DNA from: Candidatus Kapaibacterium sp.
GTDB taxonomy: Bacteria; Bacteroidota; Ignavibacteria; Kapaibacteriales; UBA4661
Reading direction: 5' to 3'
DNA: 64,000 nucleotides
Assembly (NCBI GenBank): GCA_025455065.1
Contig: JALONG010000003.1
Location: 1-64,000, forward strand
Shown here: positions 1 through 64,000 of the stretch, one piece after another
Layout: each line of letters opens with the position of its first letter
Numbering within the stretch: the stretch's first letter is position 1
Program-made: the position numbers and the translations under genes
The notes under the pieces: generated by a model
Told to the model about the DNA's origin: nothing
The model's database searches: none
What the model saw: only the letters and a program-made list of their open reading frames with translations

Positions 1-1
1 G

Positions 2-319
2 GGCGCTGTGGCTATCGCACCGGACAATACCAAAGCCGTAAAATTCACCATCACCGGTGAACCGAGCGAAACAATCAAAGTAACTTTCACTTCGCCTGCA
101 AACCTCGCTTCCGGCTCTAACACACTGCCCTTCACATCAAACGTAAAAGCGAATACGGCAGATGTCGTTGCAAGTTCGTCCGCACTGACTTCCGGTTCAA
201 ATCTGGATTTGGGCAGCGACGGCAAAGCATATGTGTACTTAGGCGGCAGTATCAACGTCGGCGCAACGCAGGCACGAGGCAATTACACCGGAACATTTGC
301 CATCAATGTTGAGTATTAA
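2..319 (+). CDS. DUF4402-type fimbrial subunit-like protein, C-terminal part
   Basis: The frame is open at the left edge, so only the last ~105 residues are present. The beta-rich text contains a polar SGSN-rich segment, then AYVYLGGSINV and a final GNYTGTFAINVEY. This glycine-anchored ending (YxGxxxxxVxY) is typical of DUF4402 proteins, which resemble major pilin subunits of chaperone-usher systems. The next gene is a second member of the family, followed by a chaperone and an usher, so an exported structural subunit is the likely role. A strong terminator follows at 341-380. The family call rests on the ending pattern and context; no search was possible. Confidence 0.7.
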   Translation, partial: GAVAIAPDNTKAVKFTITGEPSETIKVTFTSPANLASGSNTLPFTSNVKANTADVVASSSALTSGSNLDLGSDGKAYVYLGGSINVGATQARGNYTGTFAINVEY

Positions 320-340
320 GTAAGCACACCTTCCGAATGA

Positions 341-380
341 CGGCGTGAACGTACAAATCAAGCGTTCACGCCGTTTTTTT
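341..380 (+). terminator. Rho-independent terminator after the first DUF4402 gene
   Basis: An 11-bp perfect stem (cggcgtgaacg at 341-351 with cgttcacgccg at 363-373) encloses an 11-nt loop and is followed by seven T residues. It would end transcription of the first subunit gene. Weak read-through could still reach the downstream subunit, chaperone and usher genes, giving more major subunit than assembly machinery. Confidence 0.9.
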
Positions 381-416
381 ATCCCATTATTTCGCAGTAT
401 CATTTTCCGCAAAGCC

Positions 417-959
417 ATGAAAACGCAACTTCTCTTTTCTGTATGGATGCTGTTCTGCATTCTCCTTGCAATAGACAATATATTTGCACAGCAAACCTCA
501 TCATCACTAGCACCAACGCAACTCGTTCAGCAAAATCTTGCACAACAAAATCTCAGTTCGGTCGTACGCGTCCAATGTCTGAGCGAACTTATATGCGGTG
601 TTGCGATTGTCGGTGTTCCAAAGGAAATTCGCTTTCGTGATGCCGCCGCCGCACGATTTCGTATTGTTGCCCCGCCTGCTTCAGAAATCCTCCTTTCTCT
701 GGCTCTTCCTACGCGGATTCTTGGCTCAAATTCTGATACACCGATTCAGTTTGGTGAAGCCTCAGCAGCATGGTCAGAACGAGATTCACCGACGTTGGGT
801 GTTACAACCTTTAATCCGATGCTGCCTCAGCGTATCAAAATCCCCGCATCGGGTATGATATTTCTCTGGATAGGATGCTCACTTACTCCGTCGCGAATGC
901 TGCGAAGCGGACGATACACAGGACTTATCCGACTGGACGCTACGACATTGATTCGTTGA
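417..959 (+). CDS. Second DUF4402-like exported subunit
   Basis: A 180-residue protein. I chose the ATG at 417 because the earlier in-frame GTG lies inside the terminator hairpin and the ATG at 417 opens a clear signal peptide (MKTQLLFSVWMLF, ending IFAQQ). The mature part follows the DUF4402 pattern: an early CGVAIVGVPKEIRF strand, a FRIVAPPASEILLSLALP strand, a late IPASGMIFLWIGC strand and a final SGRYTGLIRLDATTL strand. It is probably a minor or adaptor/tip subunit of the fibre built by the chaperone and usher encoded next. The family assignment is from pattern similarity; the fibre role is inferred from the neighbours. Confidence 0.65.
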   Translation: MKTQLLFSVWMLFCILLAIDNIFAQQTSSSLAPTQLVQQNLAQQNLSSVVRVQCLSELICGVAIVGVPKEIRFRDAAAARFRIVAPPASEILLSLALPTRILGSNSDTPIQFGEASAAWSERDSPTLGVTTFNPMLPQRIKIPASGMIFLWIGCSLTPSRMLRSGRYTGLIRLDATTLIR

Positions 960-978
960 TTTGCCTAAGTCGTATTGA

Positions 979-1008
979 TACAAAGTATTCAATACTCAAT
1001 ACTTTGTA
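979..1008. repeat. Perfect inverted repeat between subunit and chaperone genes
   Basis: tacaaagtatt at 979-989 pairs perfectly with aatactttgta at 998-1008 across an 8-nt loop. No T-run follows, so it is not an obvious terminator. It could be an operator or an RNA stem that protects or separates the subunit and chaperone transcripts. Confidence 0.5.
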
Positions 1009-1171
1009 CAAGAATTTCTACCAACACAACAACGCCGATTCTCCATAAGTTGTTATTTTGCAAATCATTAAAAACAATCTCTCTTCTTGGCACACCTCTT
1101 GAACATTACGGGTAAACGTTGCAACTTTCTTTCACAAAATCTTTCTCAATATTTTCTCGAAGGTGTGTACC

Positions 1172-2023
1172 ATGAAACGCTTTGTATTGTTCGCTTGTAT
1201 GGCTCTTGTTTGTATTGTTTCAATGCAACAGAGCCTTTGGAGTCAAGTCATCATCGCTCCAACTGCTGTATTTATGGACGACGGCAGCAAATTTGCCAGT
1301 GTGATGATTATTAACCGTTCTAACGAGGCACGCGATGTGTCGCTGGATTTTAAGTTTGGTTATCCGCAATCTGACTCATTAGGGAATGTTGTTGTTAATT
1401 ACCAAGATTCCGTACGGGAACGCAAATACTCACTGGTCTCGTGGATAAAAGTTTTCCCGCGGCAATTTACTCTTCAGCCCGGCGAACAGCGCACGGTGCG
1501 ATTGACCGTCAAAACGCCGAACGACCTCCCCGACGGCGCATATTGGGGACGCATGACGACGACTTCCGCTCCCAAAGCTCAACTTGCCGATACAAATTCT
1601 TCTGCCATCGGAGCGCAACTGAATTTTGTCTTTAATCAAGTTGTTCCTGTTGTATTTCAGCATGGTAAATTGGAATCAACGATTTCCATCGAGCGAAATA
1701 ACGTCATCGCCGACACGGGACGCATAGATATTATCTCGGCAATTCGCTGCGCCGGACACACGCCGTTTTTTGGTGCGACTTCGCTCAGAGTGCTTGATGA
1801 CAAAGGTAGTGTTGTGGAAGAGCAAAAAGCTCCTGTTGCTGTCTATTTCAATCTTGCAAAGCGCTTCAGTCTTGATAGAAAACTCTACAAATCGGGTTCC
1901 TATAAAGCAGAAATCGCTATTTCCGGGCAACGCGGTGATGTCGAAGAACGCTTCCTGCGTACCATTACTCCCGTAAATGTTGTGGTGCCATTCTCAATTA
2001 AAAATCCTCTGAAAAGCCGCTAG
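1172..2023 (+). CDS. Periplasmic fimbrial chaperone (PapD-like)
   Basis: A 283-residue protein with a signal peptide (MKRFVLFACMALVCIV, ending WSQ). The start at 1172 gives the cleaner signal peptide; an in-frame ATG lies three codons upstream. The first domain has the chaperone layout: IIAPTAVFMDDGSKFASVMIIN is the first-strand and N-terminal ligand region, and VSWIKVFPRQFTLQPGEQRTVRLTV is the alternating-hydrophobic segment preceding the QTV-like turn seen in PapD-type chaperones. A second beta domain follows. Such proteins hold pilin-like subunits in the periplasm and hand them to an outer-membrane usher. It sits between two DUF4402-like subunits and the usher, which supports the call strongly. 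Confidence 0.75.
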   Translation: MKRFVLFACMALVCIVSMQQSLWSQVIIAPTAVFMDDGSKFASVMIINRSNEARDVSLDFKFGYPQSDSLGNVVVNYQDSVRERKYSLVSWIKVFPRQFTLQPGEQRTVRLTVKTPNDLPDGAYWGRMTTTSAPKAQLADTNSSAIGAQLNFVFNQVVPVVFQHGKLESTISIERNNVIADTGRIDIISAIRCAGHTPFFGATSLRVLDDKGSVVEEQKAPVAVYFNLAKRFSLDRKLYKSGSYKAEIAISGQRGDVEERFLRTITPVNVVVPFSIKNPLKSR

Positions 2024-2164
2024 GCAAAGCCACTCTATGGCTTCGGTATCACGCCGTTCGGAAGGGTGTCAGTGCCTACTGTTGATGCCCTTCCTCTTTT
2101 CTTTCAAGCATCTTTCTCACAGATTTTTTTCTCCCAAGCTCCATTTTACGGTATTTGTGCAATT

Positions 2165-4915
2165 ATGTCTCCGCAACGCCTGATATATCTTGTTTTGAGC
2201 GCATTGCTTATCTTTATGCTGAGGCAAAACCTCTCGGCACAAATTCCCGCCGATGCTCAAGAAATCTACGTTGAAACGACCTACAAACGTTATGTGCGGA
2301 CGGTCTTGGTCTGTCAGTATTATGGCGATTCCGTGTATGTGCCGCTCCGCGATGTATTTATGAAACTGAGCGTAGATATTCACTTAGACATGGAAACCAA
2401 GAGCGCAACAGGCTTTTTCATTCGGAACGACTCGACCTATCACTTCGATTTCCAACGGCGAACACTTCAATATGCCGGAAAAACCTTCCCTCTGCCCCAA
2501 TCTGCATTTCTTGTCGGTACACTTGACGTATGGGTTTTGCCGTCGGTACTTGCTCGCGTTTTGGGGTTGATGATTGATATTGATGTGAATAATCTTGCAG
2601 CAAATATTTCCTCTTCAGCAGCTCTTCCGGCGGAAGAACAGTATGAACGCAAGATGCGCCGTAAACAAGCCGAATTAGCTCGGCAGCGCGAAAGTGAAGC
2701 AGAAGGCAAAGCATTTGCCAGACGCGGCGCATTTTTCGATCGCTCACGCCATGTGCTGAATGGTGGATTTTTTTCGTACTCACTTTCATCGTCATTTAGT
2801 CGTTTGGCAAGTGCGCATAGCTATTCGATGAGTGCGCAAGCGGAACTTTTCGGCGGTGAATTACAGGCTTCGGCATTGGGAACGATTGTGCCTCTTTCGA
2901 CAAGTATGGGAGAACAGCAAAGTACCACCACTGCGACCACAGCAAACAACATTGTCCATTCTTCCGGAGCTACTCTGGCAAGCTCTTTCAATGCGGCTTT
3001 TCGTTGGGATTATGCACTCAAGCAAAATGCGTGGCTGACGCATATTCGCGTGGGAACGCTGCCAGGATTCGGCTCACGTCAAGGTTTGCTTTTGGGCGTA
3101 CAACTAAGCAACGAACCCTTGCGACCGGCATCAGATCTAGGCTCATTCACGTATTCGGGTTTAGCTTTACCGAAGTGGGAAATTGAAGCCTATTTGAACA
3201 GTCAATTTGTCGGCGTTACGTTTGCTGATAGTCTCGGACGATATTCCTTCTCCATACCACTTCAATACGGTTCCGGTTTGCTGCAATTAAAGCTATACGG
3301 CACAAGAGGCGAAATCCGTGAAGAAACGCATCGCGTCCAAGTTCCCGCGTCATTTGCTCCGGTAGGTGAATTTCGTTACGTTCTCACAGGCGGTATGGTG
3401 CTGAATGATACCAACGGCGGACTTTCCTTGAAAACAAGCTACGGTCTTGCTTCTTGGCTGAGTGCGCAAGCAAGCGTTGAATTAGACCCTTTCAGCCAAC
3501 GTTGGACTATGGCGGGAGCATTGTCCGCCCGCTTGGGAACAAGCTCCGTTGCCGCCATTGAAGCGGCTCCGGGGGCATTTTACCGTGCGACGTTCAGTAC
3601 AGAAATCGGAACAGCAGTCGCGGCAACACTTTCTCACACACAGTATGCGGATTACAGTTTAGCAGTCTCCGGCGGGAAGGCTGCGCAAACGCTTCTCAGC
3701 ACGACCGTTTCGGGCGATATTGCCGGAATGCCGATAAATCTTCGTCTGCAAGCCGCCCGCGATGGTTATCCGCTCAACGTAACGAGTTACAGCGGACTTG
3801 TGGGATTTGCCGCAAACCTCGGTGGAATGCGCCTTGCGCTTGATGCACGGGGCTTTGCCGGAACGCTGCAAAGAGGCGAAACACAAGCTAATGGTTCACT
3901 TGTTGCAAATCTTTCATATTCTGTGCAGGGGACAAGCGGCTTTTGGAATATCTTTGAAGGTACAATGATCAGTGCCGGAGCCACGTATCAACTCAGCAGC
4001 AATCAAATCACCGATATTCGCGGCGAAATTTCCCGCAGTCTATGGCAAGGAGCGCGATTACGCTATCTTGTGTTCCGTGATATGAGTTCGGGTTATACAG
4101 GTTCGGCACTACAACTGTCTATTGATGCGTCGTTTCTGCGTACAACACTTTCGGCAACACTCGACCCGCAGCAACCCACCCTTAGTGCCAGTGTACAGGG
4201 TAGTATTGCATATGACCGCAATTACGGGAAAGTCTTTTTTACAAACACTCCTCCGACAGGCGGAGCAGCTTCTGTGCGGCTGTTTCTGGATAAAAACGGC
4301 AATGGTGTCTTTGACGGAAAAGATGAGGTCTTAAAAAATGCGTCGGTTGCGTTCAAACAATCCGTTATTGCTACACGCGACGACGACGGTATTATCCGCG
4401 TCAAAGACCTCACGCCGTATGCCGAGTATGAAGTTTCTGTGGATGAAAATTCACTCGACAATCCCTTGCTTCTACCTGCTTCGCCCGGCTACGTCTTTAT
4501 TGCCGATCCCGCAGCCTATAAGCCGATTGATATTCCGCTTGTGATGGCGGGTGCAGCGAGTGGTATTGTCAGACTTGATGATGAAAAACGAACACCTGTT
4601 CCCGGTCTAAATATCACGTTCCGCAAACGTGACGGCGGCTATGAAAAAACGACCACAACCTTCGGCGACGGAACATTCTACCAAATGGGCTTGCCTCCGG
4701 GCGCATATACCGTCGCGCTTGACAGCAATCAACTCACAATGCTCAAAGTGAATCCTTCGCCTGAAAAACGCTTCTTCACCGTCCGCATCACTGCTGACGG
4801 CGACATGATTGATAACCTTGATTTCACACTCATTCCCCGTGCCGCAGAAAGTCCCGCTCCCGCAAAAACAGCTAAACCCCGCCCATCCCCCAAAACGAAA
4901 ACAGACCGTCGTTAA
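2165..4915 (+). CDS. Outer-membrane usher-like protein
   Basis: 916 residues from the ATG at 2165, chosen for its signal peptide (MSPQRLIYLVLSALLIFM, ending LSAQ). An upstream in-frame start at 2066 would add a hydrophobic leader. Layout: an N-terminal periplasmic-type domain (about residues 25-160), a K/E/R-rich linker, then a long run of alternating beta strands consistent with a barrel. Within the barrel region lies the usher plug signature: PKWEIEAYLNSQFVGVTFAD, GRYSFSIPLQYG, then LQLKLYGTRGEIREE. The C-terminus has a calcium-binding-like DKNGNGVFDGKDE segment, a carboxypeptidase-regulatory-like beta domain (GDGTFYQMGLPPGAYTV) and a basic tail. The likely role is secretion and assembly of DUF4402 fibres across the outer membrane. 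Confidence 0.72.
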   Translation: MSPQRLIYLVLSALLIFMLRQNLSAQIPADAQEIYVETTYKRYVRTVLVCQYYGDSVYVPLRDVFMKLSVDIHLDMETKSATGFFIRNDSTYHFDFQRRTLQYAGKTFPLPQSAFLVGTLDVWVLPSVLARVLGLMIDIDVNNLAANISSSAALPAEEQYERKMRRKQAELARQRESEAEGKAFARRGAFFDRSRHVLNGGFFSYSLSSSFSRLASAHSYSMSAQAELFGGELQASALGTIVPLSTSMGEQQSTTTATTANNIVHSSGATLASSFNAAFRWDYALKQNAWLTHIRVGTLPGFGSRQGLLLGVQLSNEPLRPASDLGSFTYSGLALPKWEIEAYLNSQFVGVTFADSLGRYSFSIPLQYGSGLLQLKLYGTRGEIREETHRVQVPASFAPVGEFRYVLTGGMVLNDTNGGLSLKTSYGLASWLSAQASVELDPFSQRWTMAGALSARLGTSSVAAIEAAPGAFYRATFSTEIGTAVAATLSHTQYADYSLAVSGGKAAQTLLSTTVSGDIAGMPINLRLQAARDGYPLNVTSYSGLVGFAANLGGMRLALDARGFAGTLQRGETQANGSLVANLSYSVQGTSGFWNIFEGTMISAGATYQLSSNQITDIRGEISRSLWQGARLRYLVFRDMSSGYTGSALQLSIDASFLRTTLSATLDPQQPTLSASVQGSIAYDRNYGKVFFTNTPPTGGAASVRLFLDKNGNGVFDGKDEVLKNASVAFKQSVIATRDDDGIIRVKDLTPYAEYEVSVDENSLDNPLLLPASPGYVFIADPAAYKPIDIPLVMAGAASGIVRLDDEKRTPVPGLNITFRKRDGGYEKTTTTFGDGTFYQMGLPPGAYTVALDSNQLTMLKVNPSPEKRFFTVRITADGDMIDNLDFTLIPRAAESPAPAKTAKPRPSPKTKTDRR

Positions 4916-5200
4916 AAAGCCTCTTCTGCGCAACGATACTTCATGTTTAGGCTTCGACATCTATACTTTGTATCTATACACAGTAACGAATAACGAATAC
5001 ATCGTATCATTTTTCGATATGATTTATCAGTTATCGGCTGTCTTTTTGCTTCGCACAGAAGAATATAAGTGACTGAAAAATAAAATCTTAAAGCTTTGGC
5101 GTTCAAAATTATACACAGTTTGTGAAAATTTGGCATTGATTTCGTCACTGATAAAAGAAATCGCAATGATAATGCTCAAATCTCTTTTCAAGAAATTCCC

Positions 5201-8966
<3,766 letters not shown>

Positions 8967-8971
<5 letters not shown>

Positions 8972-9002
8972 CCGTGATGCTTAGACTGACCGTGATGCTT
9001 AA
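8967..9002. repeat. Two tandem copies of an 18-bp unit overlapping a stop codon
   Basis: actgaccgtgatgcttag (8967-8984) is followed directly by actgaccgtgatgcttaa (8985-9002), with a third partial unit (gctgacc) after it. The stop codon of the upstream hybrid kinase (8969-8971) lies in the first copy. Replication slippage is the simplest origin; a protein-binding array is possible. Confidence 0.7.
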
Positions 9003-9071
9003 GCTGACCTCATTTCATTACAACTCATATCGCCGAATATTTCTTTCTCATTTTTTTTTCATTGAACTGCC

Positions 9072-10259
9072 ATGAATACCTACTCTCATCTCGCCAATAG
9101 CACCGTTCTCATTGTGGATGATGTTGCAGAAAACCTTGAAGTATTGGGAAGCAAACTGCAAGCTGCTTCTGTCAATGTGTTGGCTGCGCAAAGCGGCGAA
9201 AGTGCTTTGAAAATTGCAACGGCAAAGCGACCGGATTTAATTTTGCTGGATGTGCAAATGCCAATGATGGATGGCTATACCGTCAAAGAGCATTTAGGCG
9301 AAAACCCTGTTACAGCCGATATTCCGGTCATTTTCCTCACCGCCCGCACGGATGTCGCCGATATTGTTCATGGTTTTGAACTCGGTGCGGCTGATTATAT
9401 CACAAAACCCGTCCAAACACCTGAATTACTCGCACGAGTAAAGCATCATCTGGAATTGCGCTTTTTGCGTCTTCAACAGGAACAGCGTGAGCGTGCTCTT
9501 GAGCGTGAAATCGGTGAACGCATTATGGCAGAAGAAGCGCTCCGTAAAGCAAATGAGCGTTTGGAGGAACTCAATGCTCAAAAGAATGAATTTATCGGCA
9601 TTGCCGTGCATGACCTCAAAAATCCGCTTTCCGGCATAGCGGCTCTTGCGCAAACTGTCAAAGAACTACCCGACATTGAGCGCGCAGAGATCGAAGAATA
9701 CATGAAAAAAATTATTGCCTCGGCAAATCGAATGTTTGATTTAATTAAGAGCTTCTTAAACGTGAATGCCATCGAACAAGGCGGGCTGCGAATCAATCTC
9801 ACTCCGGCAAATATTTCGCTCGTAACACGTATGGCTACGCAAAGTTATTTGCTGAAAGCACAGGCAAAATCTATCGCATTACATATTGATACCGGAGAAG
9901 ATATACACGGCGTGGCAGACGAATCTATTTTGGTACAGGTTTTGGACAATCTTGTGTCAAATGCTCTCAAATTTTCCCCGATGCAGCGTTCTATCTACGT
10001 CCGTGTGAAAGAATGTAATAATTGCATCAAAATTGAAGTTCAAGACGAGGGACCAGGTCTGAGCAATGATGATAAAAAGAAGTTATTCGGCAAATTTGCA
10101 CGCCTCTCCGCACGCCCAACCGCCGGCGAAAGCTCAACGGGGCTTGGTCTTTCGATTGTCAAAACAATGGTAGAAGCAATGAACGGCACAATTTGGTGCG
10201 AAAGCGAATTAGGACAGGGAGCAATGTTTTGTTTGGAATTGCCGATTGTGAGTGATTAA
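9072..10259 (+). CDS. Response regulator-histidine kinase fusion
   Basis: 395 residues. An N-terminal receiver domain (VLIVDD, phospho-Asp at ~60 in LILLDVQMP, Lys in YITKPVQTPELL) leads through a coiled-coil linker (~130-170) to a HisKA domain with His ~180 (GIAVHDLKNPLSG) and an HATPase domain (DNLVSNALKFSP, DEGPGLS, STGLGLSIVKTMVEAMNG). No membrane segment. Receiver-first kinases of this kind often act as relays, taking phosphate from another kinase and passing it on. The multi-PAS hybrid encoded just upstream is the obvious candidate partner, by proximity only. Confidence 0.92.
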   Translation: MNTYSHLANSTVLIVDDVAENLEVLGSKLQAASVNVLAAQSGESALKIATAKRPDLILLDVQMPMMDGYTVKEHLGENPVTADIPVIFLTARTDVADIVHGFELGAADYITKPVQTPELLARVKHHLELRFLRLQQEQRERALEREIGERIMAEEALRKANERLEELNAQKNEFIGIAVHDLKNPLSGIAALAQTVKELPDIERAEIEEYMKKIIASANRMFDLIKSFLNVNAIEQGGLRINLTPANISLVTRMATQSYLLKAQAKSIALHIDTGEDIHGVADESILVQVLDNLVSNALKFSPMQRSIYVRVKECNNCIKIEVQDEGPGLSNDDKKKLFGKFARLSARPTAGESSTGLGLSIVKTMVEAMNGTIWCESELGQGAMFCLELPIVSD

Positions 10260-10272
10260 CTCAAATCCGCAT

Positions 10273-11613
10273 CTATGCTTGTTTGTTACGCCAACGAAAT
10301 AACCCGAACCCAAGCACTCCCGCAACCAAGGAAGCTGCAAAAATCCCTATTTTCGCTTCCATTGCCAGTGTCGTGTCTTGAAATGCCAAGCCTTGCACAA
10401 ATAGCGCCATCGTGAAACCAATTCCGGCCAAAGCACCGATAGCAGCAATGTCAAACCACGAAACCCCTTCAGGAATGTGTGCAAGTTTCAATCGGCAGGC
10501 CAACCAGCAGAAAAGCGTGATTCCAAGCGGTTTACCGACAACCAAGCCAAAGAAAATTCCAAGTGTTGTGGGGTGCAAAAACACCTCAGCCAGATTACCC
10601 GACAGATGCACCCCTGCATTAGCGAGAGCAAATATCGGCATTATCAGAAACGCTACCCACGCATGAAGATTCGATTCAAAGCGAGAAAGCGGTGTTTGAA
10701 CAAGTTCGCAAGAGCGCTCTAAATCGCGCACGGCGCTTTGTGCCTGTTGATTTGCCAGTGTGCTTTTGCTTTCGCGGGTTTGTCGTGCAAATTCGTTGAT
10801 GAACGACCGAGCGTTATCCGTAAATTCATCAGCATTGATACGCTGCTTGGCGGGAATTGCTATTGCCAGCAGCACACCCGCAATCGTCGCATGAATCCCC
10901 GATTCCAGCACACAAAACCACAGCGCAATGCCCACAAGCAAGTAAAACAGCACACTCCGCACCCCAAGTGCGTTGCCGACAAGTGCCACAGCGAACACTC
11001 CGCCCGCCGCAAGCAGCATCATTCCTTGTATTTCGGCAGTGTAAAAAAGCGCAATCACCAACACTGCGCCCAAATCATCGGCAATTGCCAACGCCGCTAA
11101 AAAGACCTTCAGCACAAACGGTACACGACTCCCCATAAGCGCCACCACGCCAAGCGCAAAGGCAATATCCGTCGCCATTGGGATTCCCCACCCACGCGCA
11201 GAGGGCATCCCACCGTTAAACGCGGAGTAAATCAGCGCCGGAGCGACCATACCTCCCAAAGCAGCAATGACGGGCAATGCAGCCTTTTTCGCGGTGGAAA
11301 GTTCGCCCACAAGTAATTCTCGCTTAATTTCTAAACCGACAACAAAGAAAAAAATCACCATTAAACCGTCGTTTATCCAGTGATGAAGCGGTTTTGTCAT
11401 GGGAGAATTGCCTAAACCGATGCTAAATGGTGTTTCCCAGAAATGGTGATATGCGTCAAATAACGGAGAATTTGCCAAAACCAGTGCAACAATGCCACAA
11501 AGCAGCAATAACAAGCCGCTTGAGGTTTCCGCATGGATAAAGCGTTCTATGGGGTGTTTAATGCCGGAGAGAATACGTTGAGGGAGCTGTGTTTGCATGG
11601 TTCTTTGGTTCAA
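10273..11613 (-). CDS. nhaA: Na+/H+ antiporter NhaA
   Basis: 446 residues of an integral inner-membrane antiporter that exchanges cytoplasmic Na+ for external protons and controls pH and salt stress. The two transport aspartates are present at ~179-180 in LAALAIADDLGAVLVIALFY, and the MATDIAFALGVVALMGSRVP segment of the family precedes them. The later KPLGITLFCWLA helix carries the conserved Lys. A hydrophilic ~60-residue loop (INADEFTDNARSFINEF onward) explains why it is longer than the E. coli protein. It is convergent with the upstream kinase gene and divergent from gpmA. Confidence 0.95.
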   Translation of the reverse strand: MNQRTMQTQLPQRILSGIKHPIERFIHAETSSGLLLLLCGIVALVLANSPLFDAYHHFWETPFSIGLGNSPMTKPLHHWINDGLMVIFFFVVGLEIKRELLVGELSTAKKAALPVIAALGGMVAPALIYSAFNGGMPSARGWGIPMATDIAFALGVVALMGSRVPFVLKVFLAALAIADDLGAVLVIALFYTAEIQGMMLLAAGGVFAVALVGNALGVRSVLFYLLVGIALWFCVLESGIHATIAGVLLAIAIPAKQRINADEFTDNARSFINEFARQTRESKSTLANQQAQSAVRDLERSCELVQTPLSRFESNLHAWVAFLIMPIFALANAGVHLSGNLAEVFLHPTTLGIFFGLVVGKPLGITLFCWLACRLKLAHIPEGVSWFDIAAIGALAGIGFTMALFVQGLAFQDTTLAMEAKIGIFAASLVAGVLGFGLFRWRNKQA

Positions 11614-11854
11614 ATCAAGATTTGTAATATATGGCAGGTATGGTATTGATAAAATTTCGGTGAAAGCTAAACTGTTTCTTCAAATCTACACATTTTTTCA
11701 TCGTTTTCATACTTGCCGATAAGGGTTTTGCCTACAAAACAAGGAGGACCACGAGAAAAATCGTGGAAATATATCGGACAAATGTCGTAAAAAGAGTATT
11801 TTGCACTTCTGCTTGAAACAACCGTTTTTCCTCATTTTTTTCACCATTGTTACT

Positions 11855-12481
11855 ATGCCAAACCTGATTTTGCTTCGCCACGGACAATCCCAATGGAATC
11901 TTGAAAACCGCTTCACCGGCTGGGTGGACGTGGAGTTATCCGCCAAAGGCGAAGAAGAAGCCCGTGCCGCAGGACCGTTGTTGAAGGATTTACCGATTGA
12001 TTACCTTTTTACGTCCGTTTTGAAACGTGCCATGCGCACGGCAGACCTCGCTTTGGAAGCAGCAGGAAAAAGCGGTATTCCGACCGAGCGCAGCGAAAAA
12101 CTCAACGAGCGTCATTACGGGGATTTGCAAGGATTGAACAAAGATGATATTGCCAAACAATATGGCGACGCACAGTTAAAAATTTGGCGACGCAGCTACG
12201 ACATTCCGCCGCCAAACGGCGAATCGCTCAAAGACACGCAGGCACGCTGCATTCCCTACTACAAAGACGTGATTGAGCCGAAACTCCGCGAAGGCAAGAA
12301 TGTGATGATTGCGGCGCATGGCAACTCGCTCCGCTCAATCGTCATGTATCTCGAAAATCTCACACCAGAGCAGATTTTAGAAGTAAACATCCCAACGGGC
12401 GTTCCGGCGTTGTATGTACTTGACAGTTCGCTCAAGATTGTGAGCAATCGCTATTTAGCGGAATTTACCGCCGCGCATTGA
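11855..12481 (+). CDS. gpmA: 2,3-bisphosphoglycerate-dependent phosphoglycerate mutase
   Basis: 208 residues from ATG 11855, chosen because MPNLILLRHGQSQWN is the family start; the 18 upstream in-frame residues look like untranslated leader. It interconverts 3- and 2-phosphoglycerate in glycolysis and gluconeogenesis. The phospho-accepting His is His9 in the LRHGQ motif. ENRFTGWVDVELSAKG, the RHYGDLQGLNK segment and IAAHGNSLRS all match the cofactor-dependent family. It is at the short end of the usual length. The next gene starts 46 bp downstream on the same strand. Confidence 0.95.
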   Translation: MPNLILLRHGQSQWNLENRFTGWVDVELSAKGEEEARAAGPLLKDLPIDYLFTSVLKRAMRTADLALEAAGKSGIPTERSEKLNERHYGDLQGLNKDDIAKQYGDAQLKIWRRSYDIPPPNGESLKDTQARCIPYYKDVIEPKLREGKNVMIAAHGNSLRSIVMYLENLTPEQILEVNIPTGVPALYVLDSSLKIVSNRYLAEFTAAH

Positions 12482-12527
12482 TACCGATGCTTTTTCGTTC
12501 CATTTTGTACACACTTTTGCTTTTTTC

Positions 12528-14255
12528 ATGCTCCACTTCTCACATCGCAATTCACGTTCCACTTTTGCAATTATCCTCGTAATAGCGCTTCAATGCTTGT
12601 TTGCAGGGTATAATCTTTTTGCTCAAGCCAAACAATCCCCTGTTATCGAAGCAATGAAAGCAGAAATGCAGCGCACGATGACGGAACTCAAAACCGAGCC
12701 GAACCCACCCTATTTTGTGTCGTATGCCATTACCGAAACACAATATGTCACACTCACGGCATCATTCGGAAAAATTGTTATGGAAGATTCCAACCGTGTG
12801 CGGACACTGGATGTGGAGGTGCGAGTCGGCAATTATGACCTCGACAACAAACGCCAAATTCGCGGAACAAATTTCGAGATGGGCGGTTTTTCACGTGGCA
12901 CTTCTATTCCGCTTGACGACGATGTTGCTGCCATTCGCACTGCTATCTGGGCTGCCACCGACAGGCAATACAAAGCAGCCGCAGAGCGGTATTTGAAGGT
13001 GGTCAGTAATCGTGCCGTCAAGGTGAAAGAAGAAGATTCTTCTGGTGATTTCTCCAAAGAAAAACCGAGCGTTTTTAGCGAGCCTCTGCAAAAATTGACT
13101 CTCAACACCGACGCTTGGCGTGAGCGTTTACGCCGTCTGTCAGCATTGTTTGTAAGCGACACGAAAATTTATACGGGTGATGTGTATTTGCGGGCGGAAG
13201 TGATTCATCGATATTTTGTCAATAGCGAAGGTACAACCATTCAAACCAGCGACCCATATGTGCGCCTCTTTGCGCAAGGGCGTACCAAAGCCGATGACGG
13301 TATGTCGTTACCGCTGTTCCGCAGCTATTTTGCGTTTACGGCAGACAGTTTGCCAAACGAAGAAATCATGCGCAAAGAAATTACCGAAATGACCACGCTT
13401 CTCGCTAAACTCCGCACTGCGCCACTTATGGAGACCTATTCGGGTCCGGCAATTTTGTCCGGTGAGGCTGCGGGTGTGTTTTTTCATGAAATTTTCGGAC
13501 ATCGCATTGAAGGGCATCGCCAAAAAGATGTGAACTCCAGTCAAACCTTCAAAAACCTTGTCGGAGAGCGCATATTACCGGAGTTTATTGATGTAGTGTT
13601 TGACCCCGCAGAACGTTTGTTAGCAGGACAAAACCTTGCCGGATATTTCAAATTTGATGATGAAGGCGTTGCGGGACAAAAGGTAATAACGGTGAAAAAT
13701 GGTGTGTTTCGTGAGTTTCTCATGTCCCGCGCACCGATTGACCAAATGCCCAATTCCAACGGACACGGTCGCAGACAAGCGGGCTTTTCGGTTGTCGCTC
13801 GGCAATCAAACTTAATGGTCAAAGCCGCAAAAACTGTTCCTTTCGACACGCTCCGCACCTTGCTTCGTGCGGAATGTAAGCGTCAAGGCAAGGAGTATGG
13901 TCTGTATTTCGTTGAAATTCAAGGCGGTTTCACGTTCACCAACCGTACCATGCCGAATGCGTTTAATGTTTTACCGCTTTTGGTCTATAAAATTTTTACC
14001 GATGGTCGCCCCGACGAGATTGTACGCGGTGTGGATTTGATTGGAACGCCGCTCACGACGTTCAAACAAATCACTGCTGCGGCGGATGATATGGGCGTAT
14101 TCAACGGCGTATGCGGCGCGGAATCAGGTGGCGTACCGGTTTCTGCCTCTTCGCCGAGTTTGCTGGTCAATGTGATTGAAGCACAGAAAAAAGCAAAATC
14201 ACAAGCAAAGCCGCCAATTCTAAGCTTTCCTGAGGATGCAAAGAAGACCAACTAG
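12528..14255 (+). CDS. Exported TldD/PmbA-family metallopeptidase-like protein
   Basis: 575 residues. The C-terminal two thirds match the TldD/PmbA family: GPAILSGEAAGVFFHEIFGH contains the HExxxH zinc motif (first His ~320), followed by RIEGHRQKD, FKFDDEGVAGQK and the late ESGGVPVSASSPSLLV segment. The family includes proteases that process peptide antibiotics and modified peptides. Unlike the cytosolic E. coli TldD (~480 residues), this protein begins with an apparent signal peptide (STFAIILVIALQCLFAGYNL, ending FAQ) plus an extra N-terminal domain, so it probably acts in the periplasm. No PmbA/TldE partner lies next to it. Confidence 0.85.
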   Translation: MLHFSHRNSRSTFAIILVIALQCLFAGYNLFAQAKQSPVIEAMKAEMQRTMTELKTEPNPPYFVSYAITETQYVTLTASFGKIVMEDSNRVRTLDVEVRVGNYDLDNKRQIRGTNFEMGGFSRGTSIPLDDDVAAIRTAIWAATDRQYKAAAERYLKVVSNRAVKVKEEDSSGDFSKEKPSVFSEPLQKLTLNTDAWRERLRRLSALFVSDTKIYTGDVYLRAEVIHRYFVNSEGTTIQTSDPYVRLFAQGRTKADDGMSLPLFRSYFAFTADSLPNEEIMRKEITEMTTLLAKLRTAPLMETYSGPAILSGEAAGVFFHEIFGHRIEGHRQKDVNSSQTFKNLVGERILPEFIDVVFDPAERLLAGQNLAGYFKFDDEGVAGQKVITVKNGVFREFLMSRAPIDQMPNSNGHGRRQAGFSVVARQSNLMVKAAKTVPFDTLRTLLRAECKRQGKEYGLYFVEIQGGFTFTNRTMPNAFNVLPLLVYKIFTDGRPDEIVRGVDLIGTPLTTFKQITAAADDMGVFNGVCGAESGGVPVSASSPSLLVNVIEAQKKAKSQAKPPILSFPEDAKKTN

Positions 14256-14273
14256 CGTCACCAAAAACAGAAA

Positions 14274-14315
14274 AAGCGTTGCGAGTTCATAGTTGAACTT
14301 GCAACGCTTTTTTTT
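14274..14315. terminator. Bidirectional terminator between convergent genes
   Basis: aagcgttgcgagttca (14274-14289) pairs with tgaacttgcaacgctt (14294-14309) with one G-T-type mismatch and a 4-nt loop, followed by T residues on the plus strand and preceded by A residues (T on the minus strand). It serves the TldD-like gene and the sugar-amidotransferase operon that converge here. Confidence 0.9.
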
Positions 14316-14328
14316 ATTGAAGATAAAT

Positions 14329-15540
14329 TTACGCCTGTTGTGTCCGTTCTTTCCAACGTGCAATTTGCTTTTCCGCTTCTGAGCGTGGCAAACCGCCGTC
14401 ACGCGACCATTGGTCAAAGTCTGCGAGTATTTTGCCGGGCGTAACTTTGGAATGGTCGTGTTTGTAGGGCGAAACCTGATGCCCCAGAGCGACTTCCATA
14501 AATTCTGCTTCGGTCAAACCGACAAATTCCAAGAACAAATCCAACGACGGGGGGCGTTTGCCTTCATATTCGTCAATCACTTCCAGCGCGTGGTATCTGT
14601 CCATACGTCCGTTACGAATGTCAATCGAAGCGAGGTGCGTAGGGCGCGTGTAACCGCGTTTGATGTACTTGATATAATCCCGAACACCCTGCATATAACA
14701 TTCGATTTTTTCGTAGTTGTATTCCGGCGGTACATTTTCAACTTCATCACCTTGCCAGCCAAGTTCATCCATAATCACTTTTGATTGCATTTTTACATCC
14801 CAAGGAATGTACGAACCCAAGCACACAGAACGGTATTGCAAACGGCGTAATTCCTTGAGTGGCGGATAGGAAAAGGGCATTAAATCGCGCTTATCTACTT
14901 GCCCTTCCAAGCGGACGTACATATCATCGGCATTGATGCCGAGATTCACAAAGCGGTTAAAGCGTTTTTCATCAACCTCTTCCGGCTGGTCGTAGCTGTA
15001 ATAGTTCGTGTACTCAGCAGAAGGCTCGCCCCAGAAAATCAGTGGAACATTGTAACGAATCGCCACCCACATCGGATAAGAAAAAATACCTGTGTGGCAA
15101 TGCCAGCAAAAATCGCCTTTTTCCAAGAATGACTGAAGCATAAGTTTCTGGACAACTTTCCAATTCGGCGTGAATTGATGCACATCCACACCCAATTTAC
15201 GCTGGACTCGTTTGGCATTTTCATTGATATTCGGACGATAAAAACCATGGTCAAACCGCACCACAAGCGGCTTCAAACCGTATTCTTTCATAAGATAATA
15301 CAGTGTCCATGTGCTGTCTTTGCCGAAACTGCATGGAACAATGCAATCATAATCATACTTGCCGCGATACTGCTCAACGAGGGCATCAAGTTCCGGCTTA
15401 CGAGCAGCCCAATCAACCTGTTCCTGTTTAATTTCCTGCCCTCGACAGATGTTACACACGCCTCCGGCATCGAAGGTAATAGTTTCATGCGTTTCGGGAG
15501 TTACACAGCGTGTGCAACGCTTGAGAGATGTGTCTATCAT
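14329..15540 (-). CDS. N-acetyl sugar amidotransferase (WbpG/PseA-like)
   Basis: 403 residues from ATG 15540; an in-frame GTG at 15576 would add 12 residues. An N-terminal zinc-ribbon-like segment (CTRCVTPET, then GVCNICRGQE) precedes a PP-loop ATPase domain with the nucleotide-binding SFGKDST. A later FCWHCHTG pair of cysteines is also family-like. Members convert an acetamido group on a surface sugar to an acetamidino group, using ammonia from a separate glutaminase such as HisH-like proteins. It is the last gene of a minus-strand nonulosonic-acid-type operon. No dedicated amidotransferase glutaminase partner is visible in the window. Confidence 0.85.
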   Translation of the reverse strand: MIDTSLKRCTRCVTPETHETITFDAGGVCNICRGQEIKQEQVDWAARKPELDALVEQYRGKYDYDCIVPCSFGKDSTWTLYYLMKEYGLKPLVVRFDHGFYRPNINENAKRVQRKLGVDVHQFTPNWKVVQKLMLQSFLEKGDFCWHCHTGIFSYPMWVAIRYNVPLIFWGEPSAEYTNYYSYDQPEEVDEKRFNRFVNLGINADDMYVRLEGQVDKRDLMPFSYPPLKELRRLQYRSVCLGSYIPWDVKMQSKVIMDELGWQGDEVENVPPEYNYEKIECYMQGVRDYIKYIKRGYTRPTHLASIDIRNGRMDRYHALEVIDEYEGKRPPSLDLFLEFVGLTEAEFMEVALGHQVSPYKHDHSKVTPGKILADFDQWSRDGGLPRSEAEKQIARWKERTQQA

Positions 15541-15576
15541 ATGTTTATTTTTCTGTAAAATATATTGCAAATTCAC

Positions 15577-16935
15577 TTACAAAATTTTCCGAAACACGGG
15601 CTTTGCCGCTTCACCAACAAGATGCTTCTCAAAACCGTCTTCCAAACCGCATTTGAATATTTCCAGCGATTCGTTCATCGCTTCGGCGAAGAAATCTACG
15701 TCATCGTTAGTATGGCTGAAACATGGCACAAATGCGCCTTGGAACAACACTCCACGTGCTATCATTTCTTGCATGACTAATGTGCGGAGTCCGTTGGAAA
15801 CCTCACCATTCTTGTCTTTGAATGCCATAAGCGGCATCCAATTCGACGGGACAACTTGAACGTAAGCATCCAAGCCATGTTTGGCAATGATTTCCCGATT
15901 CTTTACAATAAAACGGTCGCCAATAGCATGATTGTGAGCCACGACGTTGTGCTTCACAAACTCATCAATCGTTGCCAAGCCCGCAGCGATAGCGTGCGTC
16001 TCGCCTCCGTGTGTGCTGGAAATAAGAAATAGCTTTTCTGCGCCTGTTTTGCGAATACCACCAAGTTCCATAACTTCTTTTTTGCCAGTGAGTGCGCAGA
16101 AGGAAAAACCGTTGGCGATGCCTTTCCCCCACGTCGTTAAATCCGGCTCAACGCCATATTTGACCAGCGTTCCGGGAAAATGTGTTTTGAAGCCCGTAAT
16201 CATTTCGTCAATTACAAATAGCGCTCCGTTGTTGTGCGAAAGTTCGATTGCTTCCTGCAAAAAGTGCTTGGGTGCTTCCTGCCCGTGCGCACAGCCGCAG
16301 CCGTTGCCGCAAGCGTTACGCTCCGGCTCGGTTATCACCGCCGCAATTTGATTGGGGTATTTCTCGAAAAGTTCACGTAAAGACTGAATATCACAGCCTT
16401 TATAGGTTACGGACAATGCGGAAATTTCTTCGGGAACACCCAGATTACACGCTGTTTTGCCGATAAACCAATCGTCAAACGAGTAAAATGGGTGGTCGCC
16501 CGGAAAAGCAATAAGTTTGCGCCCCGTGAAGCCTCGTGCCAGCTTTACTGCTGCTGTTGTCACGCTTGAGCCATTTTTAGCAAATTTTATCATATCGTGT
16601 TGTGGCACAAGTGCGAGAAATTTTTCTGCTATTTCGCGCTCTATGTACGAGGGGCGTTGAAAATTTACACCGCGCAAAAGTTCTTCTCGAACCCGCTCCA
16701 AAACAGGCTCATATGCGTGTCCTAAACTGACCGATGTAAGCCCCATTGGGCAATCAAGATACTTATTGCCGTCAATATCCCAGATATACGCGCCTTTTCC
16801 ATGCGAAATAGCCGTTGGCGAACGTTGGGGAAATTGGTCGTCGCCACGCGAGTATGTGTGCGCTCCACCCGGAATGAGGTCGTGAATTTTGGAACGGTGT
16901 TCGTTCGATTTTGTGAAATTCGTGATTCGCTGCAT
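15577..16935 (-). CDS. Class III aminotransferase (glutamate-1-semialdehyde aminomutase-like)
   Basis: 452 residues of the PLP-dependent fold. HDLIPGGAHTYSRGDDQFPQ is the usual N-terminal entry, FAKNGSSVTTAAVKLAR the PLP-phosphate region, VIDEMITGF the PLP-ring Asp motif, and TWGKGIANGFSFCALTG carries the Schiff-base Lys. True HemL works in heme synthesis, but paralogues occur in cell-surface sugar clusters where they aminate a keto-sugar or move an amino group. Position between the cytidylyltransferase-like and amidotransferase genes indicates the sugar role. The insert CGNGCGCAHGQ is unusually cysteine-rich. Confidence 0.82.
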   Translation of the reverse strand: MQRITNFTKSNEHRSKIHDLIPGGAHTYSRGDDQFPQRSPTAISHGKGAYIWDIDGNKYLDCPMGLTSVSLGHAYEPVLERVREELLRGVNFQRPSYIEREIAEKFLALVPQHDMIKFAKNGSSVTTAAVKLARGFTGRKLIAFPGDHPFYSFDDWFIGKTACNLGVPEEISALSVTYKGCDIQSLRELFEKYPNQIAAVITEPERNACGNGCGCAHGQEAPKHFLQEAIELSHNNGALFVIDEMITGFKTHFPGTLVKYGVEPDLTTWGKGIANGFSFCALTGKKEVMELGGIRKTGAEKLFLISSTHGGETHAIAAGLATIDEFVKHNVVAHNHAIGDRFIVKNREIIAKHGLDAYVQVVPSNWMPLMAFKDKNGEVSNGLRTLVMQEMIARGVLFQGAFVPCFSHTNDDVDFFAEAMNESLEIFKCGLEDGFEKHLVGEAAKPVFRKIL

Positions 16936-17036
16936 TATTGAGAAGAAGTATTGAGTTGAAATGTTGAGTATGAGAATATGCCAAACGGCTGCTTAAACCT
17001 AGTTTTTAGCGAAATGCTCGTAAAACCTCCTTTCTC

Positions 17037-17828
17037 TTACAATCGTGGCATATATTGGCTTTGCAGCAACGAATAATAACTTTCTTTTGGCGAGTATCCG
17101 TCATTACTCGGAGCGTCTGCAAACAAGAAACGGTCTTTGTTCAACATTTCTAAGACATCGCGCAATAAAAATCGCGGGTTTGCTTCCGAAATATGCTTCA
17201 TTTCAAGTTTTTGGATAACACGATTCAGAAAATCGTAATCTTCTTGCGTATCCAACGTTAAGCGCAGTTTACTGATGTCGTCTGTGTGGGCAACATTTGC
17301 CACTCTAAATAATTCGGGATGATTACGAATATGCAGGGTAACGTGCTCGCGCTCCGGCTGCTCATGGGCATTTGTCCACGTCCGCTCTAGTGCCTCGAAG
17401 GTCATTACTTCACTATCGTAACCGTCGGGGAACGTTGGTGGATTCACATTAGCAGCATAGTCGCAATCGCCTTCTAAGAGGCGTTCAATCACACTATCAA
17501 CAATCACGGGGTCAATGAGCGGACAATCTGCCGTAATCCGCACAACAATATCCGCCTTAAAGTGCGTTGCCGTGCGGTAATATCTGTCCAAAACATCGTG
17601 CAAACTGCCTCGCATATATTCGGTTCTTGTCCGCCGCGCCCAACTGACAAGCGGGTCATCGGAAGCATCAATGCTTGTGGCAAGCACAATATGATTGATT
17701 CGCTTTGAGCCGGAAAGCTGGTGAACTACCCTCGCAACGGCAATTTTACTGCCGAGCGGCTTTAAGACTTTTCCCGGCAGGCGCGTAGAACTCATGCGGG
17801 CTTGAACAATTGCGACGATGTTGGGCAT
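17037..17828 (-). CDS. SpsF/NeuA-like cytidylyltransferase
   Basis: 263 residues beginning MPNIVAIVQARMSSTRLPGK, the nucleotide-binding signature of SpsF-type sugar-acid cytidylyltransferases. VRITADCPLIDP carries the metal-binding Asp. Such enzymes activate 3-deoxy-2-keto sugar acids with CTP, and the NeuB/PseI-like synthase is encoded upstream in the same operon. The exact sugar is unknown. A decayed small gene separates it from the aldo/keto reductase gene. Confidence 0.85.
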   Translation of the reverse strand: MPNIVAIVQARMSSTRLPGKVLKPLGSKIAVARVVHQLSGSKRINHIVLATSIDASDDPLVSWARRTRTEYMRGSLHDVLDRYYRTATHFKADIVVRITADCPLIDPVIVDSVIERLLEGDCDYAANVNPPTFPDGYDSEVMTFEALERTWTNAHEQPEREHVTLHIRNHPELFRVANVAHTDDISKLRLTLDTQEDYDFLNRVIQKLEMKHISEANPRFLLRDVLEMLNKDRFLFADAPSNDGYSPKESYYSLLQSQYMPRL

Positions 17829-17849
17829 AATAAAATTGGTAAAATGATT

Positions 17850-18146
17850 TTAGTAGTCTGCGCTTTCAAGGTAGCCGTTCAGAATGTCGTCGAGCGCCTG
17901 AACTTCCACAATTTTTTCATCCACGAATGTAGCAAATTCTTGAGGAGAAAATTTAGCTTCTCATACCTCTATTGAAGCCACTCGGAGAGTGCTTTGGAAA
18001 CGATGTCTATCGCAAGGCGAATATCGTCATACTGCTCATTTTGTTGATGATTTTTTCGTCATAGCAGTCATATCCTCAACAATGGCAATCATATCTGCAT
18101 AACGATTTGGAGTAAGAACATCATGCAAAGCCAAAAGTTCCTCCAT
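17850..18146 (-). pseudogene. Broken small gene of unknown function
   Basis: Reading the minus strand from ATG 18146 gives MEELLALHDVLTPNRYADMI and continues to a stop after 36 residues. Protein-like text resumes in other frames: EQYDDIRLAIDIVSKALSEW, then after another shift KFSPQEFATFVDEKIVEVQA, ending near 17850. At least two frameshifts are needed to join these into a ~100-residue acidic helical protein. I do not recognise the family. It lies inside the sugar operon between the aldo/keto reductase and SpsF-like genes, so it may be a dispensable passenger. Confidence 0.55.
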
Positions 18147-18169
18147 ACCGATTGTTCCTTATGGTCTGT

Positions 18170-19075
18170 TTACGTATTCCAATTCACTGGATTCAACAAT
18201 GACGGCTCTTTGACGACGATTCGCTCAATCTCCAGTTGCAATTCTTGGTCAAAATTTTCCTGTACCGAATCCAGAATTTGCCTGAGTTGCGCCAGTGTCT
18301 CGACGCCAAACAGCACTGAGGAAATAAGTGGATTGTGCAAGGCATAATTAAGCGCAAGCGACTGAAGTGTTATTACTGTTGCATTGACATTCTGTGCAAA
18401 TGTACCCTTTTCTTGAAGTCTATGCAAACGCTGAATATAAGGCATGAGTGGTGCAAGTTTCGGCGGGATGTCTGCCAACTGCTTAAAGAACAAGCCCTGT
18501 AAAAATACCGAGCGCGTATGCAACTCTTTGCCGGCATCATGAGCGATGCGCATGGAATCGCCACGTAGCCGCATATTATCAAGCAGATTAAAGGGAAACT
18601 GGATCACGTCAATAATCGGCAATCGGGCAGCAGCAATAATTTCCTCATTCGTATAAACCGAAACGCCTATACGAGTAATCAACCCGAGTTTTTTGAGTTT
18701 TTCCAGTTGTGAACGCAGATGCGGAAAATCCGCGATGTCCGAAAAGCGGTGAAATTGGTAGGTGTGGAGCGATGAAACGTGAAGTTTGGTGAGGGTTTGC
18801 GGAGTTTTTTCCAACAGATTGGTTTCCGCCTCAGCGTGAAACTTTGTGATGATACGAAATTTTGTCGGTGAAGTTGCATGAAATTCGCCGATGCGCTCAA
18901 TCGCTGTGCCGTAGGCATCGGCGGTATCAAGCGTTTTGATACCGCCTGCTGCGGCAGATTCTAATATTTTCAAAGCCTCTTTTTTACTTGGTTGCCCGGC
19001 GCTGTTGTTAATACCGTAAGGCATACCAAGTTGTACCGTTCCCAGTACCAATTTTTCTATGAGTATATTCTTCAT
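18170..19075 (-). CDS. Aldo/keto reductase
   Basis: 301 residues from ATG 19075; a TTG at 19087 would overlap the previous gene. LVLGTVQLGMPYGINN opens the (beta/alpha)8 barrel. KTLDTADAYG supplies the catalytic Asp and Tyr, and RIITKFH the catalytic Lys. The last strands (SSVLFGVETLAQLRQIL) are the NADPH-site end of the family. It starts 4 bp after the stop of the synthase gene, so the two are probably co-translated. Aldo/keto reductases of this sub-type recur beside NeuB-like and SpsF-like genes, presumably reducing a sugar intermediate; the substrate is not known. Confidence 0.85.
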   Translation of the reverse strand: MKNILIEKLVLGTVQLGMPYGINNSAGQPSKKEALKILESAAAGGIKTLDTADAYGTAIERIGEFHATSPTKFRIITKFHAEAETNLLEKTPQTLTKLHVSSLHTYQFHRFSDIADFPHLRSQLEKLKKLGLITRIGVSVYTNEEIIAAARLPIIDVIQFPFNLLDNMRLRGDSMRIAHDAGKELHTRSVFLQGLFFKQLADIPPKLAPLMPYIQRLHRLQEKGTFAQNVNATVITLQSLALNYALHNPLISSVLFGVETLAQLRQILDSVQENFDQELQLEIERIVVKEPSLLNPVNWNT

Positions 19076-19079
19076 CAGA

Positions 19080-20132
19080 TTATCCAAGAATATCCCACGA
19101 AACAGGTGTGCCTTTTTTTACAGCGTTTTTAACCGTTTTCCCAAGAATTGTTTCATAAAACTTTGGCAGTAAACCGCTTCCCGGTCGAACAATACGCAAA
19201 TTTTTTGCCGTAAATATCTCGCCCTTCTGCATATCTTCGGCAACAAAGAGCGAACGACGAAATTGAATAGACTTTTTCTCTTTTTCTGTCGGACCGTACG
19301 TGATTTGTCCTAATGCCTGATGCGCCCGTTCAGATTCAATGACCAGCGCTGCCATTTCTTCCGGCTCCATCGAAAACGTAGAATCCACGCCACCGTCAGC
19401 ACGCCGAAGCGTGAAATGTTTTTCCAAAACTCGTGCACCAAGCGCCACAGCCGCTACCGAAACACCAATACCCATCGTATGGTCGGAAAGCCCTATATGG
19501 CAACCGAACAGTTCGCGTAAATGCGGAATGGTCAGAATGTTCGTATTTTCCGGCGTTGCAGGATACGTGCTAGTACATTTTAGCAAGACTAAATTCGTAC
19601 AGCCCGCACCACGAGCGGCTTGCACAGCTTCGTCGAGTTCTGCGATGCTTGCCATACCCGTTGAGATAATAAGAGGCTTGCCTGTAGATGCAGCCTTGCG
19701 AATAAGCGGCAAATGGATGTTTTCAAAGGAGGCAATTTTGTAGCAGGGTACGCCTAACTCCTCAAGAAAATCCACCGCCGTCTCGTCAAATGGCGAACTG
19801 AACACTTCCAATCCCAACTTTCGTGCGTGGTCGAAGATAGGTTTGTGCCATTCCCACGGCGTGTATGCTTGTTGGTAAAGGTTATGTAGCGAAGCGCCTT
19901 TCCAAAGACTGTTGGGGTCGCTGATGTAAAAATCACCGTCTTGCACATCCAGCGTGATAGTGTCTGCGGTATAGGTTTGAAGTTTAATAGCGTGTGCGCC
20001 GGATTTGGCGGCGGCATCGACAATTTCTAATGCGCGGTCGAGCGATTGATTGTGATTACCGCTCATTTCTGCAATAACAAACGGCTTATGAGCCGCACCG
20101 ATGATGTGTTTTCCAATTTGAAAATCGTGCAT
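19080..20132 (-). CDS. Sialic/pseudaminic acid synthase-like (NeuB/PseI family)
   Basis: 350 residues. The NeuB barrel starts with KPFVIAEMSGNHNQSLDRA and GAHAIKLQTYTADT; SSPFDETAVDFLEELGVPCYKIASFE and LISTGMAS are strongly conserved family segments; VLEKHFTLRR carries metal and substrate ligands. The C-terminal SAF (antifreeze-like) domain is present (IQFRRSLFVAEDMQKGEIFT, then NLRIVRPGSGL). The enzyme condenses phosphoenolpyruvate with an N-acetyl sugar to make a nine-carbon sugar acid. The GNHN and SSPFD motifs are PseI-like, but the product cannot be fixed from sequence. It is the first gene of the sugar operon. Confidence 0.9.
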   Translation of the reverse strand: MHDFQIGKHIIGAAHKPFVIAEMSGNHNQSLDRALEIVDAAAKSGAHAIKLQTYTADTITLDVQDGDFYISDPNSLWKGASLHNLYQQAYTPWEWHKPIFDHARKLGLEVFSSPFDETAVDFLEELGVPCYKIASFENIHLPLIRKAASTGKPLIISTGMASIAELDEAVQAARGAGCTNLVLLKCTSTYPATPENTNILTIPHLRELFGCHIGLSDHTMGIGVSVAAVALGARVLEKHFTLRRADGGVDSTFSMEPEEMAALVIESERAHQALGQITYGPTEKEKKSIQFRRSLFVAEDMQKGEIFTAKNLRIVRPGSGLLPKFYETILGKTVKNAVKKGTPVSWDILG

Positions 20133-20159
20133 AATTCATTGGTTAGATTTGTATGATAT

Positions 20160-21281
20160 TTACTGTATTTTTCGTTTAAGTGTAATGACTCGCCTATACG
20201 ACTCATCAATCCTTGCTTGTGAGATTTTTCCTTCTTTCACCAAACGCTTAATAATGCTTGTGGCTTTGGTAATAATATCGGGGTCATACTGCAAATTATT
20301 ACCAAAACACAAAATATCCACACCCGCATTGATGCACTTTTCGATAGCCACATCCAGCCCGTAGTGGTCAGCGATTGCGCCCATTTGCATATCGTCGGAA
20401 ATGACCACACCTTGATATTTCAAGCTATCTCGCAAAATGCCCGTAATGACACGCTTCGAGAGTGTTGCCGGAACATCAGCATCCAAGCGTTTATTAAAGA
20501 TATGCGCCGTCATAATCATATCCACTTTGCCTTGCTTAATGAGTTCAGCGTAAGGATTTATCTCCTTCGATGTCCACGTATCGCTCACATCCACAAAACC
20601 CTTGTGGGAATCGGCCTTCGACGAGCCGTGACCGGGAAAATGCTTCAGCGTTGTGATAATGCCTTTTTTACGATGCTCTTCTACGATGATAGCCGCTTGC
20701 GCTGCAACAACACTCGGTTCCGGTGAAAAACTTCGCTCCACTTTGCCAATAACCGGATTTTCGGGATTCACATTCACATCCACCGACGGCGCAAAGTTCA
20801 AATTAAAGCCCATATCTGCAAGCGTTTGTGCGGTCTTTGCGGCATAAGAGCGCGTAGAATCGGGATTGTTGAGTTTACCCAAATACTGCTGCGAAACCGA
20901 CGGTGGAAAACCATATTTCGGTTTTAAGCGGTTTACCTTCCCGCCTTCTTGGTCAATACTAATAAACAGCGGCAAACCTGTACCACTCTCGTTTGCAGCT
21001 TTGCGCAGTTGTGCTGTGAGGGCACTTACTTGCTGGGGTGATTCGATATTACGCTTGTATTCTTTGGTGGGAACATCGTAATCAAAGAAGATAACACTAC
21101 CCACGCGTCCGGCTTTGACATCACGCAAAAACGTGTCTGTTTCGGGCAATGACATACCGCGAAAGCCGATAAGGAGCATTTGTGCGATTTTGAGGTCGAG
21201 AGAATCGCGTGTTTGCGCCATGCACGAGCCGGAGGCAAGTGTGAAGGCGAGGAAGAAGGCGAGTGTGAGCGTTGTTTTCAT
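20160..21281 (-). CDS. GH3 beta-N-acetylhexosaminidase-like (NagZ-type), exported
   Basis: 373 residues with a signal peptide (MKTTLTLAFFLAFTLASGSC, ending MAQ; the Cys could make it a lipoprotein). The GH3 barrel is clear: SIDQEGGKVNRLKPKYGFP, LKHFPGHGSSKADSHKG with the substrate-binding KH and catalytic-loop His, and VVISDDMQMGAI with the nucleophile Asp. These enzymes release terminal GlcNAc, commonly from peptidoglycan fragments. Unlike cytosolic E. coli NagZ this one is exported. It is followed by the nonulosonic-acid operon on the same strand with a 27-bp gap. Confidence 0.9.
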   Translation of the reverse strand: MKTTLTLAFFLAFTLASGSCMAQTRDSLDLKIAQMLLIGFRGMSLPETDTFLRDVKAGRVGSVIFFDYDVPTKEYKRNIESPQQVSALTAQLRKAANESGTGLPLFISIDQEGGKVNRLKPKYGFPPSVSQQYLGKLNNPDSTRSYAAKTAQTLADMGFNLNFAPSVDVNVNPENPVIGKVERSFSPEPSVVAAQAAIIVEEHRKKGIITTLKHFPGHGSSKADSHKGFVDVSDTWTSKEINPYAELIKQGKVDMIMTAHIFNKRLDADVPATLSKRVITGILRDSLKYQGVVISDDMQMGAIADHYGLDVAIEKCINAGVDILCFGNNLQYDPDIITKATSIIKRLVKEGKISQARIDESYRRVITLKRKIQ

Positions 21282-21342
21282 GAAAAAAGCAGTAAAAGAA
21301 TTTAGAGTCCAAAATGGTAATGAATATACCCTGTTGTTTGGG

Positions 21343-21816
21343 CTAATCTAGGGTCAGATTTGGTTTGGGACGTAAACCGATTTGTGCCAAAGATTTGAGT
21401 TGAGATGCTCCTTTAATATCAAACTTTTTGGATTGAATCCAGTGAAATGGTTCGTCTGCTTGTAGTTTTTTAACATTCGGAGCATGAGAATTCAGCCATT
21501 TTTTAAGCCATTGTAATTTGTTTCTCATCGTTCTGACTTCATCAGATTTTGCCGAGTGAAATTCTACAAAATATACTTGCCCTTTGTAAGCAAATGCATA
21601 ATCCCAACGACTATCCTGCGGATACCTCCCCTGTGTGGTTTTGTCAATATTCACGCTGCCTTGCAGGTCGTGGGTGCTACCGACAACAATTTTACTACTG
21701 TGCTGTCTTTCCAAGGCTTGTAATCCTTTTTGAAAACCATTAGCTATATCGGGTGTAGCTGCAACAGCTTCTTTGAAGGTCATTCTCTTTATTGAGGTTA
21801 CTTTTTTCTTACTCAT
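21343..21816 (-). CDS. Small possible nuclease-like partner of the adjacent ATPase
   Basis: 157 residues from ATG 21816 (MSKKKVTSIKRMTFKEAVAA); other in-frame ATGs at 21825 and 21837 would lengthen the overlap. It overlaps the end of the ATPase gene by 8 bp, so the two are translationally coupled. I do not recognise a named family. A central beta-beta unit, WDYAFAYKGQVYFVEFHSAK, has the shape of a restriction-nuclease core (Asp on one strand, Glu then a basic residue on the next), followed by a Lys/Trp-rich helix. The nuclease reading is an inference from this short pattern plus the ATPase pairing. Confidence 0.5.
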   Translation of the reverse strand: MSKKKVTSIKRMTFKEAVAATPDIANGFQKGLQALERQHSSKIVVGSTHDLQGSVNIDKTTQGRYPQDSRWDYAFAYKGQVYFVEFHSAKSDEVRTMRNKLQWLKKWLNSHAPNVKKLQADEPFHWIQSKKFDIKGASQLKSLAQIGLRPKPNLTLD

Positions 21817-22942
21817 CGGTAGCATACTCCGCCACAATATTTAATACTCTGGAAGCAAATTCTGATAGCCCACCCCACTCTGCAATCGCAATATCCTCGC
21901 TCGCAGCATCCAGAGTGCTAATATCTTTTGCAATAGCAGTTGCACCTTCTCTTGCGAAGTAGAATGTGTTAATTGTTTTGTGATGAATAATGTTATCAAA
22001 GATTTTTATTTTAGGCATATCAAATATTTTATACAAAGCCTCGCCCTTTCCAAATTTTTTAAGCCAAGTGTATGCCCAAGCAAATTCCAACAAAACAGGT
22101 GAATGAGTAGAAACAATAACTTTGTAACCACGCGACATCAAATCAATAATCTGCACAATAACCGACATAATTGCCTGCGGATGCAGTCCCATTTCTGGCT
22201 CTTCAATCACAACATAATTGTAAGTGCCTTTTTTACTAGATTTTGACGGAGGACATAACAAATAGAACCCCATCAAAAGCGGCATAAATTCCTTCTGTCC
22301 CGCGCTCCATGTCATAAACGGAATATTCATGTTATCAATATTCATTGATAATTTTTTTTGCCCTGATTTATTATCAATGCTGATTACTCCATCATGAAAA
22401 ATACTTTGATTGAATAAATCTCTAACAGGCTGTTTTAAGCGGTTGGTTATAGGAAAAACAACCCCAACATTACGCATTAGCTCATACTGAAGAAGCGTGT
22501 CGCTAAAATGTCGTAAGATATACGGGGCAGAATTGTCAAATTCTCTAAAATATTTGGGTCTGCCGTCACTCACGCTTAAGATTCTTTGCGCTGGAATATA
22601 AAACACCTCTTCATTATCGTTTCCTGTTTTTCTTCCTTGTTTTGGTAACAAAAAACTTTTTGAATACTGATTTTCATCAAATGCAATCCTAGTTTGGTCA
22701 GTCCATATCGGAGACATACCCTCACCAAAATACATATTTAATATGCTGTCAATATCTTTACCCCATTCAAAACTATAATGTTCAAGAGTTTTGCGTATGC
22801 TGTTTTTATCAATCAGCAATTTTAACAGTTGCAAAAAAATACTTTTTCCACTTGCTTGTTGCCCAATAAGTATGGTCAGATCACCAAAATGCACGTTGGC
22901 ATCCTGAATTGGTCCAAAAGATTGTACTCGTAAGTGGTTCAT
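21809..22942 (-). CDS. ABC-type AAA ATPase (OLD/AAA15-like)
   Basis: 377 residues beginning MNHLRVQSFGPIQDANVHFG, the typical opening of RecF/OLD-type ATPases. Walker A is GQQASGKS (27-34), the ABC signature WSAGQKEF (~212-219), Walker B YNYVVIEEPEMGLHP (~241-255), and the switch His lies in VSTHSP (~280). The C-terminal half has no TOPRIM nuclease domain, unlike OLD proteins proper, so a nuclease or effector would have to come from a partner. The overlapping downstream gene is the candidate. The arrangement resembles two-gene ATPase-effector defence modules such as Septu or PARIS, but the partner does not look like theirs. Confidence 0.8.
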   Translation of the reverse strand: MNHLRVQSFGPIQDANVHFGDLTILIGQQASGKSIFLQLLKLLIDKNSIRKTLEHYSFEWGKDIDSILNMYFGEGMSPIWTDQTRIAFDENQYSKSFLLPKQGRKTGNDNEEVFYIPAQRILSVSDGRPKYFREFDNSAPYILRHFSDTLLQYELMRNVGVVFPITNRLKQPVRDLFNQSIFHDGVISIDNKSGQKKLSMNIDNMNIPFMTWSAGQKEFMPLLMGFYLLCPPSKSSKKGTYNYVVIEEPEMGLHPQAIMSVIVQIIDLMSRGYKVIVSTHSPVLLEFAWAYTWLKKFGKGEALYKIFDMPKIKIFDNIIHHKTINTFYFAREGATAIAKDISTLDAASEDIAIAEWGGLSEFASRVLNIVAEYATDE

Positions 22943-23005
22943 GTTTTTGCTGATAAAAAAACTGTTAAAACATTCTGTAAGCCTTTTTCACATCAACACC
23001 TTACT

Positions 23006-23539
23006 TCATGGTATGAGCGAATACATTGCCGCATCACAAGACTTATCATAGAGATAGAGACGATTGCGCAGTGTACCTTCATAGACAGCACCTGCTTTTT
23101 CGGCTACTTTCCTGCTGCCAGCATTCTGTACGTCAATCACAAGCTCAATGCGGCACAAGCCAACATCGTGAAATGCAAACTCTGCCAAGCCCTGCGCAAT
23201 TTTGGTTCCATAGCCGCGCCCTGTTTGTGCCGTATCAACCCAGTAGCCAAGATTGGCGAAACGATGCCGTGTGTTGATGGTGTTGATAAAACCAAGCCCA
23301 ACAAGCACCTCATTATCAAAAACCGACCAATAATAGGCTGTACCGTTCTGCCAATCTGCCTTTCTGTCGCGTAGAAACGTGCGAGTGGCTTCTTCAGTTT
23401 CAGGAGAAAAATATGTACTCATCCATGATTCTATCTGACTTCTTGAGCGTTCAACCGATTGCCAATAATCGTGGTGATGCGCTTCGGAAAGCGCTTCAAA
23501 CCTGATGTTTTGATGATAAAATTGTGTTCGCATTTGCAT
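23006..23539 (-). CDS. GNAT acetyltransferase (RimJ/RimL-like)
   Basis: 177 residues. VLVGLGFINTINTRHRFANL and LGYWVDTAQTGRGYGTKIAQ, followed by LAEFAF, form the acetyl-CoA-binding core (the QTGRGYGT loop is the pyrophosphate site), and LVIDVQNAGSRKVAEKAGAV is the usual last motif. The fit is to the RimJ/RimL branch, which acetylates protein N-termini or small amines. Its substrate cannot be inferred. It is a single gene between the ATPase pair and the toxin-antitoxin pair. Confidence 0.88.
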   Translation of the reverse strand: MQMRTQFYHQNIRFEALSEAHHHDYWQSVERSRSQIESWMSTYFSPETEEATRTFLRDRKADWQNGTAYYWSVFDNEVLVGLGFINTINTRHRFANLGYWVDTAQTGRGYGTKIAQGLAEFAFHDVGLCRIELVIDVQNAGSRKVAEKAGAVYEGTLRNRLYLYDKSCDAAMYSLIP

Positions 23540-23657
23540 TCCACATAATACTCATAAATGATATTACAACAACCGCGTCCGAAGCCCACACATTAGGCCA
23601 TTACTTGTTTGTCTCAAGAAAAGCATTGATTGATGGTTACTTGGTCATACACTTCGG

Positions 23658-24002
23658 TCATACATTTTTCGCCCAAAGAAATGTGCTGAGATTTTTCTGC
23701 AAACGCTCTAAACGTTCCTCAGAAATCTGCCCCAAAACACCTTTGCAGTCAAGGACAGGCAGGGTATTGAGAAAACCAAGGCGGATAAGTGAGGTGGTTT
23801 TCAGACCACTTTGTGCGTAGTCATCGTCCGTTGCGCGAAGAATCTCGTCAAAATTAGGAACGTAATGCTGCAACTGTGAACTAATACCACAAACAAGCAT
23901 ATCGTTGAATGGCGGCATTATGCGTAGCACCACAGCAGGACGCAGTTTGCTGTCTCCATCGGCTTGGCGTAATGACACTATCACCACACGTCCTTCGTTC
24001 AT
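23658..24002 (-). CDS. PemK/MazF-family toxin-like endoribonuclease
   Basis: 114 residues. RVVIVSLRQADGDSKLRPAV is the MazF/PemK opening strand pair with the conserved Arg-Pro, and the SSQLQHYVPNFDEIL, GLKTTSLIRLG and LGQISEERLERLQKNL segments complete the SH3-like fold. MazF proteins cut single-stranded mRNA. Its ATG shares one base with the TAA stop of the upstream antitoxin-like gene, the normal arrangement for a toxin-antitoxin pair. Confidence 0.82.
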   Translation of the reverse strand: MNEGRVVIVSLRQADGDSKLRPAVVLRIMPPFNDMLVCGISSQLQHYVPNFDEILRATDDDYAQSGLKTTSLIRLGFLNTLPVLDCKGVLGQISEERLERLQKNLSTFLWAKNV

Positions 24003-24310
24003 TACTTTCCGTCCTTTGTGCTGGTTTGCGGGTTCTGATTGGCATAACGATACAAAGGGTTTACTTCAATGAGTGGAACATTGGAGTAGTCCGGTTCATC
24101 ATCGGAGTACGCTCGCTCTAAACTTTGCGCTGCTATTGCATACCAATCATTACGCTCTTGTTCCAAATCCTGATGTTCTTTGGATAATTGTTGGCGATGT
24201 TCATTGCCAAGAACAACTATCAAAACATCGCCATTTTCGGGTAATTCTACTGCTGAATCAAGAACGATGCGATGTTGCCGAATTTGCGCGGGAAATGTTG
24301 TGTAAGGCAT
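24002..24310 (-). CDS. Putative antitoxin of the MazF-like pair
   Basis: 102 residues from ATG 24310; a TTG at 24322 is the alternative. The first part (FPAQIRQHRIVLDSAVELPE, then GDVLIVVLG) resembles the AbrB-like beta domain of small antitoxins, and the acidic C-terminal half (QSLERAYSDDEPDYSNVPLI) could wrap the toxin. It directly precedes the MazF-like gene with a one-base overlap. The role is assigned by position and general composition, not by a recognised family. Confidence 0.65.
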   Translation of the reverse strand: MPYTTFPAQIRQHRIVLDSAVELPENGDVLIVVLGNEHRQQLSKEHQDLEQERNDWYAIAAQSLERAYSDDEPDYSNVPLIEVNPLYRYANQNPQTSTKDGK

Positions 24311-24366
24311 AATATTTTTCAATACTTGTGGTCAGAAATTGTATGAACGGTTTGATGAGAAGCTGT

Positions 24367-24410
24367 TTACTCCGCATAATACTCCTGCAACGACCGCACC
24401 CGCACTGCGT
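24367..24410 (-). pseudogene. Remnant of the carB 3' end
   Basis: About 43 bases starting at 24367 match the last codons of the intact carB gene at 27572-27614 with two mismatches, including the codons for LQEYYAE and the TAA stop, on the same strand. No coding context remains upstream of it. It marks the far edge of a ~3.2-kb segment (GumN-like, beta-lactamase, two hicAB pairs) inserted between it and the real carB end. Confidence 0.88.
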
Positions 24411-24454
24411 CTAACAACACGGGGGAAGCGAGGCAGATTCATCACAAACTTCGG

Positions 24455-25396
24455 TTACTTGAAATCAAGAACTTGCTCGCGTTTGGTTATTGGTTCAACA
24501 TTGTAACCTTGTTTGCGCAACAGCGTGATTAAGCCTTCTTTTCCAGCCAAATGCCCCGCGCCAACGGCAAAAAAGGTTGGTTTGTCTTGCATCATTTTTT
24601 GAATACGCGGCAGCCAAAGCCGATTTCGGTCATCTACAACCACAGACCATTGCTTCTTGTATTGCTTGGTATCTGTTTGCGCTATGGGTGTGGAAATATA
24701 CTCCGAAAGATTCTGCATTCCGATAATATTTTCTGTTTTATAGAGATTGACAAACTGCTGCATCTTCTGGCGTACCTCGCCCCACTGACGAATAAACAGC
24801 AAAACATTGTACGCGCCGATAGAATCCTGCCCTGCAAGAAAAAGACCAATTTTTTCTCGGTCAGCCGTAGTTTCTAAGCCGGTAATTTCATGCTTGTAGC
24901 CACGCGAATCGTTGTCACGCCTCGAAATGCCCATAACGACTTGCTCTGCTCCTGTTTCCATACAATTCATAGACTGTTTGAGAAGTCGCCTACTAAGAAT
25001 AACAGGACGCACTTTTGTCCAAACAGTATCAGGAATTTTGATGATTTTTTCCATGAACTGGCGCATTTCTGCGTAATTTTTCTCGCCAAGCCAGCGCTTG
25101 TAATTATCAGGATTTGGGTTAATAAATTGTTGTGCCGCAACCGTCATTTCTTGCTTATTCATCAAATTCATTTCAAAAGCAATACGCTTACACTGGTTCA
25201 TTGCTTCAATCGTTTGCCCACGCAGCACATAATCTTGCGGACAAATCAAATGTATAGTTCCATACAGGTAAGAAGGCTTTTCAAGCCCTTTACCCGAAAT
25301 TCGCCACAAGAGCGAATTCTGCATCATTGGCTGAGACCGAAGAGTAGGCAAGAACAGAAACATTATTACCAAAAGAAGGAAAGAGCGTATTATCAT
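24455..25396 (-). CDS. Exported TraB/GumN-family protein
   Basis: 313 residues from ATG 25396, chosen for its signal peptide (MIIRSFLLLVIMFLFLPTLR). LLWRISGKGLEKPSYLYGTI, followed by HLI, and the C-terminal FFAVGAGHLAGKEGLITLLR are the two hallmark segments of the TraB/GumN family, a metalloprotease-like fold with paired GxxH motifs. A paired CKRIAFEMNL segment supplies the conserved Glu. Function in bacteria is poorly known. It closely follows the beta-lactamase gene on the same strand. Confidence 0.85.
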   Translation of the reverse strand: MIIRSFLLLVIMFLFLPTLRSQPMMQNSLLWRISGKGLEKPSYLYGTIHLICPQDYVLRGQTIEAMNQCKRIAFEMNLMNKQEMTVAAQQFINPNPDNYKRWLGEKNYAEMRQFMEKIIKIPDTVWTKVRPVILSRRLLKQSMNCMETGAEQVVMGISRRDNDSRGYKHEITGLETTADREKIGLFLAGQDSIGAYNVLLFIRQWGEVRQKMQQFVNLYKTENIIGMQNLSEYISTPIAQTDTKQYKKQWSVVVDDRNRLWLPRIQKMMQDKPTFFAVGAGHLAGKEGLITLLRKQGYNVEPITKREQVLDFK

Positions 25397-25433
25397 AGTA
25401 TTTATGCGGTCTTGATGTTCAACAGATAAAGCA

Positions 25434-26354
25434 TTAGTTCTTCCGACTGACAAAATAATCCCACGCTGCTTTCGCTACATCGGCAATGATTTTTTCATTG
25501 GTCTCGAAATTTTCTTTTGAATCGGTAACAAAGACACTGATGAAAAAATGCTGTCCGTTCGGTAAAAACACCACGCCAATATCGTTCACGGCGGCGGTAA
25601 TCCCTTGCTTGTTTGTTCCCGACCAACCTGTCTTGTGTGCAACCACCGTTCCGCTCGGTAATTGCCCTTTGATTCTGTCTTTTCCGGTTGCTGTTTGCTT
25701 CATCACATTCCAAATAAAGTTGTGGCTTTTTGCCGATAAAGCATTGTTTCTATTCTCATAAAAACTTGACAGAACCTTGTTTGCTTCTTTGGGTGTGGTC
25801 CAATTTTGAAACTGCAAATCCCAATTATTTTGCATTACCTCTTCATTGATTTTGACGGAAATGTCTTTGAAGCCATTGTTGACAAAATAATTTTCAACAT
25901 TTTGGGGTCCGCCCAAAAGCCTCAAGAGCGCGTCGCAGCCCGCATTATCGCTTTGGGAAACCGTGTATTCGATAATTTCTGCAACTGCCAGTTCTGCACC
26001 TTGAGGATATTTTTCCCGAATCGGACTATGGAGACCAGGCAAAAGGTCTTTTCCCTTCAGGACTATTTTTTGCTCTAACGAAAATTTTCCTTTATCAATC
26101 TGTGACAGTAATGCTAAGGCAATATGAAACTTGAAAACACTTTGCATTGGAAAATGCCGTTCACCGTTCAAGGACACAGTATCTTTGCCGTTACCGTCCA
26201 TAATGGCAACGCCGACGGTAGCCTTCTTTGCCGCGATGATATGCTGTATTTTTTGGCGCAAGGAATCTATCATTTGAGCAGATGCCTGTTGAGCAGATAG
26301 CTGAGAAGTACCGCAAATAATCAGGATAATTGGAAGAAGCAAGGATTTAGTCAT
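25434..26354 (-). CDS. Class A beta-lactamase (subclass A2-like)
   Basis: 306 residues with a signal peptide (MTKSLLLPIILIICGTSQLS). All serine beta-lactamase landmarks are present: SVFK with the nucleophile Ser72 and Lys75, SDN at 135-137 (SQSDNAGCDALLRLLGG), an omega-loop Glu at ~171-172 (NEEVMQNNWDLQFQNWTTP) and KTG at 241-243 (AHKTGWSGT). The HFPMQSVFKFHIAL context and the NWTTP omega loop are like the A2 enzymes found in Bacteroidota (CfxA/CepA/PER-type). It hydrolyses beta-lactams in the periplasm; spectrum cannot be read from sequence. It lies in the segment between carB and the carB remnant. Confidence 0.92.
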   Translation of the reverse strand: MTKSLLLPIILIICGTSQLSAQQASAQMIDSLRQKIQHIIAAKKATVGVAIMDGNGKDTVSLNGERHFPMQSVFKFHIALALLSQIDKGKFSLEQKIVLKGKDLLPGLHSPIREKYPQGAELAVAEIIEYTVSQSDNAGCDALLRLLGGPQNVENYFVNNGFKDISVKINEEVMQNNWDLQFQNWTTPKEANKVLSSFYENRNNALSAKSHNFIWNVMKQTATGKDRIKGQLPSGTVVAHKTGWSGTNKQGITAAVNDIGVVFLPNGQHFFISVFVTDSKENFETNEKIIADVAKAAWDYFVSRKN

Positions 26355-26401
26355 ATTTTTGAGTTACTCAAGGTTGATGAAAGTATAGGGTGAATTGAGG
26401 T

Positions 26402-26677
26402 TTATGCAAGTTCCGGCATCTTGACGGTAACGTGTGTGAGAATATCATCCGGTGCAAGTTCGAGTTCACTTGAATTCAAGTGATACTGAAGACTTTTAGG
26501 TTCAGGTATTGCGCCGCCATATTCCAACGTCGTTTCTATCCATAGCAAAATAGCCTCTTGCATTAAGCGCAAAGTTTCATCTATTGTCTCACCCGTCGCT
26601 ACACAAGCAACGTCGTCTAAACAGTATGCAGAATAGTTATTTTCGGCACGTTCAATCACAATGAGAAATGATGTCAT
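26402..26677 (-). CDS. hicB: HicB-family antitoxin (pair 2)
   Basis: 91 residues from ATG 26677, which has a GGAGG ribosome site six bases upstream. FLIVIERAENNYSAYCLDDV and the GETIDETLRLMQEAILLWIE helix are the degraded RNase H-like fold of HicB antitoxins. Its C-terminus (IPEPKSLQYHLNS, DDILTHVTVKMPELA) is clearly related to the other HicB in the window, so the two pairs arose by duplication. Its presumed HicA partner is 205 bp away, separated by a nested inverted repeat. Confidence 0.85.
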   Translation of the reverse strand: MTSFLIVIERAENNYSAYCLDDVACVATGETIDETLRLMQEAILLWIETTLEYGGAIPEPKSLQYHLNSSELELAPDDILTHVTVKMPELA

Positions 26678-26703
26678 ATATCCTCCAAGCATCTGTATTA
26701 GAG

Positions 26704-26876
26704 ATTATACGGATTAGTGGTTTGGGAGAATAGAAACTCATGTAAAGCGCATTACTACTGATGTTTAGTGGCACAGACATTTCTGTCTGTGCGTAGCCCC
26801 TAAACACAGTGCCAAACCTCGCATAGGCAGAAATGCCTGTGCCACTGAAAGGTTCTCAATACATAATCCGTATAAT
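26704..26876. repeat. Nested inverted-repeat element between hicA and hicB
   Basis: A perfect 13-bp inverted repeat (attatacggatta at 26704-26716 and its complement at 26864-26876) encloses a second imperfect 26-bp inverted repeat (26767-26792 against 26821-26846, starting agtggcacag). The 173-bp unit has no ORF of note. The structure suggests a small non-autonomous mobile element or a REP-like palindromic element. It separates hicA2 from hicB2, which are normally almost contiguous. Confidence 0.75.
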
Positions 26877-26881
26877 GTCTA

Positions 26882-27076
26882 TTACTTGAGTCCGGTTTGT
26901 TTATAGATTTGTTTCTCTGTCATTTTGGGTATATCATCACTTTCTTTTCCTGCAACAACGGTTGTTTTGCCGATGACAGAATTTTTGAAAATACGATGAC
27001 TACCGTTTATCCGCACAAGCTGCCAACCGTTTGCTTCCAATTTGCGAATCATGTCTTTGACTTTTATTGCACTCAT
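26882..27076 (-). CDS. hicA: HicA-family toxin (pair 2)
   Basis: 64 residues of the double-stranded-RNA-binding-like HicA fold: VKDMIRKLEANGWQLVRING then SHRIFKN with the catalytic His, and VVAGKESDDIPKMTEKQIYK at the end. It starts three bases after the hicB of pair 1 ends, so it is in the same operon. HicA toxins cleave mRNA when their HicB is lost. Its own HicB follows only after the inverted-repeat element, so neutralisation may depend on the HicB of pair 1. Confidence 0.88.
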   Translation of the reverse strand: MSAIKVKDMIRKLEANGWQLVRINGSHRIFKNSVIGKTTVVAGKESDDIPKMTEKQIYKQTGLK

Positions 27077-27079
27077 AAA

Positions 27080-27361
27080 CTATGCGAATTCAGAAACATT
27101 TACCGAAACTTGCGTTATCACATCGTCCGGGGTTAATTCCCACCCACCGGAATCCAAGTAATAGCGCAATGATTTGGGTTCGGGGATGGATTCGCCATGT
27201 TCAAGCATTCCTTCGAGATGGAATTCGATTGCTTCAGCCATAAGCTGCAAAGTATCTTCAAAGCTATCATCTGCAGCAATACAACCCGGAACATCGGGTG
27301 AATACGCACAATAGCCGTTTTCCGTCCTTTGGAGAACTACGTTATATTGAAGAATTGTCAT
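27080..27361 (-). CDS. hicB: HicB-family antitoxin (pair 1)
   Basis: 93 residues with a GGAGG ribosome site before ATG 27361. VVLQRTENGYCAYSPDVPGC is the standard HicB entry, followed by the helix FEDTLQLMAEAIEFHLEGML. It lacks an obvious extra DNA-binding domain, although the C-terminal WELTPDDVITQVSVNVSEF could contribute to operator binding. It pairs with the hicA 13 bp upstream in the same operon. Confidence 0.9.
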   Translation of the reverse strand: MTILQYNVVLQRTENGYCAYSPDVPGCIAADDSFEDTLQLMAEAIEFHLEGMLEHGESIPEPKSLRYYLDSGGWELTPDDVITQVSVNVSEFA

Positions 27362-27374
27362 GGTAAACCTCCAA

Positions 27375-27566
27375 TTATTTTAGACCTGCTTGTGTCAAAA
27401 TGCTTTGTTCAATGGATTTCTGCAAATCTTTACTTTCTTTGCCCGCGACAGTAACAGTACCGCTTTTGGTCGGATGCCAAAACTGCCGATGACTTCCTTT
27501 CTGTCTGTCAAAATACCAGCCATCTTGCTCAAGCAGTTTGATTATATCACGAATTTTCATACCCAT
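27375..27566 (-). CDS. hicA: HicA-family toxin (pair 1)
   Basis: 63 residues. KIRDIIKLLEQDGWYFDRQK then GSHRQFWHP with the catalytic His, and VTVAGKESKDLQKSIEQSIL complete the HicA fold. A second ATG two codons in (27560) is an alternative start. It begins five bases after the carB stop codon on the same strand, so the hic operon may be read through from carB. It is a diverged paralogue of the hicA at 26882. Confidence 0.9.
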   Translation of the reverse strand: MGMKIRDIIKLLEQDGWYFDRQKGSHRQFWHPTKSGTVTVAGKESKDLQKSIEQSILTQAGLK

Positions 27567-27571
27567 AAATT

Positions 27572-30500
27572 TTACTCCGCATAATACTCCTGCAACGACC
27601 GTACCCGCACTGCATCCGAGGCTCTCACATTCTGCAAGCCCTTCAGTGAAGCCTGTGCTGCGGCAAGTGTCGTAATAAACGGTACTTTGAATTTCATCGC
27701 AGATCGCCCCATGACTTGCTCATCTACGCGAGAGTTTTCACCCTTTGGCGTATTGATAACGAGGTTGATAGAGCCTTGTTCGATATAATCAATGACGTTT
27801 GGGCTGCCTTCGTAGTATTTCAGCAGCGTCGAAGCTGGAACACCATGCTCTTTCAGCCATTGAGCCGTGCCGGATGTTGCCAAAATCTCGAAACCAAGTT
27901 CATAATATCCTTTGATAATCTGAGCCGTGCGCGAGGTTTTATCGCGGTCGCAGAGCGACGCAAAAATCCGCCCTTTGTCGGGGATATTGATTCCGGCAGA
28001 GATGTTTGCTTTTATCATCGCCGTTGCGAAATCGCGGTCAATGCCCATCACCTCGCCGGTGGAGCGCATCTCCGGACCCAAGTAAATATCAGCCTTTGGG
28101 AACTTTGTGAACGGGAATACCGATTCTTTAATTGCCACGCGGCTCGCCGAAAGCGAGAACTCCTCAATCGGCGGTACACCTGCATCACCAAACTTTTTGC
28201 CCGTCATCACGTGTGTTGCAATTTGTGCAAGTGCTACTCCACGCGCCTTCGAGACAAAGGGAACCGTCCGCGAGGCGCGGGGATTGACTTCCAGCACGTA
28301 GAGTTCATCTTCCTGCAAGGCAAATTGAATGTTCATGAGTCCCACCACCTTCAATGCTTTTGCCAGCTTGCGCGTGTATTCCACGATGCGGTCAAATTGT
28401 TCATTGGTGATGTTGTACGGCGGCAATACGCATGATGAATCGCCCGAATGGACACCCGCTTCTTCGATGTGCTGCATCACCGCGCCAATAATGACGCGCT
28501 CTCCGTCGGAAACCGCATCCACATCAAACTCATACGCATTTTCCAAAAACTGGTCAATCAAAATCGGACGTTCCGGCGAAACATTGATAGCGCGGCTCAT
28601 GTACTGACGCAAGGAATCATCGTGGTAACAAATCTGCATGGAACGCCCGCCCAGCACGTAGCTTGGGCGCACGAGTGCCGGATAACCGATGCGCTGCGCA
28701 ATCTCCAACGCTTCATCAACCGTCGTCGCCGTGCCGTATTTGGGGCAAGGAACGCCCAACTCGTCAATGAGCGCACCGAAGCGTTTGCGGTCTTCCGCAA
28801 GGTCAATGCCTTCGGGCGACGTTCCCAAAATCTTGAAACCCGCTTCGTCAATAGCGTGGGCGAGTTTGAGCGGCGTTTGTCCACCGAAGGTAACAATCAC
28901 GCCGTCGGGCTGCTCGTGTTCCAACACATTCAGCACATCTTCCAGCGTGAGTGGCTCAAAATAGAGCTTGTCCGTAATGTCGTAATCGGTTGAAACCGTT
29001 TCGGGATTGCAGTTTATCATAATCGCCTCAAAACCCGCTTGTTTCAAGGCAAAGACGGCTTGCACACAACAATAATCAAACTCAATGCCCTGTCCGATGC
29101 GGTTTGGTCCACCGCCCAAAATCACGACTTTTTTCCGCGCAGACCGCACGGATTCGTTCTCTTGTTCGTAGGTAGAGTAATGATACGGCGTTTCAGATTC
29201 AAACTCCGCCGCACAGGTGTCAATCGTCTTAAAGACAGGTTTTATGCCGAGTTTGAGGCGATGTGTGCGAACCTCTTTCTCACTCGAACCCGTCAAAATA
29301 GCGAGTTGGCGGTCGGAAAAGCCGAATTGTTTCAGGCGGAAAAGGCGCGTAGAATCAAGTGTTGGAAGTGAATTACTCAGGTTTGCAGAACGCCATTCCG
29401 CCAAAAGCCCTTCCGCCTCATTTACAATCTGCCTGCACTGCTCAATAAACCAAGGGTCGTACTTGGTGGCGTTGAAAATTTCGTCTGTCGTCATGCCCAT
29501 TCTGAGTGCTTCGCACAGGTCAAAAATTGAATCCGATTTCCGGCGAAAAAGCCGCTTCAAATGGACTTCTTTATCTACGCGAAAATGCGAGACAGGTTCT
29601 AAGTACGAGACATTATCATACCCGAAGCCATGACGATTTTTCTCAATACTACGGAGTGCCTTTTGCAAAGCCTCTTTGAAGGTGCGCCCGAAGGACATTG
29701 CCTCGCCGACGGACTTCATCTGCACCGTCAGCTCGTCGTCCACGCCTTTGAATTTCTCAAAATCCCAGCGCGGCACTTTCACCACGACATAATCAATCGT
29801 CGGCTCAAAACAAGCAGGCGTTTTTTTCGTGATGTCGTTGGTGATTTCATCCAATGTATAGCCAATAGCGAGTTTTGCCGCAATTTTTGCAATCGGAAAA
29901 CCTGTTGCTTTGGAGGCAAGCGCGGAAGAGCGCGACACGCGAGGATTCATCTCAATAATTATCAAACGCCCGTCTTTCGGATTCACCGCAAATTGTACGT
30001 TTGAACCGCCTGTTTCCACACCGATTTCTCGCATGATTTTGAGCGCTGCATCGCGCATAAATTGGTACTCACGGTCAGTGAGGGTTTGCGCGGGTGCGAC
30101 GGTGATGCTGTCTCCGGTGTGAACGCCCATCGGGTCGAAGTTTTCAATCGAGCAAATGATAACACAATTATCCTTTGTATCCCGCATCACTTCTAGCTCA
30201 TACTCTTTCCAGCCAATAATACTTTCTTCCACCAGCACCCGCCGCACGGGGCTTGCTTCCAAGCCTGCACTCAGTTTTTGCTTGAAGTCGTCCCAATCAT
30301 ACGCGATGCCGCCACCCGTGCCGCCCAGCGTGAAGGATGGGCGAATGATAAGCGGAAACGTGCCGATAATTTCTGCTTGTTTGATGCCTTCTTCCATCGT
30401 GTCCACGAAGCCGCCCCGCGCCATTTCCAGACCGCAGCGTTTCATTGCTTCCAAAAATTCCTCGCGGTCTTCTGCCATGCGGATAGATTCGGGCTTTGAG

Positions 30501-30850
30501 CCAATGAGCTTTACGCCGTATTTATCTAAAATCCCCAAACGATGCACCTCCAATGCGGCATTCAGAGCCGTTTGTCCGCCAACGGTCGGCAAGATCGCGT
30601 CGGGACGCTCTTTGGCGATAATGGCTTCGATGTATTCGGGCGTAATCGGCTCAACGTAGGTGGCATCGGCAATGTCGGGGTCGGTCATAATGGTCGCGGG
30701 GTTCGAGTTAATGAGCATCACGCGCAAACCCTCTTCGCGGAGGGCTTTGCAGGCTTGTGTGCCGCTATAATCAAACTCGCAGGCTTGCCCGATGACAATT
30801 GGACCGGAGCCGATGACGAGAACACTGTTGATGTCTGAACGTTTGGGCAT
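27572..30850 (-). CDS. carB: Carbamoyl-phosphate synthase large subunit
   Basis: 1092 residues, full length for the family. The enzyme makes carbamoyl phosphate for arginine and pyrimidine synthesis from bicarbonate, ATP and ammonia supplied by CarA. The two ATP-grasp halves are both intact: [20 protein letters not shown] opens the first and [20 protein letters not shown] the second; [14 protein letters not shown] and [12 protein letters not shown] are nucleotide-binding loops; the C-terminal methylglyoxal synthase-like allosteric domain is present ([20 protein letters not shown]). carA is not in the window. Copies of its first 110 bases and last 44 bases lie separately at 33946 and 24367. 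Confidence 0.98.
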
Positions 30851-30987
30851 GGTGTTATGAAATTAGTTAAGAGGAATTATTTTTGTTAAGCAATTATCGG
30901 ACTTCTACAAGATTTACACCTTCTTCAATACTCTGAACGGAGCGTGAAAGATGCACCGCACACCGAACAATCAAGTCTTGTCAGCAA

Positions 30988-31950
30988 CTATTGTTGCGCA
31001 ATGGTAGCTTTGAAAATACGATGAGTGCCCTCATCTGCTACGTAGAGATTCCCAAAGCCATCGTATGTGATGCCACGTGGGAAATCGAATATATGATAAC
31101 CCTTTTGACTGCCCTTTACCACTGTCGTTACCTCGCCTGTCGCTATCTCAATTTTGCGAATGCCATAAGTTTCAGCTACATAAAGATTTTTTATGCCATC
31201 AGTCGTGATGCTAAACGGTAGATCAAAGTGCGCTTCAGATCCTATACCATCAGGACTGAACCACCACCAGCTAGCACTACCTGCCAATGCGGTTACTTTA
31301 CCTATGGCTACAACGATTTTCCAGATACGAACACCATCCAAAACGTAGAGATTTCCAGATCTATCACTAATGATGTCGGTTAGATGATTAAATTGTCCTG
31401 CCGTCACTGTTGTTACTTCGCCTGTCGCTATCACGATTTTGCGAATACGGTTCTGGTCTGCTACATAAAGATTTCCTATACCATCACTAATGATTCCCCA
31501 AGGATAGCGAAACTGTGCCACTCTTCCTATACCATTAGCATCTCCCCTTTCGCGACTCCCCGCTAGCGTGGTTACTTTGCCTGTTGCTATTTCAATTTTA
31601 TGGACGCAAGCATGATCTGTTACATAAAGATTGCCTTTGCCATCACTAGTGATTCCCGATGGATTGCTAAAGTGTCCTATATCTCCCACTAGCGTTATTA
31701 CTTTGCCCGTAGCTATCACAATCTTACGGATGCTCCTATTATCAATAACGTGGAGATTCCCTTCACCATCGCATACAATGTCTTTGAGAAAGCCAAACTG
31801 TGCCGCCACACCAAAGCCGTCATTATAACCCGGTGAACCGCCTACCAGCGTTGTTATCGTGGGTGTAAAGGTTGAAGTGTATCTGTAAAACAGAATCCCC
31901 AATGATAATGATACTATCAATATTACAACAATGAGCCTAAGAGCCGTCAT
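30988..31950 (-). CDS. Membrane-anchored NHL-repeat beta-propeller protein
   Basis: 320 residues: an N-terminal membrane anchor (LRLIVVILIVSLSLGILFYR) and about six NHL-type repeats. Each repeat has the pattern SDGxGNLYVAD, then xIRKIxIATGxVTTLAG. The repeats are very similar to one another (IRKIVIATGEVTTV recurs with few changes), suggesting recent internal duplication. Such propellers bind proteins or polysaccharides; no catalytic residue is evident. It starts 4 bp after a small antitoxin-like gene. Confidence 0.82.
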   Translation of the reverse strand: MTALRLIVVILIVSLSLGILFYRYTSTFTPTITTLVGGSPGYNDGFGVAAQFGFLKDIVCDGEGNLHVIDNRSIRKIVIATGKVITLVGDIGHFSNPSGITSDGKGNLYVTDHACVHKIEIATGKVTTLAGSRERGDANGIGRVAQFRYPWGIISDGIGNLYVADQNRIRKIVIATGEVTTVTAGQFNHLTDIISDRSGNLYVLDGVRIWKIVVAIGKVTALAGSASWWWFSPDGIGSEAHFDLPFSITTDGIKNLYVAETYGIRKIEIATGEVTTVVKGSQKGYHIFDFPRGITYDGFGNLYVADEGTHRIFKATIAQQ

Positions 31951-31953
31951 TAC

Positions 31954-32139
31954 CTATGCTCCTTCATTTTGCATAAAAAGTTGGGATGTGTCATTTTCCA
32001 TCTCGAAGCATTCTGCGCCTACTGCGAACGAGATTACTGCCGTTACTTCTACTTCCGTACCTTCGGTTAATTCAGGAGCATATATCTCAATAAGTCCGCC
32101 TTTTTTGACGACGGCGTGTTGTTTGATAGCTGCGATCAT
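31954..32139 (-). CDS. Small antitoxin-like protein
   Basis: 61 residues from ATG 32139 (MIAAIKQHAVVKKGGLIEIY). The segment GGLIEIYAPELTEGTEVEVT resembles the short beta-hairpin antitoxin families (AF2212/DUF104-like or AbrB-like), which read IELPEPLELPEGTEVEV. No adjacent toxin is recognised; the following gene is an NHL-repeat protein. Upstream in-frame sequence back to 32259 carries the 52-bp repeat and is probably not part of this gene. Family call is tentative. Confidence 0.5.
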   Translation of the reverse strand: MIAAIKQHAVVKKGGLIEIYAPELTEGTEVEVTAVISFAVGAECFEMENDTSQLFMQNEGA

Positions 32140-32158
32140 AGTTGGTCGAAGAAAATTG

Positions 32159-32210
32159 CAAAAGAAACGCCCACTATCCAAGCAAGATTGTATGCCGGAT
32201 GGGGGGCGTA
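32159..32210. repeat. 52-bp direct repeat, copy 1
   Basis: Matches 34101-34152 at 47 of 52 positions in the same orientation. Read on the minus strand it would encode IRPPSGIQSCLDSGRFF. The two copies bracket the VOC and AraC genes. Confidence 0.85.
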
Positions 32211-32316
32211 TGAAAACGTTCGATGTGTTGCTATTTTGAGTTTGATTCATCAAAAGCAAAATAGCAATTTTTTAGGTGAATAAAAACATCGAATAGCTAT
32301 CCGCATTGGCTTGAAG

Positions 32317-32715
32317 CTATTGCTGCTCGGGCTGCGCAAACTGGACAATATCAACACCAATACCATTCGGGTCTATGAGAGCAAAATGGTAATCGCCCCA
32401 CACCTCCTTGCGTAGCGCAAACGCAATTGGCGCATTTAAGGATTGTAGGCGTTTGTACTCCACTTCCACATCCGCAACCGCAACCGTTAAATAGATACCT
32501 TTATTGCCAAATGCGGGCTTAAAGAGGTCTTGTTGCGTCTCGTGATTGGGCATCAGAAAGGATAAAACCTCGCGCCCCGACTGGTCTTCAAAGAGAAGAA
32601 AAAAGTTCTCCATATCTACTTTGGGCTTCAATCCAAGATATTTCGTGTAAAACTCTTTCGTTTCGCCGAGGCGGGACGTGATAACGCCTGAGTGGAGGTG
32701 CAACATAGTTTTCAT
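32317..32715 (-). CDS. VOC-superfamily (glyoxalase-like) protein
   Basis: 132 residues from ATG 32715, which has an AAGGAG ribosome site eight bases upstream. LHSGVITSRLGETKEFYTKY and NFFLLFEDQSG form the first beta-alpha-beta-beta-beta unit; GIYLTVAVADVEVEYKRLQS and FALIDPNGIGVDIVQF the second. Family members are metal-dependent dioxygenases, isomerases or antibiotic-binding proteins. The frame stays open upstream to 32952 and an ATG at 32865 would add a 50-residue leader with a hydrophobic stretch, so a membrane-anchored form is possible. The AraC regulator upstream on the same strand may control it. Confidence 0.75.
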   Translation of the reverse strand: MKTMLHLHSGVITSRLGETKEFYTKYLGLKPKVDMENFFLLFEDQSGREVLSFLMPNHETQQDLFKPAFGNKGIYLTVAVADVEVEYKRLQSLNAPIAFALRKEVWGDYHFALIDPNGIGVDIVQFAQPEQQ

Positions 32716-32976
32716 GGTGTTTTTCTCCTTTGTCAATGAAGGTGAAGATACATTGGAAGGCTGAAGTGAAGAGCCTTGCACACGAAACCAAGCAAATATG
32801 CCGCAAGCAAAGAAAACAATACTGCCGAGAGCAAGAGTTCGGAAAGAATGAGAAAATGATTGCATGATGATTACCCAAGATGGTGGGAAATGCTGAATTA
32901 CAGGATGCAATCTACGGCGCAGGCACAAAGGAGAATTGTAAAAATCGCTCATTTTTTAACACTCAATGTTGATCAC

Positions 32977-33855
32977 TCAATCTTCCTCGTGATTTTTGGA
33001 TGGGGGAGGGCTTTGAAGCCGCACAAATGCTGAGGGAGAAACGCCGTACAGGGATTGAAATTCATGGATAAAATGCGCTTGGTCATAGAAACCGAAATCA
33101 AAAAATATTCCTTCGTGGTTTCTTGTCGAGGTCTGGCGGGAGTGCTGCGTAAGTGCCTTCAACATTGCTTGAAACCTCACAATACGGGCGAAGGTCTTTG
33201 GTGATAACCCCACCGATGCTTGGAATATTCGCCGAAGTTGCTGTGGGCTGATGGCGTGATGTTTGCGTACTTCTTCTTCAATTTTGACCGTTCCATGCGA
33301 AGCATAGAGAGCATCCAACGCCTGAAGCAGCCTTGCATCGTGGGTAAAATTCCGTAATGAGAGAGCATGAAGCAGAAACGTATCAGTCAGAGCGTTTCGT
33401 TCCTCAAAGGAATCGGCTTTATGCAAGCATTCTACCCAAATACGCGCCTCCAGTCGTAGGCTTGGAGCTATAACATCTTCAAAAGGCAAGGTTTGGTGAG
33501 CTATTTCGCCTAAATGCACGTCAAAAACGCGCTGAATCATACTTGGCAAAAAACGCACTCCGAAAAATTCTGCACCGTAATCCAAAGGAAAAAGTATCGG
33601 TGCATTCGTCGCACCGACAATCACGCTAGGCACTTCTGGACGAGCAATATCCACAATCACATCCACACAGGCATCAGCAGCGACGCGGTATAGGAGCGGA
33701 GCGGCGGTCTGACTACTACCCACTACTAACGGAGAAGTCTGAAGAGACCAATAGCAATGAATAATGCCCGCAAGCAGAGATAAAGCCGGAAATTCGTGAT
33801 ATATTGCCTCCGCTTCTTGCAGAAGGCTTGGCTGAAGGGGTTTGTAGCGGTGCAT
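32977..33855 (-). CDS. AraC-family transcriptional regulator
   Basis: 292 residues. The N-terminal ~170 residues form the ligand domain of the DUF6597-type branch (IIHCYWSLQ, then VDVIVDI, then AEFFGVRFLPSMI). The C-terminal AraC DNA-binding domain has both helix-turn-helix units: EEVRKHHAISPQQLRRIFQA for the first and FDFGFYDQAHFIHEFQSLYG with VSPSAF for the second. It lies 25 bp or more upstream of the VOC gene on the same strand, a common regulator-target layout. Confidence 0.88.
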   Translation of the reverse strand: MHRYKPLQPSLLQEAEAIYHEFPALSLLAGIIHCYWSLQTSPLVVGSSQTAAPLLYRVAADACVDVIVDIARPEVPSVIVGATNAPILFPLDYGAEFFGVRFLPSMIQRVFDVHLGEIAHQTLPFEDVIAPSLRLEARIWVECLHKADSFEERNALTDTFLLHALSLRNFTHDARLLQALDALYASHGTVKIEEEVRKHHAISPQQLRRIFQASVGLSPKTFARIVRFQAMLKALTQHSRQTSTRNHEGIFFDFGFYDQAHFIHEFQSLYGVSPSAFVRLQSPPPSKNHEED

Positions 33856-33945
33856 ATTTTTTGAGCATAATCGGATTTTGTGTAACTGGTCTATTGCTAT
33901 GACAATCCATTATTCCTGCAAATGCGCAATCTTGATTCGCTGAAT

Positions 33946-34055
33946 GCTTTGCAGGCTTGTGTGCCGCTATAATCAAACTCGCAGACTTGCCCGATGACGA
34001 TAGGACCGGAGCCGATGACGGGAACGCTGTTGATGTCTGAACGTTTGGGTATGGT
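33946..34055 (-). pseudogene. Remnant of the carB 5' end
   Basis: 110 bases match the first ~35 codons of intact carB (near 30741-30855) with about seven differences, on the same strand, still reading [20 protein letters not shown] then [15 protein letters not shown]. The start codon has changed from ATG to ATA and the frame leaves carB after CKA. It cannot make CarB. It marks the far edge of the NHL/antitoxin/VOC/AraC segment upstream of carB. Confidence 0.92.
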
Positions 34056-34099
34056 AAAGAAAAATAGTGATCCAAAATGGTTGAGTGACAACTACTCTT

Positions 34100-34183
34100 T
34101 CAAAAGAAACGCCCACTCTCCAAGCAAAATTTGATGCCGGACGGGGGGCGTATTGTGTTTGCGAATGTGGTTACTATTTTCAT
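34100..34183 (-). CDS. 27-codon ORF covering repeat copy 2
   Basis: ATG 34183 to TGA 34100 reads MKIVTTFANTIRPPSGIKFC and ends LESGRFF. The IRPPSGI..CL.SGRFF part is conserved in repeat copy 1, where some but not all base changes are silent. It could be a leader peptide, a conserved mini-protein, or simply the accidental reading of a repeated DNA element. Confidence 0.3.
   Translation of the reverse strand: MKIVTTFANTIRPPSGIKFCLESGRFF
34101..34152. repeat. 52-bp direct repeat, copy 2
   Basis: Same orientation and length as 32159-32210, differing at five positions. It lies ~50 bp beyond the start of the carB 5' remnant and just downstream (on the minus strand, upstream) of coaX-distal sequence. 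The ends acgccc and gggcgt are complementary and could form a stem. Confidence 0.85.
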
Positions 34184-34242
34184 GTACCACAAAAGTAGCG
34201 AATTTTCGCGGAAAATAAAAGTTCTCCCTCACGATGCAATTG

Positions 34243-35082
34243 TTAGGCGGTCAATTCCGCAAACCCCTGAAACAGCGTGCTTTCGGGGTGTTTTCCCGCA
34301 AGAATTTCCTGCATTCGTTGAGCCATGAGCGCACTTGCGCCATACAAGACCAGATGCGGCTCGTAATGCGGCTCCGGCTGCCAATCTCCGAGCGCCCGCC
34401 TGACAGGTTCAGCATCACCACCCGTAATGAACATAAGCGGACTTTCGCCCTGAAACTCCTTCTGAATAATACTCTCCACAATTTCTTTAATTGCTCCGCC
34501 GATTCCGCGTACAACGCCGATACGCATTGCCTGAGCAGTGTTGGTGCCGCAAACGGCATCTTCAAAAGCGGGTTCGACTTCCGGCAGAAGTTGGGTAAAA
34601 TGGTGTAAGGCGCGTAATTGGGTACTTACGCCGGGCAATATCGCTCCGCCCAAGCATTTACGCCGCGCATTGGCAGCATTGACTGTAACTGCCGTTCCGC
34701 AATCTATCGTGATAAGCGGTGCAACAAGCGTCGGCTGATGCGAGAGATTCTGATGCAGCGCTCCAATCAAACTCAGCACACGGTCGCTGCCGATGCCCTG
34801 AATCCCTGCGACATCAATGAGCGACTGCTCTTGCAATATGGCGGAAAGCGGTGTTTGGCGGATATTGCTTCGTTTTTTCAACTCCATTTCAAGCTGTGCA
34901 TAGATAGCCGGATTGACCGACGAAACGCCGAAGAGAACATTTTTGCCCGAAAAATTCCACAAAAATTTGTGCATGGCTTCTTGCCAGTTTCCCTGTAATT
35001 CCGCCGCAAAAAACTGCCCGTCGGCGAGTAATTTGATGCGGGTGTTCCCGATGTCTATTGCTCCGGCGAGAAATGGGGTCAT
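34243..35082 (-). CDS. coaX: Type III pantothenate kinase
   Basis: 279 residues of the CoaX family, which phosphorylates pantothenate in the first step of CoA synthesis. The ASKHA fold motifs are present: GAIDIGNTRIKLLADGQF as phosphate-1 loop, GIGSDRVLSLIGA, TIDCGTAVTVNAAN as the second phosphate motif, and GGAILPGVSTQLRALHHFTQ. FITGGDAEPVRRAL closes the family pattern. panD, which supplies beta-alanine for the same pathway, lies 4.7 kb away on the same strand. Confidence 0.95.
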   Translation of the reverse strand: MTPFLAGAIDIGNTRIKLLADGQFFAAELQGNWQEAMHKFLWNFSGKNVLFGVSSVNPAIYAQLEMELKKRSNIRQTPLSAILQEQSLIDVAGIQGIGSDRVLSLIGALHQNLSHQPTLVAPLITIDCGTAVTVNAANARRKCLGGAILPGVSTQLRALHHFTQLLPEVEPAFEDAVCGTNTAQAMRIGVVRGIGGAIKEIVESIIQKEFQGESPLMFITGGDAEPVRRALGDWQPEPHYEPHLVLYGASALMAQRMQEILAGKHPESTLFQGFAELTA

Positions 35083-35160
35083 TATCGTTTGAAAGAAAAA
35101 TGAAGAATATAGCGTTGCATATAAGCAAATATGCGGAACTTCAAGCGTTTTTCAAACAGA

Positions 35161-35192
35161 AACGGCACGTAAGAACATTCTCACGTGCCGTT
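35161..35192 (-). terminator. Hairpin after the 35224-36048 gene
   Basis: aacggcacgt at 35161-35170 pairs perfectly with acgtgccgtt at 35183-35192. On the minus strand the stem is followed by a T-rich tttctgtttg stretch, which makes a moderate terminator between this gene and coaX. Confidence 0.6.
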
Positions 35193-35223
35193 AAACGGGG
35201 GGCATCAATGTATGCGTGTCATC

Positions 35224-36048
35224 TTATTTTTTGCCTTTATCGGATTTATCCGTTTTTTTGTCATCAGTTTTTTTGTCATCAGTTTTTTTGTTTTTGCGTG
35301 CTTCTGCTTCCAATTTCATTGCTTCGGCGCGTTTTTTCATTGCTTCAGCTTCGAGGCGCATGGCTTCTGCTTCTTTGCGGAGTGCTTCGGCTTCTCGTGT
35401 GAGGTCGTTTGCGTCTTCGGCTAAATCTTCGGCTTTTTTCGACTCGAAATCGTCATCGTCAAAATGCCATACGTTTGGAGCATTCGGCATTCTCGGCGGT
35501 CGTGGTGCATGAAATTGGAAACTGCGAGCGAGATTTTCAAAAGGTTTGGTATCAAAGTGGAATTGATTGATTCCGCGCCCAAATGCGCGTGAAAACTCGC
35601 CCCCCCAACGACGCATATCATCGCCCGAAAATTGAAATACCATATTGCGGTCAGTGTCGCCGTCGCCGTCATTGTCAATGGTAACGGTCATCGTGTTATT
35701 GGTCGAAGCGATACGAACATTTTTGCGAACACGCTCCATCGCAGAGCGGAAGCCATTGCGGGCGTTGCTGTCGGTTTTGATGATAATTTCGTCAATCGTT
35801 TTCCAATCGCCGACTTTTTCTTTCATATCCTCGCCATCGCCAGAATAAATCACCTCACCATTTTTGATGATTGTTACGCTTTTTTTCTTCGACTTTTTTG
35901 CAGCGTCTTCTGAAGTACTGGATTGTGCGGAACTTTGCGCAAAAAGGCTTGTCGCCATTGCAAACACAATGAACATGAAACCGCCCAGAATCAGGCTTGC
36001 GGCGGTTTTGCGCTTGGAAGAATTGGGAGAAAGGCTATGGTAGTGCAT
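35224..36048 (-). CDS. Exported protein of unknown function with a repeat-rich charged tail
   Basis: 274 residues; not recognised. A signal peptide or anchor (KTAASLILGGFMFIVFAMAT, ending FAQ) precedes a middle part with IIIKTDSNARNGFRSAMERV and a DNDGDGDTD calcium-binding-like loop, then an acidic FDDDDF. The last ~80 residues repeat a seven-residue unit of the type AEAMRLE/AEAMKKR five to six times, a strong coiled coil, and end in KKTDDKKTDDKKTD, encoded by a near-exact DNA repeat. It is probably periplasmic. The tail could bind DNA, peptidoglycan or a partner helix. Confidence 0.75.
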   Translation of the reverse strand: MHYHSLSPNSSKRKTAASLILGGFMFIVFAMATSLFAQSSAQSSTSEDAAKKSKKKSVTIIKNGEVIYSGDGEDMKEKVGDWKTIDEIIIKTDSNARNGFRSAMERVRKNVRIASTNNTMTVTIDNDGDGDTDRNMVFQFSGDDMRRWGGEFSRAFGRGINQFHFDTKPFENLARSFQFHAPRPPRMPNAPNVWHFDDDDFESKKAEDLAEDANDLTREAEALRKEAEAMRLEAEAMKKRAEAMKLEAEARKNKKTDDKKTDDKKTDKSDKGKK

Positions 36049-36213
36049 GGTTATTGCTCCAAAAAATTGCTGATAGAATTGTGAATTTTTTCTACCTGCA
36101 AATATACGTGAACGCTTGATTGTAGGCTGTTAAGCGGACGTTAAAGGATGTTAAGGAAATGTTAAACATACATCTTTTGTTCAGTTTTCTCAACGTAGAT
36201 ATTCGCATCCTTT

Positions 36214-37368
36214 TCAGCGATTTTTTAATATCTGCCCTTTCCATTCCACACGAGATTTCAAGCCTAAAAACGGGGTCATCAATTCCACCAGCAAAAAAAA
36301 TGGCTCCAGAAGCGGCATCCATAGAAACGACCATTTCATGCGGAGTTCAGCGTATGTTGGTATAGTTAGCGCCATATCTGCCAATACACGTACCGAAAGC
36401 AATAGTGCCAATAACTTCCATGCTCCAAGAACTATCGCCACAACAATCCCCAACCACATCGCAACCGACGTAATCACAAACACCGCCGCCCTCCAACCAA
36501 GCGCTTTGCCGCCATTGACCCATCGGTGGTGCTGCTTGACAAAGGCTGCCACATCGGGGCATGGAAGCGTTGTGATTTGTGTTTCACTTGCGCAAATGTA
36601 CCGCACTGCTTGTCCGGCACGTGTTACCGCTTGCAAAAGCGCCAAGTCTTCCGTGAGCGAAAAACGGATATTTGGATAACCGCCCAGTGCTTCATACACG
36701 CTGCGGCGGACACTGAGGTTATTCCCAAAACACCCCAAAGGCTGCCCCAAACCTACACCGGCACTTGCCATTGTGTTGTTGATAAGCCACTCGTGCATTT
36801 GTAAATGGTCGAATATCCTTGCGCCTTTTGCCAACGTGTAGGAAGCAATTAAGCCTACACGCGGGTTTTGGAATGTGTGTGCAATAGCGGAAATCCACGT
36901 CGGCGGCACTGTACAATCTGCATCGGTCATCAGCACAAACTCCCCTTGAGAGCGCATAACTCCTTGATGTACGGCACGAGGCTTACCTTGCAGATTTGTG
37001 TTCGAGCGGTCGTCAGTGGTGTTGTGAATGATGAGATTTGGCACTTCTTTTTGCAATTCCGATAAAACCTCACCCGTTCTGTCGCTTGAACGATCATTAA
37101 CCACAATAATTTCAAACCGTTCCGACGGATAATCACTTGCTGCAATGGAACGAACACAGTGTGCGATATTGTTTTCTTCATTCCGTGCCGGAACAATCAC
37201 CGACACAAATGGCGTAAAATCAGAGGTTGCGTCATACTGAATCCGCCGTGAACGCTCTTTTGCCGCACCCAGCATAAAAACTACCGTGCGAAGGCAATAC
37301 AATGCGATTGCGCTTCCAACAATTATCGGCGCAAACCTTGCCATTACAGGAAGAAACTCCATCATCAT
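36214..37368 (-). CDS. Membrane glycosyltransferase, family 2
   Basis: 384 residues. A membrane helix at the N-terminus is followed by the GT-A domain: VSVIVPARNEENNIAHCVRS, VVNDRSSDRTGEVL, the metal-binding DAD in FVLMTDADCTVP, FSLTEDLALLQAVTRA with the catalytic ED, and QHHRWVNGGKALGW with the QxxRW motif of processive enzymes. Two or three further helices at the C-terminus would place it in the inner membrane. The acceptor is unknown; exopolysaccharide or glycolipid synthesis is typical. Confidence 0.88.
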   Translation of the reverse strand: MMMEFLPVMARFAPIIVGSAIALYCLRTVVFMLGAAKERSRRIQYDATSDFTPFVSVIVPARNEENNIAHCVRSIAASDYPSERFEIIVVNDRSSDRTGEVLSELQKEVPNLIIHNTTDDRSNTNLQGKPRAVHQGVMRSQGEFVLMTDADCTVPPTWISAIAHTFQNPRVGLIASYTLAKGARIFDHLQMHEWLINNTMASAGVGLGQPLGCFGNNLSVRRSVYEALGGYPNIRFSLTEDLALLQAVTRAGQAVRYICASETQITTLPCPDVAAFVKQHHRWVNGGKALGWRAAVFVITSVAMWLGIVVAIVLGAWKLLALLLSVRVLADMALTIPTYAELRMKWSFLWMPLLEPFFLLVELMTPFLGLKSRVEWKGQILKNR

Positions 37369-37489
37369 TGGTATTGGAAAAATGAGTGAATATCCAACGG
37401 AAGCGCGAAAATACTGCGTTTTTCATCGAAAAAAAATTCTTGTCGTGCTAAATCTTGATAATCTTCGTTTTTCGGCATGAATTTTCAGC

Positions 37490-37533
37490 AAAAAAAACTC
37501 CCGCATCAAGCATTAGTGCTGTATGCAGGAGTT
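37490..37533 (-). terminator. Terminator of the leucine-rich repeat gene
   Basis: On the minus strand, aactcctgcat (37533-37523) pairs with atgcgggagtt (37506-37496), with one G-T pair, and is followed by eight T residues. It lies 20 bp beyond the stop codon of the leucine-rich repeat gene. Confidence 0.88.
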
Positions 37534-37552
37534 GTTTTTGTTGTAACGCAGC

Positions 37553-38347
37553 TTAATAGGTAAAGCGTACGTCTGTTTGCTTCAACATGGTTTCAATTTT
37601 ACGCAACTCTGTTTCTGAAACAGGGTTAGAGTTTAATTGTAACAATTCCAAATTTTTCAACTTTACCATTGAAGCAGGAATTTTATCAATTTTATTGAAA
37701 CGGAAATTGAGCAAACGTACATTTGTCAATTTAGAAATGTCCGCAGGAATTTCCGTCAAACGATTACCGGCAAAATCAAGCACTGCAAGTTTTGTTAAAC
37801 CAAATACTTCCTTCGGCATTTTTGATATTTGGTTTGACGTAAAGTAGAGAACTTTTAAGCCTGCTAACTTGCTTATCATCGGGGGAACTTGCGTAAATTC
37901 ATTTTTCCCTAAATCAACGGACTTCAGGTTTTTCAAGTTCACAAACTCGGCAGGCAGCGCGCTCAGTTTGTTTCCGTACAAACTCAAGGTGTGTAAATTC
38001 ACGAACTTACCGATTTCCGGTGGGAGCGAAGTGAGATTTTTCTCGTGTAAATCAAGGAGTTCTACCTTTTCCGGCTCTTTCAAGCCTTCTTCGATAGATT
38101 CAAAACGGCGTGCATTCTTTTGTGCGGAATCAAGCGCAAACATTTCCATATCCGGCTTACGGTCTGGTGCAAGTGCAGCTGTTTTACCTGTTTGCAGAGT
38201 TGCCTGCTGCGTTGAAGTAGCAGGAGCAGCAGTTTTTGCAGAAGATTTCTTTTTGCCTTTGGATTTTGTTTGTTGTGCTTGTGCTGTGGTCAGTGCCATG
38301 CCTAAAAGCACAGCACCCAAGCCTAGACCAAAAATAATACGCTTCAT
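37553..38347 (-). CDS. Exported leucine-rich repeat protein
   Basis: 264 residues from ATG 38347, chosen for its signal peptide (MKRIIFGLGLGAVLLGMALT, ending AQAQQ). After an Ala/Ser/Lys-rich linker come about seven 23-residue leucine-rich repeats with the pattern LPPEIGKFVNLHTLSLYGNK. The repeats form a curved protein-binding surface. There is no catalytic domain, anchor or sorting domain after the repeats, so it is probably a periplasmic or secreted binding protein. Confidence 0.88.
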   Translation of the reverse strand: MKRIIFGLGLGAVLLGMALTTAQAQQTKSKGKKKSSAKTAAPATSTQQATLQTGKTAALAPDRKPDMEMFALDSAQKNARRFESIEEGLKEPEKVELLDLHEKNLTSLPPEIGKFVNLHTLSLYGNKLSALPAEFVNLKNLKSVDLGKNEFTQVPPMISKLAGLKVLYFTSNQISKMPKEVFGLTKLAVLDFAGNRLTEIPADISKLTNVRLLNFRFNKIDKIPASMVKLKNLELLQLNSNPVSETELRKIETMLKQTDVRFTY

Positions 38348-38456
38348 GCGTTTAGTGTCTCCTAGTTTGTAGAACATTGAAAAACGTAATGCTAGTTTGA
38401 GTTCAATTATTGGTCACCCATTTTTTGCCCTTATCCCTTTTCCTTCATCCCTTATT

Positions 38457-38867
38457 TCATGCCTTCTTCGGCAGTTCACACAGTTCCATGAGTACGCCGT
38501 TGGTGGATTTTGGGTGTAAAAAGGCAATCATCATATCGTGAGCGCCTTTTTGTGCAGTTGGATTGATAAGTTGGACACCGCTTGCAGCCAAGTGTTGTAG
38601 CTCATCATTTATTCCTTCGGTTGTGAAGGCAACGTGGTGGATACCTTCACCACGCTTTTCGATGAACTTTGCAATCGGCGAATCCGCATCCGTCGGTGCT
38701 GTAAGTTCAATCAACACCTCTCCTGCTTTGAAGGAGGCAATATCAACTTTCTGGTCGGCAACCGTTTCGCGGTGAAATTTCTCCACACGAAAAATTTGCT
38801 GAAACAGCGCCATGCTTTTTTCTAAATCGCGCACGGCTATTCCGAGATGATTCACTCCGCCAATCAT
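38457..38867 (-). CDS. mce: Methylmalonyl-CoA epimerase
   Basis: 136 residues of the VOC fold specialised for methylmalonyl-CoA: VNHLGIAVRDLEKSMALFQQ, ELTAPTDADSPIAKFIEKRG, then EGIHHVAFTTEGINDELQHL, and FLHPKSTNGVLMELCE at the end, with the metal-binding His and Glu residues in place. It interconverts the S and R forms in propionate metabolism. The mutase genes are not in the window. Confidence 0.93.
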   Translation of the reverse strand: MIGGVNHLGIAVRDLEKSMALFQQIFRVEKFHRETVADQKVDIASFKAGEVLIELTAPTDADSPIAKFIEKRGEGIHHVAFTTEGINDELQHLAASGVQLINPTAQKGAHDMMIAFLHPKSTNGVLMELCELPKKA

Positions 38868-38938
38868 ATTGCGTTCCTGAAATCGTGAAACAAGAGATTT
38901 TATGCAATCTTTAAGGCTTTTCGGGTTTATCTTTTTTC

Positions 38939-39709
38939 TTATGCTTCAAGCGCAGATTCCATTTGCTGATGCAGCATTGTTTCTGCTTCGGCAAGTTGTT
39001 CGATGGTGTTTACGCCCAACACCTCTGCAAAAGCGTCGCATTTCCAGGCGGAAACGCCTTCGCCGCGTTTGCGCAAAATGCCGATGATGTCAGTCAGATA
39101 GTATTCACCTTGCACATTGCTGTTGCGAACTTCTTTGAGTGCTGAAAAGAGAGCCGTTGCTTGCACAAGATAGATTCCGCTATTGATTTCGGTAATTGTG
39201 CGTTCTTCTTCGCTTGCATCTTTGTGTTCGACTATGCGCTCAAAATCACCACTTTGAGAGCGAATAATTCGCCCGTACCCTGTCGGATTTGGTGCATCTA
39301 CACTCAAGACCGAGACCGCACCATTACTTGTACGGTGAGCATCGGCGAATGATGCGAGTGTTTCGCGGCGCAGCAAAGGAACATCACCCGACAAAATGAG
39401 AACATCGCCCTCAAAGCCGCTCAGAATCTGGTCTGTTTGCTGCACTGCATGACCGGTGCCAAGTTGAACGTCTTGATGCGCGTATTCCAAACGTCCGTGA
39501 AATTCCGCGTCCAAATACTCCATCACCGATTCTTTTTGAAAACCCACAACAGCGATAATGCGCTTGGGTTCTAGCGATTCCGCCTGATGAACAACATAAT
39601 CAATCATCGGCTTACCGGAAAGTTCAAACATCACCTTCGCTTTATTCGGATTATTCATCCGCGTTCCTTTTCCGGCGGCGAGAATGACGACTGCAAGAGA
39701 TTGTACCAT
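38939..39709 (-). CDS. GlmU N-terminal-like nucleotidyltransferase
   Basis: 256 residues from ATG 39709 (MVQSLAVVILAAGKGTRMNN). AAGKGTRM with the downstream Lys is the nucleotide-binding loop; QLGTGHAVQQTDQILSGFEG and ILSGDVPLL are the uridylyltransferase region of GlmU; INSGIYLVQATALFSAL and GEYYLTDIIGILRKRGEGV complete it. The left-handed beta-helix acetyltransferase half of GlmU is absent, so the enzyme would only do the UDP-sugar-forming step. A separate acetyltransferase or a different substrate is needed. Confidence 0.88.
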   Translation of the reverse strand: MVQSLAVVILAAGKGTRMNNPNKAKVMFELSGKPMIDYVVHQAESLEPKRIIAVVGFQKESVMEYLDAEFHGRLEYAHQDVQLGTGHAVQQTDQILSGFEGDVLILSGDVPLLRRETLASFADAHRTSNGAVSVLSVDAPNPTGYGRIIRSQSGDFERIVEHKDASEEERTITEINSGIYLVQATALFSALKEVRNSNVQGEYYLTDIIGILRKRGEGVSAWKCDAFAEVLGVNTIEQLAEAETMLHQQMESALEA

Positions 39710-39842
39710 CAACAACGAACAAAAAATAATGGGCAAAATTACGAAATGTGATGAGTGTAGTTGCACTCGTGCGGTGTTAAAGAATGTTAAATGCTTTTGG
39801 GAAACAGTAATGCTGCGCCATTCAAGGCAATTTCACTGGTTC

Positions 39843-40232
39843 TCAATTTAGTATCACCGTTTCAGCAAGCACTTCATGGCTTGTTTGTTTGACATTGTTG
39901 TGTTCATCCACAAGAAGCACCGTTGGCTTGTAATCCCGTGCTTCTTCGTCAGACATCATTGCGTAACTGATAACGATGATGCGGTCTCCGACCATTGCTT
40001 TACGCGCCGCAGCACCGTTTAAGCACATCACACGGCTTCCGCGCTTTCCTTTAATCACGTAGGTCTCGAAACGCTCACCGTTATTGATGTTTACCACCGA
40101 TACTTTCTCATATTCCAGCAAATCTGCGGCTTCCATGAGGTCTTCGTCAATGGTCAAACTGCCTTCGTAGTGCAATTCGGCTTGCGTAACGCAAGCGCGA
40201 TGAATTTTTGATTTGAACATGAGGCGATTCAT
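39843..40232 (-). CDS. panD: Aspartate 1-decarboxylase
   Basis: 129 residues from ATG 40232 ([20 protein letters not shown]); 30 upstream in-frame residues do not look like PanD. The self-cleavage site Gly-Ser is present in HYEGSLTID, which yields the pyruvoyl cofactor. [20 protein letters not shown] and IIVISYAMM are highly conserved. It makes beta-alanine for pantothenate and CoA. Confidence 0.96.
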
Positions 40233-40484
40233 CGTGCGGCTCTCCGTTGAGTGGTGCTGACGGCATTCACCGTCATCCGAATAAATTCTTGAAAAATCGT
40301 TATCTGCGGCAATTTTTTTCAACGTTTTGAAGGCGTTGGAAAAATTTAAGCCAAGACTACAAAATTAGGATAATTTTATTTGCTGTACAAATTTTCGCCG
40401 TTCCGTTGTAAATTTGTACGAGTATTTTTCCTCAATTTTTTTCAGATTATTTTTACTAAGACGCTCACGAAAGGATAAACGTTT

Positions 40485-40817
40485 ATGCGGATTCAATTAG
40501 CAAAACTCGCTCATGCCAGAAGCGGCGACAAAGGCGATGCGGCGAACTGCGGAGTTATCGCCTACAAAGAAGAGTGGTACCCGATTTTACGCGATGCACT
40601 CACCGCCGAGCGCGTACAGAAGCACTTTGCGGGCGTTTGTATGGGTGAAGTAGAACGCTATGAACTCCCGAATATTTGGGCGCTCAACTTCGTTTTGCAC
40701 AACACGCTGGGCGGCGGCGGCACGGTTTCGCTCAAACTCGATGCACAAGGCAAAACGATTGCTTCCGCGATGTTGCTGATGGAAATTGATGTGCCGGATA
40801 CGCTACAACTCTCATAA
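40485..40817 (+). CDS. AtuA C-terminal-like domain protein
   Basis: 110 residues: MRIQLAKLAHARSGDKGDAA then NCGVIAY, and LNFVLHNTLGGGGTVSLKLD. This matches the small domain found at the end of AtuA-type (DUF1446) proteins, here as a stand-alone gene. Larger partners are linked to acyl-CoA carboxylation pathways, but none is adjacent. It stops three bases before the convergent end of the S8 protease gene. Confidence 0.82.
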   Translation: MRIQLAKLAHARSGDKGDAANCGVIAYKEEWYPILRDALTAERVQKHFAGVCMGEVERYELPNIWALNFVLHNTLGGGGTVSLKLDAQGKTIASAMLLMEIDVPDTLQLS

Positions 40818-40820
40818 AAC

Positions 40821-42650
40821 CTAACGCACAACATTAACCACCCCGCCCCGCACCATTCCGCCCATTTCCGCCCGATAGACATACACACCGCTTGGCATAT
40901 TGCCACATTCCCAAACAAGCGTATGTTGTCCCGCAGACAAGATTTTATCGGCTATGGTGGTGATTTCTTGCCCCAGCATGGTAAAAAGCGTAAATTTCAC
41001 ACGGCTTGGTTGTTCCAGCGAAAGGAGGAATGTGGCTTCATTGCTTGCAGGTTGGGGGTAAACAGCATCAATACGTGTTCCCGTTTGATTGATGTTTTGA
41101 TTGGTATTCTGCACCGATGTTATCCGCAATGCGGCTTGCAGCGCGGCTTCTGCGTTCACACGCCCTGCACCGAAGTATTCATCCCAGCCTTGCGTGTCTT
41201 CGCTTGCCGCACCAATTCTGTCAATAGCCGTTGAGCGCAGTATTTCTCGCACTTGCGTAAAGGTTAAGCGTGGGTGCACCGAAAGCATGAGGGAAACAAT
41301 GCCGCTCACAATCGGCGTTGCTTGCGATGTACCGCACCATGTTGTTACTGCGCCGTCAGTGTGTCGGTATCCGGCAATAAGTTCTCCCGGTGCAACTACG
41401 TCCAAATGCGCTCCGTAATTGCTTCCGCTTGTTGCGCTAAAACAAAAGGGCGCAGCCCGCAAATCCCGATTATTTGTTGCTCCGACGGCAATCGTTTCGG
41501 CATATCCGGCAGGGTAAAATGTTGTGTTGCTGTTAGTGTTCATCGTGCAGGCAAGCACGATTGCACCTTTGCTGTGGGCATATTTGACAGCATCCTCAAG
41601 TGCGGTGCTTCTCCCCGAACCACCAACGCTCATATTCAATACTTTTGCGCCCATATCCACTGCGTAGCGAATACCGTTAATCCACCACGAATACTGACCG
41701 GAATTGCTGCTGTTAAGAATTTTCACGTGCATAATGCGGCAGCGCCAATCCACTCCGGCAATCCCCGCACCGTTATTGCCCCGCGCAGTGGCAATGCTCA
41801 TTACGTTTGAGCCGTGTCCATGGTCGTCAGTCGGGTCGCTGTCGTTATTGACAAAATCGTAGCCTTGCATCAAACGCCCCGCGAAATCCGGCATCGTTGC
41901 TGCTCCCACAGGCTGCCCGGAATCCAGCACCGCCAGAATCAAGGTGTCTGAGCCTTGCGTCATTGACCACACGGGTGTAAGGTTTGCGTCTGCGCCGATT
42001 TTCCCTACATTCCCCCCAAAAGTCTGCCCTGTGTTGCGCAAACCCCACTGTGAACCGAAAAACGAATCATTCGGAATGAGCGATTGCAGGAGCGCCGATT
42101 TTTTGTCATCGTTTGCTGCTACACTTACTTCCACTCCCCCGCCTGAGCCGATAAAATCAGGCTCGGCGTATTCCAACGACGCAGCAAGGAGATTTAATGC
42201 ACTATTTGGGGCTGCGAGTTTTTGAAGGAGCGCCTCCACGTCTTGACCCGTCCGCAATTCCGCAACGAATATCCGCTCTAAGCCGCATTGGAGAGCCTCA
42301 CGGTTACTGCGGTCAATATTCGGAAGAAGCCCCCACAAGCGCTCTACGCCCAGTGTGTAGGCAGTAGAGAGAAGTGGCGTTGTTAGGTCGTTTGCTTGTA
42401 CGGCAAGATTCCATGTCTCTGGCACCTCCTTTTTATCCACGCGCTGCTGAGTGGTGGCGTTGGAGCGTTGTACCGCCTGAATCTCGCTCCAGAGTGCCGA
42501 TTGTGCCTTGACTTTGAGGAGAATCTGCGATGCGTGGGCGGGATGTCGCACGGGTGCTTGTGCAAATGCAAAAAAAGGAATTGTGCAGACCCAAAGCACC
42601 AAACCACAAGCGGCTTGTGGACGGGAGAGGAGGGGAAAGTTGAGTATCAT
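40821..42650 (-). CDS. Secreted S8 (subtilisin-like) protease with type IX sorting domain
   Basis: 609 residues. A signal peptide (GLVLWVCTIPFFAFA) and a ~200-residue propeptide region precede the S8 domain with catalytic Asp ~243 (AVLDSGQPVG), His ~277 (DDHGHGSNVMSIA) and Ser ~442 (GTSQATPIVSG). The last ~90 residues (VYPQPASNEATFLLSLEQP, TLFTMLGQEI, MPSGVYVYRAEM) form a Por-type C-terminal sorting domain, so the protein should be secreted through the type IX system and attached to the surface. This is the strongest lineage marker in the window. Confidence 0.93.
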   Translation of the reverse strand: MILNFPLLSRPQAACGLVLWVCTIPFFAFAQAPVRHPAHASQILLKVKAQSALWSEIQAVQRSNATTQQRVDKKEVPETWNLAVQANDLTTPLLSTAYTLGVERLWGLLPNIDRSNREALQCGLERIFVAELRTGQDVEALLQKLAAPNSALNLLAASLEYAEPDFIGSGGGVEVSVAANDDKKSALLQSLIPNDSFFGSQWGLRNTGQTFGGNVGKIGADANLTPVWSMTQGSDTLILAVLDSGQPVGAATMPDFAGRLMQGYDFVNNDSDPTDDHGHGSNVMSIATARGNNGAGIAGVDWRCRIMHVKILNSSNSGQYSWWINGIRYAVDMGAKVLNMSVGGSGRSTALEDAVKYAHSKGAIVLACTMNTNSNTTFYPAGYAETIAVGATNNRDLRAAPFCFSATSGSNYGAHLDVVAPGELIAGYRHTDGAVTTWCGTSQATPIVSGIVSLMLSVHPRLTFTQVREILRSTAIDRIGAASEDTQGWDEYFGAGRVNAEAALQAALRITSVQNTNQNINQTGTRIDAVYPQPASNEATFLLSLEQPSRVKFTLFTMLGQEITTIADKILSAGQHTLVWECGNMPSGVYVYRAEMGGMVRGGVVNVVR

Positions 42651-42721
42651 TGAACGGTAAAAAAATGGAGATAGCTTTCAATTATTGGCAAAACCAGGTT
42701 CTGTGAAATATCAAACAATCA

Positions 42722-44254
42722 CTATGGCTTTCCAAGAGAAATTTTTTCAACCACTTTGGCGACTTTGGTAAATGCTGTATGAGCGGGTAAATCTGCGATG
42801 TTGCTTTTGAGTTTACGGGCTTCATCGGCGGAAACGCCAAAGACTTGTTGTAAAAAATTATGTGCGGAGGCATTACTTTGTAGCACAAATACGAATTCTA
42901 ACATTTCCAAAAAGTCAAATTCTGCTTGGTCAAAATCGCTTGGCGATTGTGATAGCAAGACCACTGCAACACCCTTTGAACGAACCTCACGAATCATTTC
43001 TGCCAAAATCTTTACACGCTTTTTGTCGTTCAAAAAGTGATGCGCCTCGTCAATCACAATAACCGTCCGCATTGTACGTGCCGATGTTCCGGGATGAACG
43101 GGTGAGTCGGGCAGTGCCATAATTTTTCGTTGCAGCTCTTTTAGGATAAAGAACACGCAGAGTTCTTTTTTTGCTGGCAGTGCATGAATGTCGAAAATTA
43201 CACTGCGGTTTAAGAGCGAATCCCACAATGGCATTTCTTTTTCGGCAAAAAGATTGTGTTCGGTCAAAGGGCGAAAGACCGACGTGAGCGAATCAGCTTT
43301 TTTCTCCGTGCGCTCAAGTTCAGCGCGAATATCGGTAAAATCGGGATACTCAAATCCTTCACCTTCAACACGGTTGTATGCCGCCAGCACAGCATCGTAG
43401 AGCTTTTGTTCCTGTGCCTTGCCGATGTTCGCTTCCACATCGCGCACCGTTTGTACAAAACGCTCTGCTTGACCTTTGCGCTCTTGTTCGGTATTTTCCT
43501 CAAGTTTGAACATATTGAGCGGAATGGGCTGCCGACTGACATTCAGCACTTCTGCGCGTGTGTCGCGGTGAAAATTGTACGCATTCCACAAATCGCCCTT
43601 GTAATCAAACATGATAAACTGCGTCTGAAAGTTTGATTTCTTCCTAAGTTCGGTGATAAAATGCTTGATGAAGGTTGTTTTGCCGCTTCCGGGCTTGCCG
43701 ATGATGGCGACGTGGTTGTTATTGTGTTCTGCAACGTTGTTGAAGTTGATATGATATGCCGTTTTACTGGACTGAACAGTGCCTACGTGCAGCTTGATTG
43801 TACCGTCGAATCCTATGACTCTGGGTTCTAAGCCATCTGTGTCATCCTTATACTGATTGGGCAATCCACCGTCGCGTCCCCCCTTCTCGGCGAGGAGCAA
43901 AAGATACTCGTACCCATTTATGGAATCTGTTTCGGCATTGATAGTTTTTAAGCCATCTTCAAGATGCCATTTGAGATAGTCATCATACTCATCATCCGTC
44001 AAACGGCGCTGATATAATTGCTGCAAAAGCAACCGGAAAAGCAGCCCGTCATTTTGCTCCAGCGTTGGCACTTCTATTTCAAAGCCTTTTTTGTCAGTAC
44101 TGGAAATCTGCTCAAGTGGAGATTCTTTTTGCAGAGAACGCGCCAACGCAATCCGTAGCGGTTCGTATTTATCTCTATTTCGCATTTCGAGACTGATACG
44201 GGCGCGGTCTAAGTGTTCTGTTGCTTGGGTAGAGAGTTTAATTTTTCGAGCCAT
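42722..44254 (-). CDS. DndE domain fused to a HerA-like ATPase
   Basis: 510 residues, last gene of the Dnd operon. Residues 1-110 follow the DndE pattern (IKLSTQATEHLDRARISLE, then LRIALARSLQKE, then LLFRLLLQQLYQRRLTDDEY). A HerA/FtsK-type ATPase follows: Walker A IIGKPGSGKTTF (~185-195), MFDYKGDLW, Walker B TVIVIDEAHHF (~395-405) and the VVLLSQSPSDF sensor. Normal DndE is a ~120-residue protein that binds nicked DNA. The fusion ties a DNA translocase to that activity, either for modification or for restriction. Its start overlaps the end of dndB by 17 bp. Confidence 0.85.
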   Translation of the reverse strand: MARKIKLSTQATEHLDRARISLEMRNRDKYEPLRIALARSLQKESPLEQISSTDKKGFEIEVPTLEQNDGLLFRLLLQQLYQRRLTDDEYDDYLKWHLEDGLKTINAETDSINGYEYLLLLAEKGGRDGGLPNQYKDDTDGLEPRVIGFDGTIKLHVGTVQSSKTAYHINFNNVAEHNNNHVAIIGKPGSGKTTFIKHFITELRKKSNFQTQFIMFDYKGDLWNAYNFHRDTRAEVLNVSRQPIPLNMFKLEENTEQERKGQAERFVQTVRDVEANIGKAQEQKLYDAVLAAYNRVEGEGFEYPDFTDIRAELERTEKKADSLTSVFRPLTEHNLFAEKEMPLWDSLLNRSVIFDIHALPAKKELCVFFILKELQRKIMALPDSPVHPGTSARTMRTVIVIDEAHHFLNDKKRVKILAEMIREVRSKGVAVVLLSQSPSDFDQAEFDFLEMLEFVFVLQSNASAHNFLQQVFGVSADEARKLKSNIADLPAHTAFTKVAKVVEKISLGKP

Positions 44255-45536
44255 GATCTAATCTTTGTGGCAAAGTAAGTGTATCATCTACTAAAACTTT
44301 TTGATAGTCGCGTAGAAGTTTTTCATCTGAAGGTAATGGTTTTCCGTCATGCCCTGCCATATACAGAAGAATATTTTGTAGTAACGGTTTGTTTTTTGTA
44401 TTTATTGTCTTAGTGGAAGATTGCCAGAATAGATGCAGTAATGGACTTGACATTAAATCTAAAGGCAGCTGGGCGACACGTGCGATAACACTTTCCAGGG
44501 TGTCATTTGTTGCTCTTTTCCTCGCGTTATTGTACAAAATAACAGTCATTTTAACAATCATCTGCAAGCCAATAGGTCTAAAGATAAAATGACCACCGTT
44601 ATCGTTTCGATAACGCTCAACAACTTCTTGATAGTTATCCGTAGCTAAATATTCTTGCAAAGGCAAAAATGCCTTTATTAAGGCATCAAAATACCCTACC
44701 ACAAATTGGTAGAATTGTTCGTACTCTTCATTGGAGTATTTATTACCTTTACCAATTTTCATTTTGCTCGCTAAATCATCAATCGCCCCAAGTATATTCA
44801 CCACATCATAGAGATTTGTAAGAGTTGTCAAAGCGTTTTTCTCAGTCGGCGCAAGATTACTACTCTTGTTGTACACTGTATCACTCTTGCTGGATATACG
44901 CTGCCCTTGAAACAACATATATTCGCGCACTAAGCGACGCAGGGTAACGGCGATAATATCATCTTCATCCAAAGCAATAATCTCCGTTTTGGAGACAGGT
45001 TTTGCAAATTTATTCAACGTCGTAAAAAGTCGACGGCTACGTTGCCGCCCTTCTTCTGTCACCTCATGCGGCAAGAAAATCACTGATAAATACTCATCTG
45101 CAAGTTCTGCATTTTCTTGTACTGCCTTTTTAATTCCTGCTAGACGGTGCTGTCCATCCAATGTAAAAAGACGTTCTGAGCCATTAAATTGCAGAATACC
45201 TATTTTTTCGGTGATGGATTCGTCTGGTATCTCAATGCCAAGTGCTGGATTCACAGACAAATTTTCTATCGGTAGCCACTGCGGTTCGCCGTCGTACACG
45301 GCTATAACTAGAGAACTAAAAAATCGCTCCTCCTCTGTGAGGAGATAGTTGGCAATAGCTTTGCCACGCTTCTTATCCAGTTCTCTTTGTAAAAGATCAC
45401 TCAATACCTTACTTTGGTATATTTCGTCCGCATAGCTAATACGTTCTGCAATATCTTGTAACCTCATTAAGCATGAGTAGTACGTCCAAGAGCCAAGGTA
45501 GCCGCGTAATGCAGGGAATTGTAATTTCCTATTCAT
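44238..45536 (-). CDS. dndB: DndB-like DGQHR-domain protein
   Basis: 432 residues from ATG 45536, which overlaps the GIY-YIG stop codon in an ATGA arrangement. The DGQHR motif is at 127-131 (RLFTLDGQHRLAGIKKAVQE), followed by VIFLPHEVTEEGRQRSRRLF and FTTLNKFAKPVSKTEIIALD. DndB proteins are non-essential for phosphorothioation and in studied systems act as repressors or tuners of modification. Embedded between dndD and dndE-like genes here, it is part of the operon instead of standing first. Confidence 0.85.
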   Translation of the reverse strand: MNRKLQFPALRGYLGSWTYYSCLMRLQDIAERISYADEIYQSKVLSDLLQRELDKKRGKAIANYLLTEEERFFSSLVIAVYDGEPQWLPIENLSVNPALGIEIPDESITEKIGILQFNGSERLFTLDGQHRLAGIKKAVQENAELADEYLSVIFLPHEVTEEGRQRSRRLFTTLNKFAKPVSKTEIIALDEDDIIAVTLRRLVREYMLFQGQRISSKSDTVYNKSSNLAPTEKNALTTLTNLYDVVNILGAIDDLASKMKIGKGNKYSNEEYEQFYQFVVGYFDALIKAFLPLQEYLATDNYQEVVERYRNDNGGHFIFRPIGLQMIVKMTVILYNNARKRATNDTLESVIARVAQLPLDLMSSPLLHLFWQSSTKTINTKNKPLLQNILLYMAGHDGKPLPSDEKLLRDYQKVLVDDTLTLPQRLDHGSKN

Positions 45537-46027
45537 AAAGCATTCAAGATTGTAGAAATCCAAACAGAAAAGCCGTTTTTATTGCATGATGGCAGGAAAG
45601 TATCAAGCAGGAGTTTTTCTAATTTTGCTATGTCTGTTGAAGGATCTGTTATTTCATGAAAATAGAAATACAAATAACCATCCCAATTATTTAGAAGTTT
45701 GTTGATTTTAGGTCGGGCAGCATCAAACCGCTTTTTGTCTTGAAAATACTGCATAAAACGCTTGCGTAGAGTATTCTTGCTCTTGTCTCCTGCCTTACCA
45801 ATGTACATGAGATAGGCATGATTAGGAAAGTTCGCTAATTCTGGCTCAATAAAAAAAGCATAAAGACCTGGCGTATCAGGAACAGAGACTTTACTGTCCT
45901 CGTTAAAACGAACTCTTTCCCACTTCAGGGGTGGCAGTTCAACAGATTTATCAATCCACTGTCGCCTCCAAAGGCGCACAGATTGTGTATAATCCTGCAA
46001 CTCTTGGCGTAATTCAACCTGAATCAT
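45533..46027 (-). CDS. GIY-YIG nuclease-domain protein inside the Dnd operon
   Basis: 164 residues. DTPGLYAFFIEPE (GLY at 54-56) and YLMYIGKAG (YIG at 75-77) are the two signature motifs; Arg/Lys follow in NTLRKRFMQYF, and the catalytic-type Glu lies in AKLEKLLLDTFLPSCNK (~137). All residues expected of an active GIY-YIG nuclease are visible. The N-terminal ~50 residues may bind a partner. It sits 18 bp after dndD and overlaps dndB by 4 bp, so it is co-expressed with the modification genes. A role as the cleaving arm of the system is inferred. Confidence 0.82.
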   Translation of the reverse strand: MIQVELRQELQDYTQSVRLWRRQWIDKSVELPPLKWERVRFNEDSKVSVPDTPGLYAFFIEPELANFPNHAYLMYIGKAGDKSKNTLRKRFMQYFQDKKRFDAARPKINKLLNNWDGYLYFYFHEITDPSTDIAKLEKLLLDTFLPSCNKNGFSVWISTILNAL

Positions 46028-46044
46028 AATTTTCTCAGAAATTC

Positions 46045-48087
46045 TTATTGCTGAAAATACTGCCCTCGCACAACACGAGCAGTTTGGCGGGCAGTATCCT
46101 TATTTATCATGTAGGTTTGCGCTATATGAGGCTTGAGAACCTCGTAGGTATCACGTACAACTTCTTCGTCGGTTGAGAGCAAAATGACTTGTTCTCCGGC
46201 ATTTGCAAAGTAGTGTTTCGCAATTTGAGCGCGGTGCTGAGAATCCAATCGTGCAAGCGGTGTATCAATGACAATCGGCAATGAGCGGTCGGTAATTTGC
46301 GAAAGTGCGTATATTAAGGAAATTGCTAGTAGCTCTTTTTCTCCTGCTGAGAGCTTTGTTTTGTCTATTGCGTCGCCATTTGCACTGTATAGCGTAATCG
46401 CAAATTGCTTCTCTGCATCAATTTTGAGCGATGAAAACTGGTCTTTCTTACGCGCAAGTTTTTTGAGGGTTTTAAGAGCAAACTCTTCCAAACGCTCAAC
46501 TCGACTAACGCGAAAATCATGTAAAAAGATTTCTAAAGTATCTCGAACTTTATCGCAATACTCTATTTGACGCTGCATAGAATCTGTTGCTTTCGCAGAT
46601 TCTTCCTTGTTCGTTCTTTCTTTGCGCAAAGCCTGAATCTCATCACGATTTCTTTGCGCCTGCACCATCCATATCTCTCGAATTTCACGCTCTTTGATGT
46701 CAATTTCAGCCTTGATCTTTCCTTTTTCCTCAAATAGTTTTTCGACCTGACTATCACGGGTCAAACGCTCTTTCTTTTCCAATCGTATCAACTCCGTATT
46801 TATCTCGTTCAAACGGGTAATCTGTTTTTTGAAACGCGACAAGGTTTCAAAACTCTGTCGCGCCCGAAGGACAATCCGTTGCTCATCACTTTTGGTAATG
46901 TCATGGAGCATCTCCGCGGAATCTAAGATAGGTTGTCGGTCTATAAACGTGTCATTTAACACTTCGCGCAGTGCATCTACATAAAATTGCTTCTGCCGTT
47001 CCAACAAAGGAGGTACAGCCTCTATATCACCAAAAAAAATGCGCTCAATAACATTATTTATCTTAGGCTGATGAACTTTTTGCAACGTGCGGTATTCAGA
47101 TATTTTTTCTTCTTGACTCAACTGACTGAAAACCGACTTGAGCAATCTTGCCATCATAAGAATAGGCAAATCACTCGAAATAGCTGTTCCAACTGTTTCT
47201 TCAATAAATTTCTTTTCCGTGCGTAGTTCTTCGCGTTGGTCTCGAAATCCTTCTGCTGTGTCCGCATCAATACGTGTAATGCGCTGCGTTTCTCTATCTA
47301 AGACATTGAGGCGATCTTGAAAATTCTGAATCTCGCTCTGCAAAGTATCCATTTTCTCTTGCGCTTCGATAATTTTTTCTTCCGATTCGGCAATCTCCGC
47401 ATCAATCTCAGCGATTCTTTTTTTAATACCTTGATTCGCTTTATATCCTGTCAGAATACGACTTTTTGTTGTTGCTAAGTCCTCAATAAGAGTCCTGTAA
47501 ACACTGATACCTAAAATTTTCTCAAGTGCATCGGCAAAAGCCTCATCCTCATCTTTAACAAAATCCTGTATTTTCTCACCGTCAAAGAAAAAAAACTGAG
47601 AAACGTCGTAAGGTAGTAGTTCTTCAATAAAACTTTCATACTCATCCTGAGCCGTTATTTCAAAACTCGAACCATCAACTTTCCTAATCGTAAACTCTTC
47701 ATTCCGTATATGATTATTAGAGTTCAAACCCCAGGAACGTTTGATAATAATATCCTGTAAAATATTTCCTATCTCCACGTTTCCTAGCTGAATTTCGATA
47801 GACATTTGAAGTTGTACCGCATCACGTTTTGCTTCGTCATTCATCATGGCAACAATATAATGTTGATAATCTTCACGTTTTGCCCCTTTAGAAGGAAATA
47901 AATTACGATTCCTTTTGCCATACAAACAGAGCAATATGGCTTCCAAAAAAGTAGTCTTTCCGGCACCATTTAAACCGCCAAATAAGATAATTCGTTTGTT
48001 CCGCGAAAGCCCTGTTGTCAAGCCACCAATGGTATGTGTTCCTAAAAACGACTTAAAATTATGCAACGTTACTGATTCTATATTCAT
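46045..48087 (-). CDS. dndD: DNA sulfur modification ATPase DndD
   Basis: 680 residues of SMC/SbcC-like layout. Walker A is FGGLNGAGKTTFLEAI (~37-50); DVSQFFFFDGEKIQDF is the DndD-specific segment; long coiled coils span ~210-290 and ~400-520; the ABC signature LSAGEKELLA (~579-588) and Walker B PIVIDTPLARLD (~604-615) close the protein. DndD has ATPase activity thought to open or nick DNA for sulfur insertion. It follows dndC by 5 bp. Confidence 0.93.
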   Translation of the reverse strand: MNIESVTLHNFKSFLGTHTIGGLTTGLSRNKRIILFGGLNGAGKTTFLEAILLCLYGKRNRNLFPSKGAKREDYQHYIVAMMNDEAKRDAVQLQMSIEIQLGNVEIGNILQDIIIKRSWGLNSNNHIRNEEFTIRKVDGSSFEITAQDEYESFIEELLPYDVSQFFFFDGEKIQDFVKDEDEAFADALEKILGISVYRTLIEDLATTKSRILTGYKANQGIKKRIAEIDAEIAESEEKIIEAQEKMDTLQSEIQNFQDRLNVLDRETQRITRIDADTAEGFRDQREELRTEKKFIEETVGTAISSDLPILMMARLLKSVFSQLSQEEKISEYRTLQKVHQPKINNVIERIFFGDIEAVPPLLERQKQFYVDALREVLNDTFIDRQPILDSAEMLHDITKSDEQRIVLRARQSFETLSRFKKQITRLNEINTELIRLEKKERLTRDSQVEKLFEEKGKIKAEIDIKEREIREIWMVQAQRNRDEIQALRKERTNKEESAKATDSMQRQIEYCDKVRDTLEIFLHDFRVSRVERLEEFALKTLKKLARKKDQFSSLKIDAEKQFAITLYSANGDAIDKTKLSAGEKELLAISLIYALSQITDRSLPIVIDTPLARLDSQHRAQIAKHYFANAGEQVILLSTDEEVVRDTYEVLKPHIAQTYMINKDTARQTARVVRGQYFQQ

Positions 48088-48092
48088 AAGCC

Positions 48093-49511
48093 CTATGCTA
48101 ATTCTTGATGTGAAGATGCTTCCTCGTTCTCTTTGACGAAACGTTTGATTTTTTGCTCCATACTGGCAAATATAGTACCACGCCGCAAGAAGGCAAGATG
48201 ACCACGCTCAAGTTCCAGCAATTCTTTAATGTGGTCTGCCCGCACATCGTTTTGTTCACTTATTTTTTCCAGGATGGCAAACTCTTCTTTACGACGCTCA
48301 AGTGAGGAATACTCAGAAAGCATCAGGCTTCTCCCTGTTATTCGTTGATAAATTTCGGCAACGGAGTATTGAAATTTGCCGTCATAATGCCACTGTACTT
48401 GAATTGCTGAAAGCTCTTGAATACTAATTAGATGCGTTTGAATATTTGGATATATCTGCTCTTGAATGGTAAGAAGTTTCTCAAGAATTTCTTTTCTGAT
48501 GTCAATCGTAAATGGTCCTATTCCATCTTGCCCGGATCTACGCCGTTTTTCTCGGTACTTTTCCTCATCACGAATCTCTTTCAGCCAATCTCGAAAATTG
48601 AGCAACGGACGCATCCATTCTTCGCCATTCAAAACCATACCTGTCATAGACTTATCTTTATCCACCACTGTACACGTCCAGCAACCAAAGCGCGAATTTC
48701 CGCAACTTGGCGTGGTAGTATCAATCACAAGTGGACATTCTTGAATATCGAAAGCACTGTAATACAAACGCACCAATTCTTGATTATCACCGCCCCAAGG
48801 GTTCGGATTGCGTGTGAGGTACGCCCATACTTGCTTGTTGGTCATCTCTGCGATAGGCGCAAACACAAAGGCATTGGGCAAAGTATGTTTTCTCAGTCGC
48901 ACACCTTCAAGTTCATATTGCTTCATGGAAGCCGCCCGATTAGCGGATTCATCTTTGCGCGTTCCGAGCAAAATAATGGCTTTACCGTGCTTATTGACAG
49001 TCTTAATAATGTAATCACTGGTAGGATTAATCTTCATCCGCTCAGTACACCATCGAAACCAGCGATTTGGCGACGGATACCCCTTCCCAATCATATTCAA
49101 CCAAAATGTATCTTCAAGTTTGGGAACGGTCTTAACGACATGAAACAAAGCGGGGTTATGGGCAAACAAATGATTTTTACCAGCATCCCGAATCAATCCC
49201 AGTTGTCGGTCAAGATATTCTATAACTTTGGGATTTTCAACAAGCGTGTCATTTGACAAAACATGAATTTCTTTGATTCGTTTTTCAATCGGCAGACCAT
49301 CAATAGCAGCAAAGACAAGCTGCAACAGCGCTGTGCTATCTTTGCCACCAGAGAAACCAAGCACCCAAGGCAAACCATCTTCACAATACTGCTCCTGAAT
49401 TTCTTGCAGGGAAAAACGCACTAACTCTTCAAGGTTTGCACCTGTTTCCTCTAGTTCATCTTCTTGAACAATTATTGGTCGCGTTTTCTTTGTTGCGGTT
49501 TCTGTAAGCAT
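48093..49511 (-). CDS. dndC: DNA phosphorothioation sulfurtransferase DndC
   Basis: 472 residues of the PAPS-reductase-like PP-loop family. WVLGFSGGKDSTALLQLVFA carries the ATP-binding SGGKDST (~54-60). Cysteines expected for an iron-sulfur cluster are in RWCTERMKI and SCGNSRFGCWTCTVVDKDKS. DndC activates DNA for insertion of sulfur into the backbone, receiving sulfur from a cysteine desulfurase. No dndA is present nearby, so a housekeeping IscS is the probable donor. It is the first gene of the operon; the promoter must lie in ~49512-49600. Confidence 0.94.
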   Translation of the reverse strand: MLTETATKKTRPIIVQEDELEETGANLEELVRFSLQEIQEQYCEDGLPWVLGFSGGKDSTALLQLVFAAIDGLPIEKRIKEIHVLSNDTLVENPKVIEYLDRQLGLIRDAGKNHLFAHNPALFHVVKTVPKLEDTFWLNMIGKGYPSPNRWFRWCTERMKINPTSDYIIKTVNKHGKAIILLGTRKDESANRAASMKQYELEGVRLRKHTLPNAFVFAPIAEMTNKQVWAYLTRNPNPWGGDNQELVRLYYSAFDIQECPLVIDTTTPSCGNSRFGCWTCTVVDKDKSMTGMVLNGEEWMRPLLNFRDWLKEIRDEEKYREKRRRSGQDGIGPFTIDIRKEILEKLLTIQEQIYPNIQTHLISIQELSAIQVQWHYDGKFQYSVAEIYQRITGRSLMLSEYSSLERRKEEFAILEKISEQNDVRADHIKELLELERGHLAFLRRGTIFASMEQKIKRFVKENEEASSHQELA

Positions 49512-49570
49512 AGTTCTGGTAGTATTTTGGCGAAATGTGTCAATGGTGTGGAGGCATATACGTTACAAAT

Positions 49571-49700
49571 ATACGCAAAAACGCCGAAAGAGACTATTCT
49601 TCCGGCGTTTTTGTAAACGAGCGTCAGGGTGAATCTAATCAGCTTATTCTAATGCTTTTACTTCGCTTGCAAGTGCTTCTTCCGAAGCCCTTGTTTCTAC
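49571..49700 (-). pseudogene. Remnant of rplQ 3' end with its terminator
   Basis: Starting atacgcaaaaacgccgaaag, about 130 bases match the real rplQ end and terminator at 50526-50660. The terminator part (49577-49612) is nearly identical; the coding part is more diverged and no longer an rplQ frame. With the intact copy it brackets the HEPN/MNT pair in direct orientation, 955 bp apart. The hairpin should still terminate transcription entering the dnd operon. Confidence 0.9.
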
Positions 49701-49729
49701 GTCTATGAAACTGCACTGAATGAGATCTA

Positions 49730-50057
49730 TCACCGTTCATAAAAGACTGTACCAACACGCTCAATATGCTCTCTCACATCATTATTCCGCAACGACGGCG
49801 CGTGAAGAACATCCACCATGTAAGGAAGCGAACTCTCGTCACAAGCAGATTTGATGCAGCGCACAGTCTCATTTGAAACATCGTCATTCATAATGGCAAG
49901 GTCAATATCGCTGCCTTGCGAGTATGTTCCTTTGGCTCGGCTTCCGAAAATATGCACCCGTTTTACTTCAGGAAAACGCTGTAATATCGCATAGAGCCGT
50001 TTGAACGTCGCGCTCTTTCAGCCCGAAACGCTCTGTGAGGTCAATGTTTGCTTGCAT
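49730..50057 (-). pseudogene. MNT-type nucleotidyltransferase, frameshifted
   Basis: Starting at ATG 50057 the frame reads MQANIDLTERFGLKERDVQT then meets a stop within ten codons. Moving one base near 49995-50002 gives LYAILQRFPEVKRVHIFGSR, continuing into AKGTYSQGSDIDLAIMNDDV to the stop at 49730. GSRAKG and SDIDLA are the catalytic motif of minimal nucleotidyltransferases, which neutralise HEPN toxins by adding AMP. A single extra base explains the break. It may be a recent inactivation or a sequencing error. Confidence 0.8.
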
Positions 50058-50478
50058 CGTCATTTTGCGTGGGGGAAGATTGTAGTTCTTTCAGAAAAAA
50101 ACTGTGTAGCTGCTTGAGTGCCGGAAACACGTCTTGACGCAAGCGTGGTTCAGCGTTTTCAAATTTCTCGCCACTGTAATCATACGAAAGCATATTGCGA
50201 ATTTCCAAGCCGTCAATCAACTCTTGCGCACACAAGATGTAGGTACTTTGCTGTGCGAGCCGAATCGTGTCTTTTGGTGAGGGTTTGAACGCAAATCCTT
50301 TCTCTTCGAGAAAATCTTTAAGCGTTTTCCACGCTAATTCCAACGTAAATTCAAAGCGCTGAATAAGCCCATTTCGCTCAAGTTCGTTCAAATACGGCTT
50401 TTCTACGGCTTCTCTCAAGCGCAGAAATGCTTGGTCATAATTGCGAAAACGCTGTTGCCAGCGTATATCCTGATTCAT
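50041..50478 (-). CDS. HEPN-domain protein (HI0074-like) of an HEPN/MNT pair
   Basis: 145 residues from ATG 50478 (MNQDIRWQQRFRNYDQAFLR). LIQRFEFTLELAWKTLKDFL is the hallmark of HI0074-type substrate-binding HEPN proteins. The motif SYDYSGEKFENA lies where HEPN RNases carry their RxxxxH residues, and no clear RxxxxH is visible. It overlaps the MNT start by 17 bp, the usual pair arrangement. The pair sits between the two rplQ-end copies. Confidence 0.85.
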   Translation of the reverse strand: MNQDIRWQQRFRNYDQAFLRLREAVEKPYLNELERNGLIQRFEFTLELAWKTLKDFLEEKGFAFKPSPKDTIRLAQQSTYILCAQELIDGLEIRNMLSYDYSGEKFENAEPRLRQDVFPALKQLHSFFLKELQSSPTQNDDASKH

Positions 50479-50531
50479 AGCGCTTTGCAACAAAGAAAGG
50501 TTGATGAAATTGAGCGAGGAATAATATACGC

Positions 50532-50567
50532 AAAAACGCCGAAAGAGACTACTCTTCCGGCGTTTTT
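50532..50567. terminator. Terminator of the ribosomal supercluster after rplQ
   Basis: A 16-bp stem (50532-50547 with 50552-50567, one mismatch) with a 4-nt loop and A/T runs on both sides ends transcription of rplQ. The same hairpin is present in the remnant at 49577-49612. Confidence 0.9.
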
Positions 50568-50599
50568 GTAAACGAGTGTTAGCGCGAATCCGTGAGCGC

Positions 50600-51214
50600 T
50601 TATTCTGCTGCTTTTTCTTCGCTTGCAGGTGCTTCTTCCGAAGCCGTTGCTTCTGCGCTTACTTCTTCGGAAGCAGCAACTTCCTCGACCTGCGCAACAG
50701 CCGCAGCCACGCTTGCAGCTACTTGCTGCTGAACACGTGCTTGTGCGGTGCTTTGCGGGGCTTCTTTGCGTTTTTTCTTGCGACCGAGTGTACGGCGACC
50801 ATCTTGGCTTTCTGCCCAATCAACCAGCTCAATAACTGCCGTGCGGCTACCGTCGCCATGACGTGTACCGGTTTTGATGATGCGGCAGTATCCGCCCGGG
50901 CGATTTTCTACAACGGGAGCAATCGCATCAAAAAGTTCCTGCAAAACCGCTTTGTCTTTGATGTACCGACCAACGGTACGGCGTGAGTGAATATCAACGG
51001 TATGACCATTGGTCAGCTGCCCGTTCTGCTCTGCCAAATACGCATTTTTTGCTTTAGTGATAAGGCGTTCAACGAAGGGGCGCAATTCTTTTGCTTTTGC
51101 TTCGGTAGTCGCAATGCGCTTGTGTTGCAGAAGCGATGTTGCCATATTGTTCAAAAGCGCTTTGCGGTGGCTTGCGGTGCGCTTCAGTTTTCTACCGGAA
51201 CGTAAGTGTCTCAT
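50600..51214 (-). CDS. rplQ: Ribosomal protein L17
   Basis: 204 residues from ATG 51214 (MRHLRSGRKLKRTASHRKAL). RTVGRYIKDKAVLQELFDAI and GGYCRIIKTGTRHGDGSRTA are the L17 core near the exit tunnel of the large subunit. After residue ~145 comes an Ala/Glu-rich extension of about 60 residues (EEVSAEATASEEAPASEEKA), long compared with E. coli L17 (127 residues). It ends the supercluster; part of its 3' end is duplicated at 49571. Confidence 0.96.
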   Translation of the reverse strand: MRHLRSGRKLKRTASHRKALLNNMATSLLQHKRIATTEAKAKELRPFVERLITKAKNAYLAEQNGQLTNGHTVDIHSRRTVGRYIKDKAVLQELFDAIAPVVENRPGGYCRIIKTGTRHGDGSRTAVIELVDWAESQDGRRTLGRKKKRKEAPQSTAQARVQQQVAASVAAAVAQVEEVAASEEVSAEATASEEAPASEEKAAE

Positions 51215-51326
51215 GGTAAATGTACGGAAAAAAGGGGGTGAAAAAATTATCGTCAAAAAGCCGTGCAAGAGTGTTGATGCGTACTGTTCACCGAGTACGT
51301 GTGCATCAAAGCGGCGGAAGAAGGGT

Positions 51327-52325
51327 TTAGTCTTCAGCCGGTTGTTTTTCTTCTTCTTGCAGGTACTTCTCAACGTCCATACCGAAATGGAGGTTAAATT
51401 GCTGAACGATTTCCGTCAATTCAGCAAGCGATTTGCGTCCGAAGTTACGGAACTTCAGCATATCGCCTTCTTGACGACGTACAAGGTCGGCAAGCGTTTT
51501 GATGTTGGCTGCTTTCAAGCAGTTGTGAGAACGGACGGAAAGTTCGAGGTCATCCACCGATGTATTCAAGATACGGCGAACACGCGCAAATTCAGCGTCG
51601 CGTGATTCATCTTCGGCTTCGGGTTCTTCCTCGAAATCAAAATTGATAAAGAGTTGGATATGGTCGCGGAGAATCCGTGCAGCCTGCTCCATAGATTCTT
51701 CGGCAGAAATCGTGCCGTCGGTCTCCACATCCATCGTGAGGCGCTCGTAGTCGGTTTTTTGACCAACACGGAACGGCTCAACGGTGTATTTCACATTTTT
51801 GATTGGGGTAAAAATCGCGTCAATAGGAATTGTATTGACAAGATGCTCCGGGTCGCGGTTTTCGTCGGCTGGAACGTAGCCTTTACCGCGTCCAATCATA
51901 AGTTCAATTTCAATATCGGCATCTTTGGAAAGCGTCGCAATGTAGTGGTCAGGATTCATTACTTCCACTTGGTCGCTTGCTGTTTGGATGTCTTTCGCTG
52001 TAAATACGTGCGGACCTTTGAGGCGGAATGCGACTTGCACACCTTTTTTATCCATCATTTTCAGGCGAACACCTTTCAAATTGAGGATAATCTCGCACAT
52101 ATCTTCAATCACACCCGGAATGGTCTGAAACTCATGCAACACGCCGCTAATGCGCACAGCAACAATCGCAGCGCCGGGAATGGAAGAAAGCAAAACGCGA
52201 CGGAACGAGTTACCGATAGTAACACCGTAGCCGCCTTCAAGTGGCTGAAGAATAAAAATACCGTGATTCGGAGTCGAACTTTCGTGTACGATAACACGCT
52301 CGGGCATTTGCATTGCAAGACTCAT
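51327..52325 (-). CDS. rpoA: RNA polymerase alpha subunit
   Basis: 332 residues. The N-terminal dimerisation domain has GGYGVTIGNSFRRVLLSSIP and the C-terminal domain has VRSHNCLKAANIKTLADLVR with FRNFGRKSLAELTEIVQQFN, which contacts UP elements and activators. An acidic linker (EEEPEAEDESRDAEF) joins them. It follows rpsK directly; rpsD, normally between them, is absent. Confidence 0.98.
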   Translation of the reverse strand: MSLAMQMPERVIVHESSTPNHGIFILQPLEGGYGVTIGNSFRRVLLSSIPGAAIVAVRISGVLHEFQTIPGVIEDMCEIILNLKGVRLKMMDKKGVQVAFRLKGPHVFTAKDIQTASDQVEVMNPDHYIATLSKDADIEIELMIGRGKGYVPADENRDPEHLVNTIPIDAIFTPIKNVKYTVEPFRVGQKTDYERLTMDVETDGTISAEESMEQAARILRDHIQLFINFDFEEEPEAEDESRDAEFARVRRILNTSVDDLELSVRSHNCLKAANIKTLADLVRRQEGDMLKFRNFGRKSLAELTEIVQQFNLHFGMDVEKYLQEEEKQPAED

Positions 52326-52457
52326 GATGTGTATCCTTTGTCCGTGAAGAAGAATTCGTTGAAAAAACAGGAAGCGGACGATTTATCCAAACAACAGAAA
52401 AGCACCGCATGAACATTCGTGATGAACACACGGTACTTCCTTCAAAATAGTCGTATT

Positions 52458-52847
52458 TTAGACTCTTCTACGCTTCGGTGGGCGGCAACCATTGTGCGGT
52501 ATCGGTGTGCGGTCAAGAATAGTCTGTACTTCAAGTCCGGCTTGGTTCAGCGCACGGACGGCAGCTTCACGACCGGAGCCGGGACCTTTGACAAACACAT
52601 CTACTTTGCGCAAGCCCATGTCGTATGCTTCTTTGCCTGCATTTTCAGCAGAAACTTGAGCAGCATACGGAGTATTCTTTTTTGAGCCGCGAAAACCATT
52701 CCGACCAGCCGACGACCAACTGAGAACGTTACCATAGACATCGGTAATCGTTACTTGCACATTGTTGAACGTCGCACGGACAAAGGCTTTTCCGTGAATA
52801 TCGGAAACTGTCTTTTTCTTTGCGCGTTTCGCGTAAGTTTTAGCCAT
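52458..52847 (-). CDS. rpsK: Ribosomal protein S11
   Basis: 129 residues: [40 protein letters not shown], and [20 protein letters not shown] then [12 protein letters not shown] are conserved. S11 helps form the mRNA exit platform of the small subunit. 242 bp separate it from rpsM upstream, much more than elsewhere in the cluster. Confidence 0.98.
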
Positions 52848-52937
52848 AGTTCGTTAAAAAAATAAAAACAAGAAAATATAGTCTGATTCGCTTTATGGCT
52901 GCTAATGGACTTCCAAAGAAGATTTAGCGCCCTTTAG

Positions 52938-52979
52938 ACAGCAATAGCACAGACAAAGTGGTGTCTGTGCTGCTGCTGT
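52938..52979. repeat. Long hairpin in the rpsM-rpsK gap
   Basis: acagcaatagcacagaca (52938-52955) pairs with its complement at 52962-52979 with two mismatches and a 6-nt loop. No T-run follows on either strand. The core gcacagaca is shared with the inner repeat of the element at 26767. It might be a REP-like sequence or an RNA regulatory stem between two ribosomal genes. Confidence 0.7.
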
Positions 52980-53089
52980 GGTAATGCATTGTTGTTTGGT
53001 ACAAACCAAGAAAGAAACAATGAAAGTTAAATGGGGTGTGTATGCAATGCAAGAGAAAGATTTCTCGAAGAGGGCATACAATTTCCCGA

Positions 53090-53470
53090 TTATTTCTTCG
53101 CTGCTTTTTTCTTACCTGCAACGGTCTTACGACGACCTTTGCGAGTACGAGAGTTTGTACGGGTACGCTGACCACGGGCGGGCAATCCGCGACGGTGGCG
53201 CAAACCACGATAGCAGCCAATATCCATGAGGCGCTTGATGTCAAGCGCAATCTCACTGCGCAACTGACCTTCAACGCTGTATTCGTTTTGGATAATTTGA
53301 CGCAAGCGTGCTACTTCTTCATCGGTGATGTCAGAGACGCGCTTGTTTGTCGGGACGTTTGCTTTTTCGAGAATTTCGATAGAGCGGGTTGGACCAATCC
53401 CGAAGATGTATTGAAGCCCGATAAATGCGTGTTTATTTTTGGGCAAATCTACGCCGGCTATACGTGCCAA
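53090..53470 (-). CDS. rpsM: Ribosomal protein S13
   Basis: 126 residues: [20 protein letters not shown] then [19 protein letters not shown], and [20 protein letters not shown] then [12 protein letters not shown]13 sits in the head of the small subunit and contacts the large subunit and P-site tRNA. The basic KKAAKK tail is usual. Confidence 0.98.
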
Positions 53471-53494
53471 GATGCTACTCCTTGAAATGAAAAA

Positions 53495-53611
53495 TTAACC
53501 TTGACGTTGTTTATGACGAGGATTTTTCTTGTTAATGACATAGACTCTGCCTTTACGACGAACTATTTTGTCGTCGGCGCTACGTTTTTTAACGGAGGCT
53601 TGAACCTTCAT
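53495..53611 (-). CDS. rpmJ: Ribosomal protein L36, zinc-free form
   Basis: 38 residues, [20 protein letters not shown] to NPRHKQRQG. The fold signature [38 protein letters not shown] is intact. The cysteines that bind zinc in the common form are all replaced ([17 protein letters not shown]), so this is the cysteine-free type. It lies between rpsM and infA as expected. Confidence 0.93.
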
Positions 53612-53694
53612 TGTACTAATCCTTGATAAAATGTCGTAAGTATGCGATTTTCAAATGTTGGGCGAAAAAACGGTACAGAATTACAAATATAACA

Positions 53695-53913
53695 CTATTT
53701 GTAACGATATACAACTCTTCCTTTTGTTAAATCGTAAGGAGAGAGTTCTACGGTAACTTTGTCGCCTTGAATAATCTTGATAAAATTCATCCGCATCTTC
53801 CCGGACACGTGTGCAAGCACTTTATGTCCGTTTTCCAACTTCACGATAAATTGTGCGTTAGGAAGTGTTTCTTCGACAAGACCATCTACACGTATTAAGC
53901 CTTGTTTTGCCAT
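53695..53913 (-). CDS. infA: Translation initiation factor IF-1
   Basis: 72 residues from ATG 53913 ([20 protein letters not shown]); 17 upstream in-frame residues are outside the family. [20 protein letters not shown] and [20 protein letters not shown] give the single OB-fold that binds the A site of the 30S subunit during initiation. It overlaps nothing and follows map by 51 bp. Confidence 0.97.
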
Positions 53914-53964
53914 AAAAAACGATGCGTAAATGAATTGAGTGTTTTCACAAAACGTTTCTTGCAA

Positions 53965-54789
53965 TTAGTCAAGCAACGTTAAAATAATTGGCGGTTCTTT
54001 TTCTTGGACAATCACTGTATGCTCGAAATGCGCAGAAGGTTTGCCATCGGATGTGCGTACTGTCCAACCATCACTATCGGTATAAACTTTTGATTTTCCT
54101 GCATTAACCATCGGTTCAATGGCAAGTGCCTGACCGGGACGCAGACGAACGTTCGGATATTGTTCGCGGTGCATAAGCGGAGGAATAAAGTTTGGTATGG
54201 AAGGCTCCTCGTGAATCGTTTCGCCAACTCCGTGTCCAACTAATTCTCGCACACATGAATAGCCGTTTTTTTCAACGTGCTTTTGTATTGCACCGGAAAT
54301 AGCATAGACTTTATTACGACCTGTTGCTTGCTCTAAACCTAGCATCAATGCTTCCTGTGTGACACGAAGCAGTTTTGCTTTTTCGTCGCTTATTGCTCCG
54401 ATAGCAAAGGTATAAGCACTGTCACCGTGATAACCATTTTTATAGGCAAGACAGTCAAACGATACTATATCGCCTTCTTGCAATATACGTTCTTTGCTTG
54501 GAACACCATGCACAACGGCATCATTTACCGAAATACACGTTGCATATTGATAGACAAGCTGGCGCTGCTTACCATTGATATTCGTCGTCCACGGCACTTG
54601 ATAGTTTTTGATTGATGGCGTTGCTCCTCGTGAGCAAATATAATCGTCGGCAATTTTGTCAATCTCCAGCGTATTCATGCCCGGTTTCATGTACCGAGCA
54701 ACAAGCAAGATGGTATCGGCGACAATCCGACACGCTTCTTCAATATAATCCAGAGCAGATTTGACTTTAACCGACGGCGCACCAACCAT
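53965..54789 (-). CDS. map: Methionine aminopeptidase, type I
   Basis: 274 residues. The five metal ligands are recognisable: Asp in SFDCLAYKNGYHGDSAY (two Asp), His in GHGVGETIHEEPSIPNF, Glu in ALAIEPMVNAG and the final Glu in FEHTVIV. VNDAVVHGVPSKERILQEGD supplies the substrate-side His. It removes the initiator methionine. Its place between secY and infA is standard. Confidence 0.97.
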   Translation of the reverse strand: MVGAPSVKVKSALDYIEEACRIVADTILLVARYMKPGMNTLEIDKIADDYICSRGATPSIKNYQVPWTTNINGKQRQLVYQYATCISVNDAVVHGVPSKERILQEGDIVSFDCLAYKNGYHGDSAYTFAIGAISDEKAKLLRVTQEALMLGLEQATGRNKVYAISGAIQKHVEKNGYSCVRELVGHGVGETIHEEPSIPNFIPPLMHREQYPNVRLRPGQALAIEPMVNAGKSKVYTDSDGWTVRTSDGKPSAHFEHTVIVQEKEPPIILTLLD

Positions 54790-54827
54790 AGCCGTTATCC
54801 TGAAAAAGAACGATAAACCCAGAGAAT

Positions 54828-56198
54828 TTAATATCCGCCCGGTGTCTGTACATTGACATTACCGGAACGACCACGTAATTTACCACTCTTCATAAAGCCA
54901 TCATAATGACGCATGAGCAAGTATGATTCAATTTGCTGCAAAGTATCAAGTGCCACGCCAACAATAATCAGCAAACTTGTACCGCCAAAAAATGATGCAA
55001 AGAGCGAAGGGACTGCAAGAACGTTGGAAACAAAGACCGGCAAAACAGCAATGCAGGCAAGGAATATTGAACCTGGCAGCGTTATGCGTGTCAAAATGTT
55101 GTCCATGTACTCTGCTGTGGGAGCGCCCGGGCGAACACCCGGAACAAAACCGCCTTGCTTCTTCATGTTGTCAGCAACATCTTTCGGATTGAAAGCAATT
55201 GCTGTGTAAAAATATGTAAAGAATACAATGAGAATTGCGTAGAAAATTGCATAGACGAAAGAACGGTCACTCCAGATTCGTGCGAGTGAAGCAGCCCATT
55301 GAGCATCAGGAAAGAAACTCAAAATCGTGCTGGGAATAAACATGATGGACTGAGCGAAGATAATCGGCATAACACCTGCTGTGTTTACACGCAAAGGAAT
55401 GTATTGCGTTGTTCCACCATAAACCTTGCGACCCACAACACGCTTTGCATATTGTACGGGGATTCGGCGTGTGCCTTGTGTCATTAATACAACAAGGGCA
55501 ATTATGACTGCCAATAGTCCAAGCAGAATAGCATCAACAATCCAAAGGCGCGAACCTGCTTGAATCAATTTTGCTTCTTGCAAGATAGCCACAGGAAGTT
55601 GAGCGATAATACCAATAAAGATAATCAGTGAGATACCGTTACCAATTCCGCGCTCCGTAATCTGCTCACCAAGCCACATAAGAAGAATTGTTCCTGCGGT
55701 CATCAGCACAATAGCAGTCAGTGTAAAGAGGAAGCCGGAATCTGGCACAACCGAGAGTCCGCCTACACCTTGGGTTGAAGCAATTTTTATACTGACAGCC
55801 CATGCCTGCAAAGCCGCTAAAATTACGGTTGCGATGCGTGCATAGTTATTCAATCTACGACGACCTTCATCACCTTCTCGCTGCATACGCTGAAGTTCGG
55901 GAATAAAAATTCCGCCTAATTGCAAAATAATCGTTGCAGAAATATAGGGCATAATTCCAAGTGCAAAAATTGCCGCGTTGGAAAATGCTCCCCCCACAAA
56001 GAGGTCAAAAAGACCAAACAGTGTGTTGGAGTTGGATGAACTTGCTGTTGCTGCTTTGAGTGCAGCTACATCTACTCCCGGAATCGTAATAAACGAGCCG
56101 AGACGCACAACAAGTAATACTCCGGCGGTGAAGAGAATTCTCTGCCGGAGTTCTTCAATTCTGAAGATGTTTTTGAGTGTTTCGATGATTCTATTCAT
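54828..56198 (-). CDS. secY: Protein translocase subunit SecY
   Basis: 456 residues with ten membrane helices. FITIPGVDVAALK, FALGIMPYISATIILQL, GEQITERGIGNGISLIIFIG and SYLLMRHYDGFMKSGKLRGR are conserved landmarks. It forms the channel through which the signal peptides of the many exported proteins in this window pass. Its start overlaps the end of rplO by 8 bp. Confidence 0.98.
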   Translation of the reverse strand: MNRIIETLKNIFRIEELRQRILFTAGVLLVVRLGSFITIPGVDVAALKAATASSSNSNTLFGLFDLFVGGAFSNAAIFALGIMPYISATIILQLGGIFIPELQRMQREGDEGRRRLNNYARIATVILAALQAWAVSIKIASTQGVGGLSVVPDSGFLFTLTAIVLMTAGTILLMWLGEQITERGIGNGISLIIFIGIIAQLPVAILQEAKLIQAGSRLWIVDAILLGLLAVIIALVVLMTQGTRRIPVQYAKRVVGRKVYGGTTQYIPLRVNTAGVMPIIFAQSIMFIPSTILSFFPDAQWAASLARIWSDRSFVYAIFYAILIVFFTYFYTAIAFNPKDVADNMKKQGGFVPGVRPGAPTAEYMDNILTRITLPGSIFLACIAVLPVFVSNVLAVPSLFASFFGGTSLLIIVGVALDTLQQIESYLLMRHYDGFMKSGKLRGRSGNVNVQTPGGY

Positions 56199-56652
56199 GA
56201 ACCGTTACCGAGCCTCCGGCTGATTCAATTTTGGATTTTGCGGATTCAGAAAATTTGTGCGCAGATACTTTAAGTGCTTTCGAGATTGCACCATTACCCA
56301 AGATTTTGAGCGGTACATTACTTTTGCTGATAACACCCAAATCAAACAAGGTATCAAAATCAACCGTGTTATTTTGGAGCGCACCCTCAATTGCCAATTC
56401 TTCCAATCGAGCAACATTCACGCACTGATATTCAATGCGGAAAGGGTTCTTAAATCCATGCTTGGGAAGACGACGATTCAAAGGCATTTGACCGCCTTCA
56501 AAACTGCGCTTACGCTTAAAGTTACTGCGTGATTGATGTCCTTTATGACCACGTGTTGAAGTTCCACCATGACCGGAACCTGTTCCGCGACCGATACGCT
56601 TTACGCTTTTGCGCGAGCCGGGACTGTATGTCAAATTGCCAACGTGTTTCAT
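56191..56652 (-). CDS. rplO: Ribosomal protein L15
   Basis: 153 residues: LTYSPGSRKSVKRIGRGTGS then GHGGTSTRGHKGHQSRS, and EGGQMPLNRRLPKHGFKNPF. L15 assembles late into the large subunit. It overlaps secY, indicating coupled translation. Confidence 0.97.
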   Translation of the reverse strand: MKHVGNLTYSPGSRKSVKRIGRGTGSGHGGTSTRGHKGHQSRSNFKRKRSFEGGQMPLNRRLPKHGFKNPFRIEYQCVNVARLEELAIEGALQNNTVDFDTLFDLGVISKSNVPLKILGNGAISKALKVSAHKFSESAKSKIESAGGSVTVHE

Positions 56653-56679
56653 TGATATTCAACCTTCAAAGGATGAGAA

Positions 56680-56865
56680 TTAGTCTGCGATTTCTTCAAC
56701 TTTTACAAGATGCTGAACAACATTCAACATTCCTAGTGTAGTAGCACTTTTGGGCTGCACCGTTGTCGAATGTGGACGACCAAGCCCTAAGGCTTTAATG
56801 GTGCGCTTTTGTACTTCTAAGCAATTAATCGTGCTACGCACTTGAGTAATTTTGAGCTTTGCCAT
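56680..56865 (-). CDS. rpmD: Ribosomal protein L30
   Basis: 61 residues: KLKITQVRSTINCLEVQKRT then IKALGLGRPHSTTVQP, ending MLNVVQHLVKVEEI. The short bacterial L30 form, placed between rpsE and rplO as usual. Confidence 0.95.
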   Translation of the reverse strand: MAKLKITQVRSTINCLEVQKRTIKALGLGRPHSTTVQPKSATTLGMLNVVQHLVKVEEIAD

Positions 56866-56929
56866 AACGTGAACAATAAAATATGATTGCGGTAGTTACG
56901 CCTAAATCCGTATCAATACTGACGAAGCA

Positions 56930-57433
56930 TTAACCAAACATAACTTTGCGAACGTCAAGACCTCGACGCTCTGCAATCGTTTGTGCATCCTGCAACTGTG
57001 TCAGAGCCTTGAATGTTGCTTTCACCGTGTTGTGAGGATTGGATGAACCAAGACTTTTTGTCAATACGTCTTGCACACCAGCCATCTCCAACACAGCGCG
57101 TACGCCGCCTGAGGCAATAACACCTGTACCCGGCGTTGCAGGCTTAAGTAATACTTTTCCTGCGCCGAACTTGCCAAAAACATCGTGCGGAATGGTATTT
57201 CCGTTCAAGGTAATTTTTACAAGGCTTTTTCGCGCAGCATCGGTAGCTTTGGTAATTGCGTCTGTTACTTCATTCGCTTTACCAAGACCATAACCGACAT
57301 GACCGTTTCCGTCGCCAACAACGACAATCGCGCTAAATCCAAAGCGGCGACCGCCCTTCACGACCTTCGCAGTACGAGCAACGTTTACAAGTTTGTCTTT
57401 GAGTTCTAACTCAGATGCTTTCTGTCTAGCCAC
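56930..57433 (-). CDS. rpsE: Ribosomal protein S5
   Basis: 167 residues. [20 protein letters not shown] and [20 protein letters not shown] are the double-stranded-RNA-binding-like domain; [20 protein letters not shown] is the second domain. S5 helps set decoding accuracy. Confidence 0.98.
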
Positions 57434-57518
57434 AGCAACACTCTGTAAAAATGTGATAGGTATTGATTACAATTTGAAGAAGACGAAAAGTCTTCATTTA
57501 ATCGCCAGGAATGGAGAT

Positions 57519-57887
57519 TTAGAACTCCAAACCGGCTTCACGGGCAGCGTCAGCAAAGGCTTTCACTCTGCCGTGATAGATATAACCGTTACGGTCGAAT
57601 ACAACGCTCTTTACACCAGCAGCTGATGCACGCTTCGCCAACAATTCGCCGACCATTTTGCTAATATCCGCTTTGCTTGTTGCAGAAGAAAGTTTGTCTT
57701 TCAATTCTTTATCTGCACTTGAAGCAGCAACAACCGTATGCATTTTGGCATCATCAATTACTTGAGCATAAAAATGGCTCAAGCTACGGTACACGCTAAG
57801 GCGTGGACGTTCGGTTGTACCGCGAACTTTGCGGCTAATGCTTTTTTTGCGGCGCTCACGACGCTCGTGTTTGTTAGTAGTAATCAT
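57519..57887 (-). CDS. rplR: Ribosomal protein L18
   Basis: 122 residues: RRKKSISRKVRGTTERPRLS then VYRSLSHFYAQVIDD, and VKSVVFDRNGYIYHGRVKAF then ADAAREAGLEF. It binds 5S rRNA. Confidence 0.97.
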   Translation of the reverse strand: MITTNKHERRERRKKSISRKVRGTTERPRLSVYRSLSHFYAQVIDDAKMHTVVAASSADKELKDKLSSATSKADISKMVGELLAKRASAAGVKSVVFDRNGYIYHGRVKAFADAAREAGLEF

Positions 57888-57992
57888 AGTTTCGGACTGA
57901 TCAAATACTATATTATCAATTCAGTAAACATTTGATGCAACTTGATGAATCCAGAATGGATGCGACCAAGAGCGTAGCAATGAAAATAAATC

Positions 57993-58538
57993 TTACTTAC
58001 CTTTGCCGCCCGATTTACCAGCTTTGCGCACGATGTATTCACCTTGATAGCGAACACCTTTGCCTTTGTATGGCTCTGGCGGACGCAATTCGCGCAATTT
58101 CGCTGCTACTTCACCAACAAGCTGTTTGTCAATACCGCTTACACTGAATTGTGTCGGCGTAGCCACTGCAAGGGTAATACCTGGCGGCGGGATAAACAAA
58201 ATCGGGTGCGAATAGCCAAGAGTAAGGTAGAGATTCTTGCCACGCATTTCCACTTTGTACCCCACACCCTCGACATCTAAGGTCTTGGTGAAGCCTTTGG
58301 TAACACCTTCAATCATGGAGGCAACCATAGCGCGTGTTAATCCGTGTAAAGCACGGGTATGCTTTTCTTCGGATGCACGGGCGAAAGACATTGTTCCGTC
58401 TTTCATTTCGTGGGAAATTCCTGTTGGCAAACCGAATTCCAATTCGCCTTTCGGACCTTTCACTTTAATTTGCGTACCGCTCACGGAAACTTGTGCTTCC
58501 TTCGGTATCGAAATGAGTTTTTTACCGATACGAGACAC
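57993..58538 (-). CDS. rplF: Ribosomal protein L6, GTG start
   Basis: 181 residues. The true start is GTG 58538 (reading VSRIGKKLISIPKEA), because an AAGGAG ribosome site lies eight bases upstream and the next 26 in-frame residues upstream do not look like L6. GVTKGFTKTLDVEGVGYKVE and RELRPPEPYKGKGVRYQGEY are conserved. L6 lies near the factor-binding centre of the large subunit. Confidence 0.96.
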   Translation of the reverse strand: MSRIGKKLISIPKEAQVSVSGTQIKVKGPKGELEFGLPTGISHEMKDGTMSFARASEEKHTRALHGLTRAMVASMIEGVTKGFTKTLDVEGVGYKVEMRGKNLYLTLGYSHPILFIPPPGITLAVATPTQFSVSGIDKQLVGEVAAKLRELRPPEPYKGKGVRYQGEYIVRKAGKSGGKGK

Positions 58539-58637
58539 GGCAAGTTCTCCTTCAAATGCTAAAGTTATTGTAAGTAAAATCGCAGAACACTGGTGATAAC
58601 AAAGGCGATAAGCCAAAGGTGCGTATTGTTCGCCAGC

Positions 58638-59033
58638 TTAGTAAATCGTGCAAAGAATTTCACCGCCGACATTCAGCTTACGTGCTTCTTTGTCTGTCAT
58701 TACGCCTTTCGGTGTGGACAAAATTGCAATGCCCAAACCACTACGCACACGAGGTGCTTCGGCAGACGGAGTATAACGGCGCAAACCCGGGCGGCTTACA
58801 CGAGTAATCTCGTCAAACGGCGCACGACCATTGAAGTAACGCAATGAAACGCGCAAGATATTTTGCTTGTTATCTTCGATAACCTGATAATCCCCGATGT
58901 ATCCCTGCTCTTTAAGAATTTTCGCAATAGCGATTTTCATATTCGAGCAAGGAACGTCCAGACGCTTATGCCGTGCTTTCGCTGCATTACGAATACGGGT
59001 CAGGAAGTCAGATATTGGATCAGTAACCTGCAT
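58638..59033 (-). CDS. rpsH: Ribosomal protein S8
   Basis: 131 residues: DPISDFLTRIRNAAKARHKR at the start, and GLGIAILSTPKGVMTDKEAR then KLNVGGEILCTIY at the end. S8 binds 16S rRNA early in 30S assembly and in enterobacteria also represses the spc operon. Confidence 0.98.
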   Translation of the reverse strand: MQVTDPISDFLTRIRNAAKARHKRLDVPCSNMKIAIAKILKEQGYIGDYQVIEDNKQNILRVSLRYFNGRAPFDEITRVSRPGLRRYTPSAEAPRVRSGLGIAILSTPKGVMTDKEARKLNVGGEILCTIY

Positions 59034-59118
59034 TGTACTTGAACAATTGATGATATTTTGATAGTTGTTTCGTTGTTACCCGTCGCAAGAGCGGCAATTC
59101 TAAGCGTTGTCGCTTCAA

Positions 59119-59388
59119 TTACCACGAAGATTTGCGAATACCCGGAATCTTACCGTCAAGCGCAAGTTCACGGAATTTATTACGTCCTAAGCCAAATTTA
59201 CGATACACACCTCTTCCGCGACCTGTAAGGCTGCAACGACTGCGCAAACGTGTTGAAGAACTGTTGCGTGGAAGTTTTTGCAATGCCTCCCAGTCGCCGG
59301 CTTCTTTGAGCGCAGCACGTTTTTCTGCGTATTTATCAACGAGTTTTTGACGCTTTGCGTTCCGTGCTTTGATTGCTGTTGTGGACAT
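59119..59388 (-). CDS. rpsN: Ribosomal protein S14, zinc-free form
   Basis: 89 residues of the long form: [20 protein letters not shown] then [20 protein letters not shown], ending IPGIRKSSW. It lacks the CxxC pairs of the short zinc-binding S14. Together with the cysteine-free L36 it suggests a low-zinc ribosome set. Confidence 0.97.
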
Positions 59389-59426
59389 AGACGTTCTAAG
59401 AAGATAAAGAATGATTCTTCGTGAAT

Positions 59427-60074
59427 TTACGCTGCGGCTTCTTGTTGTTTACGGAACGGGAAGCCAAATTCCTTGAGAAGCGCATATGCTTCTTCGTCGG
59501 TTTCTGCGGTTGTTACAAACGTAATATCCATACCGCGAATTTTGCTGACTTTATCAACATCAATTTCAGGGAAGATAATCTGCTCTTTGATACCCATTGA
59601 GTAGTTACCACGCCCATCGAAAGATTTATCCGACAAACCACGAAAGTCGCGGATACGAGGAGCAACGATATTGATAAAGCGGTCAAGAAATTCAAACATT
59701 TGACCACGACGAAGCGTAACGCGGCAACCTATAGGCTGGTTGATACGCAACTTAAAATTTGAAATAGCTTCCTTAGCAACAGTTACTGCGGGGCGCTGAC
59801 CGGTAATGAGTTCCATTTCCGTAATCGCAGACTGCATAATTTTTTGGTCTTGCGTTGCACCACCAACACCCATGTTGATTACAATCTTATGAAGTTTCGG
59901 AACTTGCATAATGGATTTGTAATTGAACTTTTTCATAAGCGCTGGAACGACGTTATCTTTATAGGTTTTTGCTAACCTTGCTTCCGGCGCTTTGGGCGCA
60001 CTTTCGGGCAATCGTGAGCCTTCAAATGCGAATTCTGTTTTTTTGCTTTTGCCTTGCTGTTGCTGCTTTGCCAT
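59427..60074 (-). CDS. rplE: Ribosomal protein L5 with N-terminal extension
   Basis: 215 residues. The L5 core starts near residue 37 ([20 protein letters not shown]) and includes [20 protein letters not shown] and [20 protein letters not shown]-like text. About 35 extra N-terminal residues (Gln/Lys-rich then [20 protein letters not shown]) precede it compared with E. coli L5 (179 residues). It binds 5S rRNA. No better internal start is obvious. Confidence 0.96.
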
Positions 60075-60130
60075 AGCTAATGATTATTCAAGAAAGGTAA
60101 TGAGTTCCGACTGAAGAAGCACTGTTAAGA

Positions 60131-60454
60131 CTAGACTTCTTCGCCAGTTGTTCTTGCGATACGAACACGCTTTGTTTCGCCGTCCTGCTCGGTGACTTTT
60201 ACACCCAAGCGAGTGGGATTGCCCGCTCCGTCAAGCAAGAGGACGTTGGAATAATGAATCGGCATTTCGCGCTCAATGATTTGACCGCCTTGTTGTGCAT
60301 TCGGATTCGCCTTCATATGGCGCTTACGAACATTCACACCTTCAACGACCAAGCGCATTTTATCGGGAAGAACTTCCACAACGCGACCTTCTTTGCCTTT
60401 GTCGTTTCCGGCGATTACACGAACATTATCGCCTTTTTTAATTTTGAGTTTCAT
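60131..60454 (-). CDS. rplX: Ribosomal protein L24
   Basis: 107 residues: KLKIKKGDNVRVIAGNDKGK then EGRVVEVLPDKMRLVVEGVN carry the KOW motif; HMKANPNAQQGGQIIEREMP is conserved. L24 starts large-subunit assembly. Confidence 0.97.
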   Translation of the reverse strand: MKLKIKKGDNVRVIAGNDKGKEGRVVEVLPDKMRLVVEGVNVRKRHMKANPNAQQGGQIIEREMPIHYSNVLLLDGAGNPTRLGVKVTEQDGETKRVRIARTTGEEV

Positions 60455-60535
60455 AGCAATTCAGTAAAGATAAATCTTCGTCAAATTTTCATCGTCTCTT
60501 AGCGTTTTCGCCCGAAACAGAAGTGTAGAGAAGTC

Positions 60536-60904
60536 TTAGAGAACTTCAGGAGCAAGCGAAACAATTTTCATGAAGTTTTTATCACGAAGTTCACGTGCAA
60601 CAGGTCCGAAAATACGTGTACCACGCGGTTCGCCTTGGTTGTTCAGCAAAACTGCTGCATTTTCGTCAAAACGAATAAACGAGCCATCTTTACGGCGAAT
60701 CTCTTTTTTTGTGCGGACAATAACTGCACGAGATTTATCGCCTTTTTTTACACCCGCATTCGGAATAGCATCTTTTACGGAAACAACGATAATATCGCCG
60801 ATGCCTGCGTAACGCTTCTCATGCCCGCCCAATACGCGGATACAACGTACTTTTCTTGCGCCGGAATTATCGGCAACCACAAGGTTTGTTTCTTCTTGAA
60901 TCAT
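60536..60904 (-). CDS. rplN: Ribosomal protein L14
   Basis: 122 residues: [20 protein letters not shown] then [17 protein letters not shown], and [20 protein letters not shown] then [20 protein letters not shown]. Fully conserved; binds the subunit interface. Confidence 0.98.
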
Positions 60905-60994
60905 TGTAAAATACGCTCACTTTCTGAGTAAAAGGGTCGCAAAGTAGAAAAAATCTTCTAAAGATAGTTGGTGTATGTCGCTGAAGAGTCGAAA

Positions 60995-61273
60995 TCATTT
61001 CGCACGTTCAAGGACTTCTACCAAGCGCCAGCGCTTATTCGCACTAAGCGGACGAGTTTCCATGATGCGCACGGTGTCACCTTCGTTGCAGGTGTTTTCT
61101 GCGTCATGAGTCATAAACTTGGTTGTCTTTTTGAAGTATTTCTTGTAAATCGGGTGTGCTACTTGACGCTCAACGGCGACAATAATTGTTTTGTCCATTT
61201 TTTTGGCGCTAACAACCTTACCGATTTTTACTTTGCGTCTTCCGCGCTGAGTCTGAGTTTGTGTCGTTTCCAT
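60995..61273 (-). CDS. rpsQ: Ribosomal protein S17
   Basis: 92 residues: [20 protein letters not shown] then [20 protein letters not shown], and [20 protein letters not shown]. Early 16S rRNA binder. Confidence 0.97.
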
Positions 61274-61296
61274 TGGAAATCTTGTTATGGTCGTTA

Positions 61297-61497
61297 TTAT
61301 GAACGTTTACGCTCAGTAATGATAGTATTGATTCGAGCAATATCTTTGCGAAGGGTTTTCAAATATGCTGAATTTTCCACTTCGCCGAGCGTCTTTTTGA
61401 AACGAAGGTTTGCAAGAGTCTCTTGAGCATCTTTGAGGTTCATTGTCAAATCTGCATCGTTGAGTTTGCGGAGGTCTTCGGATTTACGAGCTTTCAT
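61297..61497 (-). CDS. rpmC: Ribosomal protein L29
   Basis: 66 residues: [20 protein letters not shown] then [20 protein letters not shown], ending [15 protein letters not shown]. Two-helix protein next to the exit tunnel. Confidence 0.96.
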
Positions 61498-61514
61498 TGT
61501 TTCTCAGGCTCCTT

Positions 61515-61940
61515 TTAGTGATGCTCTTGCGCATCAACGCGCGTTACAAATTTCGTTTTAATCGGCAGTTTGTGCGATGCAAGACGCATTGCCTCCATTG
61601 CCCGTTCTTTGGTTACACCGTCGAGTTCAAAAAGAATACGACCAGGTTTCACAACGGCGACGTAGTATTCAGTGCTACCTTTACCGGAACCCATTCGCAC
61701 TTCGGCGGGTTTTTTGGTGTACGGTTTGTCTGGAAAAATACGAATCCAAACTTTACCGTCGCGGCGCAAATAACGGTTAATGGCAATACGCGCCGACTCA
61801 ATTTGACGATTGGTAATCCACGCTGGCTCTAAGGCTTTCAAAGCAAATGTGCCAAAAGCAACCTGTGAACCGCGATATGCTTTACCCTTCATCCTACCGC
61901 GCTGTGTTTTGCGGTATTTTACTCTTTTTGGTAGCAGCAT
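61515..61940 (-). CDS. rplP: Ribosomal protein L16
   Basis: 141 residues: [40 protein letters not shown], and [21 protein letters not shown]16 lines the A-site tRNA path of the large subunit. Confidence 0.98.
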
Positions 61941-62020
61941 GATAATTCCTTAATGCTTGTAATGCGTTATTGCGATAAGTTCAGAAGCGCTGCGGTCTTG
62001 CATGATGCAAACGACCTGCT

Positions 62021-62704
62021 TTAGCGCGAGGATTTCCCGGCTGGTGCTGCCGGCTTTTCTTGGTACATTGACGCGCTTCCGCCCAATACTTCACCTAGAC
62101 AAACCCAAATCTTGATGCCGATAGCACCGTAGATTGTTTGTGCTGTTGAGGTTGCGTAGTCAATGTTTGCACGCAATGTGTGAAGCGGCACACGACCTTC
62201 GCGGTATTGCTCCATGCGAGACATATCCGCACCACCAAGACGACCATTGCAAACGACACGGATGCCTTCAGCACCCATGCGCATAGCAGAGCTAACTGCT
62301 TGCTTCATTGCGCGGCGATAGGAAATACGACCTTCAAGCTGTTGCGCGATAGTATCGGCGATGAGTTGCGCATCAATTTCAGGGCGCTTGATTTCGCTGA
62401 TAAGAATTTTTACTTCTTTGGAAGTAATCTTCTTCAACTCCTCTTCAAGCTGCGCAATCTCTTTGCCTGAGCGACCAATAACAACACCCGGACGAGATGT
62501 TTTAATCGTCAAACGAATTTGTTTTGGTGTGCGCTCAACAACAATCCGTGAAATACCTGCTTTTTTGAGACGCTCATGCAAGTATTTACGAACCATCATA
62601 TCTTCTGAGAGCTTACCGGCAAAGTTCTTATCGTCGAACCAGTTAGCATCCCATGCGCGAATGATTCCAAGACGGAAACCAATAGGGCTTGTTTTCTGAC
62701 CCAA
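62021..62704 (-). CDS. rpsC: Ribosomal protein S3
   Basis: 227 residues: MGQKTSPIGFRLGIIRAWDA, the KH-domain loop GVVIGRSGKEIAQLEEELKK, and GAEGIRVVCNGRLGGADMSR. S3 helps unwind mRNA at the entry channel. Confidence 0.98.
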   Translation of the reverse strand: MGQKTSPIGFRLGIIRAWDANWFDDKNFAGKLSEDMMVRKYLHERLKKAGISRIVVERTPKQIRLTIKTSRPGVVIGRSGKEIAQLEEELKKITSKEVKILISEIKRPEIDAQLIADTIAQQLEGRISYRRAMKQAVSSAMRMGAEGIRVVCNGRLGGADMSRMEQYREGRVPLHTLRANIDYATSTAQTIYGAIGIKIWVCLGEVLGGSASMYQEKPAAPAGKSSR

Positions 62705-62749
62705 AGCGAATCTCCTAGTCGAAATGATACGTTGAGTGAATAATCTTCG

Positions 62750-63103
62750 TTATTGATTGGAAGAAACAACGATTGTCAAATGATTCATGCGCTTGCGAAT
62801 GCGATACGCACGCCCCATTGGAGCAGGACTGATACGGCGAAGCATCGGACCGCCATTGACAAATGCTGCTTTGACTGTTGCGCCATCCATATCGAAGCGA
62901 ACACCTTCGTTCTTGTCTTCGAGATTGGCGTATGCGGAGCGCAGAACGAGTTCTGCTTCACGCGCAGCGTGTTTCGAGTTAAATTTCAGAATACCAATTG
63001 CTTCTGAAACGCTTTTGCCGCGAATCAAGTCCACGACGAGGCGCATCTTGCGGGGTGAGCCGGGCAGAAAACGCTTAGTTGCTTGTGCTTCAAACTTTTG
63101 CAT
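62750..63103 (-). CDS. rplV: Ribosomal protein L22
   Basis: 117 residues: FLPGSPRKMRLVVDLIRGKS and FVNGGPMLRRISPAPMGRAY then RIRKRMNHLTIVV, the hairpin that reaches into the exit tunnel. Confidence 0.98.
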   Translation of the reverse strand: MQKFEAQATKRFLPGSPRKMRLVVDLIRGKSVSEAIGILKFNSKHAAREAELVLRSAYANLEDKNEGVRFDMDGATVKAAFVNGGPMLRRISPAPMGRAYRIRKRMNHLTIVVSSNQ

Positions 63104-63123
63104 CGGTGATACCTTTGAAAAAA

Positions 63124-63405
63124 TTATTTACCTTTAAGATCTTTTCTGTTGCCCGAATGACCTTTGAAGGTACGTGTCGGCGCGAATTCACCAAGTTTAT
63201 GACCAACCATGTTTTCCGATACATACACCGGAATAAACTTATTGCCGTTGTGTACAGCAAATGTATGACCAACAAACTCCGGTGCAATTGTCGAAGCACG
63301 CGACCACGTTTTAAGAACGACTTTTTTGTTGGATGCGTTCAATGCGCTGACTTTTTTTGCCAACTTAACGCTAATAAACGGTCCTTTTTTCAGTGAACGA
63401 GCCAT
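63124..63405 (-). CDS. rpsS: Ribosomal protein S19
   Basis: 93 residues: [20 protein letters not shown], and [20 protein letters not shown] then [14 protein letters not shown]. Binds 16S rRNA in the head with S13. Confidence 0.98.
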
Positions 63406-63439
63406 TGTACGGTATTGCTAATAATTCGTGGTAAGAATG

Positions 63440-64000
63440 TTACTTCACTCTGCGGCGAACAATATACTTATCGGACGGTTTACGCTTTTTACGTGTTTTC
63501 AAGCCTTTTGCAAGCTGACCCCACGGTGAACGCGGATGCAAACGACCACCACCGGACTTCGAGCGACCTTCACCGCCACCCATCGGGTGATCAACGGGGT
63601 TCATCGCCATACCGCGCGATTGCGGACGCACACCAAACCAAATCATGCGACCTGCTTTGCCATATGAAACGTTTTCGTGGTCTGCGTTGCCGATTGTTCC
63701 AAGCGTTGCAAGGCAATTTACGGGAACCATGCGAACTTCGCTGGAAGGCAATTTCACTTGAGCATATTTCTCATCACGTGCGACAAGAACGGCTGCATTA
63801 CCCGCACTACGAGCGATTTGACCGCCTTTGCCCGGCTTCATCTCAACATTATGGATGAATGAGCCGACAGGGATACGCGCAAGGGGAAGTGCATTTCCAT
63901 CACGGATTTCTGCACCTGCACCGGATTGAAGTACATCGCCAACTTTAATGGAATTGGGCGCGAGGATATAACGCAGTTCACCGTCATCATATTTCAAAAG
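63440..64000 (-). CDS. rplB: Ribosomal protein L2, C-terminal part
   Basis: About 186 residues from the window edge to the stop; the N-terminal third lies beyond 64000. [40 protein letters not shown] and [20 protein letters not shown] are the peptidyl-transferase-side segments of L2, including the conserved His. The ribosomal cluster continues to the right of the window. Confidence 0.98.

Follow-up and report, generated by a model that had tools for sequence, protein, structure and literature searches.

Five genes follow one another on the minus strand of the window, the 64,000-nucleotide (64-kb) stretch of Candidatus Kapaibacterium sp. DNA analysed here (Table 1). The first two score well above the equivalog cut-offs of their families: DndC reaches 446.9 bits on TIGR03183 against a cut-off of 290.4 (PADLOC DndC, 2.7e-148), and DndD reaches 396.8 bits on TIGR03185 against 245.85. 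The last gene encodes a DndE domain fused to a HerA-type ATPase, with matches to PF08870 (43 bits; threshold 25) and PF01935 (HerA/DUF87; 43 bits). On the DndE model TIGR03184, this protein, with its DndE domain fused to HerA, scores 29.2 of 71.85 bits, and it is also similar to the C-terminus of DndH. Judged by these matches, the operon has Dnd features, namely DndC and DndD orthologs together with a DndE domain. The genes are tightly spaced, with gaps of 5 bp between dndC and dndD and of 17 bp between dndD and the GIY-YIG gene, and an overlap of 17 bp between the DGQHR and dndE/herA genes. The stop of the GIY-YIG gene and the start of the DGQHR gene share a 4-bp ATGA overlap if the latter begins with the ATG at 45536; an alternative start, a TTG at 45563, would lengthen the DGQHR reading frame. 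A sequence-only reading of the window had described the same five-gene order, tight spacing and ATGA coupling, and all of these were recovered, the coupling for the ATG start.

Table 1. Genes of the operon in the window, in order of transcription
Feature	Coordinates	Strand	Basis of assignment
dndC, phosphorothioation sulfurtransferase (PAPS-reductase/PP-loop family)	48093..49511	-	TIGR03183, PADLOC DndC
dndD, ABC/SMC-like ATPase	46045..48087	-	TIGR03185
GIY-YIG nuclease, 164 aa (putative), cassette gene 1	45533..46027	-	catalytic set, predicted structure
DGQHR/ParB-Srx-fold protein (DndB-like; fold predicted), cassette gene 2	44238..45536	-	PF14072, TIGR03187, TIGR03233
DndE (two-RHH domain) fused to HerA/FtsK ATPase	42722..44254	-	PF08870, PF01935

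The surrounding genes, judged by eye from their translations, look like housekeeping genes: rplQ, rpoA, rpsK, rpsM, infA, map and secY on one flank, and on the opposite flank a peptidase together with genes of biosynthesis. Consistent with the earlier remark that dptFGH-type genes are not visible, no dptFGH-like gene was recognized among these neighbours, and no open reading frame (ORF) between positions 36000 and 56000 exceeds 680 aa. Inspection of the ORF list by eye revealed no DndFGH, SspFGH or Pbe restriction genes in or beside the operon. The DndF profile TIGR03238 had no match elsewhere in the same genome, but its control matched nowhere either, so this silence does not speak for absence. 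Another contig of this genome (C57; L017, 9767-19900) encodes a 576-aa HerA-type ATPase convergent with a 2789-aa ORF, possibly a further defence locus.

Based on conserved residues and predicted fold, the product of the third gene is treated as a catalytically intact GIY-YIG nuclease. Residues G54, Y56, Y75, G77, R90, Y94 and E137 are identical in all 38 aligned sequences, which upholds the two GIY-YIG motifs and the catalytic-type glutamate recognized earlier, while N149 is an asparagine in 33 of the 38 and a cysteine or serine in five relatives. On Pfam the window protein scores 15.8 bits, below the gathering threshold of 22.6, and PF01541 is matched with E values of 0.01 or below by five of 30 relatives. 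Despite this sub-threshold score the call is secure, because the catalytic residues are invariant and the AlphaFold model (m19f651931a02, pLDDT 77.5) matches T4 EndoII (Z 10.6, with 102 residues aligned at an rmsd of 2.6 Å), UvrC (Z 8.5), I-TevI (Z 7.5) and R.Eco29kI (Z 6.4). The only solved structure found to be close by sequence is UvrC, and weakly so. Two weak profile matches (L081 and L082) were rejected as family members, being UvrC-sized ORFs of 600-614 aa.

The fourth gene, previously labelled dndB, encodes a DGQHR protein that is distinct from canonical DndB. It matches PF14072 (113 bits) and TIGR03187 (103.9 bits), but attains just 75.8 of the 328 bits needed on the DndB equivalog TIGR03233, and in a phylogenetic tree a long 100/100 branch separates canonical DndBs from its clade; together, score and placement rule out the dndB label. 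Two dnd loci, L066 and L087, carry both the pair of GIY-YIG and DGQHR genes and an ordinary dndB, so the window 'dndB' is a different protein. Canonical DndB likewise belongs to the DGQHR/PF14072 family and adjoins dnd genes, but falls in a separate clade, and those examined have no GIY-YIG partner. Genes annotated as dndB may therefore be half of a nuclease cassette and not an operon regulator. The N-terminal domain of the DGQHR protein models as a ParB/Srx-like fold: residues 19-202 match ParB (Z 7.6), Noc (Z 7.1) and sulfiredoxin (Z 5.9), and more weakly SspE (Z 4.2) and BrxU (Z 4.0), no match exceeding Z 8, so that the fold call relies on the coherence of the ParB, Noc and sulfiredoxin matches. 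The DGQHR motif is invariant among the aligned DGQHR proteins. No solved structure close to this protein by sequence was found, and neither member of the pair matches DUF262 or DUF1524.

The GIY-YIG and DGQHR genes are paired in all 39 surveyed loci, which span nine bacterial phyla. A scan of ~85,000 species genomes with a DGQHR alignment, a query that holds no GIY-YIG information, returned 29 loci in Bacteroidota, Ignavibacteria, Acidobacteria, Chloroflexi, Cyanobacteria, Nitrospira, Planctomycetes (Jettenia) and Bacillota, and in every one of them a GIY-YIG ORF lies directly upstream of the DGQHR gene, the two overlapping by up to 4 bp or being separated by at most 12 bp. Conversely, DGQHR adjoins all loci retrieved with a GIY-YIG query except the UvrC matches. 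A GIY-YIG search of ~395 Bacteroidota genomes identified two genomes besides the window's own; in both, the gene directly precedes DGQHR, and the neighbours are DUF4007-ATPase-PAPS reductase genes instead of dnd genes. The total of 39 further includes viral contigs, Pseudomonadota plasmids, a Salmonella record and more genomes of two phyla. One partner looks interrupted in three loci (DGQHR in L045 and L087, GIY-YIG in L061). Among viral contigs, the GIY-YIG profile A1 had no match, and DGQHR profiles recovered three to four paired loci. The pairing rule covers the DGQHR clade of the window and not every DGQHR protein: distant homologs outside this tight clade (L067, L126-L128) lack GIY-YIG. 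The GIY-YIG gene is thus no random neighbour but is coupled to DGQHR, mostly beside Ssp-type genes. On a 178-kb viral contig (L125, 9655-11206), a short GIY-YIG-like ORF directly precedes a divergent DGQHR protein.

Variation in the two proteins is strongly correlated. Over 36 loci their distance matrices give r 0.92, and 0 of 5000 Mantel permutations, which ignore shared ancestry, gave a value as high. Across the 26 Ssp loci that hold all four genes, r is 0.90 for GIY-YIG with DGQHR and 0.92 for SspC with SspD, against 0.52-0.61 for same-locus comparisons between the pair and the SspC/SspD block, and the partial r of GIY-YIG with SspD given DGQHR is 0.06. The contrast between blocks is informative despite shared ancestry because it was computed on identical loci. 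High correlation within each block and lower correlation across them point to two evolutionary modules, an effector-like pair and the modification genes, that have been reshuffled, with the pair varying largely independently of the modification genes.

Thirty-three of the 39 pairs lie beside phosphorothioate (PT) modification genes, which are of the Ssp type in 30 loci and of the Dnd type in three. The Ssp neighbours are identified by PADLOC (SspC E 0, SspD 2e-84) and by Pfam DUF4007, and DUF4007-ATPase-PAPS reductase genes are homologous to SspB-SspC-SspD (PMC12839542). The three pairs linked to dndC-dndD are that of the window, one on a Rhizobium plasmid (L066) and one on a mobile element of Salmonella (L087). 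In the other six loci (L018, L044, L061, L062, L063 and L079), the stretch examined contains no PT-modification genes, some of these contigs being short. In the DGQHR tree, a clade of eight (support 98/99) places Dnd-linked pairs among Ssp-linked and prophage pairs. This mixture suggests that the pair has passed between systems more than once, although inner branches there are partly weak. Among the ~395 Bacteroidota genomes, the pair occurs in one of 10 dndD loci, that of the window, and in two of 18 SspC loci; it is optional, not obligatory, for modification systems. Its absence from nine of the 10 dndD loci rules out the GIY-YIG gene as a standard or usual Dnd component. The sequence-only reading had cast the GIY-YIG protein as the cleaving or nicking effector of a Dnd variant. 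Such a role is plausible and stays the favoured idea, but the Dnd-variant framing is not supported by the dndD count and the 30 Ssp-linked pairs, and that reading leaves aside that GIY-YIG and DGQHR may work as a unit.

Several pairs are carried by mobile DNA, among them one on a Ti plasmid and one in an integrative element. The latter, in Salmonella Infantis SARB27 (L087, 9321-18219; AFYI01000007.1), combines the pair with a DndI-like GmrSD protein, containing GmrSD_N plus GmrSD_C, opposite dndBCDE; its DGQHR ORF looks interrupted in the 5' part, and no dndFGH genes are annotated in the stretch examined. In E. coli PEC209 (L086, 12001-13682; also the IMG/VR contig L062), the pair belongs to a P2-like prophage, where portal genes flank it on one side and replication genes on the other. 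E. coli JNEC-KY180 has an identical copy of this prophage pair, and the viral contig L063 bears a relative with 81% identity in DGQHR. Two of the 39 pairs are prophage cargo and have no SspBC or dnd genes on the stretch examined.

We consider it reasonably likely that the pair is a mobile, optional two-gene GIY-YIG/DGQHR effector cassette serving either Dnd or Ssp, in which the DGQHR protein, as an NTPase, would read PT and gate the nuclease. The DGQHR protein would bind and hydrolyse NTP, read the PT state of DNA and, in a putative complex, hold or release the GIY-YIG nuclease, which once freed would nick or cut incoming DNA. Its probable function is that of a switchable nuclease directed against phages. 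In the window, built into the dndCD-dndE/herA operon, it would form the only visible restriction arm, and DndE-HerA may load the complex or move it along DNA, the weakest step of this scheme. Support from sequence comes from the constant pairing, the tight operon coupling, the co-evolving unit, the intact active site and the predicted ParB/Srx fold with its DGQHR motif. The location of 33 of the 39 pairs beside PT-modification genes, and of one of them (L087) next to a dndI-like gene and dndBCDE, points the same way. NTPase-gated nickases are documented: DndI depends on its DGQQR motif for ATPase activity, and stimulation of this ATPase by PT frees the enzyme from self DNA (PMC11662687). Resemblance to the DGQHR domain has been noted for DUF262 of GmrS (PMC4619093), and binding of ATP and GTP for a DndB-like protein with a ParB fold (PMC12704722). 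Gating could be either DndI-like, with release from PT-marked DNA, or SspE-like, with PT as the activator; prophage copies without PT genes slightly disfavour a version that would be toxic where PT is lacking. Counting against the cassette reading are the weakness of the SspE and BrxU structure matches (Z about 4), the Cys/Ser replacements of N149 in the five relatives, and the six loci, two of them prophage, in which no PT-modification genes were seen on the stretch examined. Many Ssp loci also hold another candidate restriction module, so the pair is not needed there as sole effector.

The modules found beside Ssp-linked pairs comprise a PbeA-like helicase-nuclease with an ABC ATPase and a small protein, SspFGH, and a GHKL-type ATPase protein; PbeA-like, SspFGH, GHKL and DndI-like modules occur without the pair too. 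This frequent company would fit a different, though rather unlikely, role as a backup suicide effector, in which GIY-YIG kills the cell when the main Dnd or Ssp system is inhibited and DGQHR provides restraint as an immunity protein or sensor. A suicide role has been proposed for URI/GIY-YIG genes at Dnd borders by Rakesh et al. 2024 (PMC10853773), whereas the GIY-YIG gene described here is located inside its operon and is always tightly coupled to DGQHR. The logic overlaps that of the gated cassette, and sequence separates the two poorly. The GHKL-type protein itself, of ~800 aa, adjoins SspBCD in several loci (L041, 7001-9454; L025, 7076-9457; L110, 2675; L117, 14137; and others), recurs in Bacteroidota with or without the pair, and matches no PADLOC model.

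It is improbable that the pair is instead an accessory of modification, with GIY-YIG nicking DNA for sulfur insertion and DGQHR tuning the PT level as is said of DndB. Nicking is thought to precede sulfur insertion, and canonical DndB has been characterized as regulating negatively (PMC10853773), but 16 of the 18 SspC loci and nine of the 10 dndD loci in Bacteroidota lack the pair, which moreover varies independently of SspC/SspD and occurs in prophages without SspBC or dnd genes. We likewise give little credence to a type IV-like activity, in which the pair would cut incoming PT- or otherwise modified DNA independently of any host PT system: although it is carried by prophages without PT genes, GmrSD-type BrxU shares a ParB-like domain, and the GIY-YIG enzyme PD-T4-3, specific for modified DNA and of solved structure, offers a parallel, 33 of the 39 pairs lie beside a PT-modification system that would mark host DNA for attack.

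The gated GIY-YIG/DGQHR cassette resembles several known systems in part. SspE and DndI, which are PT-sensing DUF262-HNH nickases, similarly combine a ParB/Srx-fold NTPase bearing a DGQ-R motif with a nuclease and are encoded beside Ssp or Dnd modification genes. They are single chains with an HNH nuclease and DGQQR, whereas the pair consists of two proteins with GIY-YIG and DGQHR, and its PT sensing is putative. The type IV enzymes GmrSD and BrxU also join a ParB-like NTPase to a nuclease, and GmrS and GmrD can be separate genes, but their nuclease is HNH and their targets are others, while the pair is associated with PT systems. Both DndE-HerA fusions and URI/GIY-YIG genes located at Dnd borders had been reported before. 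The available text of Rakesh et al. 2024 (PMC10853773) lists URI/GIY-YIG among Dnd-linked nucleases, mostly at borders, which shares with the pair a GIY-YIG-superfamily nuclease linked to Dnd genes; these are standalone border genes for which that text names neither a DGQHR partner nor an Ssp home. Its clade 3 describes the same DndE-HerA fusion beside a DndD-type ATPase. No prior description of GIY-YIG with DGQHR in a PT system was found in the open-access literature searched, and we rate the pair as a putative restriction effector that is linked to PT and assembled from a new set of parts.

Wang et al. (PMC8092258) reported that 2,211 of 2,678 sspBCD clusters lack both SspE and SspFGH, and raised the question of additional restriction partners. 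The pair is a specific, widely spread candidate partner for such clusters. We give roughly even chances to the broader proposal that it represents an as yet undescribed class of PT-gated restriction effectors, made of a ParB-like sensor NTPase and a GIY-YIG nuclease as separate chains and serving both Dnd and Ssp, that explains some of the partnerless sspBCD loci. The two modification machineries that have the pair in common use unrelated ATPases and DNA-recognition parts, and this shared use offers a direct test of whether the effector reads PT as such or the complex that installs it. Versions of the pair in an E. coli prophage and on plasmids ease laboratory tests.

Additional gene arrangements were observed among the loci collected. 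In an Anaerolineales locus (L018, 3984-11743), the pair is followed by a 1350-aa BrxC/D-like ATPase, a 178-aa AAA protein and HerA, on a contig in which a cysteine desulfurase and no PAPS reductase was seen. Three other Bacteroidota DndE-HerA loci have neither GIY-YIG nor DGQHR. In two DndD/DndE-HerA loci (L015, 6672-6866; L016, 6944-7126), DndC is represented only by an ORF of 60-64 aa similar to part of it, located after a gene of ~700 aa, and sulfur modification may therefore be replaced in these loci.
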